NCBI GenBank assembly: GCA_010672585.1
Contig: JAAHGF010000001.1
Coordinates: 310,001-374,000 of the forward strand
Origin: Okeania sp. SIO1I7
GTDB lineage: Bacteria; Cyanobacteriota; Cyanobacteriia; Cyanobacteriales; Microcoleaceae
Length of the DNA: 64,000 nucleotides
Reading direction: 5' to 3'
Positions within the stretch are counted from its first letter, which is position 1, and each line of letters begins with the position of its first letter. Shown here in pieces: positions 1-64,000 of this stretch. The translations under genes were made by a program, and so were the position numbers. Below the pieces are notes generated by a model, which worked only from the letters and a program-made list of their open reading frames with translations, ran no database searches and had not been told where the DNA came from.

Positions 1-4
1 CTAT

Positions 5-1831
5 TTATTCAATTCTGAGATTAAAAGGCAAACGAGTATAAATTCCATAAGGGTCATTCATAGCTCTCAAACTAGCTAACTCCTGCTGCAACTTTTGAAA
101 TTCTGCTGTCAGTGGGTCTATAGGAGAAGTCGATATTTCAGCTTCCACACCAGAAAGACTGCGGAAAATTCTTTGCTCCAAACTACGAGACTTAGGATAT
201 TCTTCAACTTTCCAATTATCTCCCAATTCCGCTTTTTCTGCCGCAAACTCAATCGCACCCTCTATTCCAGTAATCTCATCTACCAAACCTAATTCTTGAG
301 CATTCAAACCAGACCAAACTCTACCTTGAGCAATTTCAGCTACTTTCTCCTTTGGTAGATTACGAGCAGTTGCTACATTTGTAATAAAACGCTCATAAAT
401 TGAATCCACCATATTTTGAATTAAGGCTAACTCCTCCTCAGTTTTAGGACGAGAATTATTATTCAGATCGGCAAATTGACCAATTTTCACTGTATCCCAA
501 GTAATGCCATTTTCATTGCCCAGCTCTTGAATATTGAACAAAACACCAAAAACTCCAATGGAACCTGTAATAGTAGTAGGTTCAGCAAATATTTTGTCTG
601 CATTCATGGAAATCCAATATCCACCAGAAGCAGCTATATTACCCATAGACACAATTATAGGTTTTTGCTCCCTTGTCAGCTTGACTTCTCGACCAATAAC
701 TTCTGATGCTAAAGCACTTCCACCAGGACTATTCACTCGCAAAACTACAGCCTTAACTTTGTCATCAAGTCGCAGTCGTCGCAATTCTTTTGCTAGGCGA
801 TCACCTCCTATTTGTCTGGGAGTACCCGTACCATTAACTATTTCTCCCTCAGCGTAAACTACAGCAATTTTGTTTTTGCTTTTAACATCTCCACTGGCAA
901 CTTCTGCAACTTCTGGTACTCTGGTATAGTTGTTGAGACTAATTTGTGTGAAAGTTTTGTCATCCTCTTCTTTGCCAGTTAGCACTTTAAGTTCACTTAG
1001 CACTTCATCATAGTAACCAACTCGGTCTACTAACTTACTATCTACCGCAGCATCCCCCATCAAAATGCCTTGATCATTAGCGATCGCCTGTAACTGCTGT
1101 ATTGTTAACCCACGACTAGGGGCTATTGTTTGCAGGTATTTACCCCAAATATCCCGTAACAATTGGAGATTTTGCTCCCTGTTTTCCGGACTCATTGTTT
1201 CTCGGATAAAAGGTTCAACTGCGGACTTATATTTACCGACTCTCGTTACTTGTACTCCAATACCAAATTTATCAAACGCACCACTTAAGAACATGGTCTG
1301 CGAACTTAAACCATTGAATTCTATGGCGCCGAGAGGGTTAATCACAATTTCATCTGCTACGGAACCTAGATAATATTCTCGCTCTGTCCAGTCTACGTCG
1401 TAGGCAATGATTTTTTTACCTGTTTCTCGGAAGCGTTGAAGTGCCTGACGTATTTCTTGTAGGTTTGCCAGTCCTGTTCTTCCTGGTGTACTGCTACCTT
1501 TAATGTAAAGACCGATGATTTTTTCATCTTGGGCAGCAGTATCAAGAGCATTAATTGCTTTTCGGAGAGTAATAGCTGCAGGTTGGTCTCCAGAGAGAGC
1601 TTCTTGGAGTGCTTCCCCAGTAGTGGAGATGGGTCTGGTGTCTGTAATATTCGTAGCGAGGTCGAAAACTAGGACCGATTTATCTTTGACTTGTGGCCCG
1701 ATGTCTTTGGCCTTACTCGCGATGGAACCAACAAGAAATATTAGTCCGCCAAATCCTAAGCCGACAATTAGAGCAATTCCTAGTAAACTGCCAATCAAGC
1801 TGGCAAAAGTATATTTGAAGAAGTCTTTCAT
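5..1831 (-). CDS. sppA: Signal peptide peptidase SppA, long (67K) type
   Basis: A 608-residue serine protease of family S49 that cleaves leftover signal peptides in the membrane; in cyanobacteria SppA homologues are also linked to thylakoid protein turnover. An N-terminal membrane segment spans about residues 8-36. Two tandem S49 domains follow, the arrangement of the long form. The catalytic lysine is K202 in GKYKSAVEPF and the nucleophile is S402 in NIAASGGYWIS, so both halves of the Ser/Lys dyad are present. The length matches the E. coli-type enzyme. It starts at ATG 1831, preceded by only a weak GGA. The stop lies at the window edge, so the gene is complete. No operon partner is visible on either side. 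Confidence 0.95.
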   Translation of the reverse strand: MKDFFKYTFASLIGSLLGIALIVGLGFGGLIFLVGSIASKAKDIGPQVKDKSVLVFDLATNITDTRPISTTGEALQEALSGDQPAAITLRKAINALDTAAQDEKIIGLYIKGSSTPGRTGLANLQEIRQALQRFRETGKKIIAYDVDWTEREYYLGSVADEIVINPLGAIEFNGLSSQTMFLSGAFDKFGIGVQVTRVGKYKSAVEPFIRETMSPENREQNLQLLRDIWGKYLQTIAPSRGLTIQQLQAIANDQGILMGDAAVDSKLVDRVGYYDEVLSELKVLTGKEEDDKTFTQISLNNYTRVPEVAEVASGDVKSKNKIAVVYAEGEIVNGTGTPRQIGGDRLAKELRRLRLDDKVKAVVLRVNSPGGSALASEVIGREVKLTREQKPIIVSMGNIAASGGYWISMNADKIFAEPTTITGSIGVFGVLFNIQELGNENGITWDTVKIGQFADLNNNSRPKTEEELALIQNMVDSIYERFITNVATARNLPKEKVAEIAQGRVWSGLNAQELGLVDEITGIEGAIEFAAEKAELGDNWKVEEYPKSRSLEQRIFRSLSGVEAEISTSPIDPLTAEFQKLQQELASLRAMNDPYGIYTRLPFNLRIE

Positions 1832-1873
1832 GTTTCCAGGTGGTAGGTTTTAGGTGGTAGGTGGTAGTCAAAG

Positions 1874-1936
1874 TAGGGGCGGGTTCCGCGTTAAGTTAAT
1901 TGCTCAACATTAAATTTAGATCAACCCGCCCTATCC
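1874..1936. repeat. Dispersed repeat of about 60 bp, copy 1
   Basis: The segment runs from GTAGGGGCGGGTTCCGC to AACCCGCCCC. It occurs again in inverted orientation at 7431-7489, differing at a few bases. Its GC-rich ends are inverted copies of each other around an AT-rich middle, as in a miniature mobile element or a REP-like palindrome. Confidence 0.6.
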
Positions 1937-1951
1937 CCCACTGTATCAGTC

Positions 1952-2068
1952 CAGTAGGGTACGTTAGTATTACCTAACGCACCCCTATCACAGTAAGCAG
2001 TGCGTGACAGTCAAACCGACCATTATTCCAGAAATGGTAAATGTGCCGTCACACACCCTACTTAATCT
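1952..2068. repeat. GTAGGGTG-ended dispersed repeat, copy 1
   Basis: It begins GTAGGGTACGTTA and ends TCACACACCCTAC. The inner block TCAAACCGACCATTATTCCA recurs almost unchanged in the copy at 48834-48928. A third relative with the same ends is at 19782-19888. The rest of the gene-free stretch 1832-2276 shows no coding sequence; it includes a MITE end GGCGTTGCTGAAT at 2134 that matches both ends of the element at 8689-8838. Confidence 0.55.
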
Positions 2069-2547
2069 AAGGACTGAATTCTTTATTTTAGTAATTATAG
2101 CGTTTTCACCTGAGTGGTAGGTTTTAGGTTCAGGCGTTGCTGAATAAATGTATGAAATTCAATTAGTGGTAAATTTTCACCCAAAACAATAGTGGGAATT
2201 ATACCTATTTCTGACTCTAAAGTTATTGAAAAACTCATTTCTACCTACTGACTCGGTCCTCGGTCTTCCTGTGATATCATGTCTGGTAGCATCGGAGAGT
2301 GTATAATAGAGGAGGAAGAAAAATAATTGCCCTTCGCTATCGCTACTCTTCAAGCACTTGACAAATCATCAGTAGGCCACCAACGAAAACAAGTGAGACC
2401 TGTTTGGGAGCGATTGCCTCCGGCACGTTTCACGAACGCTGTTTCATGATTGTTGATACATCGATCATTTACGATATCTTCCATCTGGGATAAATTTTCA
2501 CTCCTGAATGATTACAAAGAGGTTCCCTTCGGGAGGCTTCGCCAACA

Positions 2548-3660
2548 TTAATTATTGGCCAGAGTCGTTCGGCGGGTTGTAGTTCTGGTGTATGGGCTCT
2601 TATTAACTCCAAATGCAATCCAAGTGCGAACTTTCAGTCTCTTGGTCGATTGGATATGGCGAGGAGACCTCGCCATCCCTCGACCGCTTTTTGACATCTC
2701 ATGCCAACCTGCTTTGTCTAGCACTAATATCATGTGCTTATTTTTTCTGTTACCAAAATGTCCAGCACTCGTCTGCCAACACTTGGTTAAAAACAATAAT
2801 ATTGACCAAGGGCCTCAGCCACCAGTTAGTTTGCTCCTGACTGGGGATGTACTTGCTCCATAGAGCCAAAACCACTTGATTTCGCCAGTTTACCTCTGCA
2901 GTTGCTTGTACTCCCACAGGTGTCCATACTCGTCGGAAAATTGGCTTGAGACCCAAACGATGTTCATCCATTGCCCAGAGTTCTACAGTGGCCTCTGGAT
3001 ACTCGGCTTTAACAAGTTCAAATCGGTGAGAGAGTTTTCTTGCTCCGTCTTTACGGCGAGGAGACCTCGCCGCAGGCGGTGCGCTTTTTTCCATTTAAGA
3101 GTGTTCGGTTAGAGTTGCCGACTTTTGATGCTGTGGTCGGGGGATTCGTAATCTATATTTCATTGACTGTAAATATTCCCATACACAGCGCCGTTTGCGA
3201 AGCACTCCGTAGGAATCAACTCGATGGTCAAAAAATTGCTGTTAACCAATCCCCCACCTTGCGCCCATTCCATAATCCTCCATCTGGTGCTTTCTCCTGG
3301 AGGGCCATTTCTAGGTAGGCTTGCCTTTCATCACAGAGGAATCCCTTTGGCCCAGGATGTTGATGGCGACGATAAACCTACCTTCTTTACCTTGCCGATT
3401 GTAGCGACGTGCAATTTGACGAATAGCCTCCAAACAATAGCCTGTGACTGAAGAGACTTATGAGTGTGGTTTTTCCTTTTGCGCTTAAGCCAAATTATTT
3501 GGTATCTAGTCCTTTCTATTGGGTCATAGGTAGCTCGGTAGTTTCTTTCTAGTTCATCTATACTTAGGTGTTCTTGGATACTTAAGCGTCTTGGCTTGGA
3601 GGGCGATCGCGAAGCGTGCCGGAGGCAATCGCTCCAGGGAATTATTTTTCTCCTCTTCAA
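2548..3660 (-). pseudogene. IS630 transposase pseudogene
   Basis: Pieces of one transposase lie in different minus-strand frames. The N-terminal part at about 3331-3660 has the HTH region with YRATYDPIERTRYQ. The middle at 2750-3094 has ELWAMDEHRLGLKP, which holds the first catalytic Asp. The segment at 2548-2796 has MILVLDKAGWH with the second Asp. In another frame near 2560-2600 comes TPELQPAERLWPIIN, the usual PxSPxLNPxExxW end motif. Frameshifts separate the pieces. Two short palindromic repeats also sit inside, at about 2641-2693 and 3053-3085, adding residues such as RGMARSPRHIQS that transposases lack. It cannot make an active enzyme. Confidence 0.8.
2641..2693 (-). repeat. Short palindromic repeat inserted in the transposase
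   Basis: On the minus strand it runs from AAAAAGCGGTCGAGGGATGG through the palindrome GGCGAGG...CCTCGCC to CCAATCGACCAAGAG. The same unit sits inside the IS605-like elements at 26763-26958, 37173-37474 and 53195-53422. A shorter relative with GGCGAGGAGACCTCGCC is at 3053-3085. It splits conserved transposase sequence, so it arrived after the IS. Confidence 0.7.
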
Positions 3661-3690
3661 TTATACACTCTCCGATGCTACCGGACATGA

Positions 3691-4236
3691 TATAACCAGG
3701 CGATCGCCTACAACTAGAAACTACCATTCTTCCTTGATACACATCATCGTTCATTTGTCTAGTGCGTAAGTCCTAAATCCATAAAAGAATATTAAGAGGC
3801 GACGCACATCCGAATTAAGTGAATTAAAGTGAACGCATCTGTCTAATCCTTTATATAGGGACATTGGACAGATTTCTTTCCACTTAATCATCTGTATGGG
3901 GAGGATTAGACAGCAATATTTCCTCCTAGGCAGTAAGAAAAAATAAACTTTACACTTTCTCACTGAACTACCCAATATGGCTGAATTATAACAGGCTGAC
4001 TGTTCAACTTATTTCTGCTCACTGCCCTAGTCTACCGCATGGGGGGATTAGGCAGAAAATTTCCTTCTAATAAATAGTTAGCTTGGCTCAATCGAAACCT
4101 ATTTGTTGTCTAACCACCGTCTTAGGTGTAACAGGGGGAATAGTTTTGATATTGAGACAAACAGGGTAATGAGGCCCATGATGACAACTTTATAAGTTTC
4201 GGCGACCACCATTAGTAATATAGACTAGGAATAAAC
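3691..4236. other. Gene-free stretch
   Basis: Short open frames occur but show no domain, ribosome binding site or codon bias. Two related fragments, AATATTTCCTCCTAGGCAG near 3915 and AAATTTCCTTCTAATAAATA near 4056, suggest degraded repeats. The start of the downstream oxidase has an AGGA about 6 bases before its ATG. Confidence 0.4.
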
Positions 4237-5847
4237 ATGTCTCACCTCGGTTACAAAAAAATACTGAAATCAGAAGCGGATGTCCGTTTTCCGTCTTTCC
4301 AGCAGGGGTTTAATCAACGATGGTTTTCCAGTAATTGCCAGGCCGTTTATTTATGCCAGAACGCACAGGGTACAGCCGCGGCCTTAGATGATGCGATTGC
4401 CTCTTATAGCGACATTGGTAGTGTTAAGATACTAAGTGGTGGCCATTGTTATGAGAACTTCGTATTCAATGATGATACAGCCGCCATTTTGAATGTTACT
4501 CCGATGGATGAAGCAGGTCTAGATCCTGATTTGGGCTATTACCTCGGAAGTGGTGGCACCAATTGGGGCGCATTTAAAGCCCTCTTTAGAGATTACGGTA
4601 AAGTATTACCGGCAGGCTCCTGTTATTCTGTTGGCTTGGGAGGCCATATTTCCGGTGGTGGAGACGGCATATTGTCACGCCTTTATGGTTTAACGGTTGA
4701 CTGGTTAACGGGAGTAGAGATCGTCGTCAAAGATGATGCCAATTTACCAGCAAAGGTAAAATACGTCAGTTGTGATTCAGTGGGCGATGATTATGACCTG
4801 TATTGGTCTGCCACTGGCGGTGGAGGTGGTAACTTTGGCGTGATTACGCGCTACTACTTTAAAACATTACCAGACTCGCCTAAAGGTGCCATTATCAGTA
4901 GCGTGTCTATTAGTTGGGACGGTTTAACCGCGGAAATTCTAAAAAATGTGCTCGACTGGTATGTTGATTTTGCTGCGCGAGAAGATAATTGGCGTACTTC
5001 GCTCAAATTTCAAATGATGCATAAAAGCGCTGGCGAGCTGAAAATGACGATCCAAAGCTCGTACTTTAATGAAAAGCAACGCATTGAGAGCAAAGCTTAT
5101 GTTCACAAGTTAGAAGCCGAGTTAGATAGAATTACGGGAAGCTGCCCCCTAACAAGGGTAGCGTCTACACTAGCGGGCCATGGGGGTTGGTGGTCTGTAC
5201 CACCGGCACCACGAAAATTTAATACCTGTGAACAAGATGCGATAACAGAATCTACCGGGGACTATACCTACTATGAGGCCGAGCAAACACTTAATTCCTC
5301 TGGCCCCAATCAGCGAGGCAAGTATAAATCAGCGTATCAGAGAAAAAGATTTCCTACCGAGCAGATTCAAATCATCTACGATCAATTACAAGTTATTCCG
5401 GATGGTTTAACCGCCGATGATATGAAGCAAAGCCTGCTGCAGGTAGATACGTTTGGAGGGAAAATCAATACCGTTTCACCTACTGCAAAGGCGATCGCTC
5501 AGCGATCTTATTTAGTGAAGCTCCAATATCAAACTTACTGGCTAGATAAATCGCAAGACGAGGAGCATTTATCGTGGATCGGGGGCTTTTACGAAGAGAT
5601 GTACGCGCCTTATGGTGGCGTACCTAGCCCGGGTCCGAACTATGAAGTTACCCCGGACAGCTTATTTGAGGGCTGCTATTATAATTATCCGGATGTCGAT
5701 CTTAACGATATCGTGGGCAAAGATGGCGCACTGACACTCTACTTTCTGGGTAATTATGAAAAAAATCGGCGCAATTTGGTTAATGTTAAAAAGCGATGGG
5801 ATCCGAACAATTTCTTTCATAATGCTCAGTCTATTCCTGTTAAATAG
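4237..5847 (+). CDS. Hexose-oxidase / berberine-bridge-type FAD oxidase
   Basis: A 536-residue flavoprotein of the FAD_binding_4 plus BBE type. The N-terminal domain binds FAD. H70 in KILSGGHCYENF and C129 in PAGSCYSVGLGGHISGGG occupy the positions of the two residues that attach FAD bicovalently in hexose oxidase and aclacinomycin oxidoreductase. The chain ends with the family signature WDPNNFFHNAQSIP. Family members oxidise sugars or glycosides with O2, giving a lactone and H2O2; the substrate here is unknown. There is no signal peptide. It lies 223 bp before an aldose 1-epimerase on the same strand, which suggests carbohydrate oxidation. Codons are richer in GCG, CCG and CGC than in neighbouring genes, and an IS630 relic lies upstream, so transfer is likely. 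Specific function is inferred. Confidence 0.85.
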   Translation: MSHLGYKKILKSEADVRFPSFQQGFNQRWFSSNCQAVYLCQNAQGTAAALDDAIASYSDIGSVKILSGGHCYENFVFNDDTAAILNVTPMDEAGLDPDLGYYLGSGGTNWGAFKALFRDYGKVLPAGSCYSVGLGGHISGGGDGILSRLYGLTVDWLTGVEIVVKDDANLPAKVKYVSCDSVGDDYDLYWSATGGGGGNFGVITRYYFKTLPDSPKGAIISSVSISWDGLTAEILKNVLDWYVDFAAREDNWRTSLKFQMMHKSAGELKMTIQSSYFNEKQRIESKAYVHKLEAELDRITGSCPLTRVASTLAGHGGWWSVPPAPRKFNTCEQDAITESTGDYTYYEAEQTLNSSGPNQRGKYKSAYQRKRFPTEQIQIIYDQLQVIPDGLTADDMKQSLLQVDTFGGKINTVSPTAKAIAQRSYLVKLQYQTYWLDKSQDEEHLSWIGGFYEEMYAPYGGVPSPGPNYEVTPDSLFEGCYYNYPDVDLNDIVGKDGALTLYFLGNYEKNRRNLVNVKKRWDPNNFFHNAQSIPVK

Positions 5848-5868
5848 TTTCTCTTTAATTGGATAATC

Positions 5869-5972
5869 TTGAGGAAACCTCGATTAAGTGCTATTTTGGC
5901 AATTCTTGAGAGCTAAAGCATCGAGTATTTGTTGCGATTTGGTTTAGAATCCGAATTTTTCGAGGTTTCCTT
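5869..5972. repeat. Inverted repeat between oxidase and epimerase genes
   Basis: CTTGAGGAAACCTCG at about 5869 is mirrored by CGAGGTTTCCTTGA at about 5959, enclosing about 75 AT-rich bases. The arms could form a long hairpin. It may be a miniature element or a transcript-processing structure. Confidence 0.4.
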
Positions 5973-6070
5973 GATTTGAGCGATGATGATGTTAGTTTAT
6001 TGCTATTTTCAATATTTTATCCTCGTTATACTGGCAAGTTTCTCTGTTAACGAGAAAAGGAGACGTTACT

Positions 6071-7222
6071 ATGCAACAATATGACTCACAAAAAAACCCA
6101 CCCTCCATCAAAAAACAGTGCTACGGGATAACCGGTAACACAGAAATTTGGGAGTATATCTTAGATAGCGGCTGTAATATGGAGGTTAGGATTATTACTT
6201 ATGGCGGCACGATTATCTCAATCAAAGTACCGGATCGAGACGGAAACATTGCAGACGTTGTGCTTGGTTTCGATAATCTTCAAGATTATGTCAGCATGAA
6301 TAACGATCCTCATTTCGGTTCACTTATCGGTCGCTATGCCAACCGCATTTCCAACGGAATTTTTGAATTGAACGGTAATGTTTATTGCTTGGATATTAAT
6401 GACCCACCGAACACACTGCATGGAGGAAATGAAGGGTTTGGCACGCAGATTTGGACTGTAGACAAGGCTGACTCGAATGAAAATTCTGCGAGTTTGGTGC
6501 TTTCCTACCTCAGTCCTGCCGGGGCAGGCTGGACGGGTGAAACTATCAACCCATCATGGAGGCCGGGTTACCTATATGGCTTTCCTGGCAACCTCTCCAC
6601 TACAGTGACCTACACCTTGACCAATGAAAATCAGTTGATCATCGACTATAAAGCGACTACAGATGCACCGACGGTTTTGAACTTGACCAACCACACCTAT
6701 TGGAACCTCGCAGGGGAAGGTAGCGGGACGATTTTAGATCATGTGTTAACCATTAACGCTAGGCAGTTTACGCCAGTAAATCCAGTTATGATTCCTACCG
6801 GTGCCATTGATTCGGTTGTTGGTACACCATTTGATTTTCAAGAACCAAAAGCCGCAGGTCAGGATATCAGGACGCATAATATACAATTAGTCTATGCCAG
6901 AGGCTACGATCAGAACTGGGTATTGCCAGAGGCGGCAGATCCAGAAGAAGTACTACTAGCGGCGACCTTACACGACCCAACATCTGGACGGTTATTGGAG
7001 GTATTTACCAGTCAGCCTGCGATTCAGTTTTATACTGGCAATTCGCTGAACGGATCGTATTACGGCCCCAGCAATCGTGAGTATCGACAGAGTGATGGGC
7101 TTGCTTTTGAAACCCAGCATTATCCCAACTCGCCTAATCAACCAAATTTTCCATCCACCCAACTTAACCCTGGTGAGACTTTTAACTCGCGAACGATTTT
7201 TAAACTATCTGCAACGGAGTAG
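6071..7222 (+). CDS. galM: Aldose 1-epimerase (mutarotase)
   Basis: A 383-residue galactose-mutarotase-like enzyme that interconverts alpha and beta anomers of aldohexoses. The catalytic residues are recognisable: H117 in NTLHGG, H208 in NLTNHTYWNL (general acid) and E347 in GLAFETQHYPNSPN (general base). The start is supported by AAGGAG about 9 bases upstream. There is no signal peptide, so it is probably cytoplasmic. It follows the FAD sugar oxidase and shares its composition, so the two were probably acquired together. A mutarotase would supply the beta anomer that hexose and glucose oxidases prefer; that coupling is inference. Confidence 0.93.
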   Translation: MQQYDSQKNPPSIKKQCYGITGNTEIWEYILDSGCNMEVRIITYGGTIISIKVPDRDGNIADVVLGFDNLQDYVSMNNDPHFGSLIGRYANRISNGIFELNGNVYCLDINDPPNTLHGGNEGFGTQIWTVDKADSNENSASLVLSYLSPAGAGWTGETINPSWRPGYLYGFPGNLSTTVTYTLTNENQLIIDYKATTDAPTVLNLTNHTYWNLAGEGSGTILDHVLTINARQFTPVNPVMIPTGAIDSVVGTPFDFQEPKAAGQDIRTHNIQLVYARGYDQNWVLPEAADPEEVLLAATLHDPTSGRLLEVFTSQPAIQFYTGNSLNGSYYGPSNREYRQSDGLAFETQHYPNSPNQPNFPSTQLNPGETFNSRTIFKLSATE

Positions 7223-7430
7223 GTCGGCATCCTGTAAATTTGCCACAAGTTTTCTGACTAAAAACTTGATGCTGATAAAAGAGAACCAGAAATTTTTTTC
7301 ATCGTTGATGGCAGAATTTATCCACCTGCAAGTAAGATAATAATGGTTGGGTACAGCTTAATCTTCGATCTCGTAATGGACTGTTGGACTGTTTCATCTA
7401 AAATGGTGCATTAGGTCATTCGGATGGGGG

Positions 7431-7489
7431 GAGGGGCGGTTCATCTAAATTTAATGTTGGGCAATTAATTTAATGCGGAACCCACCCCT
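7431..7489. repeat. Dispersed repeat of about 60 bp, copy 2 (inverted)
   Basis: Reverse complement of the repeat at 1874-1936, running from GGGGCGGTTCATCTAAATTT to GCGGAACCCACCCC. The remainder of the gene-free stretch 7223-7578 has only a heptameric TTTTGAC tract near 7545-7575. Confidence 0.6.
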
Positions 7490-7578
7490 ACTATTGCAAC
7501 ATTTTAGGCGTGTCACGCTACTACTGGACTGACTTCTGATTTCTAACTTTTGACTTTTGACTTTTGAATTTTGACTCC

Positions 7579-8616
7579 CTACTCCCTTTTTTCTAGACTG
7601 CCAGATTTTTTCAGTTCAGATAAATTAGCATTACCCGTGCAAAATAGGACTGTTGTAATTTCTGCGATTAAAATATCTACTAATGTATTTAGAGATTCTT
7701 CTGATTCAGCCGCAGCTTGAAGGAATGGCCAAGCTAGCCCACTGAGGTCTGCACCCAGAGCGATCGCTTTTGCCACATCTACACCATTCCGCAAACCTCC
7801 AGAAGCAATTAGCGGAATATCTGAGTTGAAGGCCCGGATGTCAGTAATACATTTTGCTGTTGGTATACCCCAGTTGCCAAAAGTTTCTCCTAGTCTACGC
7901 TGACGTATATCTGTTGCTCGTTCCCCTTCAATTTTTGCCCAAGAAGTCCCCCCAGCTCCAGCTACGTCAATTGCTGCTACTCCAGCATCTATTAATTTTT
8001 GAGCCATTGTTCCGGATATGCCATTACCTACCTCTTTGGCAATAACAGGCACTGGTAGCTTATAGCATAATTTTGATATTTTGTCAAATAATCCACGGAA
8101 ATTTGTATCGCCTTCAGTTTGAATACACTCTTGCAAAGGATTAAGATGAAGAATCAGAGCATCTGCTTGTAGGATGTCGATCGCTTGTTGGCACTGTTCT
8201 ATACCATAGTCATAATTTAGTTGAACTGCCCCTAGATTAGCAAATAGGAGAATATCCGGAGCAAGCGAGCGCACAGCAAAAGTATCCGCCACTTGGGAAT
8301 TTTCCACCGCCACTCGTTGTGAACCTACTCCCATTGCTATTTTATATTTTTGAGCAACTTTGGCTAACCGATAATTAATCATTTTTGCTTGTTCAGTGCC
8401 ACCTGTCATCGAAGATATCAACAATGGCGCACCTAATTGTTTTCCGAGAAATGTAGTGTTTGTAGTTATTTCGTTGCGATTTAGTTCTGGTAAACAACAA
8501 TGGGTAAAATAGTAACGGTCTAAACCATTAGTAATGTTGTGAAATTGGACATCTGATTCCAGACAAATTCTGAGATGGTCTGCTTTGCGGGTTTGAGTTT
8601 GAGAATTTAAGTTCAT
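7579..8616 (-). CDS. fni: Type 2 isopentenyl-diphosphate delta-isomerase
   Basis: A 345-residue FMN- and NADPH-dependent enzyme that interconverts IPP and DMAPP for carotenoid, phytol and quinone side-chain synthesis. Family motifs occur in order: [27 protein letters not shown], the substrate loop KEVGNGIS, the FMN phosphate site [17 protein letters not shown] and [19 protein letters not shown]. The length is normal. Cyanobacteria commonly use this type rather than the Idi type 1 enzyme. The gene stands alone on the minus strand. No strong ribosome binding site precedes ATG 8616. Confidence 0.95.
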
Positions 8617-8688
8617 CAGTTATTTAGTAAGCATTCAGCCGTCAGCTATCAGCTATTACTTTATAGTTTACAATAAAAGCTTTATTGG

Positions 8689-8838
8689 CGTTGCTGATTC
8701 TGGGTATGATGCAAGCCCCCCTAACCCCCCAATGCGTGGGGGGAATAAAACTCTAAAAGTCCCCCAATTTGGGGGATGCGCGGGGGCGAAGGCGAGAACC
8801 AAACAATCGCGCATTCATACTTCAATTCAGCAACGCCG
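8689..8838. mobile_element. MITE-like element with GGCGTTGCTGAAT ends
   Basis: About 150 bp, bounded by GGCGTTGCTGATTCTGGGTA on the left and, read on the other strand, GGCGTTGCTGAATTGAAGTA on the right. Its interior has the GCCCCCCTAACCCCCCAAT and CCCCCAATTTGGGGG blocks shared with the family at 31950, 41670 and 51300. Another single end lies near 2134. No protein is encoded. Confidence 0.6.
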
Positions 8839-8960
8839 CTTTATTAATTATCTTACTAGAAAAGTTGGCTCCCTTGCCCTTAAAGTCTATAGCAGGGAAT
8901 AGGGAATAGGGAATAGGGAACAGGGAACAGGGAACAGGGAACAGTGGAAAAAGTATTTAT

Positions 8961-9261
8961 CTGTCTTACGGTTCATCATTAATCTATGTCAAACACCAAC
9001 TCGTTCCTTGCTATATTTTAATCAGGACTTACCCATAACCACCTTATGTAGCGAATGGCATTCGCCCTTACAGATGGTGTATAATTCCATTTTTTGCGTA
9101 AGTCCTGTTAATTTAAACATTGTCCTTAAGGAGAGAGTCTTGTTGCTGAAAGCTGACCGCTAATAGCTCTTTGCGGAGCATTTCTTGCGAGATGTTTATT
9201 ATTTATTATAGCCAGGAATGAGTTGGTATTTGACATAGATTAATGATGAACCGTAAGACAG
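8961..9261. mobile_element. Miniature element with about 55-bp inverted ends
   Basis: The left arm at 8961-9015 (CTGTCTTACGGTTCATCATT onwards) is repeated in reverse at 9207-9261 with few differences. Inside is a second inverted pair, CAGGACTTACCCA near 9024 and GCGTAAGTCCTG near 9097, so elements are nested. A degraded arm recurs near 13166-13207. No coding sequence. Confidence 0.65.
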
Positions 9262-9274
9262 AGAAAAGCTTTTG

Positions 9275-10258
9275 TCACTGTTCCCTGTTCCCTGTTCCCT
9301 GTTCCCTGCTATATTTCAAATGTTTATCAAAAAAATCCATTGCCATATCTATTAAAGCGGGGTCAAAAGCTTCACCTCTACCATGATAATGTCCCCAATC
9401 AGGTTTTTTTTCTAACTGAACTTTTACACCTTTTTCTGATAGAGCATCTGCTAATAAAACACTTTGACTCATTGGTACAACATTATCTTTTTCTCCGTGC
9501 ATAATCAGAAAAGGTGGGTCTTGAGCATCAATATAATTAATAGGGTTAGCAAGCGCTGCTAATTCTAATTTTTGCGATACAGGTCCTCCTAATAACTTAT
9601 TAGTTACTAAAGTATAACCATACCATTCTTTATCTTGATACTTTTCTTCAACAGCAGGAGTAATAGGTTCGTCAAAAGCGGGAGGAACTTTCGTAAAGTC
9701 TGTAAGTGGATACCATGAACAAACTGCTTGTACAGCACTAGATATTTCTGGATTATTTGTTCCTTCCAATTCTTTTACTTGTCCTGATGTTCCTAATAAA
9801 GCACTTAAATGTCCCCCTGCAGAAGGTCCCCAAGCACCAAAATTATTAGGGTTTATATCGTACTTATCTGCATTTTTTCGCAGCCAACGAACTGCTTTTT
9901 TTACATCATGAATTTGGGCAGGAAATAGTGCTTCATTACTAAATCTATAGCTAATACAAGCCATGGCATAATTTCTCTGTACCACAATTTTTCCGGGGCA
10001 ATATTCTTTAGTTCCTTGCAACCAACCACCACCATGAATGTAGATTAACAGAGGTAAAGGTTTCTCTGGTTTTGTTTCCGGTAAATATAAATCTAAAAGT
10101 AGTGCTTTTTCCTGATTTTGATAATTATAATTTCCATAAACAAGATTTTGTATAACCTTAACTTCCATAGGTTTTTGCTGACAACTTGTAATTAATAATG
10201 TCAGCAACAGTAATAAAAATTTGAGGCGATGAGTCAACCTCCCAAAACCAATAGCCAT
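9275..10258 (-). CDS. Lipoprotein alpha/beta-hydrolase (carboxylesterase type)
   Basis: A 327-residue esterase/lipase of the alpha/beta-hydrolase fold. The hydrophobic N-terminus ends in a lipobox (LLITSC, Cys26), so it is probably a membrane-anchored lipoprotein. The oxyanion HGGG lies at residues 75-78. The nucleophile is S146 in GPSAGGH, the acid probably D258 in HGEKDNVVP, and the base H290 or H292 in WGHYHGRG. Many relatives deacetylate polysaccharides or hydrolyse short acyl esters; the substrate cannot be read here. The last residues (SREQGTGNREQ) are translated from a heptameric GGGAACA repeat that runs into the gene, so the ancestral C-terminus probably ended near HLKY. Confidence 0.85.
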   Translation of the reverse strand: MAIGFGRLTHRLKFLLLLLTLLITSCQQKPMEVKVIQNLVYGNYNYQNQEKALLLDLYLPETKPEKPLPLLIYIHGGGWLQGTKEYCPGKIVVQRNYAMACISYRFSNEALFPAQIHDVKKAVRWLRKNADKYDINPNNFGAWGPSAGGHLSALLGTSGQVKELEGTNNPEISSAVQAVCSWYPLTDFTKVPPAFDEPITPAVEEKYQDKEWYGYTLVTNKLLGGPVSQKLELAALANPINYIDAQDPPFLIMHGEKDNVVPMSQSVLLADALSEKGVKVQLEKKPDWGHYHGRGEAFDPALIDMAMDFFDKHLKYSREQGTGNREQ

Positions 10259-10415
10259 CTTTTGTATTTCCTAACTAGAAACGCTATAAAAATCAACCTG
10301 ATTCAAGAGCATGAGAAACTGCTCTATCATCAACCATTATACAGCAGTTTCCGAAGCTATGAAGTACAGTTATTTTTATTCTTTTCTGTTCCCTGTTCCT
10401 TCAAACATTTTTTAA

Positions 10416-11891
10416 TCAAATGGATATCAGGCGATCGCTTTCTTTTGCTGGACTCCAAAGTAACTCAAATACTAATAAATAATCTGGGGTAACTTTACCT
10501 AACTCTTTCAAAATTTGCTTTAAACTTTCTCTATCATTAACTTCACTAAATAAAGGATAATCATCCTCAGTTCCCAACAACAAAGTTACAATAATATGAC
10601 GATCTAGTTGCACATTATCATCAACAGTATTCACCTCAAACTTACATCTCTCAGCAAAAGATAACTGCTCAAAAATTCTTTCAGCTTCCTGTCTACTCTC
10701 CACGGTTTCCGAACTAGCAACAACATCAGTCCAATATTCCTCCGTTTGCAGCAGGGCGATCGCCGACCGTAACAATAATTGTACTCTACCTTCTGGGGTA
10801 TCAATATCAATCTCCTCGCTCATTTTTGCTAAATTAGATTGAATATTATTTGCTGGTGCAACCATTGCCACTTGTAACTTACTCACAGTTACAATATCAT
10901 TAATCAAATCTTCTGGTACAGTTGCTACTGGCAATGTTTCCTCAATCACTTCCACATATCCTGGTGACTCCTCAATAACCTCTATATATTCATCTTCCTC
11001 AGCTACCAATACTTCTCGACTATAGCCAAAAGCAGGAGCGATCGCCATAATTAGAACATAAAAAATACATACCAGCAAAATTCCAATTAAAAGTATAGTA
11101 AGATACATTTCTAAAACTGTTCCTGGTCCATCGTAGTAGCTGTAAACAACTCGTTCGTGGACAGTAGGTTGGTAGTAGTAGCGCACCCTCGTAGTTGGAT
11201 GCACATAATAAAATCGATTTGTACCAGGTTGCTCGTAATAATATCGTCTAGTGCTACTATCAATAAAATAACGTTCCCCATTATCAACATTCATGTAGTA
11301 ACGTCGTTGGGTTGCTGGTTGTACATAATAAAATCGCCCTGTACCTGCTTCCTGATAATAACGTTCTTGAGTTCCTGGACGGGTATAATAACGTCGTCCG
11401 GTAGCAGGTTCTACAGAGTAACGTTTTTTTGTAGTTGGAGCAAAGGAACCACTGCGAGTCCGTCCACCAGTGTTGATGTTATTGGTAGTGGGGCGAGTGT
11501 TATTGTTTGGTTTGGTATTGTTGCTAGGTTGGGAAAATGAACCACTGCGCTGAGAGTTAGTACCGGAAGTGGGGACTGGTTTTGTCGTGGGGCGAGTATT
11601 ATTGGTCGGTTTAACTATATTATTTATGGTAGGTTTGGGTTTTGAGTTACGAGGTTGAGACTGAGAACGGACTGGTTTACTGCGACTGGGGGAACTACTT
11701 CTACTTCTACTCGAACTTCCAGAGCTACTTCTACTTCTACTTCTTCCTCCTCCTCCTCTTCTTCCTGCGTAAGCAATGGAGGTCTCTGTATTAATTAATG
11801 TGCTGATGTCATTACTATCGGGATTAATACTAACTTCATTAACCAAAAATAATGAGACAATTGTTGCTAAGATTAATTTAGATTTACGCAT
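10416..11891 (-). CDS. DUF1517 membrane protein with Ser/Arg and Tyr-rich repeats
   Basis: A 491-residue protein with an N-terminal hydrophobic signal or anchor (residues 5-18). A Gly/Arg/Ser stretch follows (43-75), then an Asn/Thr/Pro linker to about 150. About seven units of 14-17 residues with the pattern RRYYxxPGTxxRYY span roughly 155-245. A membrane segment lies near 261-286. The C-terminal region from about 330 has the DUF1517 pattern (DTPEGRVQLLLRSAIALL, HIIVTLLLGTEDDYPLFSEV, LLVFELLWSP). DUF1517 proteins are found in cyanobacteria and chloroplasts, with thylakoid or envelope placement suggested. The Tyr-rich repeats could mediate surface or scaffold contacts, which is inference. Confidence 0.8.
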   Translation of the reverse strand: MRKSKLILATIVSLFLVNEVSINPDSNDISTLINTETSIAYAGRRGGGGRSRSRSSSGSSSRSRSSSPSRSKPVRSQSQPRNSKPKPTINNIVKPTNNTRPTTKPVPTSGTNSQRSGSFSQPSNNTKPNNNTRPTTNNINTGGRTRSGSFAPTTKKRYSVEPATGRRYYTRPGTQERYYQEAGTGRFYYVQPATQRRYYMNVDNGERYFIDSSTRRYYYEQPGTNRFYYVHPTTRVRYYYQPTVHERVVYSYYDGPGTVLEMYLTILLIGILLVCIFYVLIMAIAPAFGYSREVLVAEEDEYIEVIEESPGYVEVIEETLPVATVPEDLINDIVTVSKLQVAMVAPANNIQSNLAKMSEEIDIDTPEGRVQLLLRSAIALLQTEEYWTDVVASSETVESRQEAERIFEQLSFAERCKFEVNTVDDNVQLDRHIIVTLLLGTEDDYPLFSEVNDRESLKQILKELGKVTPDYLLVFELLWSPAKESDRLISI

Positions 11892-12366
11892 TTCCTGATT
11901 TTTCCTAATTTATATTTTTATTTTGGGTTTAATACCAATTACCAAAAGTAATGCTATACTTCAGCTATACTTCAACAGTCAAATATTTACCAAGATTAAA
12001 AGTTTGTTTTTGACAATTATTAGTTGGTTAGTATAGATTTTTCCTTCTTTTCCTCTCCCCACACCTCCCATACTTCCCACACTTCCTCACCCAATCAGAT
12101 ATAGCATTCTTTTTGATAAATGGTATAACACCCCACCGTCTACACGGTGTTGACAATTGGTTAGGGTTTGAGTCCCCATCCATTTTTTCTTCCTTCTTAC
12201 TTCTTCCTTCTTCAACAAAGTAATTGAGTCTAAAATTCTTTCTTTGAAGGTGAAATATTTTTATAATGGGGATTTTGAACAACCCTCCAAAAATAACTTT
12301 GTACGAGCGTTAGTGGCAGCTTTGCGTTAGCAAATGGCCATTCGCCCCTACTGACTTCTAACTTCG
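11892..12366. other. Gene-free stretch with short repeats
   Basis: It holds pyrimidine-rich heptamer tracts (CTTCTTCCTTCTT near 12187-12212). A REP-like palindrome near 12327-12351 (TTAGCAAATGGCCATTCGCC) has relatives near 9050, 55684 and 61202. An open frame across 12028-12282 is made mostly of these repeats. Confidence 0.45.
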
Positions 12367-12942
12367 TTAATAACTAGCCTTTTTCTTAGCAATTTCTCGA
12401 TTATTTCGATATAAATCAATCCGATTTTTGGCTTCCTCATATTTAGTATGAGATTCAGGAACTTCTTTCATTAAAACTAAAGCTTGATGCCAAGTCATTG
12501 CTACTTCATTCCACTGTGTTTGAGTATTAGCTGTTTGGGCAAGTTCGGCTGCTTTTGTTGCTGCATTTATTCCTTCTCTAAATGGGTCTGAAATAACTTC
12601 GGTTGTTTCTATATTTGTTGAAGTATTTTCGGAGTTATTAGTAATAGTTGGATTTTCGGGAATATTGGCAGAATTAACCACAAAATTATTAGTTATATGA
12701 TTTCCTAATGTTCCAGTCCCTACAAGAGACAAAATCAAACCAATTATCATCAAGATAAAATTTTTTCTGATTTTTCTCTGACTCCAATTTGTTAGATAAA
12801 AAATGACAAAAGCAAAAGGAATAAATAAATAAGAAACACCCCATAATGTGCCTTCACTAAAAGCTTGAACTAAGCCCCATATTCCACTTACTATTGCTAA
12901 TATTAGACCTAGAATTAAGAATCCAATTCCTAGAAAAAACAT
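12367..12942 (-). CDS. Small membrane protein with cyanobacterial C-terminal helical motif
   Basis: 191 residues. Three hydrophobic segments occupy about 1-25, 35-52 and 60-80. A polar Asn/Thr linker leads to a C-terminal helical stretch, AATKAAELAQTANTQTQW followed by WHQALVLMKEVPESH and YRNNREIAKKKA. This AAxxAQxAxTxxxWxxVAxxWxxA pattern recurs at the ends of several otherwise unrelated cyanobacterial proteins. It is not a named enzyme and I know no function for it. It stands alone between repeat-rich spacers. Confidence 0.6.
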   Translation of the reverse strand: MFFLGIGFLILGLILAIVSGIWGLVQAFSEGTLWGVSYLFIPFAFVIFYLTNWSQRKIRKNFILMIIGLILSLVGTGTLGNHITNNFVVNSANIPENPTITNNSENTSTNIETTEVISDPFREGINAATKAAELAQTANTQTQWNEVAMTWHQALVLMKEVPESHTKYEEAKNRIDLYRNNREIAKKKASY

Positions 12943-13244
12943 TTTCCCTAAGTATCCTTACGTAATGTACATTTATATGAAATTTATTTTTTTGTCTGTA
13001 ATTCTATTTTAGGCTATTAAAAAAATATATTCCACATTAAATATACTGAAATTTATAAAATAGACTAAGTCGTTTAAATAGCAGCGAACCCCTCGTCGGC
13101 AACAGAGGTAAGGGAATGGGTACTCTTGTGAATAAATAGTGGGAAAAACATTTCCTCGTATTTTATTTATCATCACTCTATGTCAAATAACAACTCGTTT
13201 TTGCTATTAATTAAATTGATAATATTCAGTTCAACACGATCTGC

Positions 13245-13502
13245 AATTAACATTTTTTAGCCGTGTTAATATAATGTATTTCTCAGTGATATTTAACATA
13301 TGCAGATAAGAATAAGCCACCAATATCAGGTCCACTTGATTAGCGGTCGTAAAGTTATATTAAATCCCCCTGAAATTAACATCTTTTAGCGGTGTTAATA
13401 TAATGTATTTCTCAGTGATATTTAAGATATGCAGATGAGAATAAGCCACCAATATCAGGTCCACTGGATTAGCGATCGTAAAGTTATATCAAATTAACTG
13501 GG
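13245..13502. repeat. Two tandem copies of a 129-bp unit
   Basis: Copy 1 (13245-13373) and copy 2 (13374-13502) share AATTAACAT, TTAATATAATGTATTTCTCA and AAGCCACCAATATCAGGTCC with about 10 differences. Each has a TATAAT-like box inside GTTAATATAATG and an imperfect TTAACA...GTTAA palindrome. No open frame is present. The rest of 12943-13754 is AT-rich spacer with a degraded MITE arm at 13166-13207. Confidence 0.75.
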
Positions 13503-13754
13503 TCTAAAAAAATGTTCCATCACAAGCACCACTGTCAAAATTTTCTCGATTTTAATCAGAGGTAATTATCTATTAGAGTTGTTGGGAAATAAAAATTGAA
13601 CAATGCTCAAAAGCTTATTCTATAAAGTTTTCAGGATTATCTAACTGAAAAACGCTATAAAGTTTTACCAATAAGGGTTTTAGCCATTTTTTTAGCTTAA
13701 TTCCCAACAACTGTATTATTCATTATTAATTATTCATTATTAATTATTCATTAT

Positions 13755-14858
13755 TTACTGCACCCGTTGCCACAACTTTTGAATTTCTCCCAAAACTGAT
13801 GGTTGTGGTGCTGGTAAAGTGGTAATTTGTGGGTTAATCTGAGCGCCAGGAATATTCTGATTCCAAGGACTATTGGTAACTGAGAGCAGATCGATATTGC
13901 CGTGGGTAGGACGGAAACCATACTGCACAAATACTTTTTGTTGTTCTGGTTGTGTCAAGAAATCTACAAATTTACCAGCAGCATTAGCAGTTGCCCCATT
14001 TACATCCCGTCGGACGACCGCTGCTGTCGCTATAGTTTCTACGGTGGGGTTGAGATAATAAACTTGATAAGGTTTATTTTGAGCTGCACCTGACTGTTGC
14101 CAACGATAGAGAGCGATGCTTTCGTAAACTGTTGCTACATCCGCATCATTAGGTCCGCGAGCAATAAATTCTTGTAACAAGATATCGGTGGAACGGGGAG
14201 GCAAATAAACTGACCGTTTGACTGTACTAAATAATGATTCAACGGTGGGTGTATTCAAGTTGTTGCTACCTTTTGACTGTGCCCACAAATTCATGGTTAT
14301 TTGCCCACTATTGGAACGAGTGGGGTCGGTGGTGATGAAATCAAAACTACCCCATTGTTGTTTACCACCTATTTTTTGCCAGTTACCTGCTGCCATTGCT
14401 TTTTCTAATTGTTGCCAGGAAAATTTGCCATTGGGAAATAAGATTTTTCCACGTTCAGGCCAAGCAATTCCTACTAGGAAAGTTTTGGCGATCGCTGTTG
14501 GTTGTTGATAGAATGCTTGGGTATTATTTTGACTTTGCCAGCGTTGGTTTAATTCATCTAATAGTTCTGCATTTGTCGGGATTAAAACTGTAGGATTAAA
14601 GTCGTTTTTTTGGTCTATGTAATTGTTGATAATATCCTGAGAACCTTGGAATTTTAATTCTAAGTTTATCTGAGGATATTTTTGCTCAAATTGAGTTTCT
14701 ATTTGTTGGAGTGGTTCGGCAAATTCTGTGCCGCTAACTACTATAATTTTTTGATTTAATCCTGGAATTGGTGCATAAGCTAAAGCTACAGCTATGCAAG
14801 TAAGTATTCCAGAAAAAATGCGACGATTTTTGATAGATTTTTGATTTGTAATTGTCAT
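13755..14858 (-). CDS. Orphan extracellular solute-binding protein
   Basis: About 367 residues from the preferred ATG at 14858, which has AGGAG about 10 bases upstream. Longer frames reach 14966, but those codons are GGCAACA heptamer repeats and give an implausible CCLLPVACCLLP. A signal segment (GILTCIAVALAYA) is followed by a type 2 periplasmic-binding fold of the SBP_bac_11 kind: IIVVSGTEFAEPLQQIETQF, then the ligand-loop motif TDPTRSNSGQ and VATVYESIALYRW. No permease or ATPase genes adjoin it. The same TxPTRSNSG motif occurs in the SBP/VWA fusion at 16587-18284, so they are related. Ligand unknown; it may be a sensor rather than a transporter part. Confidence 0.8.
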   Translation of the reverse strand: MTITNQKSIKNRRIFSGILTCIAVALAYAPIPGLNQKIIVVSGTEFAEPLQQIETQFEQKYPQINLELKFQGSQDIINNYIDQKNDFNPTVLIPTNAELLDELNQRWQSQNNTQAFYQQPTAIAKTFLVGIAWPERGKILFPNGKFSWQQLEKAMAAGNWQKIGGKQQWGSFDFITTDPTRSNSGQITMNLWAQSKGSNNLNTPTVESLFSTVKRSVYLPPRSTDILLQEFIARGPNDADVATVYESIALYRWQQSGAAQNKPYQVYYLNPTVETIATAAVVRRDVNGATANAAGKFVDFLTQPEQQKVFVQYGFRPTHGNIDLLSVTNSPWNQNIPGAQINPQITTLPAPQPSVLGEIQKLWQRVQ

Positions 14859-14892
14859 GGTTGAATATTCTCCTAGTGTCATATTCTTTTGA

Positions 14893-14951
14893 ATAGGGAA
14901 TAGGGAATAGGCAACAGGCAACAGGCAACAGGCAACAGGCAACAGGCAACA
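14893..14951. repeat. Heptameric short tandem repeats
   Basis: GGGAATA units change into GCAACAG units. They lie directly upstream of the binding-protein start and extend its open frame artificially. Confidence 0.85.
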
Positions 14952-15061
14952 GCTAGCAACTGCCATTACTACTCATTATTAACCTTCTATCCTAGATAAA
15001 TAAACGCCTTATTTCTCCTTTGTCCTTCTTCCTTCTTCCTTCTTCCTTCTGCTGATTAATT

Positions 15062-15253
15062 TTAACGACTGCTACTATCCTTATCTGGAACAGGTGGTTT
15101 TTCGTCGTCTTGATAATTTTTTTGTTGTTGAATAATAGCTATTTCAGCTTCAGATAAACTATCATTCAACTTATTTATTAGTCTTTTATCCTCTCGTAAA
15201 AAAATCATAGTTGTTGTGAAAAGTGCTACTAATAAAAGAGAATCAAGTTTAGT
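15062..15253 (-). pseudogene. Duplicate of the adjacent 65-residue gene, start codon lost
   Basis: The minus strand reads LDSLLLVALFTTTMIFLRED...QQQKNYQDDEKPPVPDKDSSSR, about 80% identical to the protein at 15293-15490. No ATG, GTG or TTG start with a ribosome site lies ahead of it. The 3' flank, including CTTCTGCTGATTAATTTT, is duplicated too, so this is a recent tandem duplication of about 215 bp. Confidence 0.7.
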
Positions 15254-15292
15254 GAAGCTCAGATGCCTCCTTCTTCCTTCTGCTGATTAATT

Positions 15293-15490
15293 TTAACGAC
15301 TGCTACCATCTTTATATGGAACAGGTGGTTGTTTGTCGTCTTGATAATTTTTTTGTTGTTGAATACTAGCTATTTCAGCTTTAACAAAACTACCATTTAA
15401 CTGACTTATTAGTATTTTATCCTCTTGTAAAAAAGTCATAGCTGTTGTGAAAAGTGCCACCAACAAAAGAGAATCAAATTGATTGTTCAT
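15293..15490 (-). CDS. Small single-span membrane protein
   Basis: 65 residues: a hydrophobic segment (LLLVALFTTAMTFL, about 8-21) followed by a charged tail with KNYQDDKQPPVPYKDG. I do not recognise a family. Conservation of its frame against the duplicated copy at 15062-15253, where most changes keep the reading frame, supports real coding. It lies between two solute-binding genes on the same strand. Confidence 0.5.
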   Translation of the reverse strand: MNNQFDSLLLVALFTTAMTFLQEDKILISQLNGSFVKAEIASIQQQKNYQDDKQPPVPYKDGSSR

Positions 15491-15672
15491 AACTTTATTT
15501 ATGGTACTTATAAATACATCAGAAAGAATTTAATGATTTACGCCAATTTAATTATTTTCAGGAATAAAATTAAATAAATCTACTTAGAGTATTCATGTTC
15601 CAGCACTTTTTCAACTGTTAAAAAGCGTTTAAGTATGTAAATGCTGATAGCTGGTTAAAGATGAGTAACTAA

Positions 15673-15845
15673 GGTAAACATTTCCTATGGAATGCTGCGC
15701 AAACAGCTATTAGCTTTCAGCTATCAGCAATAAAACCCTGTACCTTGTTGTTGTAATAAGATTTAATTCTGGCTCAATTAATAAAGCTTTTATCATACAC
15801 CAAAGGCAATAGCTGATAGCTGATAGCTGACGGCTGAATGCTTAC
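15673..15845. mobile_element. GTAAGCATT-family MITE, 173 bp
   Basis: Its left end is GTAAACATTTCCTATGGAAT and its right end GCTGACGGCTGAATGCTTAC. It ends 3 bases from the stop codon of the next minus-strand gene. The flanks TAACTAAG and TCTCAAAG are only partly alike, so any 8-bp duplication has decayed. Confidence 0.65.
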
Positions 15846-15847
15846 TC

Positions 15848-16567
15848 TCAAAGGAATATTTTCATATTATTTTGATGGCTATTTAATTCATCACTTAAAC
15901 TGCGTAATTCTTGAATTTCTGCCAAATCATTCAAGTTAGCATTCCGCAATTTATTCTCTAGTTCTTGTAATAATCCTGCCGAATCTTGAACCATTGTATG
16001 CAGACTAAGAATTTTTGCTTGCCGAGTATCTTTTCCAGATTTTGCTAACTGAATATTTCGCTCTAAACTCGCAGCTAATTGTTTTAAGTGCTGTTGAGTA
16101 ATATCAGAATTTGACCTTTGCTTACTCCTAACTTCTAATAGTTGTCTTTCCAAATCCTCCACAGATAATAATGCCTCATTCTTAGGTAAATCTTGAGACA
16201 TTTCTGTGATTTTCTGAGGTAGTTCAATAGCGCGATCGCAAACTGATTGAACTGTTACTAATAATTCCATTTGAAACGCTTCACCACCTAACAATTGATT
16301 AGCTTCTTGTCGTAAAACTTCCGCTTTTTTTGCCAATTTTTTTGCCAGTCCAGAAATAATTTCTAATTCTTGCTCTAACTGTTTTTTTGCTAACTTTTCT
16401 GGTTCTGGTTCTTGAGATTTCAGCACTGTAGCACTTGCCACAGAAACAACCGCCGTAGCAGGTAAAATCACAAAACTTGGCAACCTCACAAACCGGACAC
16501 CAGCTATTAACAAAAATCCACCTATTAATATAGATATAGGATAATCAAACGGATTAACTAATTTCAT
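15848..16567 (-). CDS. Membrane-anchored coiled-coil protein
   Basis: 239 residues. Two short hydrophobic segments (about 8-25 and 31-50) are followed by long heptad-rich helices (residues 55-235), with Lys/Glu/Leu/Gln-rich stretches such as EPEKLAKKQLEQELEIIS. I do not recognise a named family. It starts 19 bp downstream of the SBP/VWA lipoprotein stop, so the two are almost certainly one operon. A scaffold or partner role for the VWA protein is inferred. Confidence 0.65.
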   Translation of the reverse strand: MKLVNPFDYPISILIGGFLLIAGVRFVRLPSFVILPATAVVSVASATVLKSQEPEPEKLAKKQLEQELEIISGLAKKLAKKAEVLRQEANQLLGGEAFQMELLVTVQSVCDRAIELPQKITEMSQDLPKNEALLSVEDLERQLLEVRSKQRSNSDITQQHLKQLAASLERNIQLAKSGKDTRQAKILSLHTMVQDSAGLLQELENKLRNANLNDLAEIQELRSLSDELNSHQNNMKIFL

Positions 16568-16586
16568 ATTTACCTCCAGATAAAAA

Positions 16587-18284
16587 TTAAAACTCTGTTT
16601 GTAGATCGGACATTAAATTAACAATACTTTCCGGGTCTCCCTGACGATAATAACCACCATTTAAACTAGCAATTTGTTTCAAAACTCCAGCATCAAATTC
16701 TCCCTTTTTCCCATAACCAATAGTAAAAAAAGCAATCCTTTTGTCAGAATCAAATCCACTGTTTTTCAGATTATCGCTAAGTTGTTTGAGAGAAGTTTGA
16801 GAACCAGAATCTTCCCCATCAGTTAAAAGAACTACAGCATTAATAGCATCAGAACTGAGATTTTTCTGTAATAAATTTCTGGCATTCAAAGCAGCATCAT
16901 AAAGTTTAGTACCACCATCCGCTTTCAAACTACTAATAAACTGCATACCGCGAGCGCGACCTTCAGTAGTACCATCAACCCAAACCGGAGCTTTAATTTC
17001 AGTGTCAAAATCAATTAGAGCAATTTTTTCTTTTGGTCCTAAACCCTCCAGATAGTAGCGCAAGGTATTCTGAACAGCAGGTAACTTTTCACCTTTCATA
17101 GACCCAGAAGAGTCAACTACCAAAACTACCTGAGATGGTTTCTTCGCAAATTCCTGCCAAGACTTAATCATGGCATTCACTACTTCTGGTTGGGGAGTCC
17201 GCAGAGAATCATATTGAGCATTGGGGTCTACTCCGTATTGGGAAGAAAATTTTTCTCCCAAAGACACCCCTGGTATCCCTGGTCTAAGACCTAAGTCTGT
17301 CAGAATTTTTTGGGCGACTGGCGATCGCAAATATTCAATGACTTTTTCTGCTGCTTCTTTTTCCTCCTCACTCACCCAGGGTGCAGTTGGTAAAATTGCC
17401 CTCATATTAGAAGTAAAAGTAGAACTGGGATAAATTGCCTCATAGCGAGTTTGAGTATTAGCAGTATTTGCCTCAATTACGGAAGACTCATAAACAGAAG
17501 CGATGGATGCCCAAAACGGACCATTTTTCACCATATCTTCAGCTAGGGAACTGGTGGAAACCCCGTAACGAGTGACTTTGCTCTGAATTTTTTGGATTTG
17601 GGGTTGATATTGTTTTACGTTAGCAACAGTAAGTTGTTCGGGACGTTTATTGGCAACAGAGGCAAACTGAGCTACCAAGGTTTGTAGACCAGAATTGGAA
17701 CGAGTGGGAGCAGTGTGAACATAATGTATTGGCAGTTGAGGACTATTAGGGTCTAGGTCTTGGTGAGTTTTAGCACTGACCAGGGAGCGATATATATCTG
17801 GTTGTTTCCGTAGTCCTGCTGCTATTTCTTGTGATGCCATGAATACCATGGGACTGTTTGCTAACAAAGGGGCGTCAGTGATTTGAGGAATATAGTTTTG
17901 TCCGGGATAAATTTGATTGATTTGATATAAGAGTTGGGAATGATAAATTTCTCCATCTACGGAAATTAGGGTGGGAAATTCTGGGGAGTCTGGTTGGATG
18001 GTTCCATTTTTGAGTTTTTGGGATAAAGAAACGATATCTTTGACTACATCTCCACTACCTTTCGCTTCGCATTTTAGGTAAAAAGATTTACCATTATCGA
18101 GTTTTGGTTGTTGTTGGTTTAGTTCAGTTGCAGCTTGGTTACAGAATTTTTCTAAAGCACTGCCAACTAAAAATTTGACTTCCAACCCTGAAGTATTTGA
18201 GGAATTATTAGCTGGAGTACAAGCTCCCAGAAACAGAAGTCCTAAGCTGGGAATTAGACTGATTTTTTGCCAGTTGATTTTCAT
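16587..18284 (-). CDS. Lipoprotein fusing a solute-binding domain to a VWA domain
   Basis: 565 residues. The lipobox LFLGAC gives Cys22. Residues about 35-370 form an SBP_bac_11-like binding fold with HTAPTRSNSGL near 190-200. From about 385 a von Willebrand A domain begins with an intact MIDAS DSSGS (391-395) and LLTDGEDSG later, so it should bind a divalent metal and a protein ligand. Both domains would face the periplasm, anchored by lipid. The fusion links small-molecule sensing to protein contact; no transporter genes are near. It shares an operon with the coiled-coil gene at 15848-16567. Relatives exist in other cyanobacteria, but no function is known to me. Confidence 0.85.
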   Translation of the reverse strand: MKINWQKISLIPSLGLLFLGACTPANNSSNTSGLEVKFLVGSALEKFCNQAATELNQQQPKLDNGKSFYLKCEAKGSGDVVKDIVSLSQKLKNGTIQPDSPEFPTLISVDGEIYHSQLLYQINQIYPGQNYIPQITDAPLLANSPMVFMASQEIAAGLRKQPDIYRSLVSAKTHQDLDPNSPQLPIHYVHTAPTRSNSGLQTLVAQFASVANKRPEQLTVANVKQYQPQIQKIQSKVTRYGVSTSSLAEDMVKNGPFWASIASVYESSVIEANTANTQTRYEAIYPSSTFTSNMRAILPTAPWVSEEEKEAAEKVIEYLRSPVAQKILTDLGLRPGIPGVSLGEKFSSQYGVDPNAQYDSLRTPQPEVVNAMIKSWQEFAKKPSQVVLVVDSSGSMKGEKLPAVQNTLRYYLEGLGPKEKIALIDFDTEIKAPVWVDGTTEGRARGMQFISSLKADGGTKLYDAALNARNLLQKNLSSDAINAVVLLTDGEDSGSQTSLKQLSDNLKNSGFDSDKRIAFFTIGYGKKGEFDAGVLKQIASLNGGYYRQGDPESIVNLMSDLQTEF

Positions 18285-18341
18285 TTTTCTGTGATAGTAA
18301 TTGAACTATATTTATTAATCAGTCTTTTTCTCCCTATTTAT

Positions 18342-18372
18342 GCAAAAAAAAAGGTATCCCGGAGAATACCTT
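18342..18372 (-). terminator. Intrinsic terminator
   Basis: Read on the minus strand, AAGGTAT and ATACCTT pair around an 8-base loop and are followed by nine T residues. It would stop leftward transcription from the 18706-18909 gene before the SBP/VWA operon, so that operon must have its own promoter in 18285-18341. The rest of 18373-18705 holds no convincing gene. Confidence 0.8.
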
Positions 18373-18705
18373 GATGAATAATCAGCTTTTGCCTCTATTA
18401 ATTAATCAGCTACAATCTCAAATTTTATGCAAATTAAGATTTACTGTTCAGTCGGGACAATTTATTTTCAATCTTTCATCTGAAATGTATATAACAATCG
18501 AAGGAAAAATTAGGATATATCAAAAGCTTAAAATTCAGACAACGCCAGATTTTTCCTTCTCTGGTATCCACTAAGCGTGATGTACACCCATCGCGGGCAA
18601 GATGCCCGCACTTGCATTCATTCAATTGTTAATTTCTGTACTTCTGATGCGAGGAATCTGCTGTAACTAAACGTCTAGATAACTAAATGCCTTCTTCCTT
18701 CTTAC

Positions 18706-18909
18706 TTAATCAATTATCCAATAACCATTTTCTCGCCAATATTGTTCTCTTAAAGCTGCTTCTAAATCATCTTCTCTAATCCAACCTTGAAATAATAAAA
18801 GCTCACCAATTTTTTGATGACATGAAGTCTGAATATCTATTACTTGATTTAATTGAGCTTCAGAAATTAATTGTCTGCGGATTAGAATTTCGCCTATTTT
18901 CATCATCAT
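18706..18909 (-). CDS. Stand-alone MshEN / GspE N-terminal-like domain
   Basis: 67 residues (MMMKIGEILIRRQLISEA, then QKIGELLLFQGWIREDDL and ALREQYWRENGYWIID). This is the IGEILxxxxLIxxxQLxxxLxxQ pattern of the domain found at the N-terminus of type II secretion/pilus ATPases, where some members (MshEN) bind cyclic di-GMP. Short stand-alone versions occur in cyanobacteria. No ATPase domain follows. The intrinsic terminator downstream marks the end of its transcript. A signalling role is inferred. Confidence 0.65.
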   Translation of the reverse strand: MMMKIGEILIRRQLISEAQLNQVIDIQTSCHQKIGELLLFQGWIREDDLEAALREQYWRENGYWIID

Positions 18910-19202
18910 ATTTCACCTATTTGAGATTGATATAATTTTCGATAGGCACTCTAATAATTGACGTCATATATTAAGTGTCTATTTTTCTTTATACTTATTA
19001 ATCAGCTAGTTTCTGGAAAATTACGCAAAATTCGATCTAGCTCGGAATAAGTAGTAAGAACTCAAAGCGTCTTACTCTATTATTCATCAACAAAACATGG
19101 CTATTTTACAGATATTATCGGCATCGTTTACAAAACTTAATATTTTCAATGTATAGACATTTCCATTCTACTAAACTCACCCAAAGCATTCAAAAAAAAT
19201 GA

Positions 19203-19556
19203 TTATTCATTTGACACTTCTTGATAGGGTATCTCGATAAAATCACTAACAACATTAGCTAATTTTTTAACTTTTTCAATGTCAGAATCATATATTAAAC
19301 TTATTTTCCGCTGATGATTTCGATTTTCTGCTGGTAATACTACCTTTAAGTCATAAGATTTATCTTCATCACTATTTGTGTAACTTTTTAGAATTAATTC
19401 TTGGATTTGGGCAAAAGAATAGTGTTTGGTTTTACTACCCAATAAAGAAAAGACTTTGTAGGTTAATTGTCGTTCACTTTTATTAAGTCCCATCTCCGAT
19501 AAAATTATTAAACTAATAAACAGTGGTATTCCTATCCAGGGAAAAACAAAAAGCAA
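19203..19556 (-). CDS. Small membrane protein, probably 5'-truncated
   Basis: 117 residues from a TTG start. A hydrophobic segment (about 3-22, FPWIGIPLFISLIIL) is followed by a soluble beta-rich part (AQIQELILKSY, YDLKVVLPAENRNHQRKISLIY). The same frame stays open upstream (FKCTGKEIVLKDELSTRFASS) to a TAG near 19621, beyond which it continues as WLPNSGITGEIIWK. This suggests a longer ancestral protein cut by a nonsense codon. Family unknown; the tail resembles membrane proteins with a PH-like domain, but weakly. Confidence 0.4.
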   Translation of the reverse strand: MLFVFPWIGIPLFISLIILSEMGLNKSERQLTYKVFSLLGSKTKHYSFAQIQELILKSYTNSDEDKSYDLKVVLPAENRNHQRKISLIYDSDIEKVKKLANVVSDFIEIPYQEVSNE

Positions 19557-19781
19557 CGAGGATGCAAAACGAGTAGATAATTCGTCTTTGAGGACAATTT
19601 CTTTTCCAGTACACTTAAACTATTTCCATATAATTTCTCCTGTGATACCTGAATTGGGCAACCATATATCTATAGATAGAGAAGGTTCCCAAATGAAGAT
19701 TTACTAATTTATCAGGCACAACCGAAAAATTTATGCAAAATTCTAGGAATTAAATTTATTACCATGTCCGTTGAGCTATTG

Positions 19782-19888
19782 GTAGGGTGTGTTAGCGCTA
19801 GCGTAACGCACCGCACTTTATGGGTTAAGAATGGTTTGGTTTCTTTTTGTCCATAGATGGTGCGTTACATTTCATTAACGCACCCTAC
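19782..19888. repeat. GTAGGGTG-ended dispersed repeat, copy 3
   Basis: GTAGGGTGTGTTA at the left mirrors TAACGCACCCTAC at the right. The remaining sequence of 19557-19954 is spacer with CTTCTTC heptamers at 19914-19946. Confidence 0.6.
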
Positions 19889-19954
19889 TGGACTATCTGC
19901 TTTTTGCTTTTTGCTTCTTCCTTCTTCCTTCTTCCTTCTTCCTTCTTCAAAACA

Positions 19955-20471
19955 TTAACGAATGGGACTATATCCAGCTTCTTCAATTAACTTTTGTCCT
20001 TCATCTGTCAACAGTAATTTTCCATAAGCTTCTCCAGCTTTTTCATCAAAAGAACCATCTTTTTTCACAATCACAAATAACCGTCTCGAAATCGGATATG
20101 TTCCATTTTCAAATGTTTCTAAATTCGGTTGGTTACGCTGTTCAGGACAATTTTCTGGTGGCACAAATTCACCTTGGTCGCCATCGATTATCGTCAGAAT
20201 CTAGCCATTGATTAAGATGAGTTTTGACCAGTTTTCTTTGTTCTGAACTGGAGAAAGAAATAGTTTTTTTGGGGCTAATTCTAGTAGAAATTTTACGAAC
20301 TTTTTCTAATTGGTGATAAGCTAACTGCCAATTACTCAATGATGATTCTAATTCTGGTGGTAAAGCTGGTAAAAAACCATCAATAGAATCAAATTTACCA
20401 TCATTAGCAGTGAGAGTTACATGAAATCCAGGGGCTTCAGTTTCGAGAAGTTTAATCTTAATAATACTCAT
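19955..20471 (-). pseudogene. Collapsed CHAT receptor joined to a PstS-like tail
   Basis: Two fragments in different frames meet near 20165. The upstream one (20169-20471, 100 codons) matches the N-terminal 101 residues of the CHAT protein at 23948-26575: GFHVTLTANDGKFDSIDGFL and HLNQWLDSDDNRWRP align with GFHVILNSIGANFEPIDGFL and TLNQWLDSGDINWQP. The downstream one (GEFVPPENCPEQRN, NGTYPISRRLFVIVKKDG, LLLTDEGQKLIEEAGYSPIR) is the C-terminus of a phosphate-binding (PstS/SphX) type protein. A large internal deletion with a frame change explains both. The ancestor may have been a CHAT-TM-phosphate-binding receptor parallel to its neighbours; that is inference. Confidence 0.65.
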
Positions 20472-20498
20472 AGTTACATCCTATTTTAATGTTTATAA

Positions 20499-20650
20499 GG
20501 AAGAAGGAAGAAGTAAGAAGGAAGAAGGAAGAAGGAAGAAGGAAGTTATAAGTTAAAAGTAAGAAGTCAAAAGTAAGAAGGAAGGAAGTTATAAGTCAAA
20601 AGTTAAAAGTTAAAAGTAAGAAGGAAGGAAGTTATAATTCAAAAGTAAGA
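20499..20650. repeat. GGAAGAA and AAAAGTT/AAAAGTC heptamer repeats
   Basis: Runs of GGAAGAA pass into AGTTATAAGTCAAAAGTTAA-type tracts. Similar mixed runs recur at 29180-29360 and 40425-40510. No coding capacity. Confidence 0.85.
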
Positions 20651-20683
20651 AGTAATATGAAATACAAAAATTGTGCTACTTAC

Positions 20684-20921
20684 CGAATAATTATAGCGGT
20701 TTTCATTAACATAGAATACAACTATTTCTGTAACTTATTAAACTTTAGGTATATCTATAATTTTTACTGTAGTCTACCTTTGTGAAAACCGCTATAAGGT
20801 TTAAAGCCTCTCCTTTAAAGGGATAAACAAGAAAAAATTTTCCTTTGAATCAATCCTCTTATTTTCAAGGAGAGGTAATAATTAATTATTAATTATTAAT
20901 GATTAATTATTAATTGTTGAA
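20684..20921 (+). mobile_element. IS605-like miniature element carrying a nested TA-flanked MITE
   Basis: It is preceded by TTAC (20680-20683), starts CGAATAATTA and ends GTTGAA. Without the insert at about 20693-20796 it reads CGAATAATTAAGGTTTAAAG, identical to the copy at 29404. It overlaps the 3' end of the next minus-strand gene and supplies that gene's last four residues and stop codon. Confidence 0.75.
20693..20796. mobile_element. TA-flanked MITE with AGCGGTTTTCA ends
   Basis: TAGCGGTTTTCA at the left and TGAAAACCGCTA at the right, inside TA dinucleotides. The empty target is seen in the sister element at 29404-29513 (AATTAAGG). A relative with ends TACAGCGCTTTTCA and TGAAAACCGCTGTA is at 48497-48600. 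Confidence 0.75.
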
Positions 20922-22402
20922 CTCCCCTCCTCCAAGATAATAAATTCATATTTGCCAGATTTAGCATTAGGTTTTACTTGAACTAATACTGATTTATCTA
21001 TATCGAGAAACTGGCGATCGCCTAACTCGCTAAATCTAATTTTTCCAGTTACTCCTTCTACTAAAAAATCAGGACTAGACAAGATTCTTTGTAATTTTTG
21101 ACGAGAGTAATTTCCCGCCATTTCATCCACAGCTTTCATAATAGTTTGAGTAGCATCATAAGATGTAGCAGTACGCCAATTAATTTCAGCATTCCAAAAC
21201 TTTTGAGCTGTTTGATTAAATTCAGAGTTAGGGTGACGATGCCAAGGAATAGCAACTGTCAAATTATTCTGAGCTGCTTCTTCTCCAGCATCATTTACTA
21301 CTCGATAATTATAGATAGAATCTCCCCCTAATAATTCTAATCCTTTAGCATTATCAATTACTCCAATAGCTTTAGTTAAAGTTATGTCAGTTGCCGGAAC
21401 TAATAACATTAGTTCAGCACCTTGATTTTTTGCCTGTTCAACACAGTCTTGGGCACTGAAATTTCCAGCGTCAAGATAACATTTATGCACAAATTTTTTC
21501 ATTTTCAATAGCATCTCAAATTCTCTAGTAAGAGATTCACTATATTCATTATTTGGTACATAAGCTACTGCTACACTTTTCTCTAGAAAAATTTCCTGAT
21601 TCAAATAGTTGAATAAAGTTTCGGCTGCAATTCGATCGCTAGGGGGAATTTTAAATACAAATTTGCCAAAGTTAGATAATCTAGTTGAGGTGCTGGTAGG
21701 AGAAATTACTACTAATTTATTTTTATTATAAACCTGTCCAGCTTGGAGAGTCATTTCACTGGAATAATGACCTATAACGGCAAGAATTTCTCGTTTTTTT
21801 ACTAAATATTCGGCAATTTGTTTTGCTGTTTCTGGTTGATATTTATCGTCAGTAATGGTGACTTGTAAAAATTTATTGTTAAGACTGCCTTGGCAATTTA
21901 GTTTACTTTGAGTATCTTCAACTGCGAGAGAAATTTCAGATAAACCACAATTAAATTCACTTTGGAATTGAGCAACTCCTCGCAAAATTTCCTGGGCAAT
22001 ATTAGGTTCTCCAGCAGCAGGAATACTAACTGCTATTTGTAATATTTTTCCAGTTTGATTGAGTATTTTTGTTTGTTTGGCAATGGCATTGTTCAAAAAG
22101 ATTACTGTTTCTGGGTCATTTTTATAGCTATTCAGAGATTTGCGGAATTGGTAAATAGCACTACTAAATCTTTTGTTGTTGAAGTCTTCCATTCCTAATT
22201 TTTTTTCTGAGGATATTTTCCCAGAAGGAAACATGGTTTTTTCGCCAATGCTACTATTAATTTTTGGAATCTCTGGAATTATGGTTTTAATTAATTGGTC
22301 TACATCTTTGAGTAGTAGAATAGCTGCAATGGATAATCCTGCCAATTCTAAGGGTAGTTTGGCTCGCTGAAGAAATCTGTACCAAATATTTTGTTGAGTC
22401 AT
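20903..22402 (-). CDS. Membrane-anchored TPR plus periplasmic-binding protein (no CHAT)
   Basis: About 499 residues from ATG 22402; an in-frame start further up (22519) would add residues from repeat sequence. One membrane segment (ELAGLSIAAILLL) is followed by a TPR-like unit (EDFNNKRFSSAIYQFRKSL, then NDPETVIFLNNAIAKQ). A type 1 periplasmic-binding domain (Peripla_BP_6, the Leu/Ile/Val-binding fold) runs from about IAVSIPAAGEPNIAQEILRG to the end. The last 430 residues are strongly similar to the C-terminal part of the CHAT protein at 23948-26575, including VVISPTSTSTRLS and LLGGDSIYNYRV. It looks like a duplicate that lost, or never had, the caspase domain. No ABC permease is near. Confidence 0.85.
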   Translation of the reverse strand: MTQQNIWYRFLQRAKLPLELAGLSIAAILLLKDVDQLIKTIIPEIPKINSSIGEKTMFPSGKISSEKKLGMEDFNNKRFSSAIYQFRKSLNSYKNDPETVIFLNNAIAKQTKILNQTGKILQIAVSIPAAGEPNIAQEILRGVAQFQSEFNCGLSEISLAVEDTQSKLNCQGSLNNKFLQVTITDDKYQPETAKQIAEYLVKKREILAVIGHYSSEMTLQAGQVYNKNKLVVISPTSTSTRLSNFGKFVFKIPPSDRIAAETLFNYLNQEIFLEKSVAVAYVPNNEYSESLTREFEMLLKMKKFVHKCYLDAGNFSAQDCVEQAKNQGAELMLLVPATDITLTKAIGVIDNAKGLELLGGDSIYNYRVVNDAGEEAAQNNLTVAIPWHRHPNSEFNQTAQKFWNAEINWRTATSYDATQTIMKAVDEMAGNYSRQKLQRILSSPDFLVEGVTGKIRFSELGDRQFLDIDKSVLVQVKPNAKSGKYEFIILEEGSSTINN

Positions 22403-23152
22403 TTTATAGATAATAAGTAATAGGTTTATTGGTAATAGTTTAACAATTAATTTAGGTGTTAGGTATTGGGTATTGGGTGTTATACGAATTTTATCAAAAT
22501 AACATGGGTCTAATACCAATTTGAAAAAAGAATGTTACGAGTAGTAAGAGCGATAAAAAAACTTTACAGGAGATGTCCCTTTGATTAAAAAGATAATTTA
22601 CGCCCTAAAAAATGGTATTAAAACAATTCATTCTGACTCCTGACTCCTAAGAAATACCCTAGATATTTGTAGCAAACATTTATTAATTTGGTATCAAACC
22701 TCGCCTTTTCAGGCGAAATATTTTTGGAGAGTTGCTCACCCATCCCCGTTACAAAAATAACTTCTGACTTCTGACTTCTGACTTCATTAAGTGAGGTGGC
22801 AAATATAGCAATGTGCGCTGGCATATTTACAAATTACAAGAACTGTCCAATAGCTAAAAGCCTTATATTATAGGTTTTTTATTCCCCCTGTTGCCTGTTG
22901 CCTGTTGCCTGCGCACAGCGCTATAATTCTGACTTATATCAAGTCTCATTAATTAGCCATAATAAAAATGTTTTCTCTGATAAATTATCCCTGTTCTATT
23001 TTCCCTATTCCCTAAAATTTTTATTGTGGTTGTTTAAAGATACATGATATTAATAACTACTTGAAATAACTCTAGTTTAACAACTTTAAGCTATCAGTTT
23101 TAGTTAAAATATCAGCCTTGTAGATGCAGGATAATTTGCCAGTTTTGCAACC

Positions 23153-23847
23153 TTCAATAATTTATAATTTAGAATGCGCGAATTACCTCTCCTTGAAAAG
23201 AATGAGGGTAAGCATTCAGCTATTAGCAGTCAGCTATCAGCTACAAGACTCTCTACTTAAAGGACGGTGTTTAAATTAACAACTGACTTTAAGGACCAGG
23301 GAGGCAACTTTTGTAGTAAGACGGTTCATAAAATTTTTCCCCTAAACTAAAAGCAATAGCTGATAGCTGATGGCTGACGGCTGAATGCTTACGAATGAGG
23401 ATTGACGAACAGGAAAATTTTTATTTATTATCCCCTTAAAAGGGGAGGCTTTATAAACATCTTTATTAACATAAAACGTAGACATTAGAGCTGATTTATA
23501 AAGTAAATATTAAGGCGCTGAATTAGTTGCTCTACTTAGCTTTCAGGATTTTTGCCAAGTAAATTTATAATTGCTAAAAGCTAGGTAATATAAGACTTTT
23601 GGGGAAGTTTACAAATCAGCTCTTATAGATAAGTTATGTAACAGCATTTCAAAGATTTTTGCCAGAGAAAAAGTGTATTAAAAAGTAGATTTTTTTTGAG
23701 AAATTAAGTAGTTTTTCCTATCTACTACGATTCTTTCTCCCTTCTCCCCTACTCCCTACTCCCCTACTCCCCTAATCCACACAAGGTTTTCAGGAGTTCC
23801 TGATAAGGGAGAGCTTAAAAGGGGAGGCTTTAAATAACAATATTTCG
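23153..23847 (-). mobile_element. Reverse-oriented IS605-like element(s) with insertions
   Basis: Starts TTCAATAATTTATAA, the mirror of the family's right end, and finishes TATTTCG followed by GTAA at 23848, the mirror of TTAC. Two left-hairpin segments (CCCCTTAAAAGGGGAGGCTTT near 23433, CTTAAAAGGGGAGGCTTTA near 23812) suggest two copies or an internal duplication. A different element (23208-23392) is inserted in it. The rest of 22403-23152 holds degraded repeats and heptamers only. Confidence 0.55.
23208..23392. mobile_element. GTAAGCATT-family MITE, 185 bp, with 8-bp target duplication
   Basis: It begins GTAAGCATTCAGC and ends GCTGAATGCTTAC. Exact duplicates GAATGAGG flank it (23200-23207 and 23393-23400). 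Removing element and one duplicate rebuilds the right hairpin region of the host IS605-like element, proving the order of insertion. Confidence 0.88.
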
Positions 23848-23947
23848 GTAATAGTATTGATTGAACTTGGGACAAATTACCTAATTATGTCAGTTCTAAT
23901 TACCTCAGCTCTAATTAAAAGAAAAAGGATGTATTTCGGTTTCTTTC

Positions 23948-26575
23948 CTAATCACAGTTTTTTCCGCTCCAGGTCTCCCCACACTCCTCTACTCCCCTAC
24001 TTCCCTCCTCCAGAATTACAAATTCATATTTTCCAGATTTAACACTAGGTTTAACTTGAACTAACAGTGGTTTATCCTTCTCGACAAACTGCCGATCGCC
24101 TAACTCTCCAAATCTAATTTTTCCTGTTACTCCTTCTAGATAAAAATCACGACTAGATAAAATACTTTGTAACTGTTTACGAGAATAATTCCCCATCATT
24201 TCATCTACAGCTTTAATAATAGTTTTAGTAGCATCATAAGATGTAGCAGTACGCCAATTAATTTCCGCATTCCAAAACTTTCGAGCTGTTTGACTAAATT
24301 GAGAATGGGGGTGACGATGCCAAGGAATAGCAAGGGTTAAATTTGCTCGGTATGCTTGTTGACCCGCATCCTTTAATACCCTGGGATTATAAATAGAATC
24401 TCCACCCAATAATTTCAACTCTTTAGCATTATTAATGATGCTGGTAACACTAATCAAAGTTCTGTCTGTAGCAGGGACTAAAAGTATTATTTCTGCGCCT
24501 CGATTTTGTGCTTCTTCCACACAGTCACTGGCACTAAAATTTCCGGATAAAATATTGCACTTATATACGAATTTTTCTGGCAATAGTTTATTAAATTCTT
24601 TAGCTAAAGACTCACTATAACTATTACCAGGTATATAGGCAACTGCTATTTTTTTCTCTGCCCAGTTTTGTCGGTCTAAATAATTTAATAGAGTTTGAGC
24701 TGCTAGACGATCGTTCGGGGCAATTTTAAATACAAATTTGCCAAATTTTGATAATCTAGTTGAGGTGCTAGTAGGAGAAATTACTACTAATTTATTTTTA
24801 TTATAAATCTCTCCTGCTTGTAAAGTCATATCACTAGAAGAGTGACCAATAACGGCAAGAATTTCTTCTTTTTCTACTAATACTTGAGCAATTTCTTCTG
24901 CAGTTGCTGGCAAATATTCATCATCAGCAATAGTAACTTTTAAAAATTTACCATTGAAACTACCAGGGCAATTTAGTTGATTTTCAGGATTTTTAATAGC
25001 CAGAGAAATTTCCGATAAACCACAATTAAATTCGCTTTGAGCTTGAGCAACTCCTCGCAAAATTTCCTGGGAAATATCTGATTCCTGACTAATAGGAACA
25101 CTAACTGCTATTTCTATCTTTTGCCCAATATTTGTAGCAGATTTTTGTTGAGCAATGGCATTATTCAAATAAATCAAAATTTCCGGGTCATTTTTCTTGA
25201 CTTGGAGAGACTGGCGAAATTTAGCGATCGCCTGAGCAAAATTACCATTATAAAATTGTTCAATTCCTTCTTGTTTTGCTGGATTTATCTCTGAAGAAAT
25301 TAACAACTTTTCCCCCTGACTAATATTTTGTAAAATTGCTGGTTGTATCCCGGTCGTTTTAGTTTCAGTGAATTGATTTTTAACTAAATTTATCGCCAAA
25401 ATCACCAATAAAATTCCTGCTGTTATTCCTAAAGGCAGCTTAAATTTACTGATAAAATTCTGCCATAAATTGGGATAAATTAACTGCTGCCAACTCAGAG
25501 GATGAGACAAAGCTGTTTCTTGAATACAAAGAGTAGGTAACCACATTGCCCCTGGATATTCAGACTCAAAATGTTCTAATCTTTCTCGAGCTATTCTCAT
25601 AGATTTAAATAGAGATTTATTATTGGCAAATTCCGCAAAAAAATACTCTAAAAATTTCACTGCCACCAGGTCAGGAACAGGTTCTCGCATGACAATAATT
25701 CGTGATAAACCAAGCTTGGCTAACTGATTTGCTAAACCCAAACCATCACAAGAATTAAAAATTGCCAACTGCAACCCATTATCTATTGCATATCTCAAAG
25801 AATTTTTAAACTCTTTAATACTTAATTTATCCCGTTCATTCAAATATATCCAACCAATTGAACCATCTTCTTTACTACAACTATGCCCGGCAAAAATCAA
25901 TATATGATAACCAGGTTCCTCGCGCAAAGCATCAGATAAAATTTCTTGTGTTGGTTGATTTAAAAATCTTACTTCTGCACCCTTTTCTTTTAACTTTTGA
26001 ATTACTTCTAAATCCAATTGTGTATTAATACCATCACTCTTACCAACTATGGCAATAATTCTTACTTTTGAGGATTTACGAGGCCGTCTAAACTTTCCTT
26101 TACCTCTAACTCGAATAGCAATTTCTGTTTGAGGGAAACGATACTGAAATAAATTCCATTCTTGCCAAGGAATGCGACATAAATTAGGATTTTGAATATC
26201 CAAAAATAAGCGAATTTCTGAATCATAATTTCCTAGAGAAGTTAACACAGAAATTAATTCATCTCGTACAGGTTGCCAATTAATATCGCCACTATCTAAC
26301 CATTGATTAAGAGTTATTTTAACTTGTTCTTTTTCCTCATAACTAGAATAATTAACTACTGATTGTGGACTAATACGAGTTGCTACTTTTCTCACATCTT
26401 CTAACTGAGAATAAGCTGACTGCCATTGATTAAACGATTTTTCTAATTCAGCAGGTAAGCATGGTAAAAAACCATCAATAGGCTCAAAGTTAGCACCGAT
26501 TGAATTTAAAATCACATGAAACCCATTTTGACCACTATCTATAAGTTTAATCTTAATAATTTTAATAGTTTCCAT
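23948..26575 (-). CDS. CHAT-TM-TPR-periplasmic-binding fusion receptor
   Basis: An 875-residue protein. Residues 1-120 form an N-terminal domain seen again in the fragment at 20169-20471. A CHAT caspase-like protease domain covers about 165-355, with the catalytic pair H231 (FAGHS) and C276 (FNSCDGLG) intact. One membrane helix lies at 379-398. A TPR-like unit (QFYNGNFAQAIAKFRQSL) covers about 430-475, and a type 1 periplasmic-binding domain (Peripla_BP_6) about 490-860. The predicted topology puts the protease in the cytoplasm and the ligand-binding fold outside, making a one-chain receptor. The DUF1822 and sigma-factor genes lie 0.8 kb upstream on the same strand. CHAT proteins in bacteria act in immunity and cell-death systems. 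Ligand and substrate are unknown. The last 15 residues run into low-quality sequence. Confidence 0.9.
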   Translation of the reverse strand: METIKIIKIKLIDSGQNGFHVILNSIGANFEPIDGFLPCLPAELEKSFNQWQSAYSQLEDVRKVATRISPQSVVNYSSYEEKEQVKITLNQWLDSGDINWQPVRDELISVLTSLGNYDSEIRLFLDIQNPNLCRIPWQEWNLFQYRFPQTEIAIRVRGKGKFRRPRKSSKVRIIAIVGKSDGINTQLDLEVIQKLKEKGAEVRFLNQPTQEILSDALREEPGYHILIFAGHSCSKEDGSIGWIYLNERDKLSIKEFKNSLRYAIDNGLQLAIFNSCDGLGLANQLAKLGLSRIIVMREPVPDLVAVKFLEYFFAEFANNKSLFKSMRIARERLEHFESEYPGAMWLPTLCIQETALSHPLSWQQLIYPNLWQNFISKFKLPLGITAGILLVILAINLVKNQFTETKTTGIQPAILQNISQGEKLLISSEINPAKQEGIEQFYNGNFAQAIAKFRQSLQVKKNDPEILIYLNNAIAQQKSATNIGQKIEIAVSVPISQESDISQEILRGVAQAQSEFNCGLSEISLAIKNPENQLNCPGSFNGKFLKVTIADDEYLPATAEEIAQVLVEKEEILAVIGHSSSDMTLQAGEIYNKNKLVVISPTSTSTRLSKFGKFVFKIAPNDRLAAQTLLNYLDRQNWAEKKIAVAYIPGNSYSESLAKEFNKLLPEKFVYKCNILSGNFSASDCVEEAQNRGAEIILLVPATDRTLISVTSIINNAKELKLLGGDSIYNPRVLKDAGQQAYRANLTLAIPWHRHPHSQFSQTARKFWNAEINWRTATSYDATKTIIKAVDEMMGNYSRKQLQSILSSRDFYLEGVTGKIRFGELGDRQFVEKDKPLLVQVKPSVKSGKYEFVILEEGSRGVEECGETWSGKNCD

Positions 26576-26656
26576 ATTTATCTACCATAATCTTAAATGT
26601 AAGCATTCAGCCGTCAGCTATCAGTCATCAGCTATTACTTTTTTTTTAGTTTTATA

Positions 26657-27068
26657 TCATGTTCCCCCTCCGGGGGAGCTACGCTAACGGATAATCAGTT
26701 ATAAATAAAATTTAAGGGCTGAAAGTACCAAATAAATACTGAAATTATCCATACTATTTTACCGAATAATTAATAATTAAATAATTCTGGTTTAAAGCCT
26801 CCCCTTTTAAGGGGAAAAAAGCGGTCGAGGGATGGCGAGGTCCCCTCGCCATATCCAATGGACCAAGAGAAGAAATAATATTTCCTTATATTCAATTCCG
26901 TAACGGTTTTAACCAGAGTTAATTATCAATTATTCATTATTCATTATCCATTAATGAACATATTTCATAAGCATTCCTCCTTTCTTCCCTCCTGAATCCT
27001 GGGGACTCACAACAGTTATTTATAAGTATTCAACCGTTAGCGTAGCTTCCCCCGGAGGGGGAACATAA
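26657..27068. mobile_element. IS630-type MITE with a palindrome in both ends
   Basis: Flanked by TA. The left end TCATGTTC and right end GAACATAA are inverted. Both ends carry the same 24-bp extra block (TTAGCGTAGCT...GGAGGGGG) between CCG and AACAT. The block is absent from relatives at 34921 (TCATGTTCGGTTGAATAC) and 43048-43077. Confidence 0.7.
26763..26958 (+). mobile_element. IS605-like miniature element, 196 bp
   Basis: TTAC lies at 26759-26762, immediately before CGAATAATTAATAATTAA; the right end is TTAATGAA. The left hairpin is CCCCTTTTAAGGGG. It contains the 50-bp palindromic unit (GCGGTCGAGGGATGGCGAGG) also found in the IS630 transposase at 2641-2693. Confidence 0.8.
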
Positions 27069-27385
27069 TATTAGATAAAAGCTTTACGTAAGCATTCAGC
27101 GGTCAGCTATCAGCTATTGCTTTTAGTGAGTAATAAAAGCCATGTTTAATTAAGCTAAAAAAAATATTACTAAAAGTAAGTTCCAAGGTCTATTTTAATT
27201 GAAATTTTCTCCTTAAACACAAGGTTTTATATCAAAGCTAATGTAAGCATTTCCTAATTGAGTCAGAATTAAATTCTACTATCAAAGCTTGCTTTAAAGT
27301 CTATATTAATTAAAATCTTATCATAAGAACTTAGAGCTGACAGCTAATAGCTATTTGCGCAGCATTCTGCAGGAAATGCTTACCC

Positions 27386-28372
27386 TTAAACTACAAAATT
27401 TTCTCTAATTATTTGCTCATTTAAACTCATTTCTATAGTGAATTTTTCTTGAGGTTTACAACCAAACTCTAATTGTATCCAATCATCCGCTTCCCTAGCT
27501 TCAGCTTCCATACAAGAATTACCAGATTCATCCAATATTTGTACTCGTAAACCAGCAGGTAAAAATGGAATTTTATTCGTAGTAGAAAGTCGCACACAAA
27601 TATCTATTTCCTCCTCAAACTTATCCGTCAATTTTACCGCTAATTCTGTAGTTCGTTCATTTGCTGCACTACCCCTCAGTTTTACCGCTAATTCTGTAGT
27701 TTGTTCATTTACTCCACTACCCCAATTAATAATTTTCCCACAACTAATACTTACATCATCCGTTGGAGATTGAGAAATACTATCCCTTGAAACTCTTAAA
27801 CTTCTTGTAGATGATGTAGACAGCGACTGTAAACTTTGCCATTCTACCGGAAAAAAACCTTCAAACCACCGACGTAAATTTACCCATTTTTTACACCAAT
27901 CAATTTCCTCAATTAAAGCATCCAAAGATTCTATTTGTGTGAGGGGAATAGAATCTTGAAACCCATCAATATTTCTCGCAGAAACAAATCCTAATATTTG
28001 TACTTGGTTTAAATCTTCCTCAAATTGAACCGCTATATAACCGATGCGGTTATCAATAACTTCTGGAGGCAAAAACAATTCTTTTTCACCAGGAAATACC
28101 GGACGACATTCCACTTTGCCAATATTTGATAAAACTAAATCAGCCACATTAAATATTGCTCTTGAACCAGGATACCAACAATCACCTTGATGAATCGCTG
28201 TCTGAATATCTAGAAACTTCAAATAAGTTTGAACTGCCACAACAGCAAGAGTATTTAGATAAACTTGTTTTCCTTTTTCAGGAGTTGCTTGTTCTGCTGC
28301 AAATAGCTCTGCATAACCATGAGCTTCTGCGGTCAAAAAAACTTTTAATGCTTGTGAAAAAGTCAGATTCAT
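27386..28372 (-). CDS. DUF1822 protein
   Basis: 328 residues with the DUF1822 pattern: an N-terminal helical region (SQALKVFLTAEAHGYAELFAAEQ, split across 6-28), YLNTLAVVAVQTYLKFL, then GYIAVQFEEDLNQVQILGFV and a C-terminal beta-rich part ending FTIEMSLNEQIIRENFVV. The function of the domain is unknown. In cyanobacteria it is typically encoded beside a sigma-factor-like gene and CHAT genes, as here. Its start overlaps the sigma gene's stop by 4 bases (ATGA type), which indicates translational coupling. A 48-bp in-frame repeat (27633 and 27681) gives two copies of N-E-x-T-T-E-L-A-V-K-L. Confidence 0.85.
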   Translation of the reverse strand: MNLTFSQALKVFLTAEAHGYAELFAAEQATPEKGKQVYLNTLAVVAVQTYLKFLDIQTAIHQGDCWYPGSRAIFNVADLVLSNIGKVECRPVFPGEKELFLPPEVIDNRIGYIAVQFEEDLNQVQILGFVSARNIDGFQDSIPLTQIESLDALIEEIDWCKKWVNLRRWFEGFFPVEWQSLQSLSTSSTRSLRVSRDSISQSPTDDVSISCGKIINWGSGVNEQTTELAVKLRGSAANERTTELAVKLTDKFEEEIDICVRLSTTNKIPFLPAGLRVQILDESGNSCMEAEAREADDWIQLEFGCKPQEKFTIEMSLNEQIIRENFVV

Positions 28373-29043
28373 AATTCTTCTCCAAATTGATTAGCGATTT
28401 CTCTTAATAATGGAATACATCTGCGCTTCCAGTGGGAATAAACAGTTTGGTTACTAATATTTATTTCTTTGCAAATATCAGATATTTTTTTTGGTGGTTC
28501 TGTAAAATTTAACTGAATTGCTAATACTTGACAATTACATTCAGGATGTTTTTTCGGATGAGATAACCTGAGCCTTTCTTCTGGGTCTTTCTCAATATAT
28601 TGCCTCACAGATTCACCTTGTTTTTGACGTTTTGCTTTTTGCAATTCAGCAATTTTCTGCTCTAGTAAACTTAGACTATTAGCTGGTAAAATTTCTCCTA
28701 AAGTTGTTAGTTTTTCTCCTTCATTACTAATAGGTTTATCCAAACTGTCATATCTATTATCTGGGGTATATAAGTCTTGGATACGCCATTTCAGATAACC
28801 ATTAATCCAGACAACAAAACTTCTTTCCCAGGAAGGAGGCCGAGATTCAAAATTTTGAATATTTTTGCAGACCCATTCTAATGTCCGATTAAAAGCCTCC
28901 AGATAATCCTGGTGGGACGAACTATATAGTCCAGGGAGTTGTTGAATTAATATCAATAGACGATTAATAGCTTTCTGGCGTTCTAGACCCGGATTTTGAT
29001 ATTGCTTTATTTGGGTAATTAGATTTTGTAATTGGTCCTCCAC
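28369..29043 (-). CDS. Sigma-70-like regulator of the CHAT/DUF1822 cluster
   Basis: 224 residues. The N-terminal half resembles sigma region 2 (YLEAFNRTLEWVCKNI, FVVWINGYLKWRIQDLY). The C-terminus has a sigma-4-like HTH (KKISDICKEINISNQTVYSH). A Lys/Gln/Glu linker joins them. It is the first gene of a minus-strand operon with DUF1822 and, beyond an 0.8 kb repeat block, the CHAT receptor. It probably directs transcription of these genes, but its recognition site is not visible. Divergence from housekeeping sigma factors is high, so a sigma-derived adaptor is possible. Confidence 0.75.
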   Translation of the reverse strand: MEDQLQNLITQIKQYQNPGLERQKAINRLLILIQQLPGLYSSSHQDYLEAFNRTLEWVCKNIQNFESRPPSWERSFVVWINGYLKWRIQDLYTPDNRYDSLDKPISNEGEKLTTLGEILPANSLSLLEQKIAELQKAKRQKQGESVRQYIEKDPEERLRLSHPKKHPECNCQVLAIQLNFTEPPKKISDICKEINISNQTVYSHWKRRCIPLLREIANQFGEEL

Positions 29044-29179
29044 AGCGATCGCTCTCCTATCACAACAGTTGAAGGTTATGAGTCGAGCTTATCAAAGTTC
29101 TAACTATTTTGGCTTAGACCCAATCTTTTCCCCATGTATATATATCTGCCCTAGAAAGGATTTTTATGCAAATTATTCA

Positions 29180-29360
29180 AGAAGGAAGAGGGAAGAAGGA
29201 AGAAGGAAGAAGCAAGTAAGTCAAAAGTTAGATTTGAAAGGAAGAGGGAAGAGGGAAGAAGGAAGAAGGAAGTAAGTTATAACTCAAAAGTCAAAAGTTA
29301 AAAGTTAGATTTGAAAGGAAGAGGAAAGAAGGAAGTAAGTTATAACTCAAAAGTTAAAAG
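29180..29360. repeat. Mixed heptamer repeats (GGAAGAA, AAAAGTT)
   Basis: Two runs of GGAAGAAGGAAGAAG, each followed by AAGTTATAACTCAAAAGTTA and AAAAGTTAGATTTGAAAGG, show that the compound unit itself has been duplicated. Confidence 0.85.
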
Positions 29361-29378
29361 TTAGATTTTATCGGCGCA

Positions 29379-29745
29379 AAACTTTGATCCTACAGTAATT
29401 TACCGAATAATTAAGGTTTAAAGCCTCTCCTTTTAAGCAGAAACAAGAAAAAATTTTCCTTTGATTCAATCCTCTTCCTTTTAGGGAGAGAGAGGTAATT
29501 ATCAATTATTGAAGGAAGTTATTTAACATTTAAAAGGAGCAAAACTATTTGTGACATCTTTAAAATTAATTGGTATAAGAAAGAATAAAATAAGTTATAA
29601 ATCAAAATTTTAAATTTTAAATTTAAAAGTAATATTTGATCGTTTAAAAACTTTGATGCTACAGTAATTTACGGAAGTTATTTAACATTTAAAGGAGCAA
29701 AACTATTTGTGACATCTTTAAAATGAATTGGTATAAGAAAGAAGG
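29379..29745 (+). repeat. Direct duplication, one copy interrupted
   Basis: Copy 1 (29379-29600, holding the element above) and copy 2 (29646-29745) share the ACTTTGAT, AAAGGAGCAAAACTATTTGT and ATTGGTATAAGAAAGAA blocks. No coding sequence was found in 29044-30041. Confidence 0.75.
29404..29513 (+). mobile_element. IS605-like miniature element with a matching empty site nearby
   Basis: 110 bp, TTAC at 29400-29403, CGAATAATTAAGG start, TTATTGAA end. The flanks read AACTTTGATCCTACAGTAATTTAC and GGAAGTTATTTAACATTT as two separate blocks. The same two blocks are joined without the element at 29646-29690 (AGTAATTTACGGAAGTTATT). The paired blocks come from a local duplication, so the insertion boundaries are exact and no target bases were duplicated. 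Confidence 0.88.
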
Positions 29746-30047
29746 AAGAAGGGGTTATTTCAGTTATCAGTTGTAAATGTTGTAAATTTTGAAAAAAAGG
29801 GAAATATGGAGGGGGTTTAATGGCTGCTATAAAGACGGACTACTAATTTTTGGAAATAAGTGCAGGGGTCTTAAACCCAATATAAAAAATATAGATAAAT
29901 GCAACTATTAATAACTTAGAAAATAATGATATAGCGTTTCTCAACCTAATGAGGTACACCTATCTTTATTTGTCTTCTATTCCCTATTCCCTATTCCCTA
30001 CTATAGGTTATACTAATAAAATAAGTATTTCGTAATGGTTTTTGAAG

Positions 30048-30527
30048 ATGGTAGTAGGTACAACAGAAGCAGCTTTTCTCCTAAATATCTCAACTGCTAG
30101 GGTGCGGGTATTGCTGAAAGAAGGTCGGATTAAGGGAGCTAATAAAAAAGGACGGTCTTGGCTAATTCCTCTTAATAGTCAAGGGATACCAGAAATTATT
30201 CCAGGTAGGCGTGGTCCTGATGGTACTTGGAATAAAGGACAACGTACAAGCAAAACAGTTATTCAAATATTGCCTACCGTTATCAATGCTAATCATCAAA
30301 ACGGCACTTGTTTACCAGCAATTAATATTCAGCAGGGCGATCGCCATCATTTATGCCATGAAGCTGATATTCTCGGACCTTGCAAAATTATCTATCAACC
30401 CTCTCAACATAATTCTCATCATACTGAGGAAACAAATTTATGGATTGAAGTTAACCCAGAAGTACAAATTACTCATAGGGTATTCTCTGATGTAGATGAA
30501 AATCTACAGAAAGGGAGTAGGGAGTAG
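30048..30527 (+). CDS. Excisionase/MerR-like HTH protein
   Basis: About 159 residues from ATG 30048 (a TTG two codons earlier is possible). The first 50 residues form a helix-turn-helix of the excisionase/MerR class: TTEAAFLLNISTARVRVLLK then GRIKGANKKGRSWLIP. The C-terminal 110 residues have no family I recognise. The last five (KGSRE) come from a GGGAGTA heptamer repeat. Such proteins bind DNA as recombination directionality factors or small regulators; no integrase gene is near. Confidence 0.65.
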   Translation: MVVGTTEAAFLLNISTARVRVLLKEGRIKGANKKGRSWLIPLNSQGIPEIIPGRRGPDGTWNKGQRTSKTVIQILPTVINANHQNGTCLPAINIQQGDRHHLCHEADILGPCKIIYQPSQHNSHHTEETNLWIEVNPEVQITHRVFSDVDENLQKGSRE

Positions 30528-30746
30528 GAAACAAGGGGAAATTTGTTTGCCCAGCATGACAAAGCGGTGCGACCCCGCGACGACGAGAGTTCACTTGCGG
30601 AACGCGCACCAAGAGACGGAAAAAATATTCCTTCTTTAAGAAAAGAACATTTTTATTATGGCTAATTAATGAGACTTGATATCAGAACTATACTTGCTCC
30701 TACCTCTAGTAAAAATTTCGGTCTATGGGTAGAAGCAATTCCTATC

Positions 30747-30866
30747 AGACATCTCCAAAAATCAAAAATCAAATCAATTATTATCGATAAATTATCAATT
30801 ATTTTTCCCTACTCTGTACGGACGTTGCATGCAACGTCCCTACTTCCTCTTTTGGAGGAGATGTCT
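30747..30866. mobile_element. MITE with AGACATCTCCAAAA ends
   Basis: AGACATCTCCAAAAATC at the left mirrors TTTTGGAGGAGATGTCT at the right. It holds a REP-like palindrome GGACGTTGCATGCAACGTCC near 30821. Relatives lie at 42786-42894 and 48605-48643. The neighbouring part of 30528-30914 has no gene. Confidence 0.65.
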
Positions 30867-30914
30867 ATTGTATAAATCTCAGTTCCTACTGTTCACCAAC
30901 CCAAATACATTTTC

Positions 30915-31802
30915 ATGTTTGAACAATTTACCTACCACAAAATTCCTACTTCCAACGCCACCATTAATTTAGCCAAAGGTGGAAAAGGTTATCCACTACT
31001 ACTATTACATGGCTATCCTCAAACTCACATTATGTGGCACAAAGTCGCTCCCGCTCTTGCCCACCACTTCACCGTCATCTGCACAGACCTACGCGGTTAT
31101 GGCGATAGTGACAAACCACCCTCCGATCCTCAACATCTCACCTATTCCAAACGAGTTACTGCTCAAGACCAAGTAGAAGTCATGGCAGCTCTAGGTTTCT
31201 CCAAATTCTTGGCAGCAGGTCACGATCGCGGAGGTAGAGTTCTCCATCGCCTTTTACTCGACCACCCCCATTGTGTGGAAAAAGCAGCAGTTCTCGATAT
31301 TGTACCAACCAGGAAAATTTTTCAAACTGTCAACCAACAACTTGCGACTGCTTACTCTCACTGGTTTTTCCTCCTCGAACCCAACAATATTCCCGAACGC
31401 ATGATCGGTGCTGACCCCGCATTTTATCTTGTCAACAAACTAAAACAGTGGAGTTATGACCAAGCTGCTTTTACTGAGAATGCTATTGCAGAATACATTC
31501 GTTGTTTTAGTGACCCTGCCAGTATTCATGGAACTTGTGAAGACTATCGTGCCGCAGCTACTATTGATTTGGAACATGATGCAGAAGATATTAACAGTAG
31601 AATAGAATGTCCGTTACTTGTGTTGTGGGGAGAGCGCGGGGTGATGGAAAAATGTTATGATGTGCTGGAAACTTGGCGAGAAAGAGCAACAGATGTGCGC
31701 GGTCAAGCTTTCCCCTGTGGTCACTTTTTACCAGAGGAAGCTCCAGAGGAAACAACTCAGGCGTTGCTTGATTTTTTTGAGGAGTCAGGAGTTAGGAGTT
31801 AG
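30915..31802 (+). CDS. Haloacetate/fluoroacetate-dehalogenase-like hydrolase
   Basis: 295 residues of alpha/beta-hydrolase fold. The nucleophile is an aspartate, D104 in AAGHDRGGRVLHRL, with R105 and R108 positioned as the carboxylate-binding arginines of fluoroacetate dehalogenases. H149 and W150 (YSHWFF) match the halide pocket, D128 is the acid, and H270 in PCGHFLPEEAP is the base. Similar cyanobacterial proteins may instead act on epoxides or other esters, so the substrate is uncertain. The C-terminal EESGVRS comes from a GAGTCAG heptamer repeat. There is no operon partner. Confidence 0.85.
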   Translation: MFEQFTYHKIPTSNATINLAKGGKGYPLLLLHGYPQTHIMWHKVAPALAHHFTVICTDLRGYGDSDKPPSDPQHLTYSKRVTAQDQVEVMAALGFSKFLAAGHDRGGRVLHRLLLDHPHCVEKAAVLDIVPTRKIFQTVNQQLATAYSHWFFLLEPNNIPERMIGADPAFYLVNKLKQWSYDQAAFTENAIAEYIRCFSDPASIHGTCEDYRAAATIDLEHDAEDINSRIECPLLVLWGERGVMEKCYDVLETWRERATDVRGQAFPCGHFLPEEAPEETTQALLDFFEESGVRS

Positions 31803-31945
31803 GAGTCAGGAGTCAGGAGTCAGAAGAGGGGGTTGTCATTTCAGTTATCAATTATCAGTACCTCTAGCTGTTTGCGCAGCATGACCTAGGAAAGTATTGG
31901 GTTGACATCAGGAATATTCTCTTTTTTTATCCCCTTATATAGAAT

Positions 31946-32062
31946 CCGGTTATTTTGCCCCCCTAGTCCCCCAACTTTGGGGGAAACAAGAGTCAATTTG
32001 CTTGCTCTAGTCCCCCAAAATTGGGGGATGCGCGGGGGCTTGAATGTAGCAAAGGGGACTTC
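31946..32062. mobile_element. G-tract MITE, about 117 bp
   Basis: Contains GCCCCCCTAGTCCCCCAACT, AACAAGAGTCAATTTGCTTG and CCCCCAAAATTGGGGGATGC, and ends GCAAAGGGGACTTCCC. The same order of blocks is seen at about 41680-41960 and 51301-51410. STRR tracts (ACTCCCC) fill 32065-32165. Confidence 0.6.
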
Positions 32063-32185
32063 CCCACTCCCCTACTCCCCCACTCCCTTGCTCCCCTACT
32101 CCCCCACTCCCTTCCGTATCCGTATATCCGTGCCATAATCCGTGTGAGCTACTCCCTCACTCCCTTACTCAATAAATAATAAACA

Positions 32186-34093
32186 ATGATACGATTAAAA
32201 CTGTGGCAATTAGTAATTTTAACTATTCCCCTTGTTAGTGTTGTAGCTTTCCTGATGATATCTGCTGGAATGCAAATCAACCAGTGGGGAATAAACTGGA
32301 TATGGGGCGTATTTATCCTCCTATTTGTGGGATGGCGTTGGTTACTGGTCAAATGGACGCGACCGACAGTTGCACAAATGAAAAAGGTAATGGCAGAAGT
32401 TAACAAACAAATCGAATTTACTGATGACACCACAACTCTACCCACAAAAAGTGATGCAACTCTCCAGGTAGAAACCGCTCTGCAAGAAATTCTCAAATCA
32501 TCCCGCAACGACCTTCCTCTTTGGGAAGACTGGCAAACATTTTGGCAACGTTGTCAAGCAGTAATAGTTGCTGTTGCTAATACTTACCATCCAGAGGGCA
32601 AATATCCTCTGCTCAATATCTACATTCCCCAAGCTTACGGTCTAATTAGAGGTACAGTTGATGATATGGATCGATGGATGCAAAAATTATCTCCAACCTT
32701 GAATCAAATAACTGTCGGTCAAGCGTATCAGGGATATGAAATATATCGCAAATTAGAACCTTCAGCACGGAAACTTTTCCAAGCTTGGGGTTGGGTACAA
32801 TGGTTTCTTAACCCAGTAACAGCAGCAGCTAAACTAGCAAGTCGGCGTTACAGTGACCAGGCAAACCAACAGTTATTGATAAATTTCAGTCAGATATTGC
32901 GGGAAGTGGCATTGCGAAATCTATGTCAGCAGGCGATCGCTCTCTACGGGGGCAACAACCTAGAGTTTTCTGAGTCTGTTATTCCTGCTCCTACTCTCCC
33001 GAAGGCAGAAACTCAAACTCTCGAACAAATTCTTGAACAAGCTCAACCTGCTGAAACTGTGGAGCAAAAACCTGTGAATATTTTGTTGGTGGGGCGCACG
33101 GGAGCGGGAAAGAGTAGTTTGATTAATACTCTGTTTCAAGCTGACCGTGCTGAAGTGGATGTGTTACCTAGTACGGATAAAATTCAAAATTATCAATGGC
33201 AGCAAACTGGAGAAATTCTCAATTTGTGGGATACGCCAGGTTACGAACAAGCAAACCGCCCAGACTTGCGGGAATTTGTACTCGACTATGCTGAAACTGC
33301 TGATTTATTGTTGCTGGTTACTCCTGCTCTGGACCCAGCGCTACAAATGGATGTAGACTTTCTCCAAGACATAAAAAAGGAAATTGCAGATTTGCCTGCT
33401 ATTGTTATTGTGGCGCAGGTTGACCGTTTGCGACCTATCCGAGAATGGCAACCTCCTTATGATTTTGTTTGGGGTAAAGGTGCAAAGGAAAAGTCTATTC
33501 GAGAGGCGACTCAATATCGCGCAGAAATATTTGGGGATTTTTGCGACCGGGTTTTGCCTGTGGTTACGGGGGATATTAAAAGTAATAGAAATGCTTGGAA
33601 TGTTGATGCGATATCTATGTCTTTGCTCGAAGCTATTGCTCCTGCTAAACAACTACGTCTGGCTCGGTTTTTGCGCGATCGCGAAGTTCGTACTGTTGCA
33701 GCAGCTAAAATTATTGACCATTACACTTTTCAAATGGCGACTACTCAGGGGTTAACTGCTTTGTTAAAGAGTCCAGTGTTGCAGTTCGTTTCTACTTTGA
33801 CAACGGGTTCGCCAACTTTAGCTTATTTGTTGGCAGAAAAAATTCCGGTGGAAGAGTTGCCTGTGGTTATTGGTAAGTTACAAATGGCTTACGACTTATT
33901 TTCCCTCTTAAGTGGGGATACAAATTTAGGTAGTTTTGACCTATTGGCACTTTGGCCTTTGTTATTAGAAAATCCTTCTTCACCAGACCGGAATGCTTGG
34001 GCTTTTGGTCATGCTTTGGTAGAGTATTGGATGCAGAATTTGACAGTTGGACAATTACGGGAAAGGTTTGATAGTTATCTTCAGCAAAGGTAG
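32186..34093 (+). CDS. Membrane-anchored Era/YcjF-like GTPase
   Basis: 635 residues. Two membrane helices lie near the N-terminus (about 8-28 and 32-50). A long helical region follows, then a TRAFAC-class GTPase domain: G1 GRTGAGKSS near residue 302, G3 DTPG near 349 and G4 QVDR near 410. The C-terminal 170 residues are helical (KIIDHYTFQMATTQGLTALL), like DUF697/YcjF-type proteins. Such GTPases are common in cyanobacteria and chloroplasts and are thought to act at membranes. No partner gene adjoins it. Confidence 0.85.
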   Translation: MIRLKLWQLVILTIPLVSVVAFLMISAGMQINQWGINWIWGVFILLFVGWRWLLVKWTRPTVAQMKKVMAEVNKQIEFTDDTTTLPTKSDATLQVETALQEILKSSRNDLPLWEDWQTFWQRCQAVIVAVANTYHPEGKYPLLNIYIPQAYGLIRGTVDDMDRWMQKLSPTLNQITVGQAYQGYEIYRKLEPSARKLFQAWGWVQWFLNPVTAAAKLASRRYSDQANQQLLINFSQILREVALRNLCQQAIALYGGNNLEFSESVIPAPTLPKAETQTLEQILEQAQPAETVEQKPVNILLVGRTGAGKSSLINTLFQADRAEVDVLPSTDKIQNYQWQQTGEILNLWDTPGYEQANRPDLREFVLDYAETADLLLLVTPALDPALQMDVDFLQDIKKEIADLPAIVIVAQVDRLRPIREWQPPYDFVWGKGAKEKSIREATQYRAEIFGDFCDRVLPVVTGDIKSNRNAWNVDAISMSLLEAIAPAKQLRLARFLRDREVRTVAAAKIIDHYTFQMATTQGLTALLKSPVLQFVSTLTTGSPTLAYLLAEKIPVEELPVVIGKLQMAYDLFSLLSGDTNLGSFDLLALWPLLLENPSSPDRNAWAFGHALVEYWMQNLTVGQLRERFDSYLQQR

Positions 34094-34387
34094 ACAATTA
34101 TAGCGATGATTAATTCAATTGTTGTAAAAATTTTAGCGAATCAAATTAATTACTTGATGTTGCTTAAGTATTTATAACTGTTCTTGAATCACAGCGATCG
34201 CCTTTATTTGCCACAGAATTATGAAATTTGTATCTTGAAAATTTAGTAAAAATAAGTCTCTATTTATGAAGATTTAATGAAGTTGGCCTAAAACACTTGC
34301 AACTGAAATTTTACTGATGTAAAGTTGAACCACTAAGATATCTGAATAAACAACAGACTCAATCTGCATCTATCATCAATAGTGTAA

Positions 34388-34918
34388 ATGAAAAACTTAA
34401 ACTTATCTTTTCAGGGTCTCCTAGTTGCTACAGCTACAAGTGCTGTTTCTTTGTTCGCTTTAACTAACTCTGCTATGGCTTTCTTACCCTTAGTTGATAC
34501 TGAAGATACTCTTCATGTAAGGGGTATTATCGACCGGGATTTTAATGGTGTATTGTATAATCTATCTGTAGATCCTAATTCTTTCAATGATGTGTTTGGT
34601 AATTCTGGAGACTTAACTATTACAGAAGAAAAAACACCTTTTTGGGAGAACTCTACTGTATATGTTGCTCCTACAGTTTCCAAATTAATGACTTTTAAGG
34701 GCAAAACTTCTACAGAGACTAATTTACTTATCACAAACTCGACTGTGCCTTTCGATCCATTAAGACCTTTTAATGAGGGGTTGGGTGATTTTGAGGCGAA
34801 ATTTAATCCATTGACACTAGGACCTCTGCTGTGGTGGTGGTTTGCTTCTAGTCTTGTACTAGGTTGCATCACACTAGGGGGTTTAATTATAGAAGACACG
34901 GGAAAAACGAAAGGCTAA
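34388..34918 (+). CDS. Exported protein with C-terminal membrane anchor
   Basis: 176 residues. The N-terminal signal peptide (LLVATATSAVSLFALTNSA, cleavage after AMA) is followed by a beta-rich middle. A C-terminal hydrophobic stretch (LLWWWFASSLVLGCITLGGL) ends in a short charged tail. The layout resembles sortase-like or PEP-CTERM surface proteins, but the PEP motif is missing. I recognise no family. It is the last gene before the 35-37 kb repeat array. Confidence 0.6.
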   Translation: MKNLNLSFQGLLVATATSAVSLFALTNSAMAFLPLVDTEDTLHVRGIIDRDFNGVLYNLSVDPNSFNDVFGNSGDLTITEEKTPFWENSTVYVAPTVSKLMTFKGKTSTETNLLITNSTVPFDPLRPFNEGLGDFEAKFNPLTLGPLLWWWFASSLVLGCITLGGLIIEDTGKTKG

Positions 34919-35192
34919 TATCATGTTCGGTTGAATACTTATAAATAAATGTTCTGAGGAGTCAGGAGTCAGGAGGAGAAAAAGAGGAAATATTGGAGAA
35001 TAGTATTGATAATTTCAGTATTTCTTTGATACCGTCGGTACCGCCATATCATGTGACGAAATTAAGTCTTTTCTAAATTTCTCTTTCTGAGAGAGTAGTT
35101 AAATTTTCGTAGGCTGAGGGTAAATCTGATTTTTCGGGGTTTTTTGCCCTTTAATTATTACTATATATGAGCGCACCTTTTCCATTATATAG

Positions 35193-35221
35193 ATAATATC
35201 TTGTCAAGTATTATATGTCAA
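35193..35221 (-). promoter_or_regulatory. Sigma-70 promoter, array copy 1
   Basis: Minus strand: TTGACA (35221-35216), 17-base spacer, TATTAT (35198-35193). Predicted start near 35186. Confidence 0.75.
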
Positions 35222-35664
35222 GGTAGAGCTTCCATTTTTTGAGATTTTTCACTCAGAGACAGAGTAAATTTTGACTGGTTTTTCCCTTCTATTCAATCTA
35301 TTTATCCCTTGGTTATTTTTGAGGCGATCGCTACCAGAGCATCTACAACTTCTCTATTACTTCTCATGTTGAAAGTCTGGCTCAAAATTGTCGATTTACC
35401 AGGAGATGATAAATCAGTATTCTTTGTGGAATATTCCTGGATTTAAGAATTTTTAGTACAGATGTTTGACTAGATATTTTGGCTTTGTATGTCAATTTAT
35501 ATATCTGACTACCATCTCCTTTTTCTTGAGATTTGATCATCCAATACTTATTTTTGAAATTTATTAGTGGTTAAATTTTCGTAGGCTGAGGGTAAAGACG
35601 ATTTTTCGGTTTTTTTTGCCCTTTAATTATTACTATATATGAGCGCACCTTTTCCATTATATTT

Positions 35665-35693
35665 ATAATATCTTGTCAAGTATTCTATGTCAA
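35665..35693 (-). promoter_or_regulatory. Sigma-70 promoter, array copy 2
   Basis: TTGACA at 35693-35688 and TATTAT at 35670-35665. One base differs from copy 1 inside the spacer. Leftward transcripts would cross the copy 1 core. Confidence 0.75.
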
Positions 35694-36125
35694 GGTAGAG
35701 CTTCCATTTTTTGAGATTTTTCACTCAGAGACAGAGTAAATTTTGACTTGTTTTTCCCTTCTATTCAATCTATTTATCCCTTGGTTATTTTTGAGGCGAT
35801 CGCTACCAGAGCATCTACAACTTCTCTATTACTTCTCATGTTGAAAGTTGGGCATTTTTTTCAGGTATGTCTGGGAATGACAAATCAGTATACTTCCTTA
35901 TTTCTTCATTGAATATTTCTTTTTTTGATAATTTTTACTACAGATGTTTCACTACAGATTTTGCCTTTAATATTCAATCTTCATCTTCGACGAAATTAAG
36001 TCTTTTCAAATTTCTCTTTCTGAGAGAGTAGTTAAATTTTCGTAGGCTGAGGGTAAATCTAATTTTTCGGGATTTTTCGCTCTTTAATTATTACTATATA
36101 TGAGCGCACCTTTTCCATTATATAG

Positions 36126-36154
36126 ATAATATCTTGTCAAGTATTCTATGTCAA
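36126..36154 (-). promoter_or_regulatory. Sigma-70 promoter, array copy 3
   Basis: TTGACA at 36154-36149 and TATTAT at 36131-36126. The sequence upstream of -35 differs from copies 1 and 2 (AATATACC instead of GCTCTACC), yet both hexamers are unchanged. Confidence 0.75.
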
Positions 36155-36585
36155 GGTATATTTTCAATTTTCTGAGATTTTTTTGATGAGACAGAATAAA
36201 TTTTGACTGGTTTTTCCCTTCTATTCAATCTATTTATCCCTTGGTTATTTTTGAGGCGATCGCTACCAGAGCATCTACAACTTCTCTATTACTTCTCATG
36301 TTGAAAGTTGGGAATTTTTTTCAGGTATGCCTGGGAATGACAAATCAGTATACTTTCTTATTTCTTCATTGAATATTTCTTTTTTTGATAATTTTTACTA
36401 CAGATGTTTCACTACAGATTTTGCCTTTAATATTCAATCTTCATCTTCGACGAAATTAAGTCTTTTCAAATTTCTCTTTCTGAGAGAGTAGTTAAATTTT
36501 CGTAGGCTGAGGGTAAATCTGATTTTTCGGGATTTTTCGCTCTTTAATTATTACTATATATGAGCGCACCTTTTCCATTATATAG

Positions 36586-36614
36586 ATAATATCTTGTCAA
36601 GTATTCTATGTCAA
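36586..36614 (-). promoter_or_regulatory. Sigma-70 promoter, array copy 4
   Basis: TTGACA at 36614-36609 and TATTAT at 36591-36586; same spacer as copy 3. Confidence 0.75.
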
Positions 36615-37057
36615 GGTATATTTTCAATTTTTTGAAATTTTTCACTCAGAGACAGAGTAAATTTTGACTGGTTTTTCCCTTCTATTCAATCTATTTATCT
36701 ATTGATTATTTTTGAGGCGATCGCTACCAGAGCATCTACAACTTCTCTATTACTTCTCATGTTGAAAGTTGTGGTAAAAATTGTCGATGTACCAGGAGAT
36801 TATAAATCAGTATTCTTTGTGGAATACTCCTGGATTTAAGAATTTTTAGTACAGATGTTTGACTAGATATTTTGGCTTTGATAGTCAATTTATATGTCTC
36901 GCCTAAATCTCCTTTTTCTTGAGATTTGATAATGCAATACTTATTCTGGAAATTTCTTAGTGGTTAAATTTTCGTAGGCTGAGGGTAAATCTGATTTTTC
37001 GGGGTTTATTGCTCTTTAATTCTTACTATATATGAGCGCACCTTTTCCATTGTATTT

Positions 37058-37086
37058 ATAATATCTTGTCAAGTATTCTATGTCAA
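37058..37086 (-). promoter_or_regulatory. Sigma-70 promoter, array copy 5
   Basis: TTGACA at 37086-37081 and TATTAT at 37063-37058. The repeat is truncated about 40 bp upstream of this promoter, so it is the outermost one. Confidence 0.7.
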
Positions 37087-37172
37087 GGTATATTTTCAAT
37101 TTTTTGAGATTTTTTTGATGAGATTTTGGAGCAAAGTGCCCATAAGAAAAATCAAAAGTCGAAAGTAATTAC

Positions 37173-37474
37173 CGAATTATTAATAATTAATTATTAATAA
37201 TTAAATAATTCTGGTTTAAAGCCTCCCCTTTTAAGGGGAAAAAAGCGGTCGTTTGCTTTTGCTTCGCAAAACTGGCGTAACGCAACGCTGACGCGAAACG
37301 CGACAGCGGAACGGAGTTCTCTCTTCGGAGCTTCCCGTAGGGTGGGATGGCTCCGAAACCTGCGCCATATCCAATCGACCAAGAGAAGAAATAATATTTC
37401 TTTATATTCAATTCCGTAACGGTTTTAACCAGAGGTAATTATCAATTATCCATTATCAATTATCAATTAATGAA
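37173..37474 (+). mobile_element. IS605-like miniature element enlarged by palindromic insertions
   Basis: TTAC at 37169-37172, CGAATTATTAATAATTAA start, CAATTAATGAA end. Between GCGGTCG and CCATATCCAATCGACC it has gained about 110 bp of small palindromes (GCTTTTGCTTCGCAAAA, GGAGCTTCCCGTAGGGTGGG), which makes it the longest copy at 302 bp. Confidence 0.75.
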
Positions 37475-37708
37475 TACTAGCTCATATAGTGCCAGAAAAT
37501 CAGTTAAGCTCCTAATATTTATTAGTTCAAACTAGGACAAAAAGATTCAATACAACCAGAGGATAAAAAACAGTATTATTATTATTTTATTCATTCCGTC
37601 TAATATGTATTAAAAATCCCTGCCGTTAGTTCCTTCTTTCTGCCAACATACTATTGACATTCTGGAAGATAATATTTAAAATGCAAAAGATTCAAAACTT
37701 GTATATTT

Positions 37709-37922
37709 GTAAGCATTCAGCAGTCAGCATTCAGCAGTCAGCTATCAGTTATCAACTTATTATCTTAGAAGGAGAATTCAAAATTATGTTTGCGCAGCAT
37801 TCCGCAGAAAAAAAAAGGTAACAAGCTAACCTTAGTTAGTTATTAACGTTCAAAAGCTATTTGCGTAACATGACCTAGGAAATGCTCATAGCTGTTTGCG
37901 CAGCATTCCGCAGGAAATGCTG
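37709..37922. mobile_element. GTAAGCATT-family MITE, rearranged
   Basis: Starts GTAAGCATTCAGCAGTCAGC at 37709. Several copies of TTTGCGCAGCATTCCGCAG lie at about 37789-37810 and 37896-37920. No exact target duplication was found, so it may be two overlapping copies. Confidence 0.5.
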
Positions 37923-37984
37923 ATATATATTTACTAATTATCTGCTAATTCTGACTCTATCTAAATTAAAATTAATTATAAATT

Positions 37985-39103
37985 ATGAGAATATATCTAT
38001 ATATTCTATCAGGAATTACATCAGCATTAATCGGCTGGAGTATAGGGCAATTTATCCTCAGCGATTTAGGCTGGTTACAAAAATTTCCTGAATTAGCATT
38101 ATTTCCTTGTGTGGCAATTTCTCTAGCAGTTGGTATAGTTGCAACAGATATATTTTTAAGTAATCCCACTCGATTTAAACGCAACTTCAACAGAGGTATA
38201 ATACCCCTAAGTATTGCTGCGGGATTAGGATTATTAATCGGTATTGTTTCTGGAGGATTAGTACAAATATTACTCAATCCACAATTAAGAGATAAAGTTA
38301 TAACTGTATCTGATGAATTTGTGAGAATAGTAGGGTGGATTTTAATTGGTGGAGCAGTGGGTTTAGCTGAAGGTTTGACTTGGCGCTGGCGTAGTATAGA
38401 AGCAGGAGATAAACGGCGTTTTTTGCAGCGACTTACCATTAGTTTAACTACCAGTATTTTGACTGCTTTAATTGCAGCAATTATCTTTGAATGGATACGA
38501 CAACAAATGGATGGAATACCCACCGCATTACAAGTTTGGGAAGATACAATAGGTTTTTCTTTATTAGGCGGTTTATTGGGTTTAGTCTTGAGTTTTTCTA
38601 CCTCTCCTAGTCATTTAGTTGCCCTCAGAGCAGGAGCTGGTTTTGAATATACGGAAAATGTCAATTTTAATCAGTCTGAAACATCTAGTAATTATCCCCA
38701 TATACAGAAAGAATTATCACCCAGAATTAAATTTGTGAGTAATGATTTTGCCAATAAAATTGAAGAAGGATTATCAATTCAATTACCTGCAAGAGGTAAA
38801 GTAAAAATTGGTTCGGCTCAGTTAAAAATTATGGGCACTCAACAATTTGGTGTGGATATTTGTATCCCTGGTTTGCCACTGCATATTGCTGACTTAGACT
38901 TAGCATCTAGCCAAACAATTTTAGTACCTAATCTCAAGTTTTTTAATAAAATAGAATATCAAGGCGATCGCTTGAAGGAAAGTACGCCAATCAAACTCAA
39001 ACATAACGATTTAATTGCATTTCATGCCGAAAATGAGGGCTATAATGGTAAAAAAATATTCAGATTTGTCTACTATAATCGCTTCTTGGACCCGCAAGGT
39101 TAG
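37985..39103 (+). CDS. Multi-span membrane protein with FHA-like C-terminus
   Basis: 372 residues. Six likely membrane helices lie in the first 210 (for example GITSALIGWSIGQFIL, PLSIAAGLGLLIGIVSGG, SLLGGLLGLVLSF). Residues about 255-370 are a beta-rich soluble domain with FHA-like spacing (GKVKIGSAQ, DICIPGLPLHIADLDL, IEYQGDRL, IKLKHNDLIAFH). FHA domains bind phosphothreonine peptides; the assignment is tentative because the Ser/Arg pocket is not obvious. The VWA gene that follows overlaps its end by about 59 bases, so the two are co-translated. Confidence 0.65.
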   Translation: MRIYLYILSGITSALIGWSIGQFILSDLGWLQKFPELALFPCVAISLAVGIVATDIFLSNPTRFKRNFNRGIIPLSIAAGLGLLIGIVSGGLVQILLNPQLRDKVITVSDEFVRIVGWILIGGAVGLAEGLTWRWRSIEAGDKRRFLQRLTISLTTSILTALIAAIIFEWIRQQMDGIPTALQVWEDTIGFSLLGGLLGLVLSFSTSPSHLVALRAGAGFEYTENVNFNQSETSSNYPHIQKELSPRIKFVSNDFANKIEEGLSIQLPARGKVKIGSAQLKIMGTQQFGVDICIPGLPLHIADLDLASSQTILVPNLKFFNKIEYQGDRLKESTPIKLKHNDLIAFHAENEGYNGKKIFRFVYYNRFLDPQG

Positions 39104-40421
39104 TTTCTCTTTGTTAATAGTAATTTCCTACATTAATCCTAGTTTTGCTCAAGTAAAAAATGTGGAAATTATTGAAGCTATTCCTGAACGTAATGAAGGT
39201 AAAGTCAGCCTACGAATCAAAGCTTATGACCAAAACAATAAACCAGTAAGAGAACTGGAAAAAGAGAACTTTAATTTAACAGTTTGTCCGCCTAAAACAA
39301 AGCCTAAAACTGGGAAATGTCAAACCTTAAATCCTATTGATATTAATTGGAAAATTCCTCTACCCGAAGAATTACCTCCTGCTTGGGTAATTGTTTTATT
39401 AGATTTTAGTGGCAGTATGAAACAATTAGATAGTAGTGGGGAAAAAACCAAATTAGAAGGAGCGATCGCTGCGATTAGAAAATTCAATCAAGATTTAGCG
39501 GACAAGGGAGAAAATACCAAAATTTCTATTGTACCTTTTGGCAAAGGAGGTAAAAATTGTTCGGGAAATAAAGTGACTAAAAAAGAACTAGATAATTTTG
39601 TTTTAGCAGGTAATAGAAAGGTTGAACAATCTCTGAAAAAACTAGAAAATCAACTGAATAATCTTTGTGCTGCTACAGATATTTATGAACCTTTGCGTCA
39701 GGCAATACAATTTTTTGGTAATTCCGAAGATACTCGTTTTAACCCACGCCCAAATTCTAATTTATCTCAACCAAGACGTTCGATAATTTTACTTTCTGAT
39801 GGCTATCATAGTATTTATGGAAATAGAGAAAATGAACCAGAATTAGAAGCACAAGACTTTGAAAAACTTGTGTTTATGTTAAAAAGTTATCCTAATATTA
39901 CTGTGCATACTTTGGGTTATGGTTTGACTCCCCAACAATTGCAGCAAAAATATGATTTAGAGGAACTTCCTACTATTAGAGATATTAGTGTGAGAGGAGG
40001 AAAAAAAAGTAATAATTCTGAAGAATTAACCGAACTTGCTGCTGAAGAATTTGTCGATCAAAAACGACTACAACAAATTGCGGGAGTAACTAAGGGTATT
40101 GCTGAATTTTCTGGTAATGCTGAGGATATTTCTAGTAGTTTGACTGAATTTTTAGAGGCTTTATTTGATGAGTATCATATTAACTATATTCAGCCAATAA
40201 ATGCCGACCGTGGTTCATTACATAATGTGCAAGTTAGTCTCAATTTACCCGATAATTCAGTAGATTCAGAACAACAACCTTATGTATTTCCTTGGGTGTC
40301 TCGCTCCCTACCTTTTTTGACTAGACTCATCATTTTCTTATTTACTTTAGCAGTATTATTAGGAGGTGGTGTAATACCATTTTTATTGTGGGCAAAATCA
40401 ATTAAGCGAGAGTATAACTGA
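39045..40421 (+). CDS. Exported membrane-anchored VWA protein
   Basis: About 458 residues from ATG 39045, chosen because it gives a signal peptide (SFSLLIVISYINPSFAQ); an ATG ten codons earlier is less likely. A small beta domain is followed by a VWA domain with MIDAS DFSGS and LLSDGYHS. A C-terminal helix (LTRLIIFLFTLAVLLGGGVIPFLLW) anchors it, leaving the VWA domain outside. It overlaps the preceding FHA-like membrane gene. The pair looks like a two-component membrane complex; partners and role are unknown. Confidence 0.8.
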   Translation: MVKKYSDLSTIIASWTRKVSFSLLIVISYINPSFAQVKNVEIIEAIPERNEGKVSLRIKAYDQNNKPVRELEKENFNLTVCPPKTKPKTGKCQTLNPIDINWKIPLPEELPPAWVIVLLDFSGSMKQLDSSGEKTKLEGAIAAIRKFNQDLADKGENTKISIVPFGKGGKNCSGNKVTKKELDNFVLAGNRKVEQSLKKLENQLNNLCAATDIYEPLRQAIQFFGNSEDTRFNPRPNSNLSQPRRSIILLSDGYHSIYGNRENEPELEAQDFEKLVFMLKSYPNITVHTLGYGLTPQQLQQKYDLEELPTIRDISVRGGKKSNNSEELTELAAEEFVDQKRLQQIAGVTKGIAEFSGNAEDISSSLTEFLEALFDEYHINYIQPINADRGSLHNVQVSLNLPDNSVDSEQQPYVFPWVSRSLPFLTRLIIFLFTLAVLLGGGVIPFLLWAKSIKREYN

Positions 40422-40424
40422 AGA

Positions 40425-40510
40425 AGGCAGGAGGCAGAAGGCAGAAGGCAGAAGGCAGAAGAAAGAAGGAAGAAGGAAGAAGGAAGAAGGAAGAAGAGAG
40501 AAGAAAGAAG
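40425..40510. repeat. GGCAGAA/GGAAGAA heptamer repeats
   Basis: The unit changes stepwise from GGCAGAA to GAAAGAA to GGAAGAA along the tract, showing turnover between repeat units. The rest of 40422-40799 is repeat debris. Confidence 0.85.
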
Positions 40511-40799
40511 AAAGAAGCAATAAAATAACGACCGAAATTTTCAATGTTTTTCCAACTATTCCCTATTCCCTATTCCCTATAAATCAAAAAATAGACCTCT
40601 GGCAAAAGTGTTAATTAAATCAATTAAAGACATGAAATCAACAATTTTATCAAAATAAAATGGGTCTAAAACCCCGCCTTTTAAGGCGAAATATTTTTGG
40701 AGCAGAGCTCAAATCCCTATTACAAAAATAACTTCTGACTTCTGACTTCGTTAACTTCCTATTCCCTATTCCCTATCAATAATTTGAGGCGAATTTAAG

Positions 40800-41558
40800 A
40801 TGATACAGAACCAAGCTTTACCTAAATTAATCACCTTTAATGAATTTCTTGACTGGAAGCCAGAAAATGGGCATTATGAATTATATAAGGGAATGATTGT
40901 AGAAATGCAGCCAAAAGGAAAACATGAAGAAATATCAGGATTTTTAGCAGTTGAATTGGCTGTTTTTTTTAGACAGAGTAAACTATCCTATTTTTTACTG
41001 AAACAAGCATTAATAAAAGTACCCAATGAAAATAGTGGTTATTTACCGAAAAATTGTGGTTTAAAGCCTCCCCTTTTAAGGGGATAATAAATAAAAATTT
41101 TCATGATTAGTCAATCCTCTTCTTTTCAAGGAGAGGTAATTATTAATTATTAATTATTCATTATTCATTATTGAACTGATGTATTAGTTGTAGATAGAAA
41201 TGCTCTTAAAGACGAACCTTTGTGGGAAAAATCTTTAACCCTAACAAAAGGAGAATCAATTACCTTGGTAATAGAAATTTTCAGTAGTAATTGGCGAGAT
41301 GATTATTTAACTAAATTAAAAGATTACGTTCGCGTAGCGTCTCGAAGAGAGGAAATTGGCATTAATGAATATTGGATTGTCGATTAATTAGGGATAGGTG
41401 GTTATCGTTATATTGGTAATCCAAAACAACCAAATATTTCTATTTATCAGCTTATTGATGATGAATATCAAGTTCAATGTTTTAGAGGTAATGAATCAAT
41501 TAAATCCACTACTTTTCCTGGATTAAATTTAACTGCTAACCAAATATTTCAAGGTTGA
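40800..41558 (+). pseudogene. Uma2-family (DUF820) endonuclease gene with three lesions
   Basis: The N-terminal part (ITFNEFLDWKPENGHYELYK, HEEISGFLAVELAVFFRQS) runs to NENSGYL. The frame resumes after 41175 as DVLVVDRNALKDEPLWEKSL, then ITLVIEIFSSNWRDDYLTKL with the PD-(D/E)XK-like core. Lesion 1 is an IS605-like element at 41047-41175. Lesion 2 is a 24-bp palindrome at about 41328-41351, adding VRVASRRE in frame. Lesion 3 is a TAA at 41385-41387 in EYWIVD(stop)LGIGGYR. Without these the protein would be about 200 residues, normal for the family. Confidence 0.85.
41047..41175 (+). mobile_element. IS605-like miniature element interrupting Uma2
   Basis: TTAC at 41043-41046. Left hairpin TCCCCTTTTAAGGGGA at 41069-41084, right hairpin CCTCTTCTTTTCAAGGAGAGG-like at about 41116-41136, end TATTGAA. 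Deleting exactly these 129 bp joins TATTTAC to CTGATGTA and restores the Uma2 reading (Y-L-P-D-V), so no target bases were duplicated. Confidence 0.9.
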
Positions 41559-41639
41559 ATAAGGAAGAAGGAATAGGGAAGAAGTAAGAAGGAATAGGGA
41601 AGAAGTAAGAAGGAAGAAGTAAGGTAGATGACGGGGTAT

Positions 41640-41975
41640 TAGAGGATATCTGAAAAGTTTTTTTGATACTGAATTTTGCCCCCCTAGCCCCCCAACTTTG
41701 GGGGGAACAAGAGTCAATTTGCTTGCTCTAGTCCCCCTTTATTAATCCCCCTCCCGTCCCCCTTGGAAATCCCTCTCCCGTCCCCCTTGGGAATCCCCCT
41801 CCCGTCCCCCTTGGAAAGGGGGAAGCCAGAGGATGCTTCGCTTTTGAACGATGGGAAGCCAGAAGATGCTTCGCTTTTGAACGATGGGAAGCCAGATGTT
41901 GCTTCGCTTTTTGTTAAATGGGGGATGCGCGGGGGCGAGCGATGTAGCAAATGGGACTTCTCAGACAATCTTTTA
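41640..41975. mobile_element. G-tract MITE with internal repeats
   Basis: Left end AGAGGATATCTGAAAAGTTT, right end near GGGACTTCTCAGACAATCT, the same ends as at 51123-51422. Inside are CCCTCTCCCGTCCCCCTTGG repeats (41750-41815) and three 36-bp copies of GAAGCCAGAKGATGCTTCGC (41823-41906). An open frame passes through it but only because the repeat length is a multiple of three. Confidence 0.65.
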
Positions 41976-42002
41976 AACCATAAAAATATTCTGGCAAAAC
42001 TT

Positions 42003-42640
42003 ATGAAAAATATATCAATTACATTACCTGAAAGTTGTAACTTTTCAGATTATTTCAAGTTAAATTATTACCCGGAAGATATATTAAATTATTTTGGTTA
42101 TCAATTAATCACAGAAGAATTAGTTTTGCCAAAGTCTCAACAGCAAATTGATGGGGTAGAAAATCTCAAGCAAAGATTTAGGAAAAGTCTTCCCTATATT
42201 ACTTTAGATAGTGAGATGGCAAGGCGAGAATTTTTAATTGCTCCAGTGCTAATAGAATTAGTTGATTACTGTCAGGCAAAACTAAAAGTTTCCTATCCCT
42301 TAGAAGTTTCACCCCAGCTCAAAGGTTCTCTAGATTATTTTTTACAAGCAGGAAATAATTTATTAGTTATTGAGGCAAAGGATGAAAACTTGGAAAGAGG
42401 TTTTAAGCAATTGGCAGTTGAATTAATTGCTCTCGATAAAGGAATAGGAATAGAAGCAGAACAAAATTTATTATATGGAGCTGTTTCTATCGGGAAGATT
42501 TGGCAATTTTCTCTGTTGAAACGACAAGAAAAGCAAGTTAAGCAAGACCTAATTTCTATCGAGTACCTAATGATTTAGAAGAATTAATGGCAATTTTAGT
42601 AGCAATTATCACTGGATTTGAAGAAGAGAATAAGGAATAG
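42003..42640 (+). pseudogene. PD-(D/E)XK nuclease-like gene with a 3' frame break
   Basis: From ATG 42003 the protein reads MKNISITLPESCNFSDYF onwards, with a restriction-endonuclease-like core SLDYFLQAGNNLLVIEAKDE (D then E-x-K). In this frame it stops at 42578. A different frame continues naturally with FYRVPNDLEELMAILVAIIT to a stop at 42640, the usual end of this cyanobacterial family. A one- or two-base change near 42545 explains this. The upstream in-frame codons to 41763 belong to the MITE. Whether the truncated form still works is unclear. Confidence 0.65.
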
Positions 42641-42766
42641 AAAAATGAAACAACAACCACATCACTCTTAATAAATAGTGCCACGCTTCATTCTCCTCTG
42701 GCAGTAACCAATCTTCAACAATTAATAATTAACAATTACCACTGTTGAAAACTGATAAGATTTATA

Positions 42767-43077
42767 TCATGTCCGGATAATTAGTAGACATCTCCAGAAA
42801 ATAGGGAATAGGCAATGGGCAATAGGGAGAAGTAATTGATAATCTATGGATAAGAATTGATTTTACTTTTGATTTTTGGAGAGGTCTAGGGATCAAAAAC
42901 TTTCTTATCTTCTTGTTCTTCTTCCCTCCTGATACCATTTCTCCATGAAGTTGCACTTAATATAAAGATGAGAATAGTCAGTTTAATGAGGTTTGAGCAA
43001 TAATGATTAAGCGCATTGTTACAGAGAAATGGTATGACTCCTCGCTAAGTTATTTATAAGTATTCAACCGGCCATGA
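42767..43077. mobile_element. IS630-type MITE with a second MITE nested inside
   Basis: TA-flanked; TCATGTCCGG at the left and CCGGCCATGA at the right. The second element (about 42786-42894) has AGACATCTCCAGAAA and TTTTGGAGAGGTCT ends. The right end supplies an ATG 12 bases ahead of the probable start of the agmatine deiminase gene. Confidence 0.7.
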
Positions 43078-43085
43078 TAAAATTT

Positions 43086-44219
43086 ATGAATAGAAGATTT
43101 TTTCTCCAATTAATATCGACAACATCAAGCTATATTTTTCTCAAAAATTTAGTCAGCTCTGCCACAACTAATCCTCAATTATTAAATCAAACATCAATTT
43201 CTATGTCATCAAATACCTCGTTTTATATGCCAGATGAAGGCGAACCTCATTTGTGTACTTGGATGGCATTTAGTGCAAGTAAAGATATTTGGGGACGTAA
43301 ATACTATTCTGGCGTACAAGATAATCTAGCAAACATCGCCAGAGCGATCGCTGAATATGAACCCGTAAAAATGTTAGTTCGTGAGGCAGACTATGATGTA
43401 GCCGCAGCCAAATGTGGCTCCAGTGTAGAGTTGATTATTTGTCCTATAGATGACCTTTGGATGAGGGATACAGGGCCAGTTTTTGTTGTGAATGAGAAAG
43501 GTCAAAAAGCGGCCATTGATTTTAATTTTAATGGTTGGGGAAATAAGCAATATCACGACCGCGATGCTGAGGTAGCTCGGTTTGTGGCAAAAAAATCAGG
43601 AGTACCGCTAATCAATACAGAACTTGTATTTGAAGGAGGTGGTATTGAAGTTGATGGTAATGGTACAGCGATCGTAACTGAAAGTTGTATTATCAATAAT
43701 AATCGCAATCCTGGCTGGAGCAAAATTGATTGCGAAACAGAATTAAAGTCTTTATTGGGGTTGCGTAAAATTATCTGGTTACCGGGTATCAGAGGTTATG
43801 ATATTACCGATGGACATACAGATTTTTATGCCCGTTTTGTTCGTCCTGGTGTTGTTGTTGCTGGATACGATCCAGACCCTGAATCTTTTGACCATGCTGT
43901 TACCAAAAAACATTTAGAAATTTTGCGGTCGTCAACAGATGCGGATGGGAAAAAACTAGAAGTTGTTGTGCTTCCAGCACCCAAAAGAATACGACCGGGA
44001 TACGAAAGTGATGACTTTGCAGCAGGATATATTAATTTTTATGTGATTAACGGTGCTGTTATTGCACCAAAATTTGGCGATCGCCAGTCAGACAGACGTG
44101 CGAAAGAAACTCTAGCAGAACTTTTCCCCAGTCGAGATATTGTGCAAATTAATATTGATGAAATTGCTGCAGGGGGTGGAGGAATACATTGCACGACTCA
44201 GCAAGAACCATTAGTTTAG
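43086..44219 (+). CDS. aguA: Tat-exported agmatine deiminase
   Basis: About 377 residues from ATG 43086; the ATG at 43074 lies in a mobile-element end. It begins MNRRFFLQLIS, a good twin-arginine signal, with the h-region up to about residue 28. The mature part is a porphyromonas-type peptidylarginine/agmatine deiminase: WMRDTGPVFVV, EGGGIEVDGNGT, TDGHTDFYARFV, and the catalytic Cys in GGGGIHCTTQQEP nine residues from the end. The usual reaction turns agmatine into N-carbamoylputrescine and ammonia in the cytoplasm. An exported form would act on external agmatine or protein arginine. A polyamine transporter is encoded 5 kb away. Confidence 0.85.
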   Translation: MNRRFFLQLISTTSSYIFLKNLVSSATTNPQLLNQTSISMSSNTSFYMPDEGEPHLCTWMAFSASKDIWGRKYYSGVQDNLANIARAIAEYEPVKMLVREADYDVAAAKCGSSVELIICPIDDLWMRDTGPVFVVNEKGQKAAIDFNFNGWGNKQYHDRDAEVARFVAKKSGVPLINTELVFEGGGIEVDGNGTAIVTESCIINNNRNPGWSKIDCETELKSLLGLRKIIWLPGIRGYDITDGHTDFYARFVRPGVVVAGYDPDPESFDHAVTKKHLEILRSSTDADGKKLEVVVLPAPKRIRPGYESDDFAAGYINFYVINGAVIAPKFGDRQSDRRAKETLAELFPSRDIVQINIDEIAAGGGGIHCTTQQEPLV

Positions 44220-44362
44220 CTTGGAGTTGAAGGAAAAAGAGGGGTCAATTTAATCTCCTCTTATAGCAGTCGAGGCAAAGGACGCGGACAGATAAAAAGC
44301 TTAAAACTTAGACAACGCAAGACTTTTCCTTCTTCCTTCTTTCTTCTTCCTTCTTTCTTCTG

Positions 44363-44848
44363 CTATACTACTTCAGAACGACCCCACAAAGTTGACTCGC
44401 GATTCAGTTCGGGGGGAAAACCTCCTGTTTCTACCTGTCCTCGCACATCCTCTACGTTTTTCCAAGCTAATAACTCAATATATCGTCGCGCCGCACCCAG
44501 AAGATTTCCATCCAAATCATAAGCTTCCAACCAACCATCATCACCATCGGTAACGACATAAACAATCTCGATCGCCTCTTCTTCTACTTCCATCCTGTAA
44601 GCTAGTACAGATCCCCAATCTCCCATTTCCACCGTTTCTCTATAAAATTGATAGGCAGCATAAGCGTTTTCAGACAACTCTTCGGGGTTAAGTTCGCGAT
44701 CGTCCCAAATTTGTTCATCAGTATCTCGATTTTCAATAAATTCTGTATAGCACTTTTGCCAATAATTTAATAATTCGGTTGCTATTGCCTGTTGAATTAT
44801 ATTTGCACGTTCTTCAAGGGGCAACCCAGAAGAATTATCAAATGTCAT
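44363..44848 (-). CDS. Acidic hypothetical protein
   Basis: 161 residues, rich in Glu and Asp, no signal or membrane segment. Notable stretches are IWDDRELNPEELSENAYAAY and VVTDGDDGWLEAYDLDGNLL, then GAARRYIELLAWKN. I do not recognise a family, although good codon use and an intact frame support a real gene. It stands between convergent genes, with the ATPase gene 69 bp upstream on the same strand, so they could share a transcript. Confidence 0.65.
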   Translation of the reverse strand: MTFDNSSGLPLEERANIIQQAIATELLNYWQKCYTEFIENRDTDEQIWDDRELNPEELSENAYAAYQFYRETVEMGDWGSVLAYRMEVEEEAIEIVYVVTDGDDGWLEAYDLDGNLLGAARRYIELLAWKNVEDVRGQVETGGFPPELNRESTLWGRSEVV

Positions 44849-44917
44849 AATTACCCTCCTTATTCTAGTTAGAAAATAAACTAATATTTTCTACTACCTA
44901 AACCGTAAACTTCCCAA

Positions 44918-46288
44918 CTATATACCAAAAAATACACTATAAAAGTATCGCCGGTATAAGTCACAACTAGGCAGAACTAAATTACCTTCTAATTGTACAA
45001 CCAAGCCCATACTTTTTAACTTAAATGCCAGTACCTGCTCTAACTCTACAGGAGCTACAGTCCGCAATACCTGTTCAAAAGCTGTTTTAAGTTCTGGATA
45101 TTGTTGCAGATTTTGTAAATGTTGATGTAAATGGTTACTATAAATACCTGTGTCTGTAGCTGATGTTTTGATTAAGCTTTCTAAACTGGCATTATGACAT
45201 TTAATATAATAAAAAGTAGTATTAACTAGATAGGGATGACCACCCAGTAATCGCATTAATTGATTTTGTTCTTGTGGTAATAGCTCTATTTGATAACGTT
45301 GTGCTAATTCCTGGGTTTGTTCGAGAGTAAATGGGGATAAATTTATAGCTATCCCCATATTAAAAGGTGATTTATTAATATTCATTGCCATATAAACTTC
45401 TGTAGATTTTACTAAAACTATCCGCAGTTTTTGCCAGAGCTTAACTTCCTTTGCTTCTCCATACCAAGAATGCAGCATTGACAGAAAATCATTAGCTATT
45501 TCTGGAGACTGAAAAATATAATCTACTTCATCTATTGCTAAAACAATGGGATTATCTGTCATAGAAAGCAAATATTCTTGAAAGTATAAAGTGCAGCTTT
45601 CTATACTACCAATATCTTCGTCCCAATATTCATTCAACTTTGATTCTAGCTGTAATTTTCTTGTTACACTAGCACAAAACCATCTTAAAAATTTATTGAT
45701 ATCTTTGATAACTGTACTATCAACTCTTCGTAAACTTAATCGGACTGTGTGATATTTTTGTTTGATAGCATAACTAATAGTTCTCATTAATAGAGAAGTT
45801 TTTCCCATTTGTCTGGGTGCTTTGATACGCAGAAACGATCCTGGTTTATTAATTTCTGAATAACAGATTAATTGTTCCGCACGTTCTATATAATATGGAG
45901 AACCCATAGGGATTCTACCATCTAGTAATTTACAATCATTAATTTCAGAAATTTCTGAATATTGGATTGTATTTGTATTAATTAAGCTGGTCTGTTTAGG
46001 TTGTTTTTTACTTGCTTGATCAATCAATAGTTGTCTTTCTAATACAGAAAGGCAGTTAGTTTTACTAATTTTTTCTTTGAGAATATTACTGAGCAACTTC
46101 CATAATTTAGGAGCCACATTTTGGCTAATATAATCTCTAGAATAGTCTGATTTAGAGGCTATTTGACCATAGGTTTTTCCAGACAAAGATAGTCGTAGAA
46201 CTTCTCTTTCAATGTCTGACAGAGATTTACCTGTTTTAGCTCTTACTAACTTTTCAGTAAATAATGATATTGATTCGATGGCTGTCAT
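44918..46288 (-). CDS. AAA_35 (STAND-like) ATPase with N-terminal HTH
   Basis: 456 residues. The N-terminal 70 residues form an HTH-like domain (SDIEREVLRLSLSGKTYGQI, ASKSDYSRDYISQNV) as found on vWA/MoxR-associated conflict proteins. The ATPase has APRQMGKTSLL (Walker A, 157-167) and VLAIDEVDYIF (Walker B, about 250). PFTLEQTQELAQRY and LLGGHPYLVNTTFYYI are typical of the AAA_35 family, which is frequent in filamentous cyanobacteria. No C-terminal effector domain is present; the chain ends soon after the winged-helix part. Such proteins are thought to be signal-transducing switches in bacterial conflict or cell-fate systems; that role is inferred. Confidence 0.8.
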   Translation of the reverse strand: MTAIESISLFTEKLVRAKTGKSLSDIEREVLRLSLSGKTYGQIASKSDYSRDYISQNVAPKLWKLLSNILKEKISKTNCLSVLERQLLIDQASKKQPKQTSLINTNTIQYSEISEINDCKLLDGRIPMGSPYYIERAEQLICYSEINKPGSFLRIKAPRQMGKTSLLMRTISYAIKQKYHTVRLSLRRVDSTVIKDINKFLRWFCASVTRKLQLESKLNEYWDEDIGSIESCTLYFQEYLLSMTDNPIVLAIDEVDYIFQSPEIANDFLSMLHSWYGEAKEVKLWQKLRIVLVKSTEVYMAMNINKSPFNMGIAINLSPFTLEQTQELAQRYQIELLPQEQNQLMRLLGGHPYLVNTTFYYIKCHNASLESLIKTSATDTGIYSNHLHQHLQNLQQYPELKTAFEQVLRTVAPVELEQVLAFKLKSMGLVVQLEGNLVLPSCDLYRRYFYSVFFGI

Positions 46289-46396
46289 GCTAACTCTGAC
46301 CCCCCACTTGACGAGGGTATAGAGTGATTTGTCTAAAAATCATTAGAATTCATTTATGATGGGCATTATAACATACTATTTTTTTTCTCACACTTT

Positions 46397-46495
46397 TTAC
46401 TCCCTTCCCGCTAGAAGATTACCTAGCAAAATTTGGCTATAAACTATATGCTGCAAGGATTTACTGATTAAAATTTTGCACCGGGAAGGGAGTAA
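46397..46495. repeat. Hairpin-forming MITE of 99 bp
   Basis: TTACTCCCTTCCCG and CGGGAAGGGAGTAA are perfect 14-base inverted ends. An inner pair, GCAAAATTT and AAATTTTGC, extends the stem. This is the best structured feature at the start of the 46.3-49 kb gene-poor stretch. Confidence 0.6.
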
Positions 46496-47349
46496 TTTAT
46501 ACTTTTGTATGTAAAAGTATAATTAGGGCTTGCTGATTAACTATCAAAGTATTTACATATAAAGGTTTCAGTCTTAATTATATTAGGTTAAAAAAAAGTG
46601 CCAGCTTTTCGGTCTAGAAAGCTCATGGATGTTAGCATTTTGTGCGGACAAGGACAGAAAAATTAAGGGACAATTCTTGCAACTACATCCTCTGTAATTC
46701 CCATTTCTCCTGACTCGCTCCTTCCCCTCCTGGGAGCAGGGCTAATTCATTGCCTGGGGAGAATATTAATATGAAGTACATTTAATTGTGCAAATATACA
46801 AATATCTCCATTTCCCATCTCCCCATCCCCCCATCTCCCCCTCCTGGGAGGGGTTAGGGGTGGGTCCCCATCTCCCCATCCCCCCATCAATTATTCGGCG
46901 ATCGCTATAGATATTTTGAAAATAGTTTTGATATTTTGTATATACAGCAACTGCCATTACTAACTACTCTTGACTTTATAGAAGATCTAAAACAACGGAA
47001 TATCAATAATTAACTTTCCTCCTTCTTCTTTCTTTCTTCTTCCTTCTTCCTTCTGCTATATCAACATTCTGGCTGGGCAAAATAAAATTTTTATATAATG
47101 ATGATAATAATGATCAATCTATTAAAGAATAAAATTACACAACATAATTAATTTATTGTTAAGTGTTTGATTTTTTTAAGCTGCTTAATTTGATGATATT
47201 TTGTTAATGGTAATCAATATTTAGTTCCTGAAAAACAAATTTAATAAAAAAAATTTCCAAAAATAAAAATTTTGGAAACCCTTATACTGATTAAGATTTG
47301 TACGATCGCCATTTTTTTTCAAGCAAGCGGATCGATATAGATATTATCT

Positions 47350-47583
47350 TTACAGAGCGCTAGAAACTACCCAAACTTTTGAAGCAAAAGATTTTGATTT
47401 CGATGGTTCTTTCGCCATATTTGCTACTGTAGCTACAACTTTTACTTCCTGTATATTCCGGAAATATCCTTTTCTTTTAGTTTTAACTATCTGCTTTTTC
47501 CAAATACCTTCTTGATTATTTTTAGATAAGTTATTCATATTTTTTATTGAATATAGAGTGTCTTTTATTTCCAGAGAAAACAT
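47350..47583 (-). CDS. Small basic protein, doubtful
   Basis: 77 residues, Lys- and Ser-rich (KKQIVKTKRKGYFRNIQEVK, KEPSKSKSFASKVWVVSSAL). No domain, signal or ribosome site. It is the only open frame in 46.3-49 kb not built of repeats, so it is listed at low confidence. Confidence 0.25.
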   Translation of the reverse strand: MFSLEIKDTLYSIKNMNNLSKNNQEGIWKKQIVKTKRKGYFRNIQEVKVVATVANMAKEPSKSKSFASKVWVVSSAL

Positions 47584-47773
47584 TGATGCTTTTCTTATTC
47601 AATTATGCCAATTACTGCTCAGGATGAAAATATATAAAAGTTGATATCTTCGATTTTTTAAGACACTCTATACCTTCATTAAATCTTTAAAAACAATCTC
47701 TATAATTTTACGGACCCTTTAAATAGCATGGTTGCTTTGATTCGTAAAATTACTGAACTTTTAAAAAATACAC

Positions 47774-47889
47774 AAAAATGTTTATTTGTCAATATATAAA
47801 AGTTGGCAACATTTAATACTTTTATCTCTATGATATCTGGATTACAGCCTCAATACATAAAAATGTTTATTTGTCAATATATAAAAGTT
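47774..47889. repeat. Exact 31-bp direct repeat
   Basis: AAAAATGTTTATTTGTCAAT followed by ATATAAAAGTT occurs at 47774-47804 and again at 47859-47889. A shortened form (AATATATAAAAGTTG) is near 47629. Purpose unknown; regulator binding sites or a deletion footprint are possible. Confidence 0.7.
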
Positions 47890-48496
47890 TATTTATATTG
47901 ATGCTTGTCACTAATCCGATAGTATTTTTCTGGTATAACAAAGAAAGAGTTGGTCAGGAAATAGACTGTAATGAAATTTAAAAAGGGAGATTTTTCCCAC
48001 TGTTGCCTTCTGGAGATGTTTTCTGCGATGGAAGATATTTTGACGATCGCGTAGAATACTGATAGTGGTATCTCAGTTCTACCTATCAATTAAGGGTTAT
48101 AGTAGTTTTTACTTAAGTAGACTCCGGTAGGAAGGTTCCATGGAAGGTCTATACAAGGGTTTTTATTTTTAGGAGTGTGTTCTATCTTTCTGAAAATCGC
48201 TACATAGAAGAAGAAGGAAGGAAGAAGGAAAAGTATTGCAGAGAGTGTGGGGAGATGAGGAGATGGGGAGTGTGGAAAAAAATTAAAAAATATGGTAGTG
48301 GTGCATTGTAATGGTATAACCAGTGGGAGTATCTTGCTCCTGTTCTAATTATTTTTGTAATGGTATAGACAATGGGAACATCTTGTTCCCTTTCTAAGTT
48401 TTCCCTATCTCAACTTACCATTACGCAAGTAGGAACCAAAAATATATATCTTCACCATTACGCGAGTAGGACTACTGGGAAAAGAATTGATAATTT

Positions 48497-48600
48497 ACAG
48501 CGCTTTTCAAGTCGATGAACCACATCTTCACAAATAAAACCTTGTAGGGACGTTCCATGGAACGTCCCTACTGTGGTCTACCCAAATGAAAACCGCTGTA
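48497..48600. mobile_element. TA-type MITE with a REP palindrome inside
   Basis: TACAGCGCTTTTCA and TGAAAACCGCTGTA ends. The central palindrome GTAGGGACGTTCCATGGAAC and its mirror occupy 48544-48571. Same family as 20693-20796. Confidence 0.65.
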
Positions 48601-48833
48601 TGTGCGATAATTGATTTGATTCTTTATTATTGGAGATGTCTAAAGCAAAAAAACTCCAACATTTATATTTAAACTATAAACATACTTTTAAGGTAAAAGA
48701 AATAATTAATCTGGCAACATTGGTAATAGTTCCAGGTTTTTGATCTATAGAGATTTTTTGTACTCGAAAATACTAATTGTTAGAGAAACGCTATATATTT
48801 AAGAGACTGTTTGTCAAATAAATATTAGATCGC

Positions 48834-48928
48834 GTAGGGTACAAAGCGTGTTATGTAACGCACGCATCCCAAAGGTGTCAAACCGAGCATTATTCCAGAA
48901 ATGGTACATCACACACCCTACTTAATCT
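48834..48928. repeat. GTAGGGTG-ended dispersed repeat, copy 2
   Basis: Matches 1952-2068 through AAACCGAGCATTATTCCAGA and CACACACCCTACTTAATCT. It lies 36 bp before the potB start. The rest of 46289-48963 shows only repeats and heptamers. Confidence 0.6.
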
Positions 48929-48963
48929 TTTGTTGATAAACTAATAGTCATCAATTAATTAAT

Positions 48964-49851
48964 ATGTGGCAAACTCATCAAAAACAATCAACATCAACCA
49001 TTGAAACTCGGAAATTAACCAATTTACTAATTCTGTTATTTCCAGCAACTGTCTGGATATTAATTTTCTTCATCATCCCTTTAATAATTGTACTTATTTA
49101 TAGCTTTTTAGAAAGAGGTACTTACGGTGGCGTTGTTTGGCAATTCACCCTAGATAATTATCAACAACTAGCTCAAGGAATATACTGGGGAATATTTGGG
49201 CGGTCTTTCTTTTTGGCTTTCATTACAACTATTATTTGTTTACTAATTGGCTATCCTTTAGCATATTTTATTGCTACCCGTAGACCACCTTGGCGCAATA
49301 TATTACTAATGCTAATAATTATCCCTTTTTGGACTAATTTTTTAGTTCGTACTTATGCTTGGATTGTATTACTTCGTACCGAAGGAGTATTTAATATTGC
49401 CCTACAAAGTTTACAGCTAATAGATGAACCTTTGACTCTTATTTTTACCCCATTTGCTGTAATTATTGGTTTGGTTTATGGTTATTTACCATTTATGATA
49501 TTACCCTTATATGCCACAATTGAACGTTTTAACTTTTCTTTGTTAGAAGCTGCTCAAGATTTAGGAGCTAATGATTTACTAACTTTTTTTCGTGTAGTTT
49601 TACCATTGACAATCAAAGGAATAGTTGCTGGTTCGTTACTCGTTTTTATTCCAGCATTTGGCGCTTTTATTACTCCTGATATTTTAGGCGGTGCCAAAAC
49701 TATGATGGTGGGAAATCTCATTCAAAATCAGTTTATTAAAGCGAGAAATTGGCCGTTGGGTTCAGCCTTATCAATTTTATTAATGGTAATTGTATTAATC
49801 CCAGTTCTTATATATTTCCGAATTTCAGAAGACAAAAAAATCTCACTTTGA
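48964..49851 (+). CDS. potB: Spermidine/putrescine ABC transporter permease PotB
   Basis: 295 residues with six membrane helices. The permease EAA loop is present (EAAQDLGANDLLTFFRVVLP), which contacts the ATPase PotA. It is the first gene of a potBCD-A group that imports polyamines into the cytoplasm. In compact operons these genes nearly touch; here 178 bp of mobile DNA separates potB from potC. The transporter could still be co-transcribed. Substrate preference (spermidine or putrescine) cannot be read. Confidence 0.92.
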   Translation: MWQTHQKQSTSTIETRKLTNLLILLFPATVWILIFFIIPLIIVLIYSFLERGTYGGVVWQFTLDNYQQLAQGIYWGIFGRSFFLAFITTIICLLIGYPLAYFIATRRPPWRNILLMLIIIPFWTNFLVRTYAWIVLLRTEGVFNIALQSLQLIDEPLTLIFTPFAVIIGLVYGYLPFMILPLYATIERFNFSLLEAAQDLGANDLLTFFRVVLPLTIKGIVAGSLLVFIPAFGAFITPDILGGAKTMMVGNLIQNQFIKARNWPLGSALSILLMVIVLIPVLIYFRISEDKKISL

Positions 49852-49859
49852 AATAGCAG

Positions 49860-50028
49860 TCAGCGGTCAGCAGTCAGCTATCAGCTTCTCTGGCTGTATA
49901 ATGGGGGATACTCAAGAGAAGCCTCTCCGCGTCTACAAACCCCCATAAAAGGCGCACCACGCGCTTTTTCAAATATAGTGGGGGACTTAAACCCTTGGAT
50001 TTTTAGCTGATAGCTAGTTAAAAGCTAC
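49860..50028. mobile_element. GTAAGCATT-family relic between potB and potC
   Basis: Contains GCAGTCAGCGGTCAGCAGTC at the left and TTTTAGCTGATAGCTAGTT at the right, with a small palindrome (GGCGCACCACGCGC) in the middle. The extreme ends are lost. Confidence 0.5.
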
Positions 50029-50029
50029 A

Positions 50030-50893
50030 ATGAAACAATTAGATTTACTCATTCGTTCTCTTGGTAAATTTGGGTTATGGCTAAATGCTGCTCTGGGTTT
50101 TGCCTTTCTCTATTTACCGATTTTTATATTAGTAATTTACTCTTTCAATAATTCTCGTTTTAATGCTATTTGGCGAGGCTTCACTTTAGATTGGTATCGA
50201 AATTTATTACAAGGAGCAACTAATGACACTATTACTGATGTGATGATTTGGGAAGCTTTAAAAAACAGTCTTTTAGTGGCAGTAATTTCGACAATTATCG
50301 CCACAATTTTTGGTACTATGATTGCCTTAGCATTGGAACGTTTTCGTTTTCCCGGACGGACTGTATTGGAGGCAATACTTTTTCTACCAATCATTATTCC
50401 AGAAATTACTATAGGACTTTCTTTATTAGTTTTCTTTTCTCTCAGCTTTCAACTAATAGAAAATTTTTTAGGCATTCGTCTAGTGCTAGGTTTACCGACA
50501 GTAATTATTGGTCATATAGCATTTTGCATCTCTTTTGTTGTAGTAACTGTAAGAGCGAGGGTAGCAGAACTTGACCCAGCTTTAGAGGAAGCCGCTTTAG
50601 ATTTAGGCGCTAATGAATGGAAAACTTTTTTTCGTATTACTTTACCTTTGATTTGGCCGGGAATTTTTAGTGCTGCTTTATTAGCTTTTACTTTGTCACT
50701 AGATGATTTTGTGATAACTTTTTTTACTGCTGGAGTAGGTTCAACGACATTACCATTATTCGTTTATGGTATGATTAAATTTTCAGTAACACCAGCAATT
50801 AATGCTATATCTACTTTAATGTTAATAGCTTCTTTAATGTTGGTAATATCTGCCCTTTTTGTTGAGGAATTAGGGAATCAAAAAAATACCTAA
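50030..50893 (+). CDS. potC: Spermidine/putrescine ABC transporter permease PotC
   Basis: 287 residues, six membrane helices, EAA loop EEAALDLGANEWKTFFRITL. It forms the second half of the membrane channel with PotB. The stop codon TAA overlaps the first target duplicate (AAAATGAC) of the MITE that follows. Confidence 0.92.
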   Translation: MKQLDLLIRSLGKFGLWLNAALGFAFLYLPIFILVIYSFNNSRFNAIWRGFTLDWYRNLLQGATNDTITDVMIWEALKNSLLVAVISTIIATIFGTMIALALERFRFPGRTVLEAILFLPIIIPEITIGLSLLVFFSLSFQLIENFLGIRLVLGLPTVIIGHIAFCISFVVVTVRARVAELDPALEEAALDLGANEWKTFFRITLPLIWPGIFSAALLAFTLSLDDFVITFFTAGVGSTTLPLFVYGMIKFSVTPAINAISTLMLIASLMLVISALFVEELGNQKNT

Positions 50894-50899
50894 AATGAC

Positions 50900-51112
50900 G
50901 TAAGCAAACAGCCGTCAGCTATCAGCCATCAGCTATTAACTTAATTGCCCTTTTTTTGAGGAATTAGAGTTGAAAGATTTAACAAAATTAAAAGTCTGAA
51001 ATAAATTAGCTACTTGCTCACGACTAAATATTTAGTCAAATCCCCAAAGTACTAATTCTTGAAAGCTGACCGCTAATGACTGTTTGCGTAGCATTCCGTA
51101 GGAAATTCTTAC
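50900..51112. mobile_element. GTAAGCATT-family MITE, 213 bp, with 8-bp target duplication
   Basis: It starts GTAAGCAAACAGCCGTCAGC and ends CCGTAGGAAATTCTTAC. Exact duplicates AAAATGAC lie at 50892-50899 and 51113-51120. It split the potC-potD spacer directly at the potC stop codon. Confidence 0.88.
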
Positions 51113-51122
51113 AAAATGACTA

Positions 51123-51422
51123 AGAGGATATCTGAAAAGTTGTTTAGGGAATAGCAGAAAATAAATTATCCCAATTTTTGTACTTAGTATCGTTAACTAG
51201 CTACTCTCTACTTCCTTACTTTTTCAATTTTTTCCCTACTGCCTTACTTTCATAGCTAATGGGATAATTTTTTATTTTGAAGTCTCTTAATACTGAATTT
51301 TGCCCCCCCTAGCCCCCCAATTCTGGGGGGAAAAAGAATCCATTAGCTGGTAAAAGTCCCCCAAAATTGGGGGATTTAGGGGGCTTTGATATAGCATATT
51401 GGACTTCTCAAATAACCTCTAA
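51123..51422. mobile_element. G-tract MITE upstream of potD
   Basis: AGAGGATATCTGAAAAGTTG at the left mirrors GGACTTCTCAAATAACCTCT at the right. Inside are CCCCCCTAGCCCCCCAATTC and CCCCCAAAATTGGGGGATTT. It ends 11 bp before the potD start, so it may have displaced potD's own upstream region. Confidence 0.7.
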
Positions 51423-51432
51423 ATAAATATCT

Positions 51433-52515
51433 ATGAATATGAAAAAACTGATAACTTTTCTGCTGCTATTTACTATGGCTGTAATTTTACCAATTGGTTG
51501 TAGTAATAATAGTTCTAATACTCCAGGAATTAGCAATAATAACGTCCTGAGTATTTATAATTGGTCAACATATATTGCTCCTGAAGTAATTACTGAATTT
51601 GAAAATAAATTTAATGTCAAAATTCAATACGACACTTACGAAAGTAATGAAGACCTCTATGCCAAAATCAAGCCAGGAAATCCTGGTTATGATGTAGCTT
51701 TTCCGGGTGATTATATGGTGAAAATTCTGGTAGCTGAAGGATTGCTAGAAGAACTGAATCAGGAAAATATTCCTAATATGAAAAATCTCAATGAGAAATT
51801 TATTAATCCTCCTTATGACCCTGGAAATAAATATAGTATGGCTTACCAATGGGGCACAATGGGAATAGGCTATAACATCAAAGCTACTGAAGGTGAAATT
51901 AATAGTTGGTCAACTATGTTTGACCCTAAATTTAAAGGTAGAGTTGCCCTCTTAGATGATATGCGAAGTAGCTTTTCAATTGCCTTAATTTCCCTTGGTT
52001 ATGACCCCAATACAACTAACCCTAAAGAAATTAATGAAGCTAGAGATTTTCTAATTAAAAATAAAGAAGCGATCGCTGCTTTTGCTCCCGACACAGGTCA
52101 AAATTTATTAGACCAAGGAGAAGTAGATTTAACCTGTGAATGGAGTGGAGATATTTTCCAGATTATGAAAGAAAATCCCAACCTTCGTTACGCTATTCCT
52201 AAAGAAGGAAGTATTCTCTTAACTGATAATATGGTTATTCTTAAAGGAAGTAATAATAAAGAACTTGCAGAAAAATTTATTAACTTCATTCTCGAACCAG
52301 AAATAGGGGCAAAAATTTCCAATTTCATTAAGTACGCGACCCCAAATCAAACAGCAAAAGATTTAGGTTTAATCGAACCTGCCGATTTGAATAATCCTGC
52401 AATTTATCCCCCACCAGAATTATTTGCAAAACTCGATTATATTCAAGATGTTGGTCAAGCCACAATTCTATATGATGAAGCTTGGACAGAAGTTAAATTA
52501 GGAGTTGGTCAATAA
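51433..52515 (+). CDS. potD: Polyamine-binding lipoprotein PotD
   Basis: 360 residues. The lipobox ILPIGC gives Cys23. The periplasmic binding fold begins LSIYNWSTYIAPEVITEFEN, the standard PotD/PotF opening, and includes DVAFPGDYMV, YQWGTMGIGYN and the ligand-pocket TCEWSGDIFQI. It captures polyamine outside and passes it to PotBC. A PotA gene lies 1.95 kb further on, beyond a dead phospholipase gene. Confidence 0.93.
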   Translation: MNMKKLITFLLLFTMAVILPIGCSNNSSNTPGISNNNVLSIYNWSTYIAPEVITEFENKFNVKIQYDTYESNEDLYAKIKPGNPGYDVAFPGDYMVKILVAEGLLEELNQENIPNMKNLNEKFINPPYDPGNKYSMAYQWGTMGIGYNIKATEGEINSWSTMFDPKFKGRVALLDDMRSSFSIALISLGYDPNTTNPKEINEARDFLIKNKEAIAAFAPDTGQNLLDQGEVDLTCEWSGDIFQIMKENPNLRYAIPKEGSILLTDNMVILKGSNNKELAEKFINFILEPEIGAKISNFIKYATPNQTAKDLGLIEPADLNNPAIYPPPELFAKLDYIQDVGQATILYDEAWTEVKLGVGQ

Positions 52516-52781
52516 TTAATAATTAATAATTAATAATTAATAATTACCTTTCCTTTAAAAGAAGAGGATTGACTAAAAGGAAAAATTTCCTTTTTATCCC
52601 CTTAAAATTACAACCTCTATTACTTCTGAATTCTAACTTATGACTTGCTAAGGCGCATTTTAAATACGTCTTAGCCTACTCCCTAAAAATCACGAATGTT
52701 GTGCCTCACAAATGTGGGAATTGCTATAGCAATGATATAATTGAGTACTTAAATAATTATATTTATAAAGGCAAAACTATA

Positions 52782-54102
52782 ATGACTTTCAAAATTATTA
52801 GTTTAGATGACGGTGGAATTCGTGGAGTAATTGCAGCACGAATTCTGATAGAAATTGAAAAAAAATTAAAGAACAAAAAGGTAAGTCTTTACATGAATAC
52901 TTTGACTTAGTAGCTGGTACTTCCACTGGCTCAATTATTGCAGCGCTAATTGCTACAGGAACAGAAAGCACTAATATTCTCAAGCTATATCAGGAAGAAG
53001 GAATCAATATTTTTCCATACCAAAGTCGCTTGTCGCCCAAAAGATTACCCTTAATTTTGAAATATGGAATTTCTGCTCCTAAGTTTTCCAGTGAAGGCTT
53101 AATTAAAGTCTTGAAAAAATACCTTTTACGACAAGATAGAACGGCAATTATACTTCAATAAATTAGTGAAATAAACTTATTAATTGTGTCTTACCGAATA
53201 ATTAATAATTAATAATTAATAATTAAATAATTCTGGTTTAAAGCCTCCCCTTTTAAAGGGAAAAAAAGCGGTCGTTAGCGCAGCGCACCCGTTGGGTGGG
53301 ATGGCGAGGAAACCTCGCCATATCCAATCGACCAAGAAAAGAAAATATTCCTTATATTCAATCCTCTCGGTTTTAACCAGAGGTAATTATCAATTATCAA
53401 TTATCCATTATCCATTAATGAAAATATGTTTTTGGAATCTCCGACTATTTTTGTAAATTATCATCCATAAATACCTAAACAAACCATTTGGTATGACAAT
53501 CTCCCTCTGTGGGAAATTTGTGCTAGTTCTTCATCAGCTCCTACTTATTTTCCAGCTTATGAATTAAAAAATGGAGACTTGATCTACCACATATAGATGG
53601 AGGAATAGCAGCAAATAATCCCACATTAGCAGCAATAAGCTATGCAATTAAACTAGGTCATAAACTAGAAGATATTTCGATAATTTCTATTGGCACAGGT
53701 GAAACTATCCAGCTATATAGTTATAAGCAAATAGTAGAATGGGGACTAGCTGAATGGGCAATCAAACTAATTAATATATTGATGAATTCTCAGTCTTCAG
53801 CTAATAACCTTGTAGCAGAACAAATTATGTCTACAAAGAATCCTGAAGGTTACTTACGTTTACAGTTTGAATTAAATAATATTTTTCAGCAAGGAACAAA
53901 TGAGAAAAAAGTAATTAACTCTTATATAAATGAAAAAGTAAGTGAAGCAATAGATGATGCTAGAGAACCTCAGATTAATCAACTAATCAGAGTTACAGAA
54001 GCATTTATTGATCAAGGTAAAGTTGCTTATGTAGACTTAGAAAATCAAATAAATTATCCCTTAGTTAAAGAAGCGATCGCCCGTTTTATTAATCTTAATT
54101 AG
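52782..54102 (+). pseudogene. Patatin-like phospholipase pseudogene
   Basis: The start (MTFKIISLDDGGIRGVIAA) has the oxyanion loop with DDGGIRG in place of DGGGIRG. A frameshift near 52882 separates it from FDLVAGTSTGSIIAALIATG, which holds the nucleophile serine. A stop follows RTAIILQ at about 53160. An IS605-like element occupies 53195-53422. Beyond it the frame continues LPLWEICASSSSAPTYFPAY, the catalytic Asp motif HIDGGIAANNPTLAAI and the C-terminus to 54102, with another stop near 53472. Patatins hydrolyse membrane lipids; this copy is dead. It and its insert separate potD from potA. Confidence 0.85.
53195..53422 (+). mobile_element. IS605-like miniature element inside the patatin gene
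   Basis: TTAC at 53191-53194, CGAATAATTAATAATTAA start, CATTAATGAA end; CCCCTTTTAAAGGG left hairpin and CCTCTCGGTTTTAACCAGAGG-like right hairpin. Removing it joins GTGTCTTAC to AATATGTTT and restores LLIVSYNMFLESPTIFVNY in one frame, which fits the patatin fold. It carries the GGCGAGG...CCTCGCC palindromic unit. Confidence 0.9.
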
Positions 54103-54469
54103 TAAATGATACATCTGTAGATATTTGGCATAGATAAAACTAACTTCTACAGGCAACTCGAACAAAAAAAAGTCATACATTAGCATTTGAAATGCTTGAA
54201 AAATACCGGACTTTATGAAAATATTAATTTGCATTTATTTGCTGAAAAAAATAGGGGTGCTTCCTTCTATATTTCAAGGGTTAATCATAAAAATATGGGC
54301 GTTGGTGAAAAGAAGTATGATATCATGTCCGGATAAGAGCGCGAACAAAAAACTTTCTCCTTATATTCCTCTTTATTCTTCTTTCTTCCCCTCCTGGGAG
54401 GGACGAGGGGTGGGTTGACTCCTCAATAATTAAAATTAATATCATACACTAATTCACCAACGCCAAAAT
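54103..54469. other. Gene-free stretch upstream of potA
   Basis: It includes an IS630-type end (TATCATGTCCGGATAAGAG) near 54324 and the CCCCTCCTGGGAGGGACGAG hairpin near 54387, also present near 46840. No gene was found. Confidence 0.45.
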
Positions 54470-55609
54470 ATGCTATCTCAGACCGTCGAACTCATCAATA
54501 TATCCAAAGTATTCAAAAGTCAAAATCAAAAAAAATTTATTGCTGTAAATAACATCAATCTCCAAATAAAAAAATCGGAATTCTTTTCCATACTAGGTCC
54601 TTCTGGGTGTGGCAAAACTACGACATTAAGAATGATAGCTGGTTTTGAAATGCCCACATCCGGAGAAATTTATATTCAAGGTCAACTAATAGGAAATAGT
54701 CCGCCATTTCATCGCCCAGTCAATACAGTTTTTCAGAATTATGCTTTATTTCCTCATCTCACAGTGGCAGAAAATATTGCCTTTGGATTAGAAATGGAAA
54801 ATATTTCACGCCCAGAAATAAATCGTCGGGTAACTGATACTTTAGCTCAAGTAAAATTAACGGATATGGAAAAACGTTATCCCCGACAATTATCTGGTGG
54901 GCAACAACAAAGAGTCGCCTTAGCAAGAGCATTAATTAAACAACCAGCAGTATTATTATTTGATGAACCTTTGGGTGCTTTAGACTTGAAATTACGCAAA
55001 GAAATGCAGTTAGAATTAAAACAAATGCAGCAAAGGTTGGGTATTACATTTATATATGTTACTCACGACCAAGAAGAAGCTTTAACAATGTCTGACCGGA
55101 TAGCAGTTATGTACCAAGGAGAAGTTTTACAAGTGGGAACTCCGGTGGAAATTTATGAACAACCAAAAACTCGTTTTGTGGCTGAATTTATCGGAGAAAG
55201 TAACTTTTTAACTGGGCGAATAACTGCACATCAAGAGGATAAAAGTTTGGTGTTAATAGATGGAAATTTACCATTATTAATATCCGCAGTTCATCATCTG
55301 CCAATAGATACAATTATTACCTTAGTTGTCAGACCAGAAAAAATAGAAATTTACCCATCAACTTCTACAGAAAAAGCAGATTTTTCAGGAATAGTAGAAA
55401 ATATTGTTTATATTGGTACAGATACTCGTTATGTAGTGCGTTTAACTGACAAAACTAAGATAGTTATCCGTAGGCAAAATATTAATCCTTTTCATCTCAA
55501 TCAATATGCTATTGGTGAGAAAATTCAAATTAATATTCCTGTGGAAAATATTAGTGTTTTAGAGGAAAATTTGTCAGAAAAAGAAAGATTGAAATTGGGA
55601 AAAAATTAG
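54470..55609 (+). CDS. potA: Polyamine ABC transporter ATPase PotA
   Basis: 379 residues. Walker A GPSGCGKT at 43-50, ABC signature LSGGQQQRVALARAL, Walker B LLFDEPLGALD and the switch His in VTHDQEEA. A C-terminal TOBE domain is present (DTRYVVRLTDKTKIVIRRQN). It energises PotBCD. It sits last on the same strand, but with a 1.95 kb gap from potD it may need its own promoter. Confidence 0.93.
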   Translation: MLSQTVELINISKVFKSQNQKKFIAVNNINLQIKKSEFFSILGPSGCGKTTTLRMIAGFEMPTSGEIYIQGQLIGNSPPFHRPVNTVFQNYALFPHLTVAENIAFGLEMENISRPEINRRVTDTLAQVKLTDMEKRYPRQLSGGQQQRVALARALIKQPAVLLFDEPLGALDLKLRKEMQLELKQMQQRLGITFIYVTHDQEEALTMSDRIAVMYQGEVLQVGTPVEIYEQPKTRFVAEFIGESNFLTGRITAHQEDKSLVLIDGNLPLLISAVHHLPIDTIITLVVRPEKIEIYPSTSTEKADFSGIVENIVYIGTDTRYVVRLTDKTKIVIRRQNINPFHLNQYAIGEKIQINIPVENISVLEENLSEKERLKLGKN

Positions 55610-55717
55610 AGTGATACTTTTCATATTTATAAATAATTTGACCGTGACATTTTCAGGACTTACCCACGAACACTAAATCCAATGAGGGCGTTTTGCCATT
55701 CGCCCCTACATATATAG

Positions 55718-56413
55718 CTACAACTTTTCTGGATCGACACCAAGGGAACGCAACATTTGTTCAAGTTGTTCAGCTCGTTGTCGTTGCTGAAGTGCTTCCT
55801 CTTCTGGAGTCATAAACCTATTGCTTTGAGAGTCATACCAATACAACCACTCTTGTTCGCAACGGTAATGGTTACCAACTTCAGTTCCTATCCCCAGACC
55901 AATTTCTGGCATCCACACGGGATTTCCTTCTAAACGTTGGTATGCTCCATCTACCAAACGATACACCTCAAAACGCTCATGTTGGTCTCGCTTGGAATAA
56001 TCTGGGTTATAGATAACATAATACAAGACCCCCAACTGAGCGTAATCAATCATTTTTTCATCGTATTCACCCCCATAAGTTTTAGAAACAATTTCCAATA
56101 CCAATATCGGAACAACATAATTTTCCTCCCAAAGAACATAGGAGGATCGCAATTTATTATTTTTGAGTCGTGGAACCCCCAGACTGAGCAAAGCATCAGG
56201 AACTATAGCAACTCTAGGATTTGACCCGGTGGTGTGGAAAATTCCCATATTGACGCCAAAAAACCAATCATAGCGATCGCCCCATAACTGATTTAAAATT
56301 AACATTAGCAGGTTAGGAATTAGAATTTGTATTTCGTGATCCACGGGTTTGTCGTCTGAATCTGGTAATTCGTCACTTGATGGTAGGTTGAGTAATTGGT
56401 TGTTGTTTACCAT
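55718..56413 (-). CDS. Uma2-family (DUF820) endonuclease-like protein
   Basis: 231 residues with the PD-(D/E)XK core of the family: RVAIVPDALLSLG (Asp), PILVLEIVSKTYGGEYDEK (E-x-x-S-K) and YAQLGVLYYVIYNPDY. A C-terminal coiled coil (EEEALQQRQRAEQLEQMLRS) is common in cyanobacterial members. Uma2 proteins occur in dozens of copies per genome, and their role is unknown. This one is intact, unlike the copy at 40800-41558. It is convergent with potA. Confidence 0.85.
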   Translation of the reverse strand: MVNNNQLLNLPSSDELPDSDDKPVDHEIQILIPNLLMLILNQLWGDRYDWFFGVNMGIFHTTGSNPRVAIVPDALLSLGVPRLKNNKLRSSYVLWEENYVVPILVLEIVSKTYGGEYDEKMIDYAQLGVLYYVIYNPDYSKRDQHERFEVYRLVDGAYQRLEGNPVWMPEIGLGIGTEVGNHYRCEQEWLYWYDSQSNRFMTPEEEALQQRQRAEQLEQMLRSLGVDPEKL

Positions 56414-56504
56414 AATAATTTGACTGTGACATTTTAATTATTTAATTTTAGCAAATAAATGATATAGTAGAAAATAGCTAAACTTAAAAATAAATAGATA
56501 ATTT

Positions 56505-56759
56505 ATGTTTACTTACGAGCAGGTACTAAATCAAGTACATAATCTTTCTTATAAAGATCGACAGAGATTACTAGAAGCATTGCAACAAATGGTTGTTAAT
56601 GAGGGGGGAAAAGTGGTGGAAAATGACGCAAGTGACGATCCTTTGCAAGTGCAAGAATGGCAGGTAGAGCATATTAAAGAAGGTTTACGTCAAGCAGATG
56701 CTGGTGAGTTTGCCAGTGATGAAGAAGTTGCTGCCGCTCTAGCAAGGTGGCGACAATGA
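56505..56759 (+). CDS. Antitoxin of a ParE-type module
   Basis: 84 residues, acidic C-terminus (GEFASDEEVAAALARWRQ), the pattern of small antitoxins paired with ParE/RelE toxins in cyanobacteria. An N-terminal helical part (LNQVHNLSYKDRQRLLEALQ) may bind DNA or dimerise. Its stop overlaps the toxin start by 4 bases (ATGA). It probably represses its own promoter, which would lie in 56414-56504. Confidence 0.8.
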   Translation: MFTYEQVLNQVHNLSYKDRQRLLEALQQMVVNEGGKVVENDASDDPLQVQEWQVEHIKEGLRQADAGEFASDEEVAAALARWRQ

Positions 56760-57040
56760 AGATAATATGGACTCGCCTCGCTTTGGAGGATATGAACAAT
56801 GCTTACGAATACATTGCAGCTAATAACCCTGATGTTGCCCTAGATACCATAGAGCGGATTGAAAATTCAATAAATAGGTTGCTTCAGTATCCTGAGATGG
56901 GTAGATTAGGTCAGGTAGTGGGTACAAGAGAATTGGTTGTTACAGGTACGCCATTTATTGTACCGTATCGAGTTAGGGGCGATCGCTTGGAGATTTTAGC
57001 AGTGATTCATGGTGCTAGAAAGTGGCCAGAAGGTTTTTAA
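56756..57040 (+). CDS. ParE/RelE-superfamily toxin
   Basis: 94 residues from ATG 56756, chosen for its ATGA overlap with the antitoxin; a GTG at 56747 is possible. The ParE pattern is clear: IIWTRLALEDMNNAYEYIA, ALDTIERIENSINRLLQYPE, MGRLGQVVGTRELVV, and the strand VPYRVRGDRLEILAVIHGAR. ParE toxins poison DNA gyrase and RelE toxins cut mRNA; the sequence favours ParE. Confidence 0.88.
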   Translation: MKIIWTRLALEDMNNAYEYIAANNPDVALDTIERIENSINRLLQYPEMGRLGQVVGTRELVVTGTPFIVPYRVRGDRLEILAVIHGARKWPEGF

Positions 57041-57184
57041 GTGTTGGTGGGAATAGCGATCGCTTTTCTGTGCAGAGGAATCTTTTTTGGAGAATAAGAT
57101 TTTACGATCAATATTGGGAAAAGCACTCCAGTAGGGGTTTGGTCTCCAAACCCTAACTCTTTGACAATGGAAATCTACGAATTT

Positions 57185-57463
57185 TTACTCTGGTTGACAA
57201 AAACGACCAGTTACTCGCTCGTATTCATCCTCAAGCAACCACATTTGTGCTTCTTCGTAGGTGTCACCTGTAAAGATTGTTCTGTAGCTTTCCACTGGAT
57301 TTTTTATGGAAAATTTGCCCGACTGTTCTTTAATTAGCATTAAAATATAGGGTGGAGAAAGATAAGGATCGACCCAAATTTCTGCAAACTCCCATTCTGT
57401 AGATAATTGAGATTTTTGGGTAAGTTCATCTGGTTGTGCGCGGTCTTCTGCGAGGTATGACAT
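57185..57463 (-). CDS. Possible immunity protein or partner
   Basis: 92 residues, acidic, no signal (WEFAEIWVDPYLSPPYILML, EEAQMWLLEDEYERVTGRF). No family recognised. Its start overlaps the end of the upstream gene by 38 bases, giving tight coupling. The size, charge and coupling fit an immunity protein for the preceding gene's product; that is inference. Confidence 0.5.
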   Translation of the reverse strand: MSYLAEDRAQPDELTQKSQLSTEWEFAEIWVDPYLSPPYILMLIKEQSGKFSIKNPVESYRTIFTGDTYEEAQMWLLEDEYERVTGRFCQPE

Positions 57464-57785
57464 GGTATTTACCTGTGGTCTTTTTGATTTTTATTTCCCC
57501 ATAATAAAGAGGAATTTGAGTTCCATCTGATTTTAGTATATAACCTATTGGTTCGGCAAAAAATAATCCATAGCGTTCGTATTTGTCTCCTATATCGTCT
57601 ACTCCCGTGCGTTCTCCTCTTTTAAAGATTTCAGATGCGACTCTTTCCATTGTTTCACGATCGCTGAATAGATAGACTATTCCCTCGGTTTCTAATTCTC
57701 TTTGGGATTTTTCCGTACCAGGGAGATGCTTATCAATTAAACTGGTTCTAGTTTCCAGATAGATTTTGCGGTCGATACCACTCAT
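57426..57785 (-). CDS. Possible nuclease-type toxin domain protein
   Basis: 119 residues. A helical N-terminus (TSLIDKHLPGTEKSQRELE) is followed by FSDRETMERVASEIFKRGER and a basic beta-rich end (YERYGLFFAEPIGYILKSDG, YYGEIKIKKTTGKYHVIPRR). The GxYHVIPR-type ending and compact size recall toxin domains at the C-termini of polymorphic toxins, but I cannot name the family. No secretion domain is attached. It may be an orphan toxin tip with its partner downstream. Confidence 0.5.
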   Translation of the reverse strand: MSGIDRKIYLETRTSLIDKHLPGTEKSQRELETEGIVYLFSDRETMERVASEIFKRGERTGVDDIGDKYERYGLFFAEPIGYILKSDGTQIPLYYGEIKIKKTTGKYHVIPRRRPRTTR

Positions 57786-57925
57786 ATTATTTTTTTGTTG
57801 ACGGATAATCTAAGTGTATCAAAAAGCGATCGCTCTTCTGTACAGAGGACTCTTTTTTGGAGAATAAGGTTTTACCATCAATATTGGGAAAAACTCCAAT
57901 TTTGGTAGGGAGTTTGAAGACATTC

Positions 57926-59350
57926 TTACTTTTGACTTTTGACTTTTGACTTTTGAATTTCCTGAAGCAACTCCTGACATTCTTTCAATTCTGGCACACC
58001 TAATTCTGTGAAAATAGCGATCGCCTCATCGCAATACCGTCGTGCTGCATCTAAATTTCCTAAGTTTTGATGGGTTTCTGCCAAATTCATAAGAGCTATT
58101 GCTTCACCATGACGATCTCCTATCTGCTGAAATATCTCTAATGCTGCTTGTAAATATTCCAGAGATTCGGCATATTTTTCTAACTTAAGCAGAGTTTCTC
58201 CCCAATTTACTAGAGCATTACCCTCTCCAGAACGATTGCCTATTTCCCTTGCTATTTGTAAATGCTGCTGGTGATACTCGATAGCTTTGTGATATTCTCC
58301 TAGGCCATTGTAAGCAAGACCCAAATTCCCCAAAGCATTACCTTCCCCAGAACAGTAGCCTATTTCTCTTACTATTTGTAAACTCTGCTGATGATACTCA
58401 ATGGCTTTGTGATATTCTCCTCGGGATAAGTAAACATTACCCAAATTCCCCAAAGCACCACCCTCCTCAGAACGGTTGCCTATTTCCCTAGCTATTTGTA
58501 AACCCTGCTGATAATACTCCATGGCTTTGTGATATTCTTCTCGGGACTTGTAAGCAACACCCAAATTCCCCAAAGTAATACCCTCCCTATGGCGATCGCC
58601 TATTTCCCTAGCTATTTGTAAATCCTGCTGAAAATACTCCATGGCTTTGTGATATTCTCCTCGGGAATAGTAAGCAAGACCCAAATTCCCCAAAGCACGA
58701 CCCTCCAGAGAACGGTTGCTTATTTCCCTCGCTATCTGTAAACTCTGCTGAAAATACTCCATGGCTTTGTGATATTCTCCTCGGGAATAGTAAGCAAGAC
58801 CCAAATTCCCCAAAGCACTGCCCTCCCAAGAACGGTTGCCTATTTCCCTCGCTATTTGTAAATGCTGCTGATAATACTCAATGGCTTTGTGATATTCTCC
58901 TAGGAATAAGTAAGCATTACCCAAACGAATTAAACAAATACCATCCCAACGTTGGTCTAATTTACCTAATAATTTACTGTAGAGTTGAATACATTCCTCA
59001 TAGTAACCCCACATCCGCAGTTGAATTTGTAAATCTTCATCAACTGGCGGTACTTTTATAGAACAAATTCGCCTTGCTCGTTCCCAGTCTTCCACTTCAC
59101 AAAGATGATAAAATGCTTCTAGATAGCCTTTCACTACCTCTAATTTCTCATTGACTTCTTGCGGACATTTGTAGTTAGTCACCCAATTAATAACTGCCCG
59201 ATATTGGTGACGCTTAGAAGGTGGCTCAATTAACTTCAGAGCATCTGCGTCAAGCTCCAATAATTTCAATACTTCATCCTCAAAAGGCAAACTAACTTTT
59301 CCTACCTGATCGCTTTCAACTTTCGAGCCCGACTTAGATAAATCAACCAT
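57926..59350 (-). CDS. TPR protein, sensor half of a two-gene STAND system
   Basis: 474 residues from ATG 59350, which overlaps the NB-ARC gene's stop (ATGGTTGA). Starts further up at 59359 and 59389 are possible. The first 130 residues are helical (LKLLELDADALKLIEPPSKR). Then come about seven 40-residue TPR units with the core ALGNLGLAYYSRGEYHKAME and QIAREIGNRS, followed by two diverged ones. The units are nearly identical at DNA level (120-bp period from about 58220 to 58910), so unit number probably changes by recombination. In one-chain STAND proteins such repeats follow the NTPase and bind the signal. Confidence 0.88.
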   Translation of the reverse strand: MVDLSKSGSKVESDQVGKVSLPFEDEVLKLLELDADALKLIEPPSKRHQYRAVINWVTNYKCPQEVNEKLEVVKGYLEAFYHLCEVEDWERARRICSIKVPPVDEDLQIQLRMWGYYEECIQLYSKLLGKLDQRWDGICLIRLGNAYLFLGEYHKAIEYYQQHLQIAREIGNRSWEGSALGNLGLAYYSRGEYHKAMEYFQQSLQIAREISNRSLEGRALGNLGLAYYSRGEYHKAMEYFQQDLQIAREIGDRHREGITLGNLGVAYKSREEYHKAMEYYQQGLQIAREIGNRSEEGGALGNLGNVYLSRGEYHKAIEYHQQSLQIVREIGYCSGEGNALGNLGLAYNGLGEYHKAIEYHQQHLQIAREIGNRSGEGNALVNWGETLLKLEKYAESLEYLQAALEIFQQIGDRHGEAIALMNLAETHQNLGNLDAARRYCDEAIAIFTELGVPELKECQELLQEIQKSKVKSQK

Positions 59351-60758
59351 TTTCCCCATCCAACCTCTTGAAATTTTCCAACGACACACTACGAATTAAA
59401 TTATGTTGTCTCAGCAGAAACTCACCACTTTCATCAACTCCCACTTCCTCAACCAAAAAGCGATCGCGCAAAGTCAGTAACGCCACCTCCTGCTCATCCT
59501 TACTACAATTCCATTCCTCCAAATGACTCAACCAAAAACTCTCTGGCACCTCGCATCTATATATTCCAGTAGCACAAATCAACCGATAAGCATTAAGCGC
59601 GTCTTTCCGCAACCGGAAAAAAGTCTTATCCAGTCGCGACTTGACCTTTTTCCGCAACAGACGAGTATATCTGTCTAACTGAAACCGATCGTCAGCACCA
59701 GTTATCCTCTTACTCTTAGCCTCCTCAATACCCTTTTCCACCTCCTCAAATTCATTACCATACCTTTTCCAATAAGCTACCACATTACCATTAAAAGGTT
59801 TGCTGCCAATTTCTCCCGCAATCACCCGCAACGCCAAAGGATGACCCTCGTAAGCATTACCAATACGTTGTAAATAGGGTAGGTTAGGTGAATTTTCCTC
59901 AACCTCTAACCCAGTTTTCCGAAATAACTGCAACTGCTCCGACTTGCTCAAACCAGTCAAAGGTTGAAACTCCCAGAAATTCTGATAACGTTCTGGAATT
60001 TGCCCAGGGAAATCTTGGGAAGTCAATATAATGCGACTTTGACATTCTGGAGCAGCCAAAAATTGCTCAAAAAATCTCACCCACAACTCATCCTGAAAAT
60101 CACTCCATCCCTCTTCCTCATTTCCCACCAAAATATTTTCCAGAGAATCAATAATTATCAGATACCGATGTTGTCGCAAACGATTAACTAATTTATAGAG
60201 TAACTTTTCCACATCTTGATAATCATCTTGAGTGAGAGACTCTCCCCACTTTTTCAACCAGCGGATAGCAACACTACGAAAGTCTCTAGTTTCTTGCTCA
60301 TTATCACAATTTTCCTGGCGAAAGTTGCTCCAGTCTCCCTGCAAAAATTCTTGGTGTAGCTCCACCGCCAATTTTTCTGCCAAAGCAGTTTTACCAATAC
60401 CACTAATACCAACCAGAATAAGTAAGCGACAAGACTCCTTAACTTTTTTAGTAAGTTCAGCTATGAGGTCTTCTCTACCCACCCAAACATCATCATAAGA
60501 AAAAAATTCAACAGTGGAATTTTGAGTTGAGAGAGGAGTGTCGTCCACAATTTCTTCCCAGTTAATTCCGACAGTTTTACAAATACCAATAAAAGCATCT
60601 CGCTCAATAGGAAAACCGCGCCAAAAACGTTTTAAAGTTGCTTGTGAAGTTAGTGCTAATCCCCACCAAGCATCCTCTGTTTTTGTCCAACCTTTCCTTC
60701 TTCTAGCTTTATCAATCTTTTCTAGCCCCTCTTTAGAAGCTCTGAGAGTAACAGCCAT
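59343..60758 (-). CDS. NB-ARC STAND ATPase with N-terminal HTH-like domain
   Basis: 471 residues. Residues 1-75 are the cyanobacterial HTH-like domain (MAVTLRASKEGLEKIDKARR, LTSQATLKRFWRGFPIERDA). The NB-ARC domain has Walker A GISGIGKT (117-124), Walker B LIIIDSLE (200-207), sensor RIILTSQDFPG (about 242-252) and the GLPL-like GHPLALRVIAGE. A winged-helix part ends at the stop, where the TPR gene begins. Splitting NTPase and repeats into two coupled genes is unusual. Role likely defence or programmed death; inferred from the class. Confidence 0.88.
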   Translation of the reverse strand: MAVTLRASKEGLEKIDKARRRKGWTKTEDAWWGLALTSQATLKRFWRGFPIERDAFIGICKTVGINWEEIVDDTPLSTQNSTVEFFSYDDVWVGREDLIAELTKKVKESCRLLILVGISGIGKTALAEKLAVELHQEFLQGDWSNFRQENCDNEQETRDFRSVAIRWLKKWGESLTQDDYQDVEKLLYKLVNRLRQHRYLIIIDSLENILVGNEEEGWSDFQDELWVRFFEQFLAAPECQSRIILTSQDFPGQIPERYQNFWEFQPLTGLSKSEQLQLFRKTGLEVEENSPNLPYLQRIGNAYEGHPLALRVIAGEIGSKPFNGNVVAYWKRYGNEFEEVEKGIEEAKSKRITGADDRFQLDRYTRLLRKKVKSRLDKTFFRLRKDALNAYRLICATGIYRCEVPESFWLSHLEEWNCSKDEQEVALLTLRDRFLVEEVGVDESGEFLLRQHNLIRSVSLENFKRLDGENG

Positions 60759-60975
60759 ATTTATATTTTTATATCTTCAATTTATATCCTTAAAAGTCAA
60801 TTTTATATCTTCTAAAGTAAATTTTTTGTACAGCTAAGTTTCAGTTTTAGCTCACTTTTTTTCAAGATATAAGTAGTGAACTAAAACTTTGTTCTAGGGT
60901 GAGTCAAAACTTTGCTTGAAGTACAAAAGTTATCTGTTGAGATGGAAAGTAAGCACAATTTAATGAGAAAACAAA

Positions 60976-61158
60976 ATGTTTCCTAAAGAAGATATAGTTT
61001 GCACCAGTCAACCTAGCACAAATATATTGCCCATAGATCCAACTCCATTATTAGAGAATGGAAATAGTCCAACCGCTATTATTATAGCAGTCGCTTTTTT
61101 GCTGTGGGTATTACGTCCAGTTTTGCTAGTCATGCTAAAAAATCGAAAGAAGAAATAA
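60976..61158 (+). CDS. Small single-span membrane protein
   Basis: 60 residues: a polar N-terminus (SQPSTNILPIDPTPLLENGN) followed by one membrane helix (TAIIIAVAFLLWVLRPVLLVML) and a basic tail KNRKKK, so the N-terminus should face outside. Family unknown. It is divergent from the NB-ARC gene, and a 55-codon gene follows on the same strand. Confidence 0.5.
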   Translation: MFPKEDIVCTSQPSTNILPIDPTPLLENGNSPTAIIIAVAFLLWVLRPVLLVMLKNRKKK

Positions 61159-61259
61159 TATCAAATCCAATAGCAACGCTATAATTTAGTCAAAAATACA
61201 TAGAGGGCAAACAGCCGTTTGCCCCTACAAAAGATATAACGATAAAAGGAGAAAAAATT

Positions 61260-61427
61260 ATGCCATCTCCAATTTCCTGGTATGAACCCATTAGAACATC
61301 CCGATTTATGACCGGGATTACATTACTTTTTCAGCAAACCCTAACTATAGATTTACAAGGACTATTAACGACTATTTATGATGTTGGTCGTTACGATTTA
61401 AAAATAGATTACACTCAAAATGCTTGA
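61260..61427 (+). CDS. 55-residue DUF4058-like remnant or mini-protein
   Basis: It begins at ATG 61260 with a strong AGGAG 8 bases upstream. The sequence opens MPSPISWYEPIRTSRF and closes LTIDLQGLLTTIYDVGRYDL then KIDYTQNA. MPSP at the start and DLQxxLxxxYDxxxYDLxIDY at the end are the two ends of DUF4058 proteins of about 250 residues, so this is probably an internally deleted copy still translated. A REP-like palindrome (GGGCAAACAGCCGTTTGCCC) lies at 61204-61223. Confidence 0.5.
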   Translation: MPSPISWYEPIRTSRFMTGITLLFQQTLTIDLQGLLTTIYDVGRYDLKIDYTQNA

Positions 61428-62105
61428 TTATTGATCTTTGAGCTTTTCTACATAGCCCCACAAACTATAATCACGAGCTAACCAACCATGAAAAAAAGCC
61501 ATTTGACTCGAATCTTTTTGGACTCTTTTATAACGATAAATAATTCTTTCATTAATCATTTGAAGAGCTGTATTTCGATTATTACCTTCTGCTAATGCTG
61601 ACTTAGTAGCAGCATCAAATATACCTGTTTGTGGTAATCCCAAAGCCTGCTGAAGAAAAGTTACTGAGTTATTAATACCAAAATTAACTGCCGTATCAAA
61701 CATAACTACAGCTAGAGCAGGATGCATAGTAGCTGACTTACTATTATCCCAATAACTTTGATAAATTTCCATCAGTTCAGTATCAGACATTTGTGTAACA
61801 TCTAAGGTTGGTAAACCACGTCTTCGTCTATAGGCGTTATATTCAGTTTGCAAAATTCCTTTATAAGTTCGACCACCTTTATCTGCTGGATGATTACTAA
61901 ATCCACCTTCAAAATATAGAGTAAAAGCTAGAGCTGTTTCAAATAATTTTTCTTCGTATTTTTGTTCTGTTTGTGCTTGAGCAGGAATTTTATTATCGAT
62001 AAAAATCGGGATTCCTACTGTCAAAATTAATGAAATAATTATGGGAATTATTTGAGGTTTAAATTTAATATTTGGTTGAAGTTGACGCAATTTTTTTCCA
62101 ATCAT
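61428..62105 (-). CDS. Glycoside hydrolase family 108 muramidase
   Basis: 225 residues. A hydrophobic N-terminus (IIPIIISLILTVGIPIFI) may be a signal peptide with cleavage after AQAQ. The GH108 domain has the catalytic Glu in YFEGGFSNHPADKGGRTYKG. A C-terminal peptidoglycan-binding part follows (VNFGINNSVTFLQQALGLPQ). Relatives are phage endolysins and N-acetylmuramidases that cut peptidoglycan glycan strands. Here it is exported and stands alone, so a wall-remodelling role is likely. Its first 29 codons and upstream region are triplicated downstream. Confidence 0.85.
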   Translation of the reverse strand: MIGKKLRQLQPNIKFKPQIIPIIISLILTVGIPIFIDNKIPAQAQTEQKYEEKLFETALAFTLYFEGGFSNHPADKGGRTYKGILQTEYNAYRRRRGLPTLDVTQMSDTELMEIYQSYWDNSKSATMHPALAVVMFDTAVNFGINNSVTFLQQALGLPQTGIFDAATKSALAEGNNRNTALQMINERIIYRYKRVQKDSSQMAFFHGWLARDYSLWGYVEKLKDQ

Positions 62106-63260
62106 TGAAATCTTCCTGATTTAATATTAAATACAAAAAAATAATACTACATTTATTATCAGCTTTGGTGCTGAAAGTTGAGGAAAATAGTAACAGAGCA
62201 AGTTGATATGAAATACAAGTAATTCTGCTATTTAAGACTTTCCAGATATCCCCATCTCTCTATCTCTTGATCGATTATCTATTTCATATTAGTTATAGCA
62301 CTACCCATTCAGATTAGGAAACCTAAGAAATTTCAAAACATTATAGTTAAAAGTTTTGTCTATAGCTGAATGCTGAATGCTGATAGCTATATCAAAATTA
62401 ATGAAATAATTATGGGAATTATTTGAGGTTTAAATTTAATTTTTGGTTGAAGTTGACGCAATTTTTTTCCAATCATTGAAATCTTCCTGATTTAATATTA
62501 AATACAAAAAATAATACTACATTTATTATCAGCTTTAGGGCTGAAAGTTGAGGGAAATAGTAACAGAGCAAGTTGATATGAAATACAAGTAATTCTGCTA
62601 TTTAAGACTTTCCAGATATCCCCATCTCTCTATCTATTGATGAATTATCTGGTAAGCATTCCGCAGGAAATGCTTACATTATCTGTAGTAAAGATTAAGC
62701 TATTTCATATTAGTTATAGTACTACGCATTAAAATTAGGAAAGCTAAGAAACTTCAAAATATTACAGTTAAAAGTTTTGAGCCTAGCTGGATGCTGAATG
62801 CTGAATGGTTATAGCTATATCAAAATTAATGAAACAATTCCCATAATTATTTGAGATTTAAATTTAATTTTTGGTTGAAGTTGATGCTTTTTTTTCCAAT
62901 CATTGAAATATTCCTTGTTTAATATTAAATACCAAAATTAATACGATATTTATTATCAGCTTTGGGGCTGAAATTTGAGCGAAATAGTAAAATAGCAAGT
63001 TTATATAAAATACAAGTAATTATGCTATTTATGACTTTCCCTATCTTCCTATCTATCTATCTCTTGATAAATTATCTGTAGCAAAAATTCACCTATTTCA
63101 TATTAGTTATAGCACTACGCATTAAGATTAGGAAAGCTAAGAAACTTCAAAACATTACAGTTAAAAGTTTTGATTCTATCTGATAACGCAGTTTCTCCGA
63201 TAGGAGGCTAGTTGATAGCTGTTTGCGGAGCATTCCGTAGGAAATGCTTATCGCTATATC
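62020..63260. repeat. Three tandem copies of the muramidase 5' end and upstream region
   Basis: The block starting TCAAAATTAATGAAATAATT occurs at 62021, 62392 and, as TCAAAATTAATGAAACAATT, at 62820. Each copy includes the first codons of the muramidase in reverse, then CAGAGCAAGTTGATATGAAA-type upstream sequence. Only the first copy is joined to a complete gene; the others reach stops after about 12 codons. No other gene is present in 62106-63399. Confidence 0.85.
62652..62677. mobile_element. 26-bp minimal GTAAGCATT element with 8-bp target duplication
   Basis: GTAAGCATTCCGC and GGAAATGCTTAC almost fully pair. ATTATCTG is duplicated on both sides (62644-62651 and 62678-62685). The third tandem copy of the region (near 63070, AAATTATCTGTAGCAAA) shows the site without it. 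Confidence 0.9.
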
Positions 63261-63399
63261 AAACATTTTTACCCAAAACTAAACATAGGATAACTCAAAT
63301 ATTGCGCCTTAGAGGAAAGACCTATATTCTCTCGTCCTACTCAGGTACAAAATATGATAAATTTTAACCTTTAATTAGATAGCATAGACTTTTTTTCCA

Positions 63400-64000
63400 A
63401 TGAATATTTCTTCCAGTTCTCCCCATTCACAAACCCCAAATTTTCAGGCATTAACAGCACAAGCTGAAATTTATTATTCCCAGGGGCGGTTATCAGAGGC
63501 GATCGCTTGTTGTCGTCAGTCTTTAAATCTACAACCGAATTGGGCCTCGACTTATGTGACTCTAGCAAATATTATCCAGGCCCAAGGTAAAGTTTCGGAA
63601 GCAATTAATTTATACTATCGAGCCATAGAACTTAATCCTGAGTTATGCCAGGCTCATGTTAATTTGGGCAGTATGTTTTATCGTCAGGGAAAGCTGGATG
63701 AGGCGATCGCTTGTTACAGGAAGGCGATTCAACTACGACCAGATATGGCCCCCGCTTATTGGAATTTGGCCAAAGTTTGGCAGCAACTGGGTAAGTTAGA
63801 TGAAGCGATCGCCTCACAAGAAAAGGCATTAAAATTAAATCCTAATTTGGGTGGGGTTGAGGTTAATTTAAACCAGGGATATAAGTTAGCTGAAGAGGGA
63901 AAGTTAGATGAAGCTATTGATAGTTGGCAAAGGGCAATTACAGTTAACCCAAATTTAGCAGAAGCTTATAGTCAAATTGGCATAATTTTGAGGAGTCAAG
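63400..64000 (+). CDS. TPR protein, N-terminal part (runs off the window)
   Basis: It begins at ATG 63400 (MNISSSSPHSQTPNFQALTA) and stays open for 200 codons to the end of the window. Five 34-residue TPR units are visible, with HVNLGSMFYRQGKLDEAIAC, YRKAIQLRPDMAPAYWNLAK and WQRAITVNPNLAEAYSQIG. Several units carry HIP1 sites (GCGATCGC) in the EAIA codons. In cyanobacteria such starts often lead into glycosyltransferase or sulfotransferase domains, but the rest is not visible. Confidence 0.85.
   Translation, partial: MNISSSSPHSQTPNFQALTAQAEIYYSQGRLSEAIACCRQSLNLQPNWASTYVTLANIIQAQGKVSEAINLYYRAIELNPELCQAHVNLGSMFYRQGKLDEAIACYRKAIQLRPDMAPAYWNLAKVWQQLGKLDEAIASQEKALKLNPNLGGVEVNLNQGYKLAEEGKLDEAIDSWQRAITVNPNLAEAYSQIGIILRSQ

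Follow-up and report, generated by a model that had tools for sequence, protein, structure and literature searches.

Among the closest described systems is IS608 of Helicobacter pylori. In this element the guides AAAG and GAAT, located 5′ of the hairpins, recognize TTAC and TCAA, respectively, as cleavage words, and the pairing includes A16:T-3 and A17:T-4 (PMC5934647); retargeting of IS608 by a change of guide is known as an engineering procedure (PMC5934647 and work cited there). The PATEs of Haloquadratum walsbyi are too short to encode a transposase and do not need terminal inverted repeats. They contain near-terminal palindromes like those of IS605-type elements, cause no target duplication, and show strain-specific insertions despite broken IS200-type genes (PMC3119063). 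PATEs have also been seen in some cyanobacteria (PMC4853749), and cyanobacterial MITEs have been reported (PMC3542288, PMC11448079).

The DNA analysed here is a window of 64,000 nucleotides (contig C1, positions 310001-374000) of an Okeania genome of 9.48 Mb in 109 contigs. It holds six gene-less copies of a miniature element, 110-302 bp in length (Table 1). In agreement with the first-pass annotation, TTAC is present directly before, and TGAA at the end of, all six copies. TTAC and the left end of a seventh copy were detected on the minus strand near 23.8 kb, where a right end was looked for and none was found. The right hairpin that the annotation had quoted, CTCTT..AAGGAGAG, is not universal, the copies at 26763, 37173 and 53195 having a CGGTTTTAACC core instead. 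We consider it highly probable (about 0.85) that these miniatures represent PATE-like, non-autonomous relatives of IS200/IS605 elements of the IS608 type. This reading is supported by the ends, the empty sites, the co-change of guides and cleavage words, and an element of the same genus, all presented below; the single-strand transposition already proposed in the first pass would follow by analogy with IS608. Points that weigh against the reading are that no matching transposase was found in the window genome, that some ends break the pairing rule, that the left hairpins are no more stable than shuffles, that no strand bias was seen, and that the right linkers exceed those of the coding elements in length.

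Table 1. Positions of the miniature elements and of their parts in the window.
Feature	Position	Strand	Remarks
Miniature element	20684..20921	+	238 bp; unrelated sequence within left part
Seventh copy, TTAC and left end	23780..23855 (approximate limits)	-	
Miniature element	26763..26958	+	196 bp; in relatives, two or three units in tandem
Miniature element	29404..29513	+	110 bp, shortest of the window
Miniature element	37173..37474	+	302 bp; exact empty site in G414, G413
Miniature element	41047..41175	+	129 bp; inserted in Uma2-family frame; exact empty site in G414, G416
Target / left cleavage word TTAC, 41047 copy	41043..41046	+	flank, not duplicated
Left guide AAAG, 41047 copy	41063..41066	+	putative; from sequence, pairing grammar (PMC5934647) and covariation
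Left subterminal hairpin region, 41047 copy	41067..41084	+	stem TCCCCT/AGGGGA; folded
Right guide CAAT, 41047 copy	41112..41115	+	putative; from sequence; CAAT in 73/85 right ends found
Right subterminal hairpin CCTCTTCTTTTCAAGGAGAGG, 41047 copy	41116..41136	+	folded, z -3.26 (68-nt right end)
Right linker, 41047 copy	41137..41171	+	35 nt, heptamer repeats
Right cleavage word TGAA, 41047 copy	41172..41175	+	boundary from empty site
Miniature element	53195..53422	+	228 bp; exact empty site in G414, G415, G413
Left guide AAAG, 53195 copy	53240..53243	+	
Right guide CAAT, 53195 copy	53359..53362	+	
Right cleavage word TGAA, 53195 copy	53419..53422	+	

Like IS608, the miniatures insert 3′ of TTAC without duplicating it and have AAAG located 5′ of the left hairpin, and the right words TCAA/GAAT of IS608 are those of the coding relatives described below (PMC5934647). 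They differ from IS608 in the lack of genes, in the right words TGAA/CAAT, in a right linker of heptamers that is mostly 35 nt long, and in the use of TGAC and TCAC targets as well. With the PATEs of H. walsbyi they share size, lack of transposase, palindromes, absence of duplication and strain-specific insertion; the accessible part of that report mentions neither guide-word rewriting nor heptamer linkers, and calls the terminal 20-50 bp heterogeneous (PMC3119063). Their small size, the lack of a transposase gene and a left end common to IS605-type elements identify the miniatures as PATEs, a kind of element that is already known. New are the natural rewriting of guide and target and the 7-nt linkers; in the largely open-access literature searched, we found no report of either the co-change of guide and word in miniatures or such linkers. 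REP/REPIN sequences, too, are short, palindromic and non-autonomous, and depend on a Y1 protein (TnpAREP) for their movement; they probably differ from the miniatures in words and size. Cyanobacterial TnpB-only (IS1341-type) elements have the same left end as the miniatures, TTACCGAAAAATTGGGTTTAAAGCC, and differ from them in carrying tnpB or its remnants and in the right end TCAA/GAAT. This left end, at up to 2 mismatches, is present in 31/291 genomes of the class (reversed controls, 0).

The elements are abundant. The window contains 10 matches to TTTAAAGCCTC with at most 1 mismatch, compared with a shuffle mean of 2.9, and 0/100 shuffles reached 10. For the core GGTTTAAAGCCTC, 307 exact matches (163 + 144) were counted in the whole genome, and for the reversed pattern only 1. 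Among the matches listed, the GTDB genomes with the core belong to Okeania, Trichodesmium, Hydrocoleum and other Microcoleaceae, and include single records of Crocosphaera, Pleurocapsales and Chamaesiphon. The distribution of the miniature form was assessed on 80 named loci fetched by TTACCGAA..GGTTTAAAGCCTC. CAAT..TGAA right ends were present in 39/65 loci of Okeania, 2/3 of Hydrocoleum and 3/4 of Microcoleaceae MO_207, and in 0/10 of Trichodesmium (1 GAAT..TCAA, 9 neither). No signal of a lagging-strand bias was seen: neighbouring copies have the same orientation in 43/93 pairs (46.1 expected), and local GC skew, which is weak in the window genome, does not differ with copy orientation.

From left to right, the organization is as follows: flanking TTAC, a left linker, GGTTT, the guide AAAG, a left hairpin of the CCTCCCCTTTTAAGGGG kind, a middle region, the guide CAAT, a hairpin such as CCTCTTCTTTTCAAGGAGAGG, a heptamer array and TGAA. 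The left linker is CGAATAATTAA or CGAAAAATTGT (10-11 nt) in 74 of the 101 copies called; longer linkers of 26, 33, 40 or 47 nt are present in 24, among them the 53195 copy with 40 nt of heptamers, and three have other lengths. The right linker, measured from the end of the hairpin to the first TGAA, is an exact multiple of 7 nt in 60/69 cases and most commonly 35 nt (35/69), with a self-identity of 0.85 at lag 7 versus 0.14-0.52 at lags 2-6 and 8-12. Downstream of TGAA the information falls to 0.05-0.43 bits per base. Folding of two copies showed that subterminal hairpins form at both ends; at the right end their stability exceeds that of shuffles (z -3.26 and -3.40), and at the left end it does not (z -0.77 for 53 nt of the 41047 copy, and -1.70). 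AGCGGTC is found in the middle of 32/122 copies and a CGACCAAGAG block in 25/122.

Many copies, 37173-37474 and 53195-53422 among them, have nested small hairpins, AGCGGTCG...CGACCAAGAG, in their middles, and these can contain inserts, for instance GTTAGCGCAGC...GGGTGGGATGGC; presumably they correspond to the small dispersed repeats known from cyanobacteria. Another repeat, GGGTTTGCTGA...TCAGCAAACCC (L287 11819-12113, L288 10040-10335; G414), is dispersed as well, measures ∼290 bp and is located in TAATTA sites; relatives lack it at the corresponding position. Heptamer arrays are often interrupted by this repeat, which was also found within right linkers of family members such as L046 and L061. 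The presence of a further dispersed repeat, GTAAGCATTCAGC...GCTGAATGCTTAC (window 27087-27245 and 37709-37926; L288 7031-7247; L295 12716-12962), differs among same-genus genomes.

For three of the six window copies (41047, 53195 and 37173) exact orthologous empty sites are present in genomes of the same genus. All three sites are empty to the base in the genomes given in Table 1, and at the empty 37173 sites the target reads TTGC and TGAC. Three copies in G416, all inserted after TTAC, gave equivalent results: the site of L290 is empty in G000 and G414, that of L291 in G000, G414 and G413, and that of L292 in G415. No target duplication was observed at any exact empty site of either set, as the first-pass annotation had claimed. 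Boundaries and empty sites are directly visible in the sequences. The flanks of the 53195 copy are up to 99.7% identical in relatives that lack it, and the absence of copies from relatives with near-identical flanks indicates recent movement. For 20684 and 29404, the relatives examined gave no clean empty site. The 20684 site in G416 is occupied by a rearranged copy, and the 26763 site is occupied in G415 and G416. At this latter site tandem growth was observed, with two or three miniature units (G416, L290 18448-19061; G415, L297) whose inner left ends are cut down to ATAAATAATTCT or similar.

The protein frames and the nearby empty site named in the first pass were also followed up. In G414 a Uma2 frame of 157 aa (E 3.8e-21) runs through the 41047 site, as predicted. 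The patatin frame claimed for 53195 holds for G413, where a 364-aa Patatin frame (E 3e-26) spans the site, and does not hold for G414, in which the frames are split, or for G415, for which none of at least 60 aa is listed. The nearby empty site proposed for 29404 does exist (AGTAATTTACGGAAG at 29663-29677, 150 bases beyond the copy, 0 expected); it is weaker than an orthologous empty site because it is apparently part of a local duplication.

Left ends in the genome of the window were collected through their core or guide, irrespective of the target. The 122 distinct copies with a guide NAAG comprise 93 with a callable TNAC target, 8 with another word and 21 with none. Among the 93 callable copies, 82 have a second target base that is complementary to the first guide base; in 20,000 shuffles the mean was 57.7 and the maximum 73. 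The complementary pairs are TTAC/AAAG (67), TGAC/CAAG (10) and TCAC/GAAG (5). The claim that the family follows TTAC is borne out for 67/76 AAAG-guide copies with a callable left boundary (16 more are not callable), and part of the genome's copies have TGAC or TCAC in place of TTAC. A guide-blind count, limited to short linkers, gave one of the same three pairs in 46/60 cases. The 14 rule-breakers were TTAC/TGCG (4), TTAC/CAAG (3), TGAC/GAAG (2), TGAC/AAAG (2), TTAC/AAAT (2) and TGAC/ATAA (1). In L291 and L292, both with exact empty sites, GGGTATG(C/T)GCC replaces the AAAG core.

The right end shows a corresponding change. Among the elements that are coding or derived from coding ones, 22 of 23 distinct sequences have the right words GAAT/TCAA. 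For the miniatures, a right end was found for 85 of the 122 copies, and 60 of these have CAAT/TGAA; CAAT without TGAA in reach accounts for 13 and the remaining 12 lack CAAT. Compared with the coding elements, both word base 2 (C to G) and guide base 1 (G to C) have changed in the miniatures. Co-change of guide and word is visible in the sequences at both ends; at the right end, TGAA/CAAT would have arisen from TCAA/GAAT by a compensated double change. L290 is a firm exception, combining the guide CAAT with the end TCAA, a mismatch at the variable pair. Two adjoining short gene-less derivatives with ends GAAT..TCAA were observed in the genome of the window (L047; C15:278155 and 278423, minus strand). 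They are probably core-deleted TnpB elements.

A Y1 TnpA with matching ends, which the first-pass annotation had suggested looking for, was found in the same genus (L336 in G415, L335 in G413) and on a Chroococcidiopsis plasmid (L283). The left end of L336 and L335 consists of TTAC followed by C(A/G)GAAAATTGGGTTT-AAAG-CCTCCCCC, and their products match Pfam Y1_Tnp (1.9e-35 and 3.9e-37, respectively). The G415 element is of the IS605 type, having open frames for tnpA (135 aa) and tnpB (400 aa) and the ends TTAC/AAAG at the left and GAAT...TCAA at the right; the tnpA in G413 has the same left end. On the basis of its sequence, the G415 element thus combines the left end of the miniatures with both tnpA and tnpB. 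The C. thermalis plasmid element, to which a search of plasmids with the left end led, also contains tnpA (Y1_Tnp, 2.2e-36) and tnpB, and has the words TTAT/AAAA at its left and TCAA/GAAT at its right end. In coding elements the right linker is 6-7 nt, versus mostly 35 nt in the miniatures. A TnpA match at 1e-20 is present in 86/291 class genomes.

The TnpA-bearing set comprises 36 loci (L283 itself, or TnpA at least 47% identical to it), whose left-end words were read by eye and were not callable in four. Guide and target pair at both variable positions in 30 of the 32 left ends and at each single position in 31/32, shuffles reaching at most 26 and 27. The classes are TGAC/CAAG (15), TTAT/AAAA (10) and TTAC/AAAG (4), plus TGGC/CAAG, the odd base of which lies outside the two tested positions; TGAC/TAAG and TGAC/CAAT break the rule. 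On the TnpA tree, for which the bootstrap is not settled, the three main classes are interspersed, with 9 changes over all labels, and the starred branches force at least 3 changes for TGAC. Both TTAT and TGAC are used among TnpA proteins that share 81-83% identity with the plasmid protein (L305, L306, L309).

In the window genome, none of 10 Y1 places has a matching left end adjoining it. Its closest TnpA proteins are 41-44% identical and have other ends, and a TTAT..AAAA left end is located ∼1.3 kb from the Y1 place L005. The left end of the miniatures is also present in this genome on elements with tnpB of several kinds or tnpB remnants. On the minus strand at C18:38319 (L064), the left-end core GGTTTAAAGCCTCCCC is located upstream of a frame that, by eye, resembles an IS607-type serine-recombinase TnpA, together with part of a tnpB-like frame. 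Since no matching transposase was found in the window genome, we infer the mover of the miniatures, which would be a TnpA of the G415/G413 kind. The combination of recent movement with the lack of a matching transposase could also be explained by a stand-alone or domesticated Y1 protein, comparable to TnpAREP and its REP sequences, acting in place of a cognate IS transposase. The Y1 frames of L005 (134 aa), L006 (255 aa) and L007 (210 aa), the last two of which may be RAYT-like, have no tnpB in their loci and are in line with such a mover. We nevertheless consider it unlikely: a cognate TnpA with the same left end exists in G413 and G415, and loss or invasion of an autonomous element explains the gap in the window genome equally well.

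Heptamers of the type TAACTGA define a sub-family. TAACTGATAACTGA occurs 597 times in the window genome versus 2 times for the reversed pattern, and TAACTGA triplets are present in 12/291 class genomes. A right end of this type was observed on the minus strand of the window at ∼31.86 kb (GAGGTACTGATAATTGATAACTGAAATGAC). The word before the right hairpin varies (CAAG, CTTG, CAAA or CAAT), with TGAC at the end. We collected 70 right ends (44 from the window genome, the rest from other loci), and the left end was callable in 27; the left/right words are TGAC/TGAC in 12 of these, TTAC/TGAC in 6, TTAC/TTAC in 3 and others in 6. Judged by these words, the sub-family resembles elements with TGAC as right word.

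The heptamer arrays might instead be independent regulatory repeats, in or beside which the elements happen to sit; translational regulation has been proposed for the TAACTGA repeats of Beggiatoaceae (PMC4679880). In line with this, a link to cyanobacterial TAACTGA arrays at large had to be rejected on the data available: 0/22 arrays from 11 other genomes end in AATGAC, and only one (L355) has a similar core upstream. The sub-family context does not extend to other genomes, and the regulatory idea is therefore neither confirmed nor replaced outside this lineage (PMC4679880). Within the window genome, however, AATGAC follows 29 of 48 distinct TAACTGA arrays and AATTAC follows 4, and many have a hairpin directly before the array. 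In addition, the AT-type linkers are in register between right hairpin and TGAA, and the empty sites of three copies, all of the AT type, show that miniature and array together entered an array-free site. We regard independent arrays as improbable.

The 12/27 TAACTGA elements with TGAC at both ends look like the product of a 4-bp duplication. This, together with the short, gene-less and high-copy nature of the elements and their partly complementary AT-rich ends, would fit MITEs mobilized by a DDE transposase whose target is AT-rich. This explanation is, however, largely refuted by the exact empty sites, which contain TTAC once and no duplication. Moreover, left TTAC is combined with right TGAC in six TAACTGA elements and with TTAC in three, indicating that the right word was not copied from the target, and guide and target words co-vary at a distance. 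Nor did a DDE insertion sequence with these ends match in a comparison made without ISfinder, and we judge a DDE origin very improbable. Finally, the variable unit number of the arrays and the tandem units at 26763 might point to a spread through heptamer recombination or slippage, or to conserved RNA elements or terminators. We judge this very improbable, and as the main route it is already refuted by the empty sites. Copies are present or absent at exact single sites inside frames, the window is without any Rfam family at the gathering threshold, and guide-target co-change would not be expected.

By analogy with IS608, the PATE-like miniatures would move as single-stranded DNA in the following way. 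A Y1 HUH transposase supplied in trans would bind both subterminal hairpins, and the tetranucleotide guide directly 5′ of each hairpin would pair with a cleavage word: AAAG at the left with TTAC in the flank, and CAAT at the right with the terminal TGAA of the element itself. Excision as a circle would follow, with the donor sealed without a scar, after which the left guide would pair with a new TTAC and the element would enter 3′ of it without duplication.

A broader proposal, which we put forward tentatively and hold to be doubtful, is that the family represents a natural, evolving form of DNA-guided transposition. One family of ends would keep rewriting guide and cleavage word at either end, so that closely related transposases would serve TTAC, TGAC, TCAC and TTAT, and the miniatures would use a private right word, TGAA/CAAT, as opposed to TCAA/GAAT of the coding elements. 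The 7-nt linkers would either result from the transposase reaction or be required for it and, if so, these elements would be one source of the heptamer arrays in cyanobacterial genomes. The miniatures are a case of recent insertion by elements whose transposase gene was not found in the host genome. These genomes appear to have retargeted their guides many times, at both ends. They thereby offer a natural data set for learning which guide/word pairs are functional, at what positions and in combination with which transposase, and they suggest an origin of one class of heptamer arrays that can be tested.
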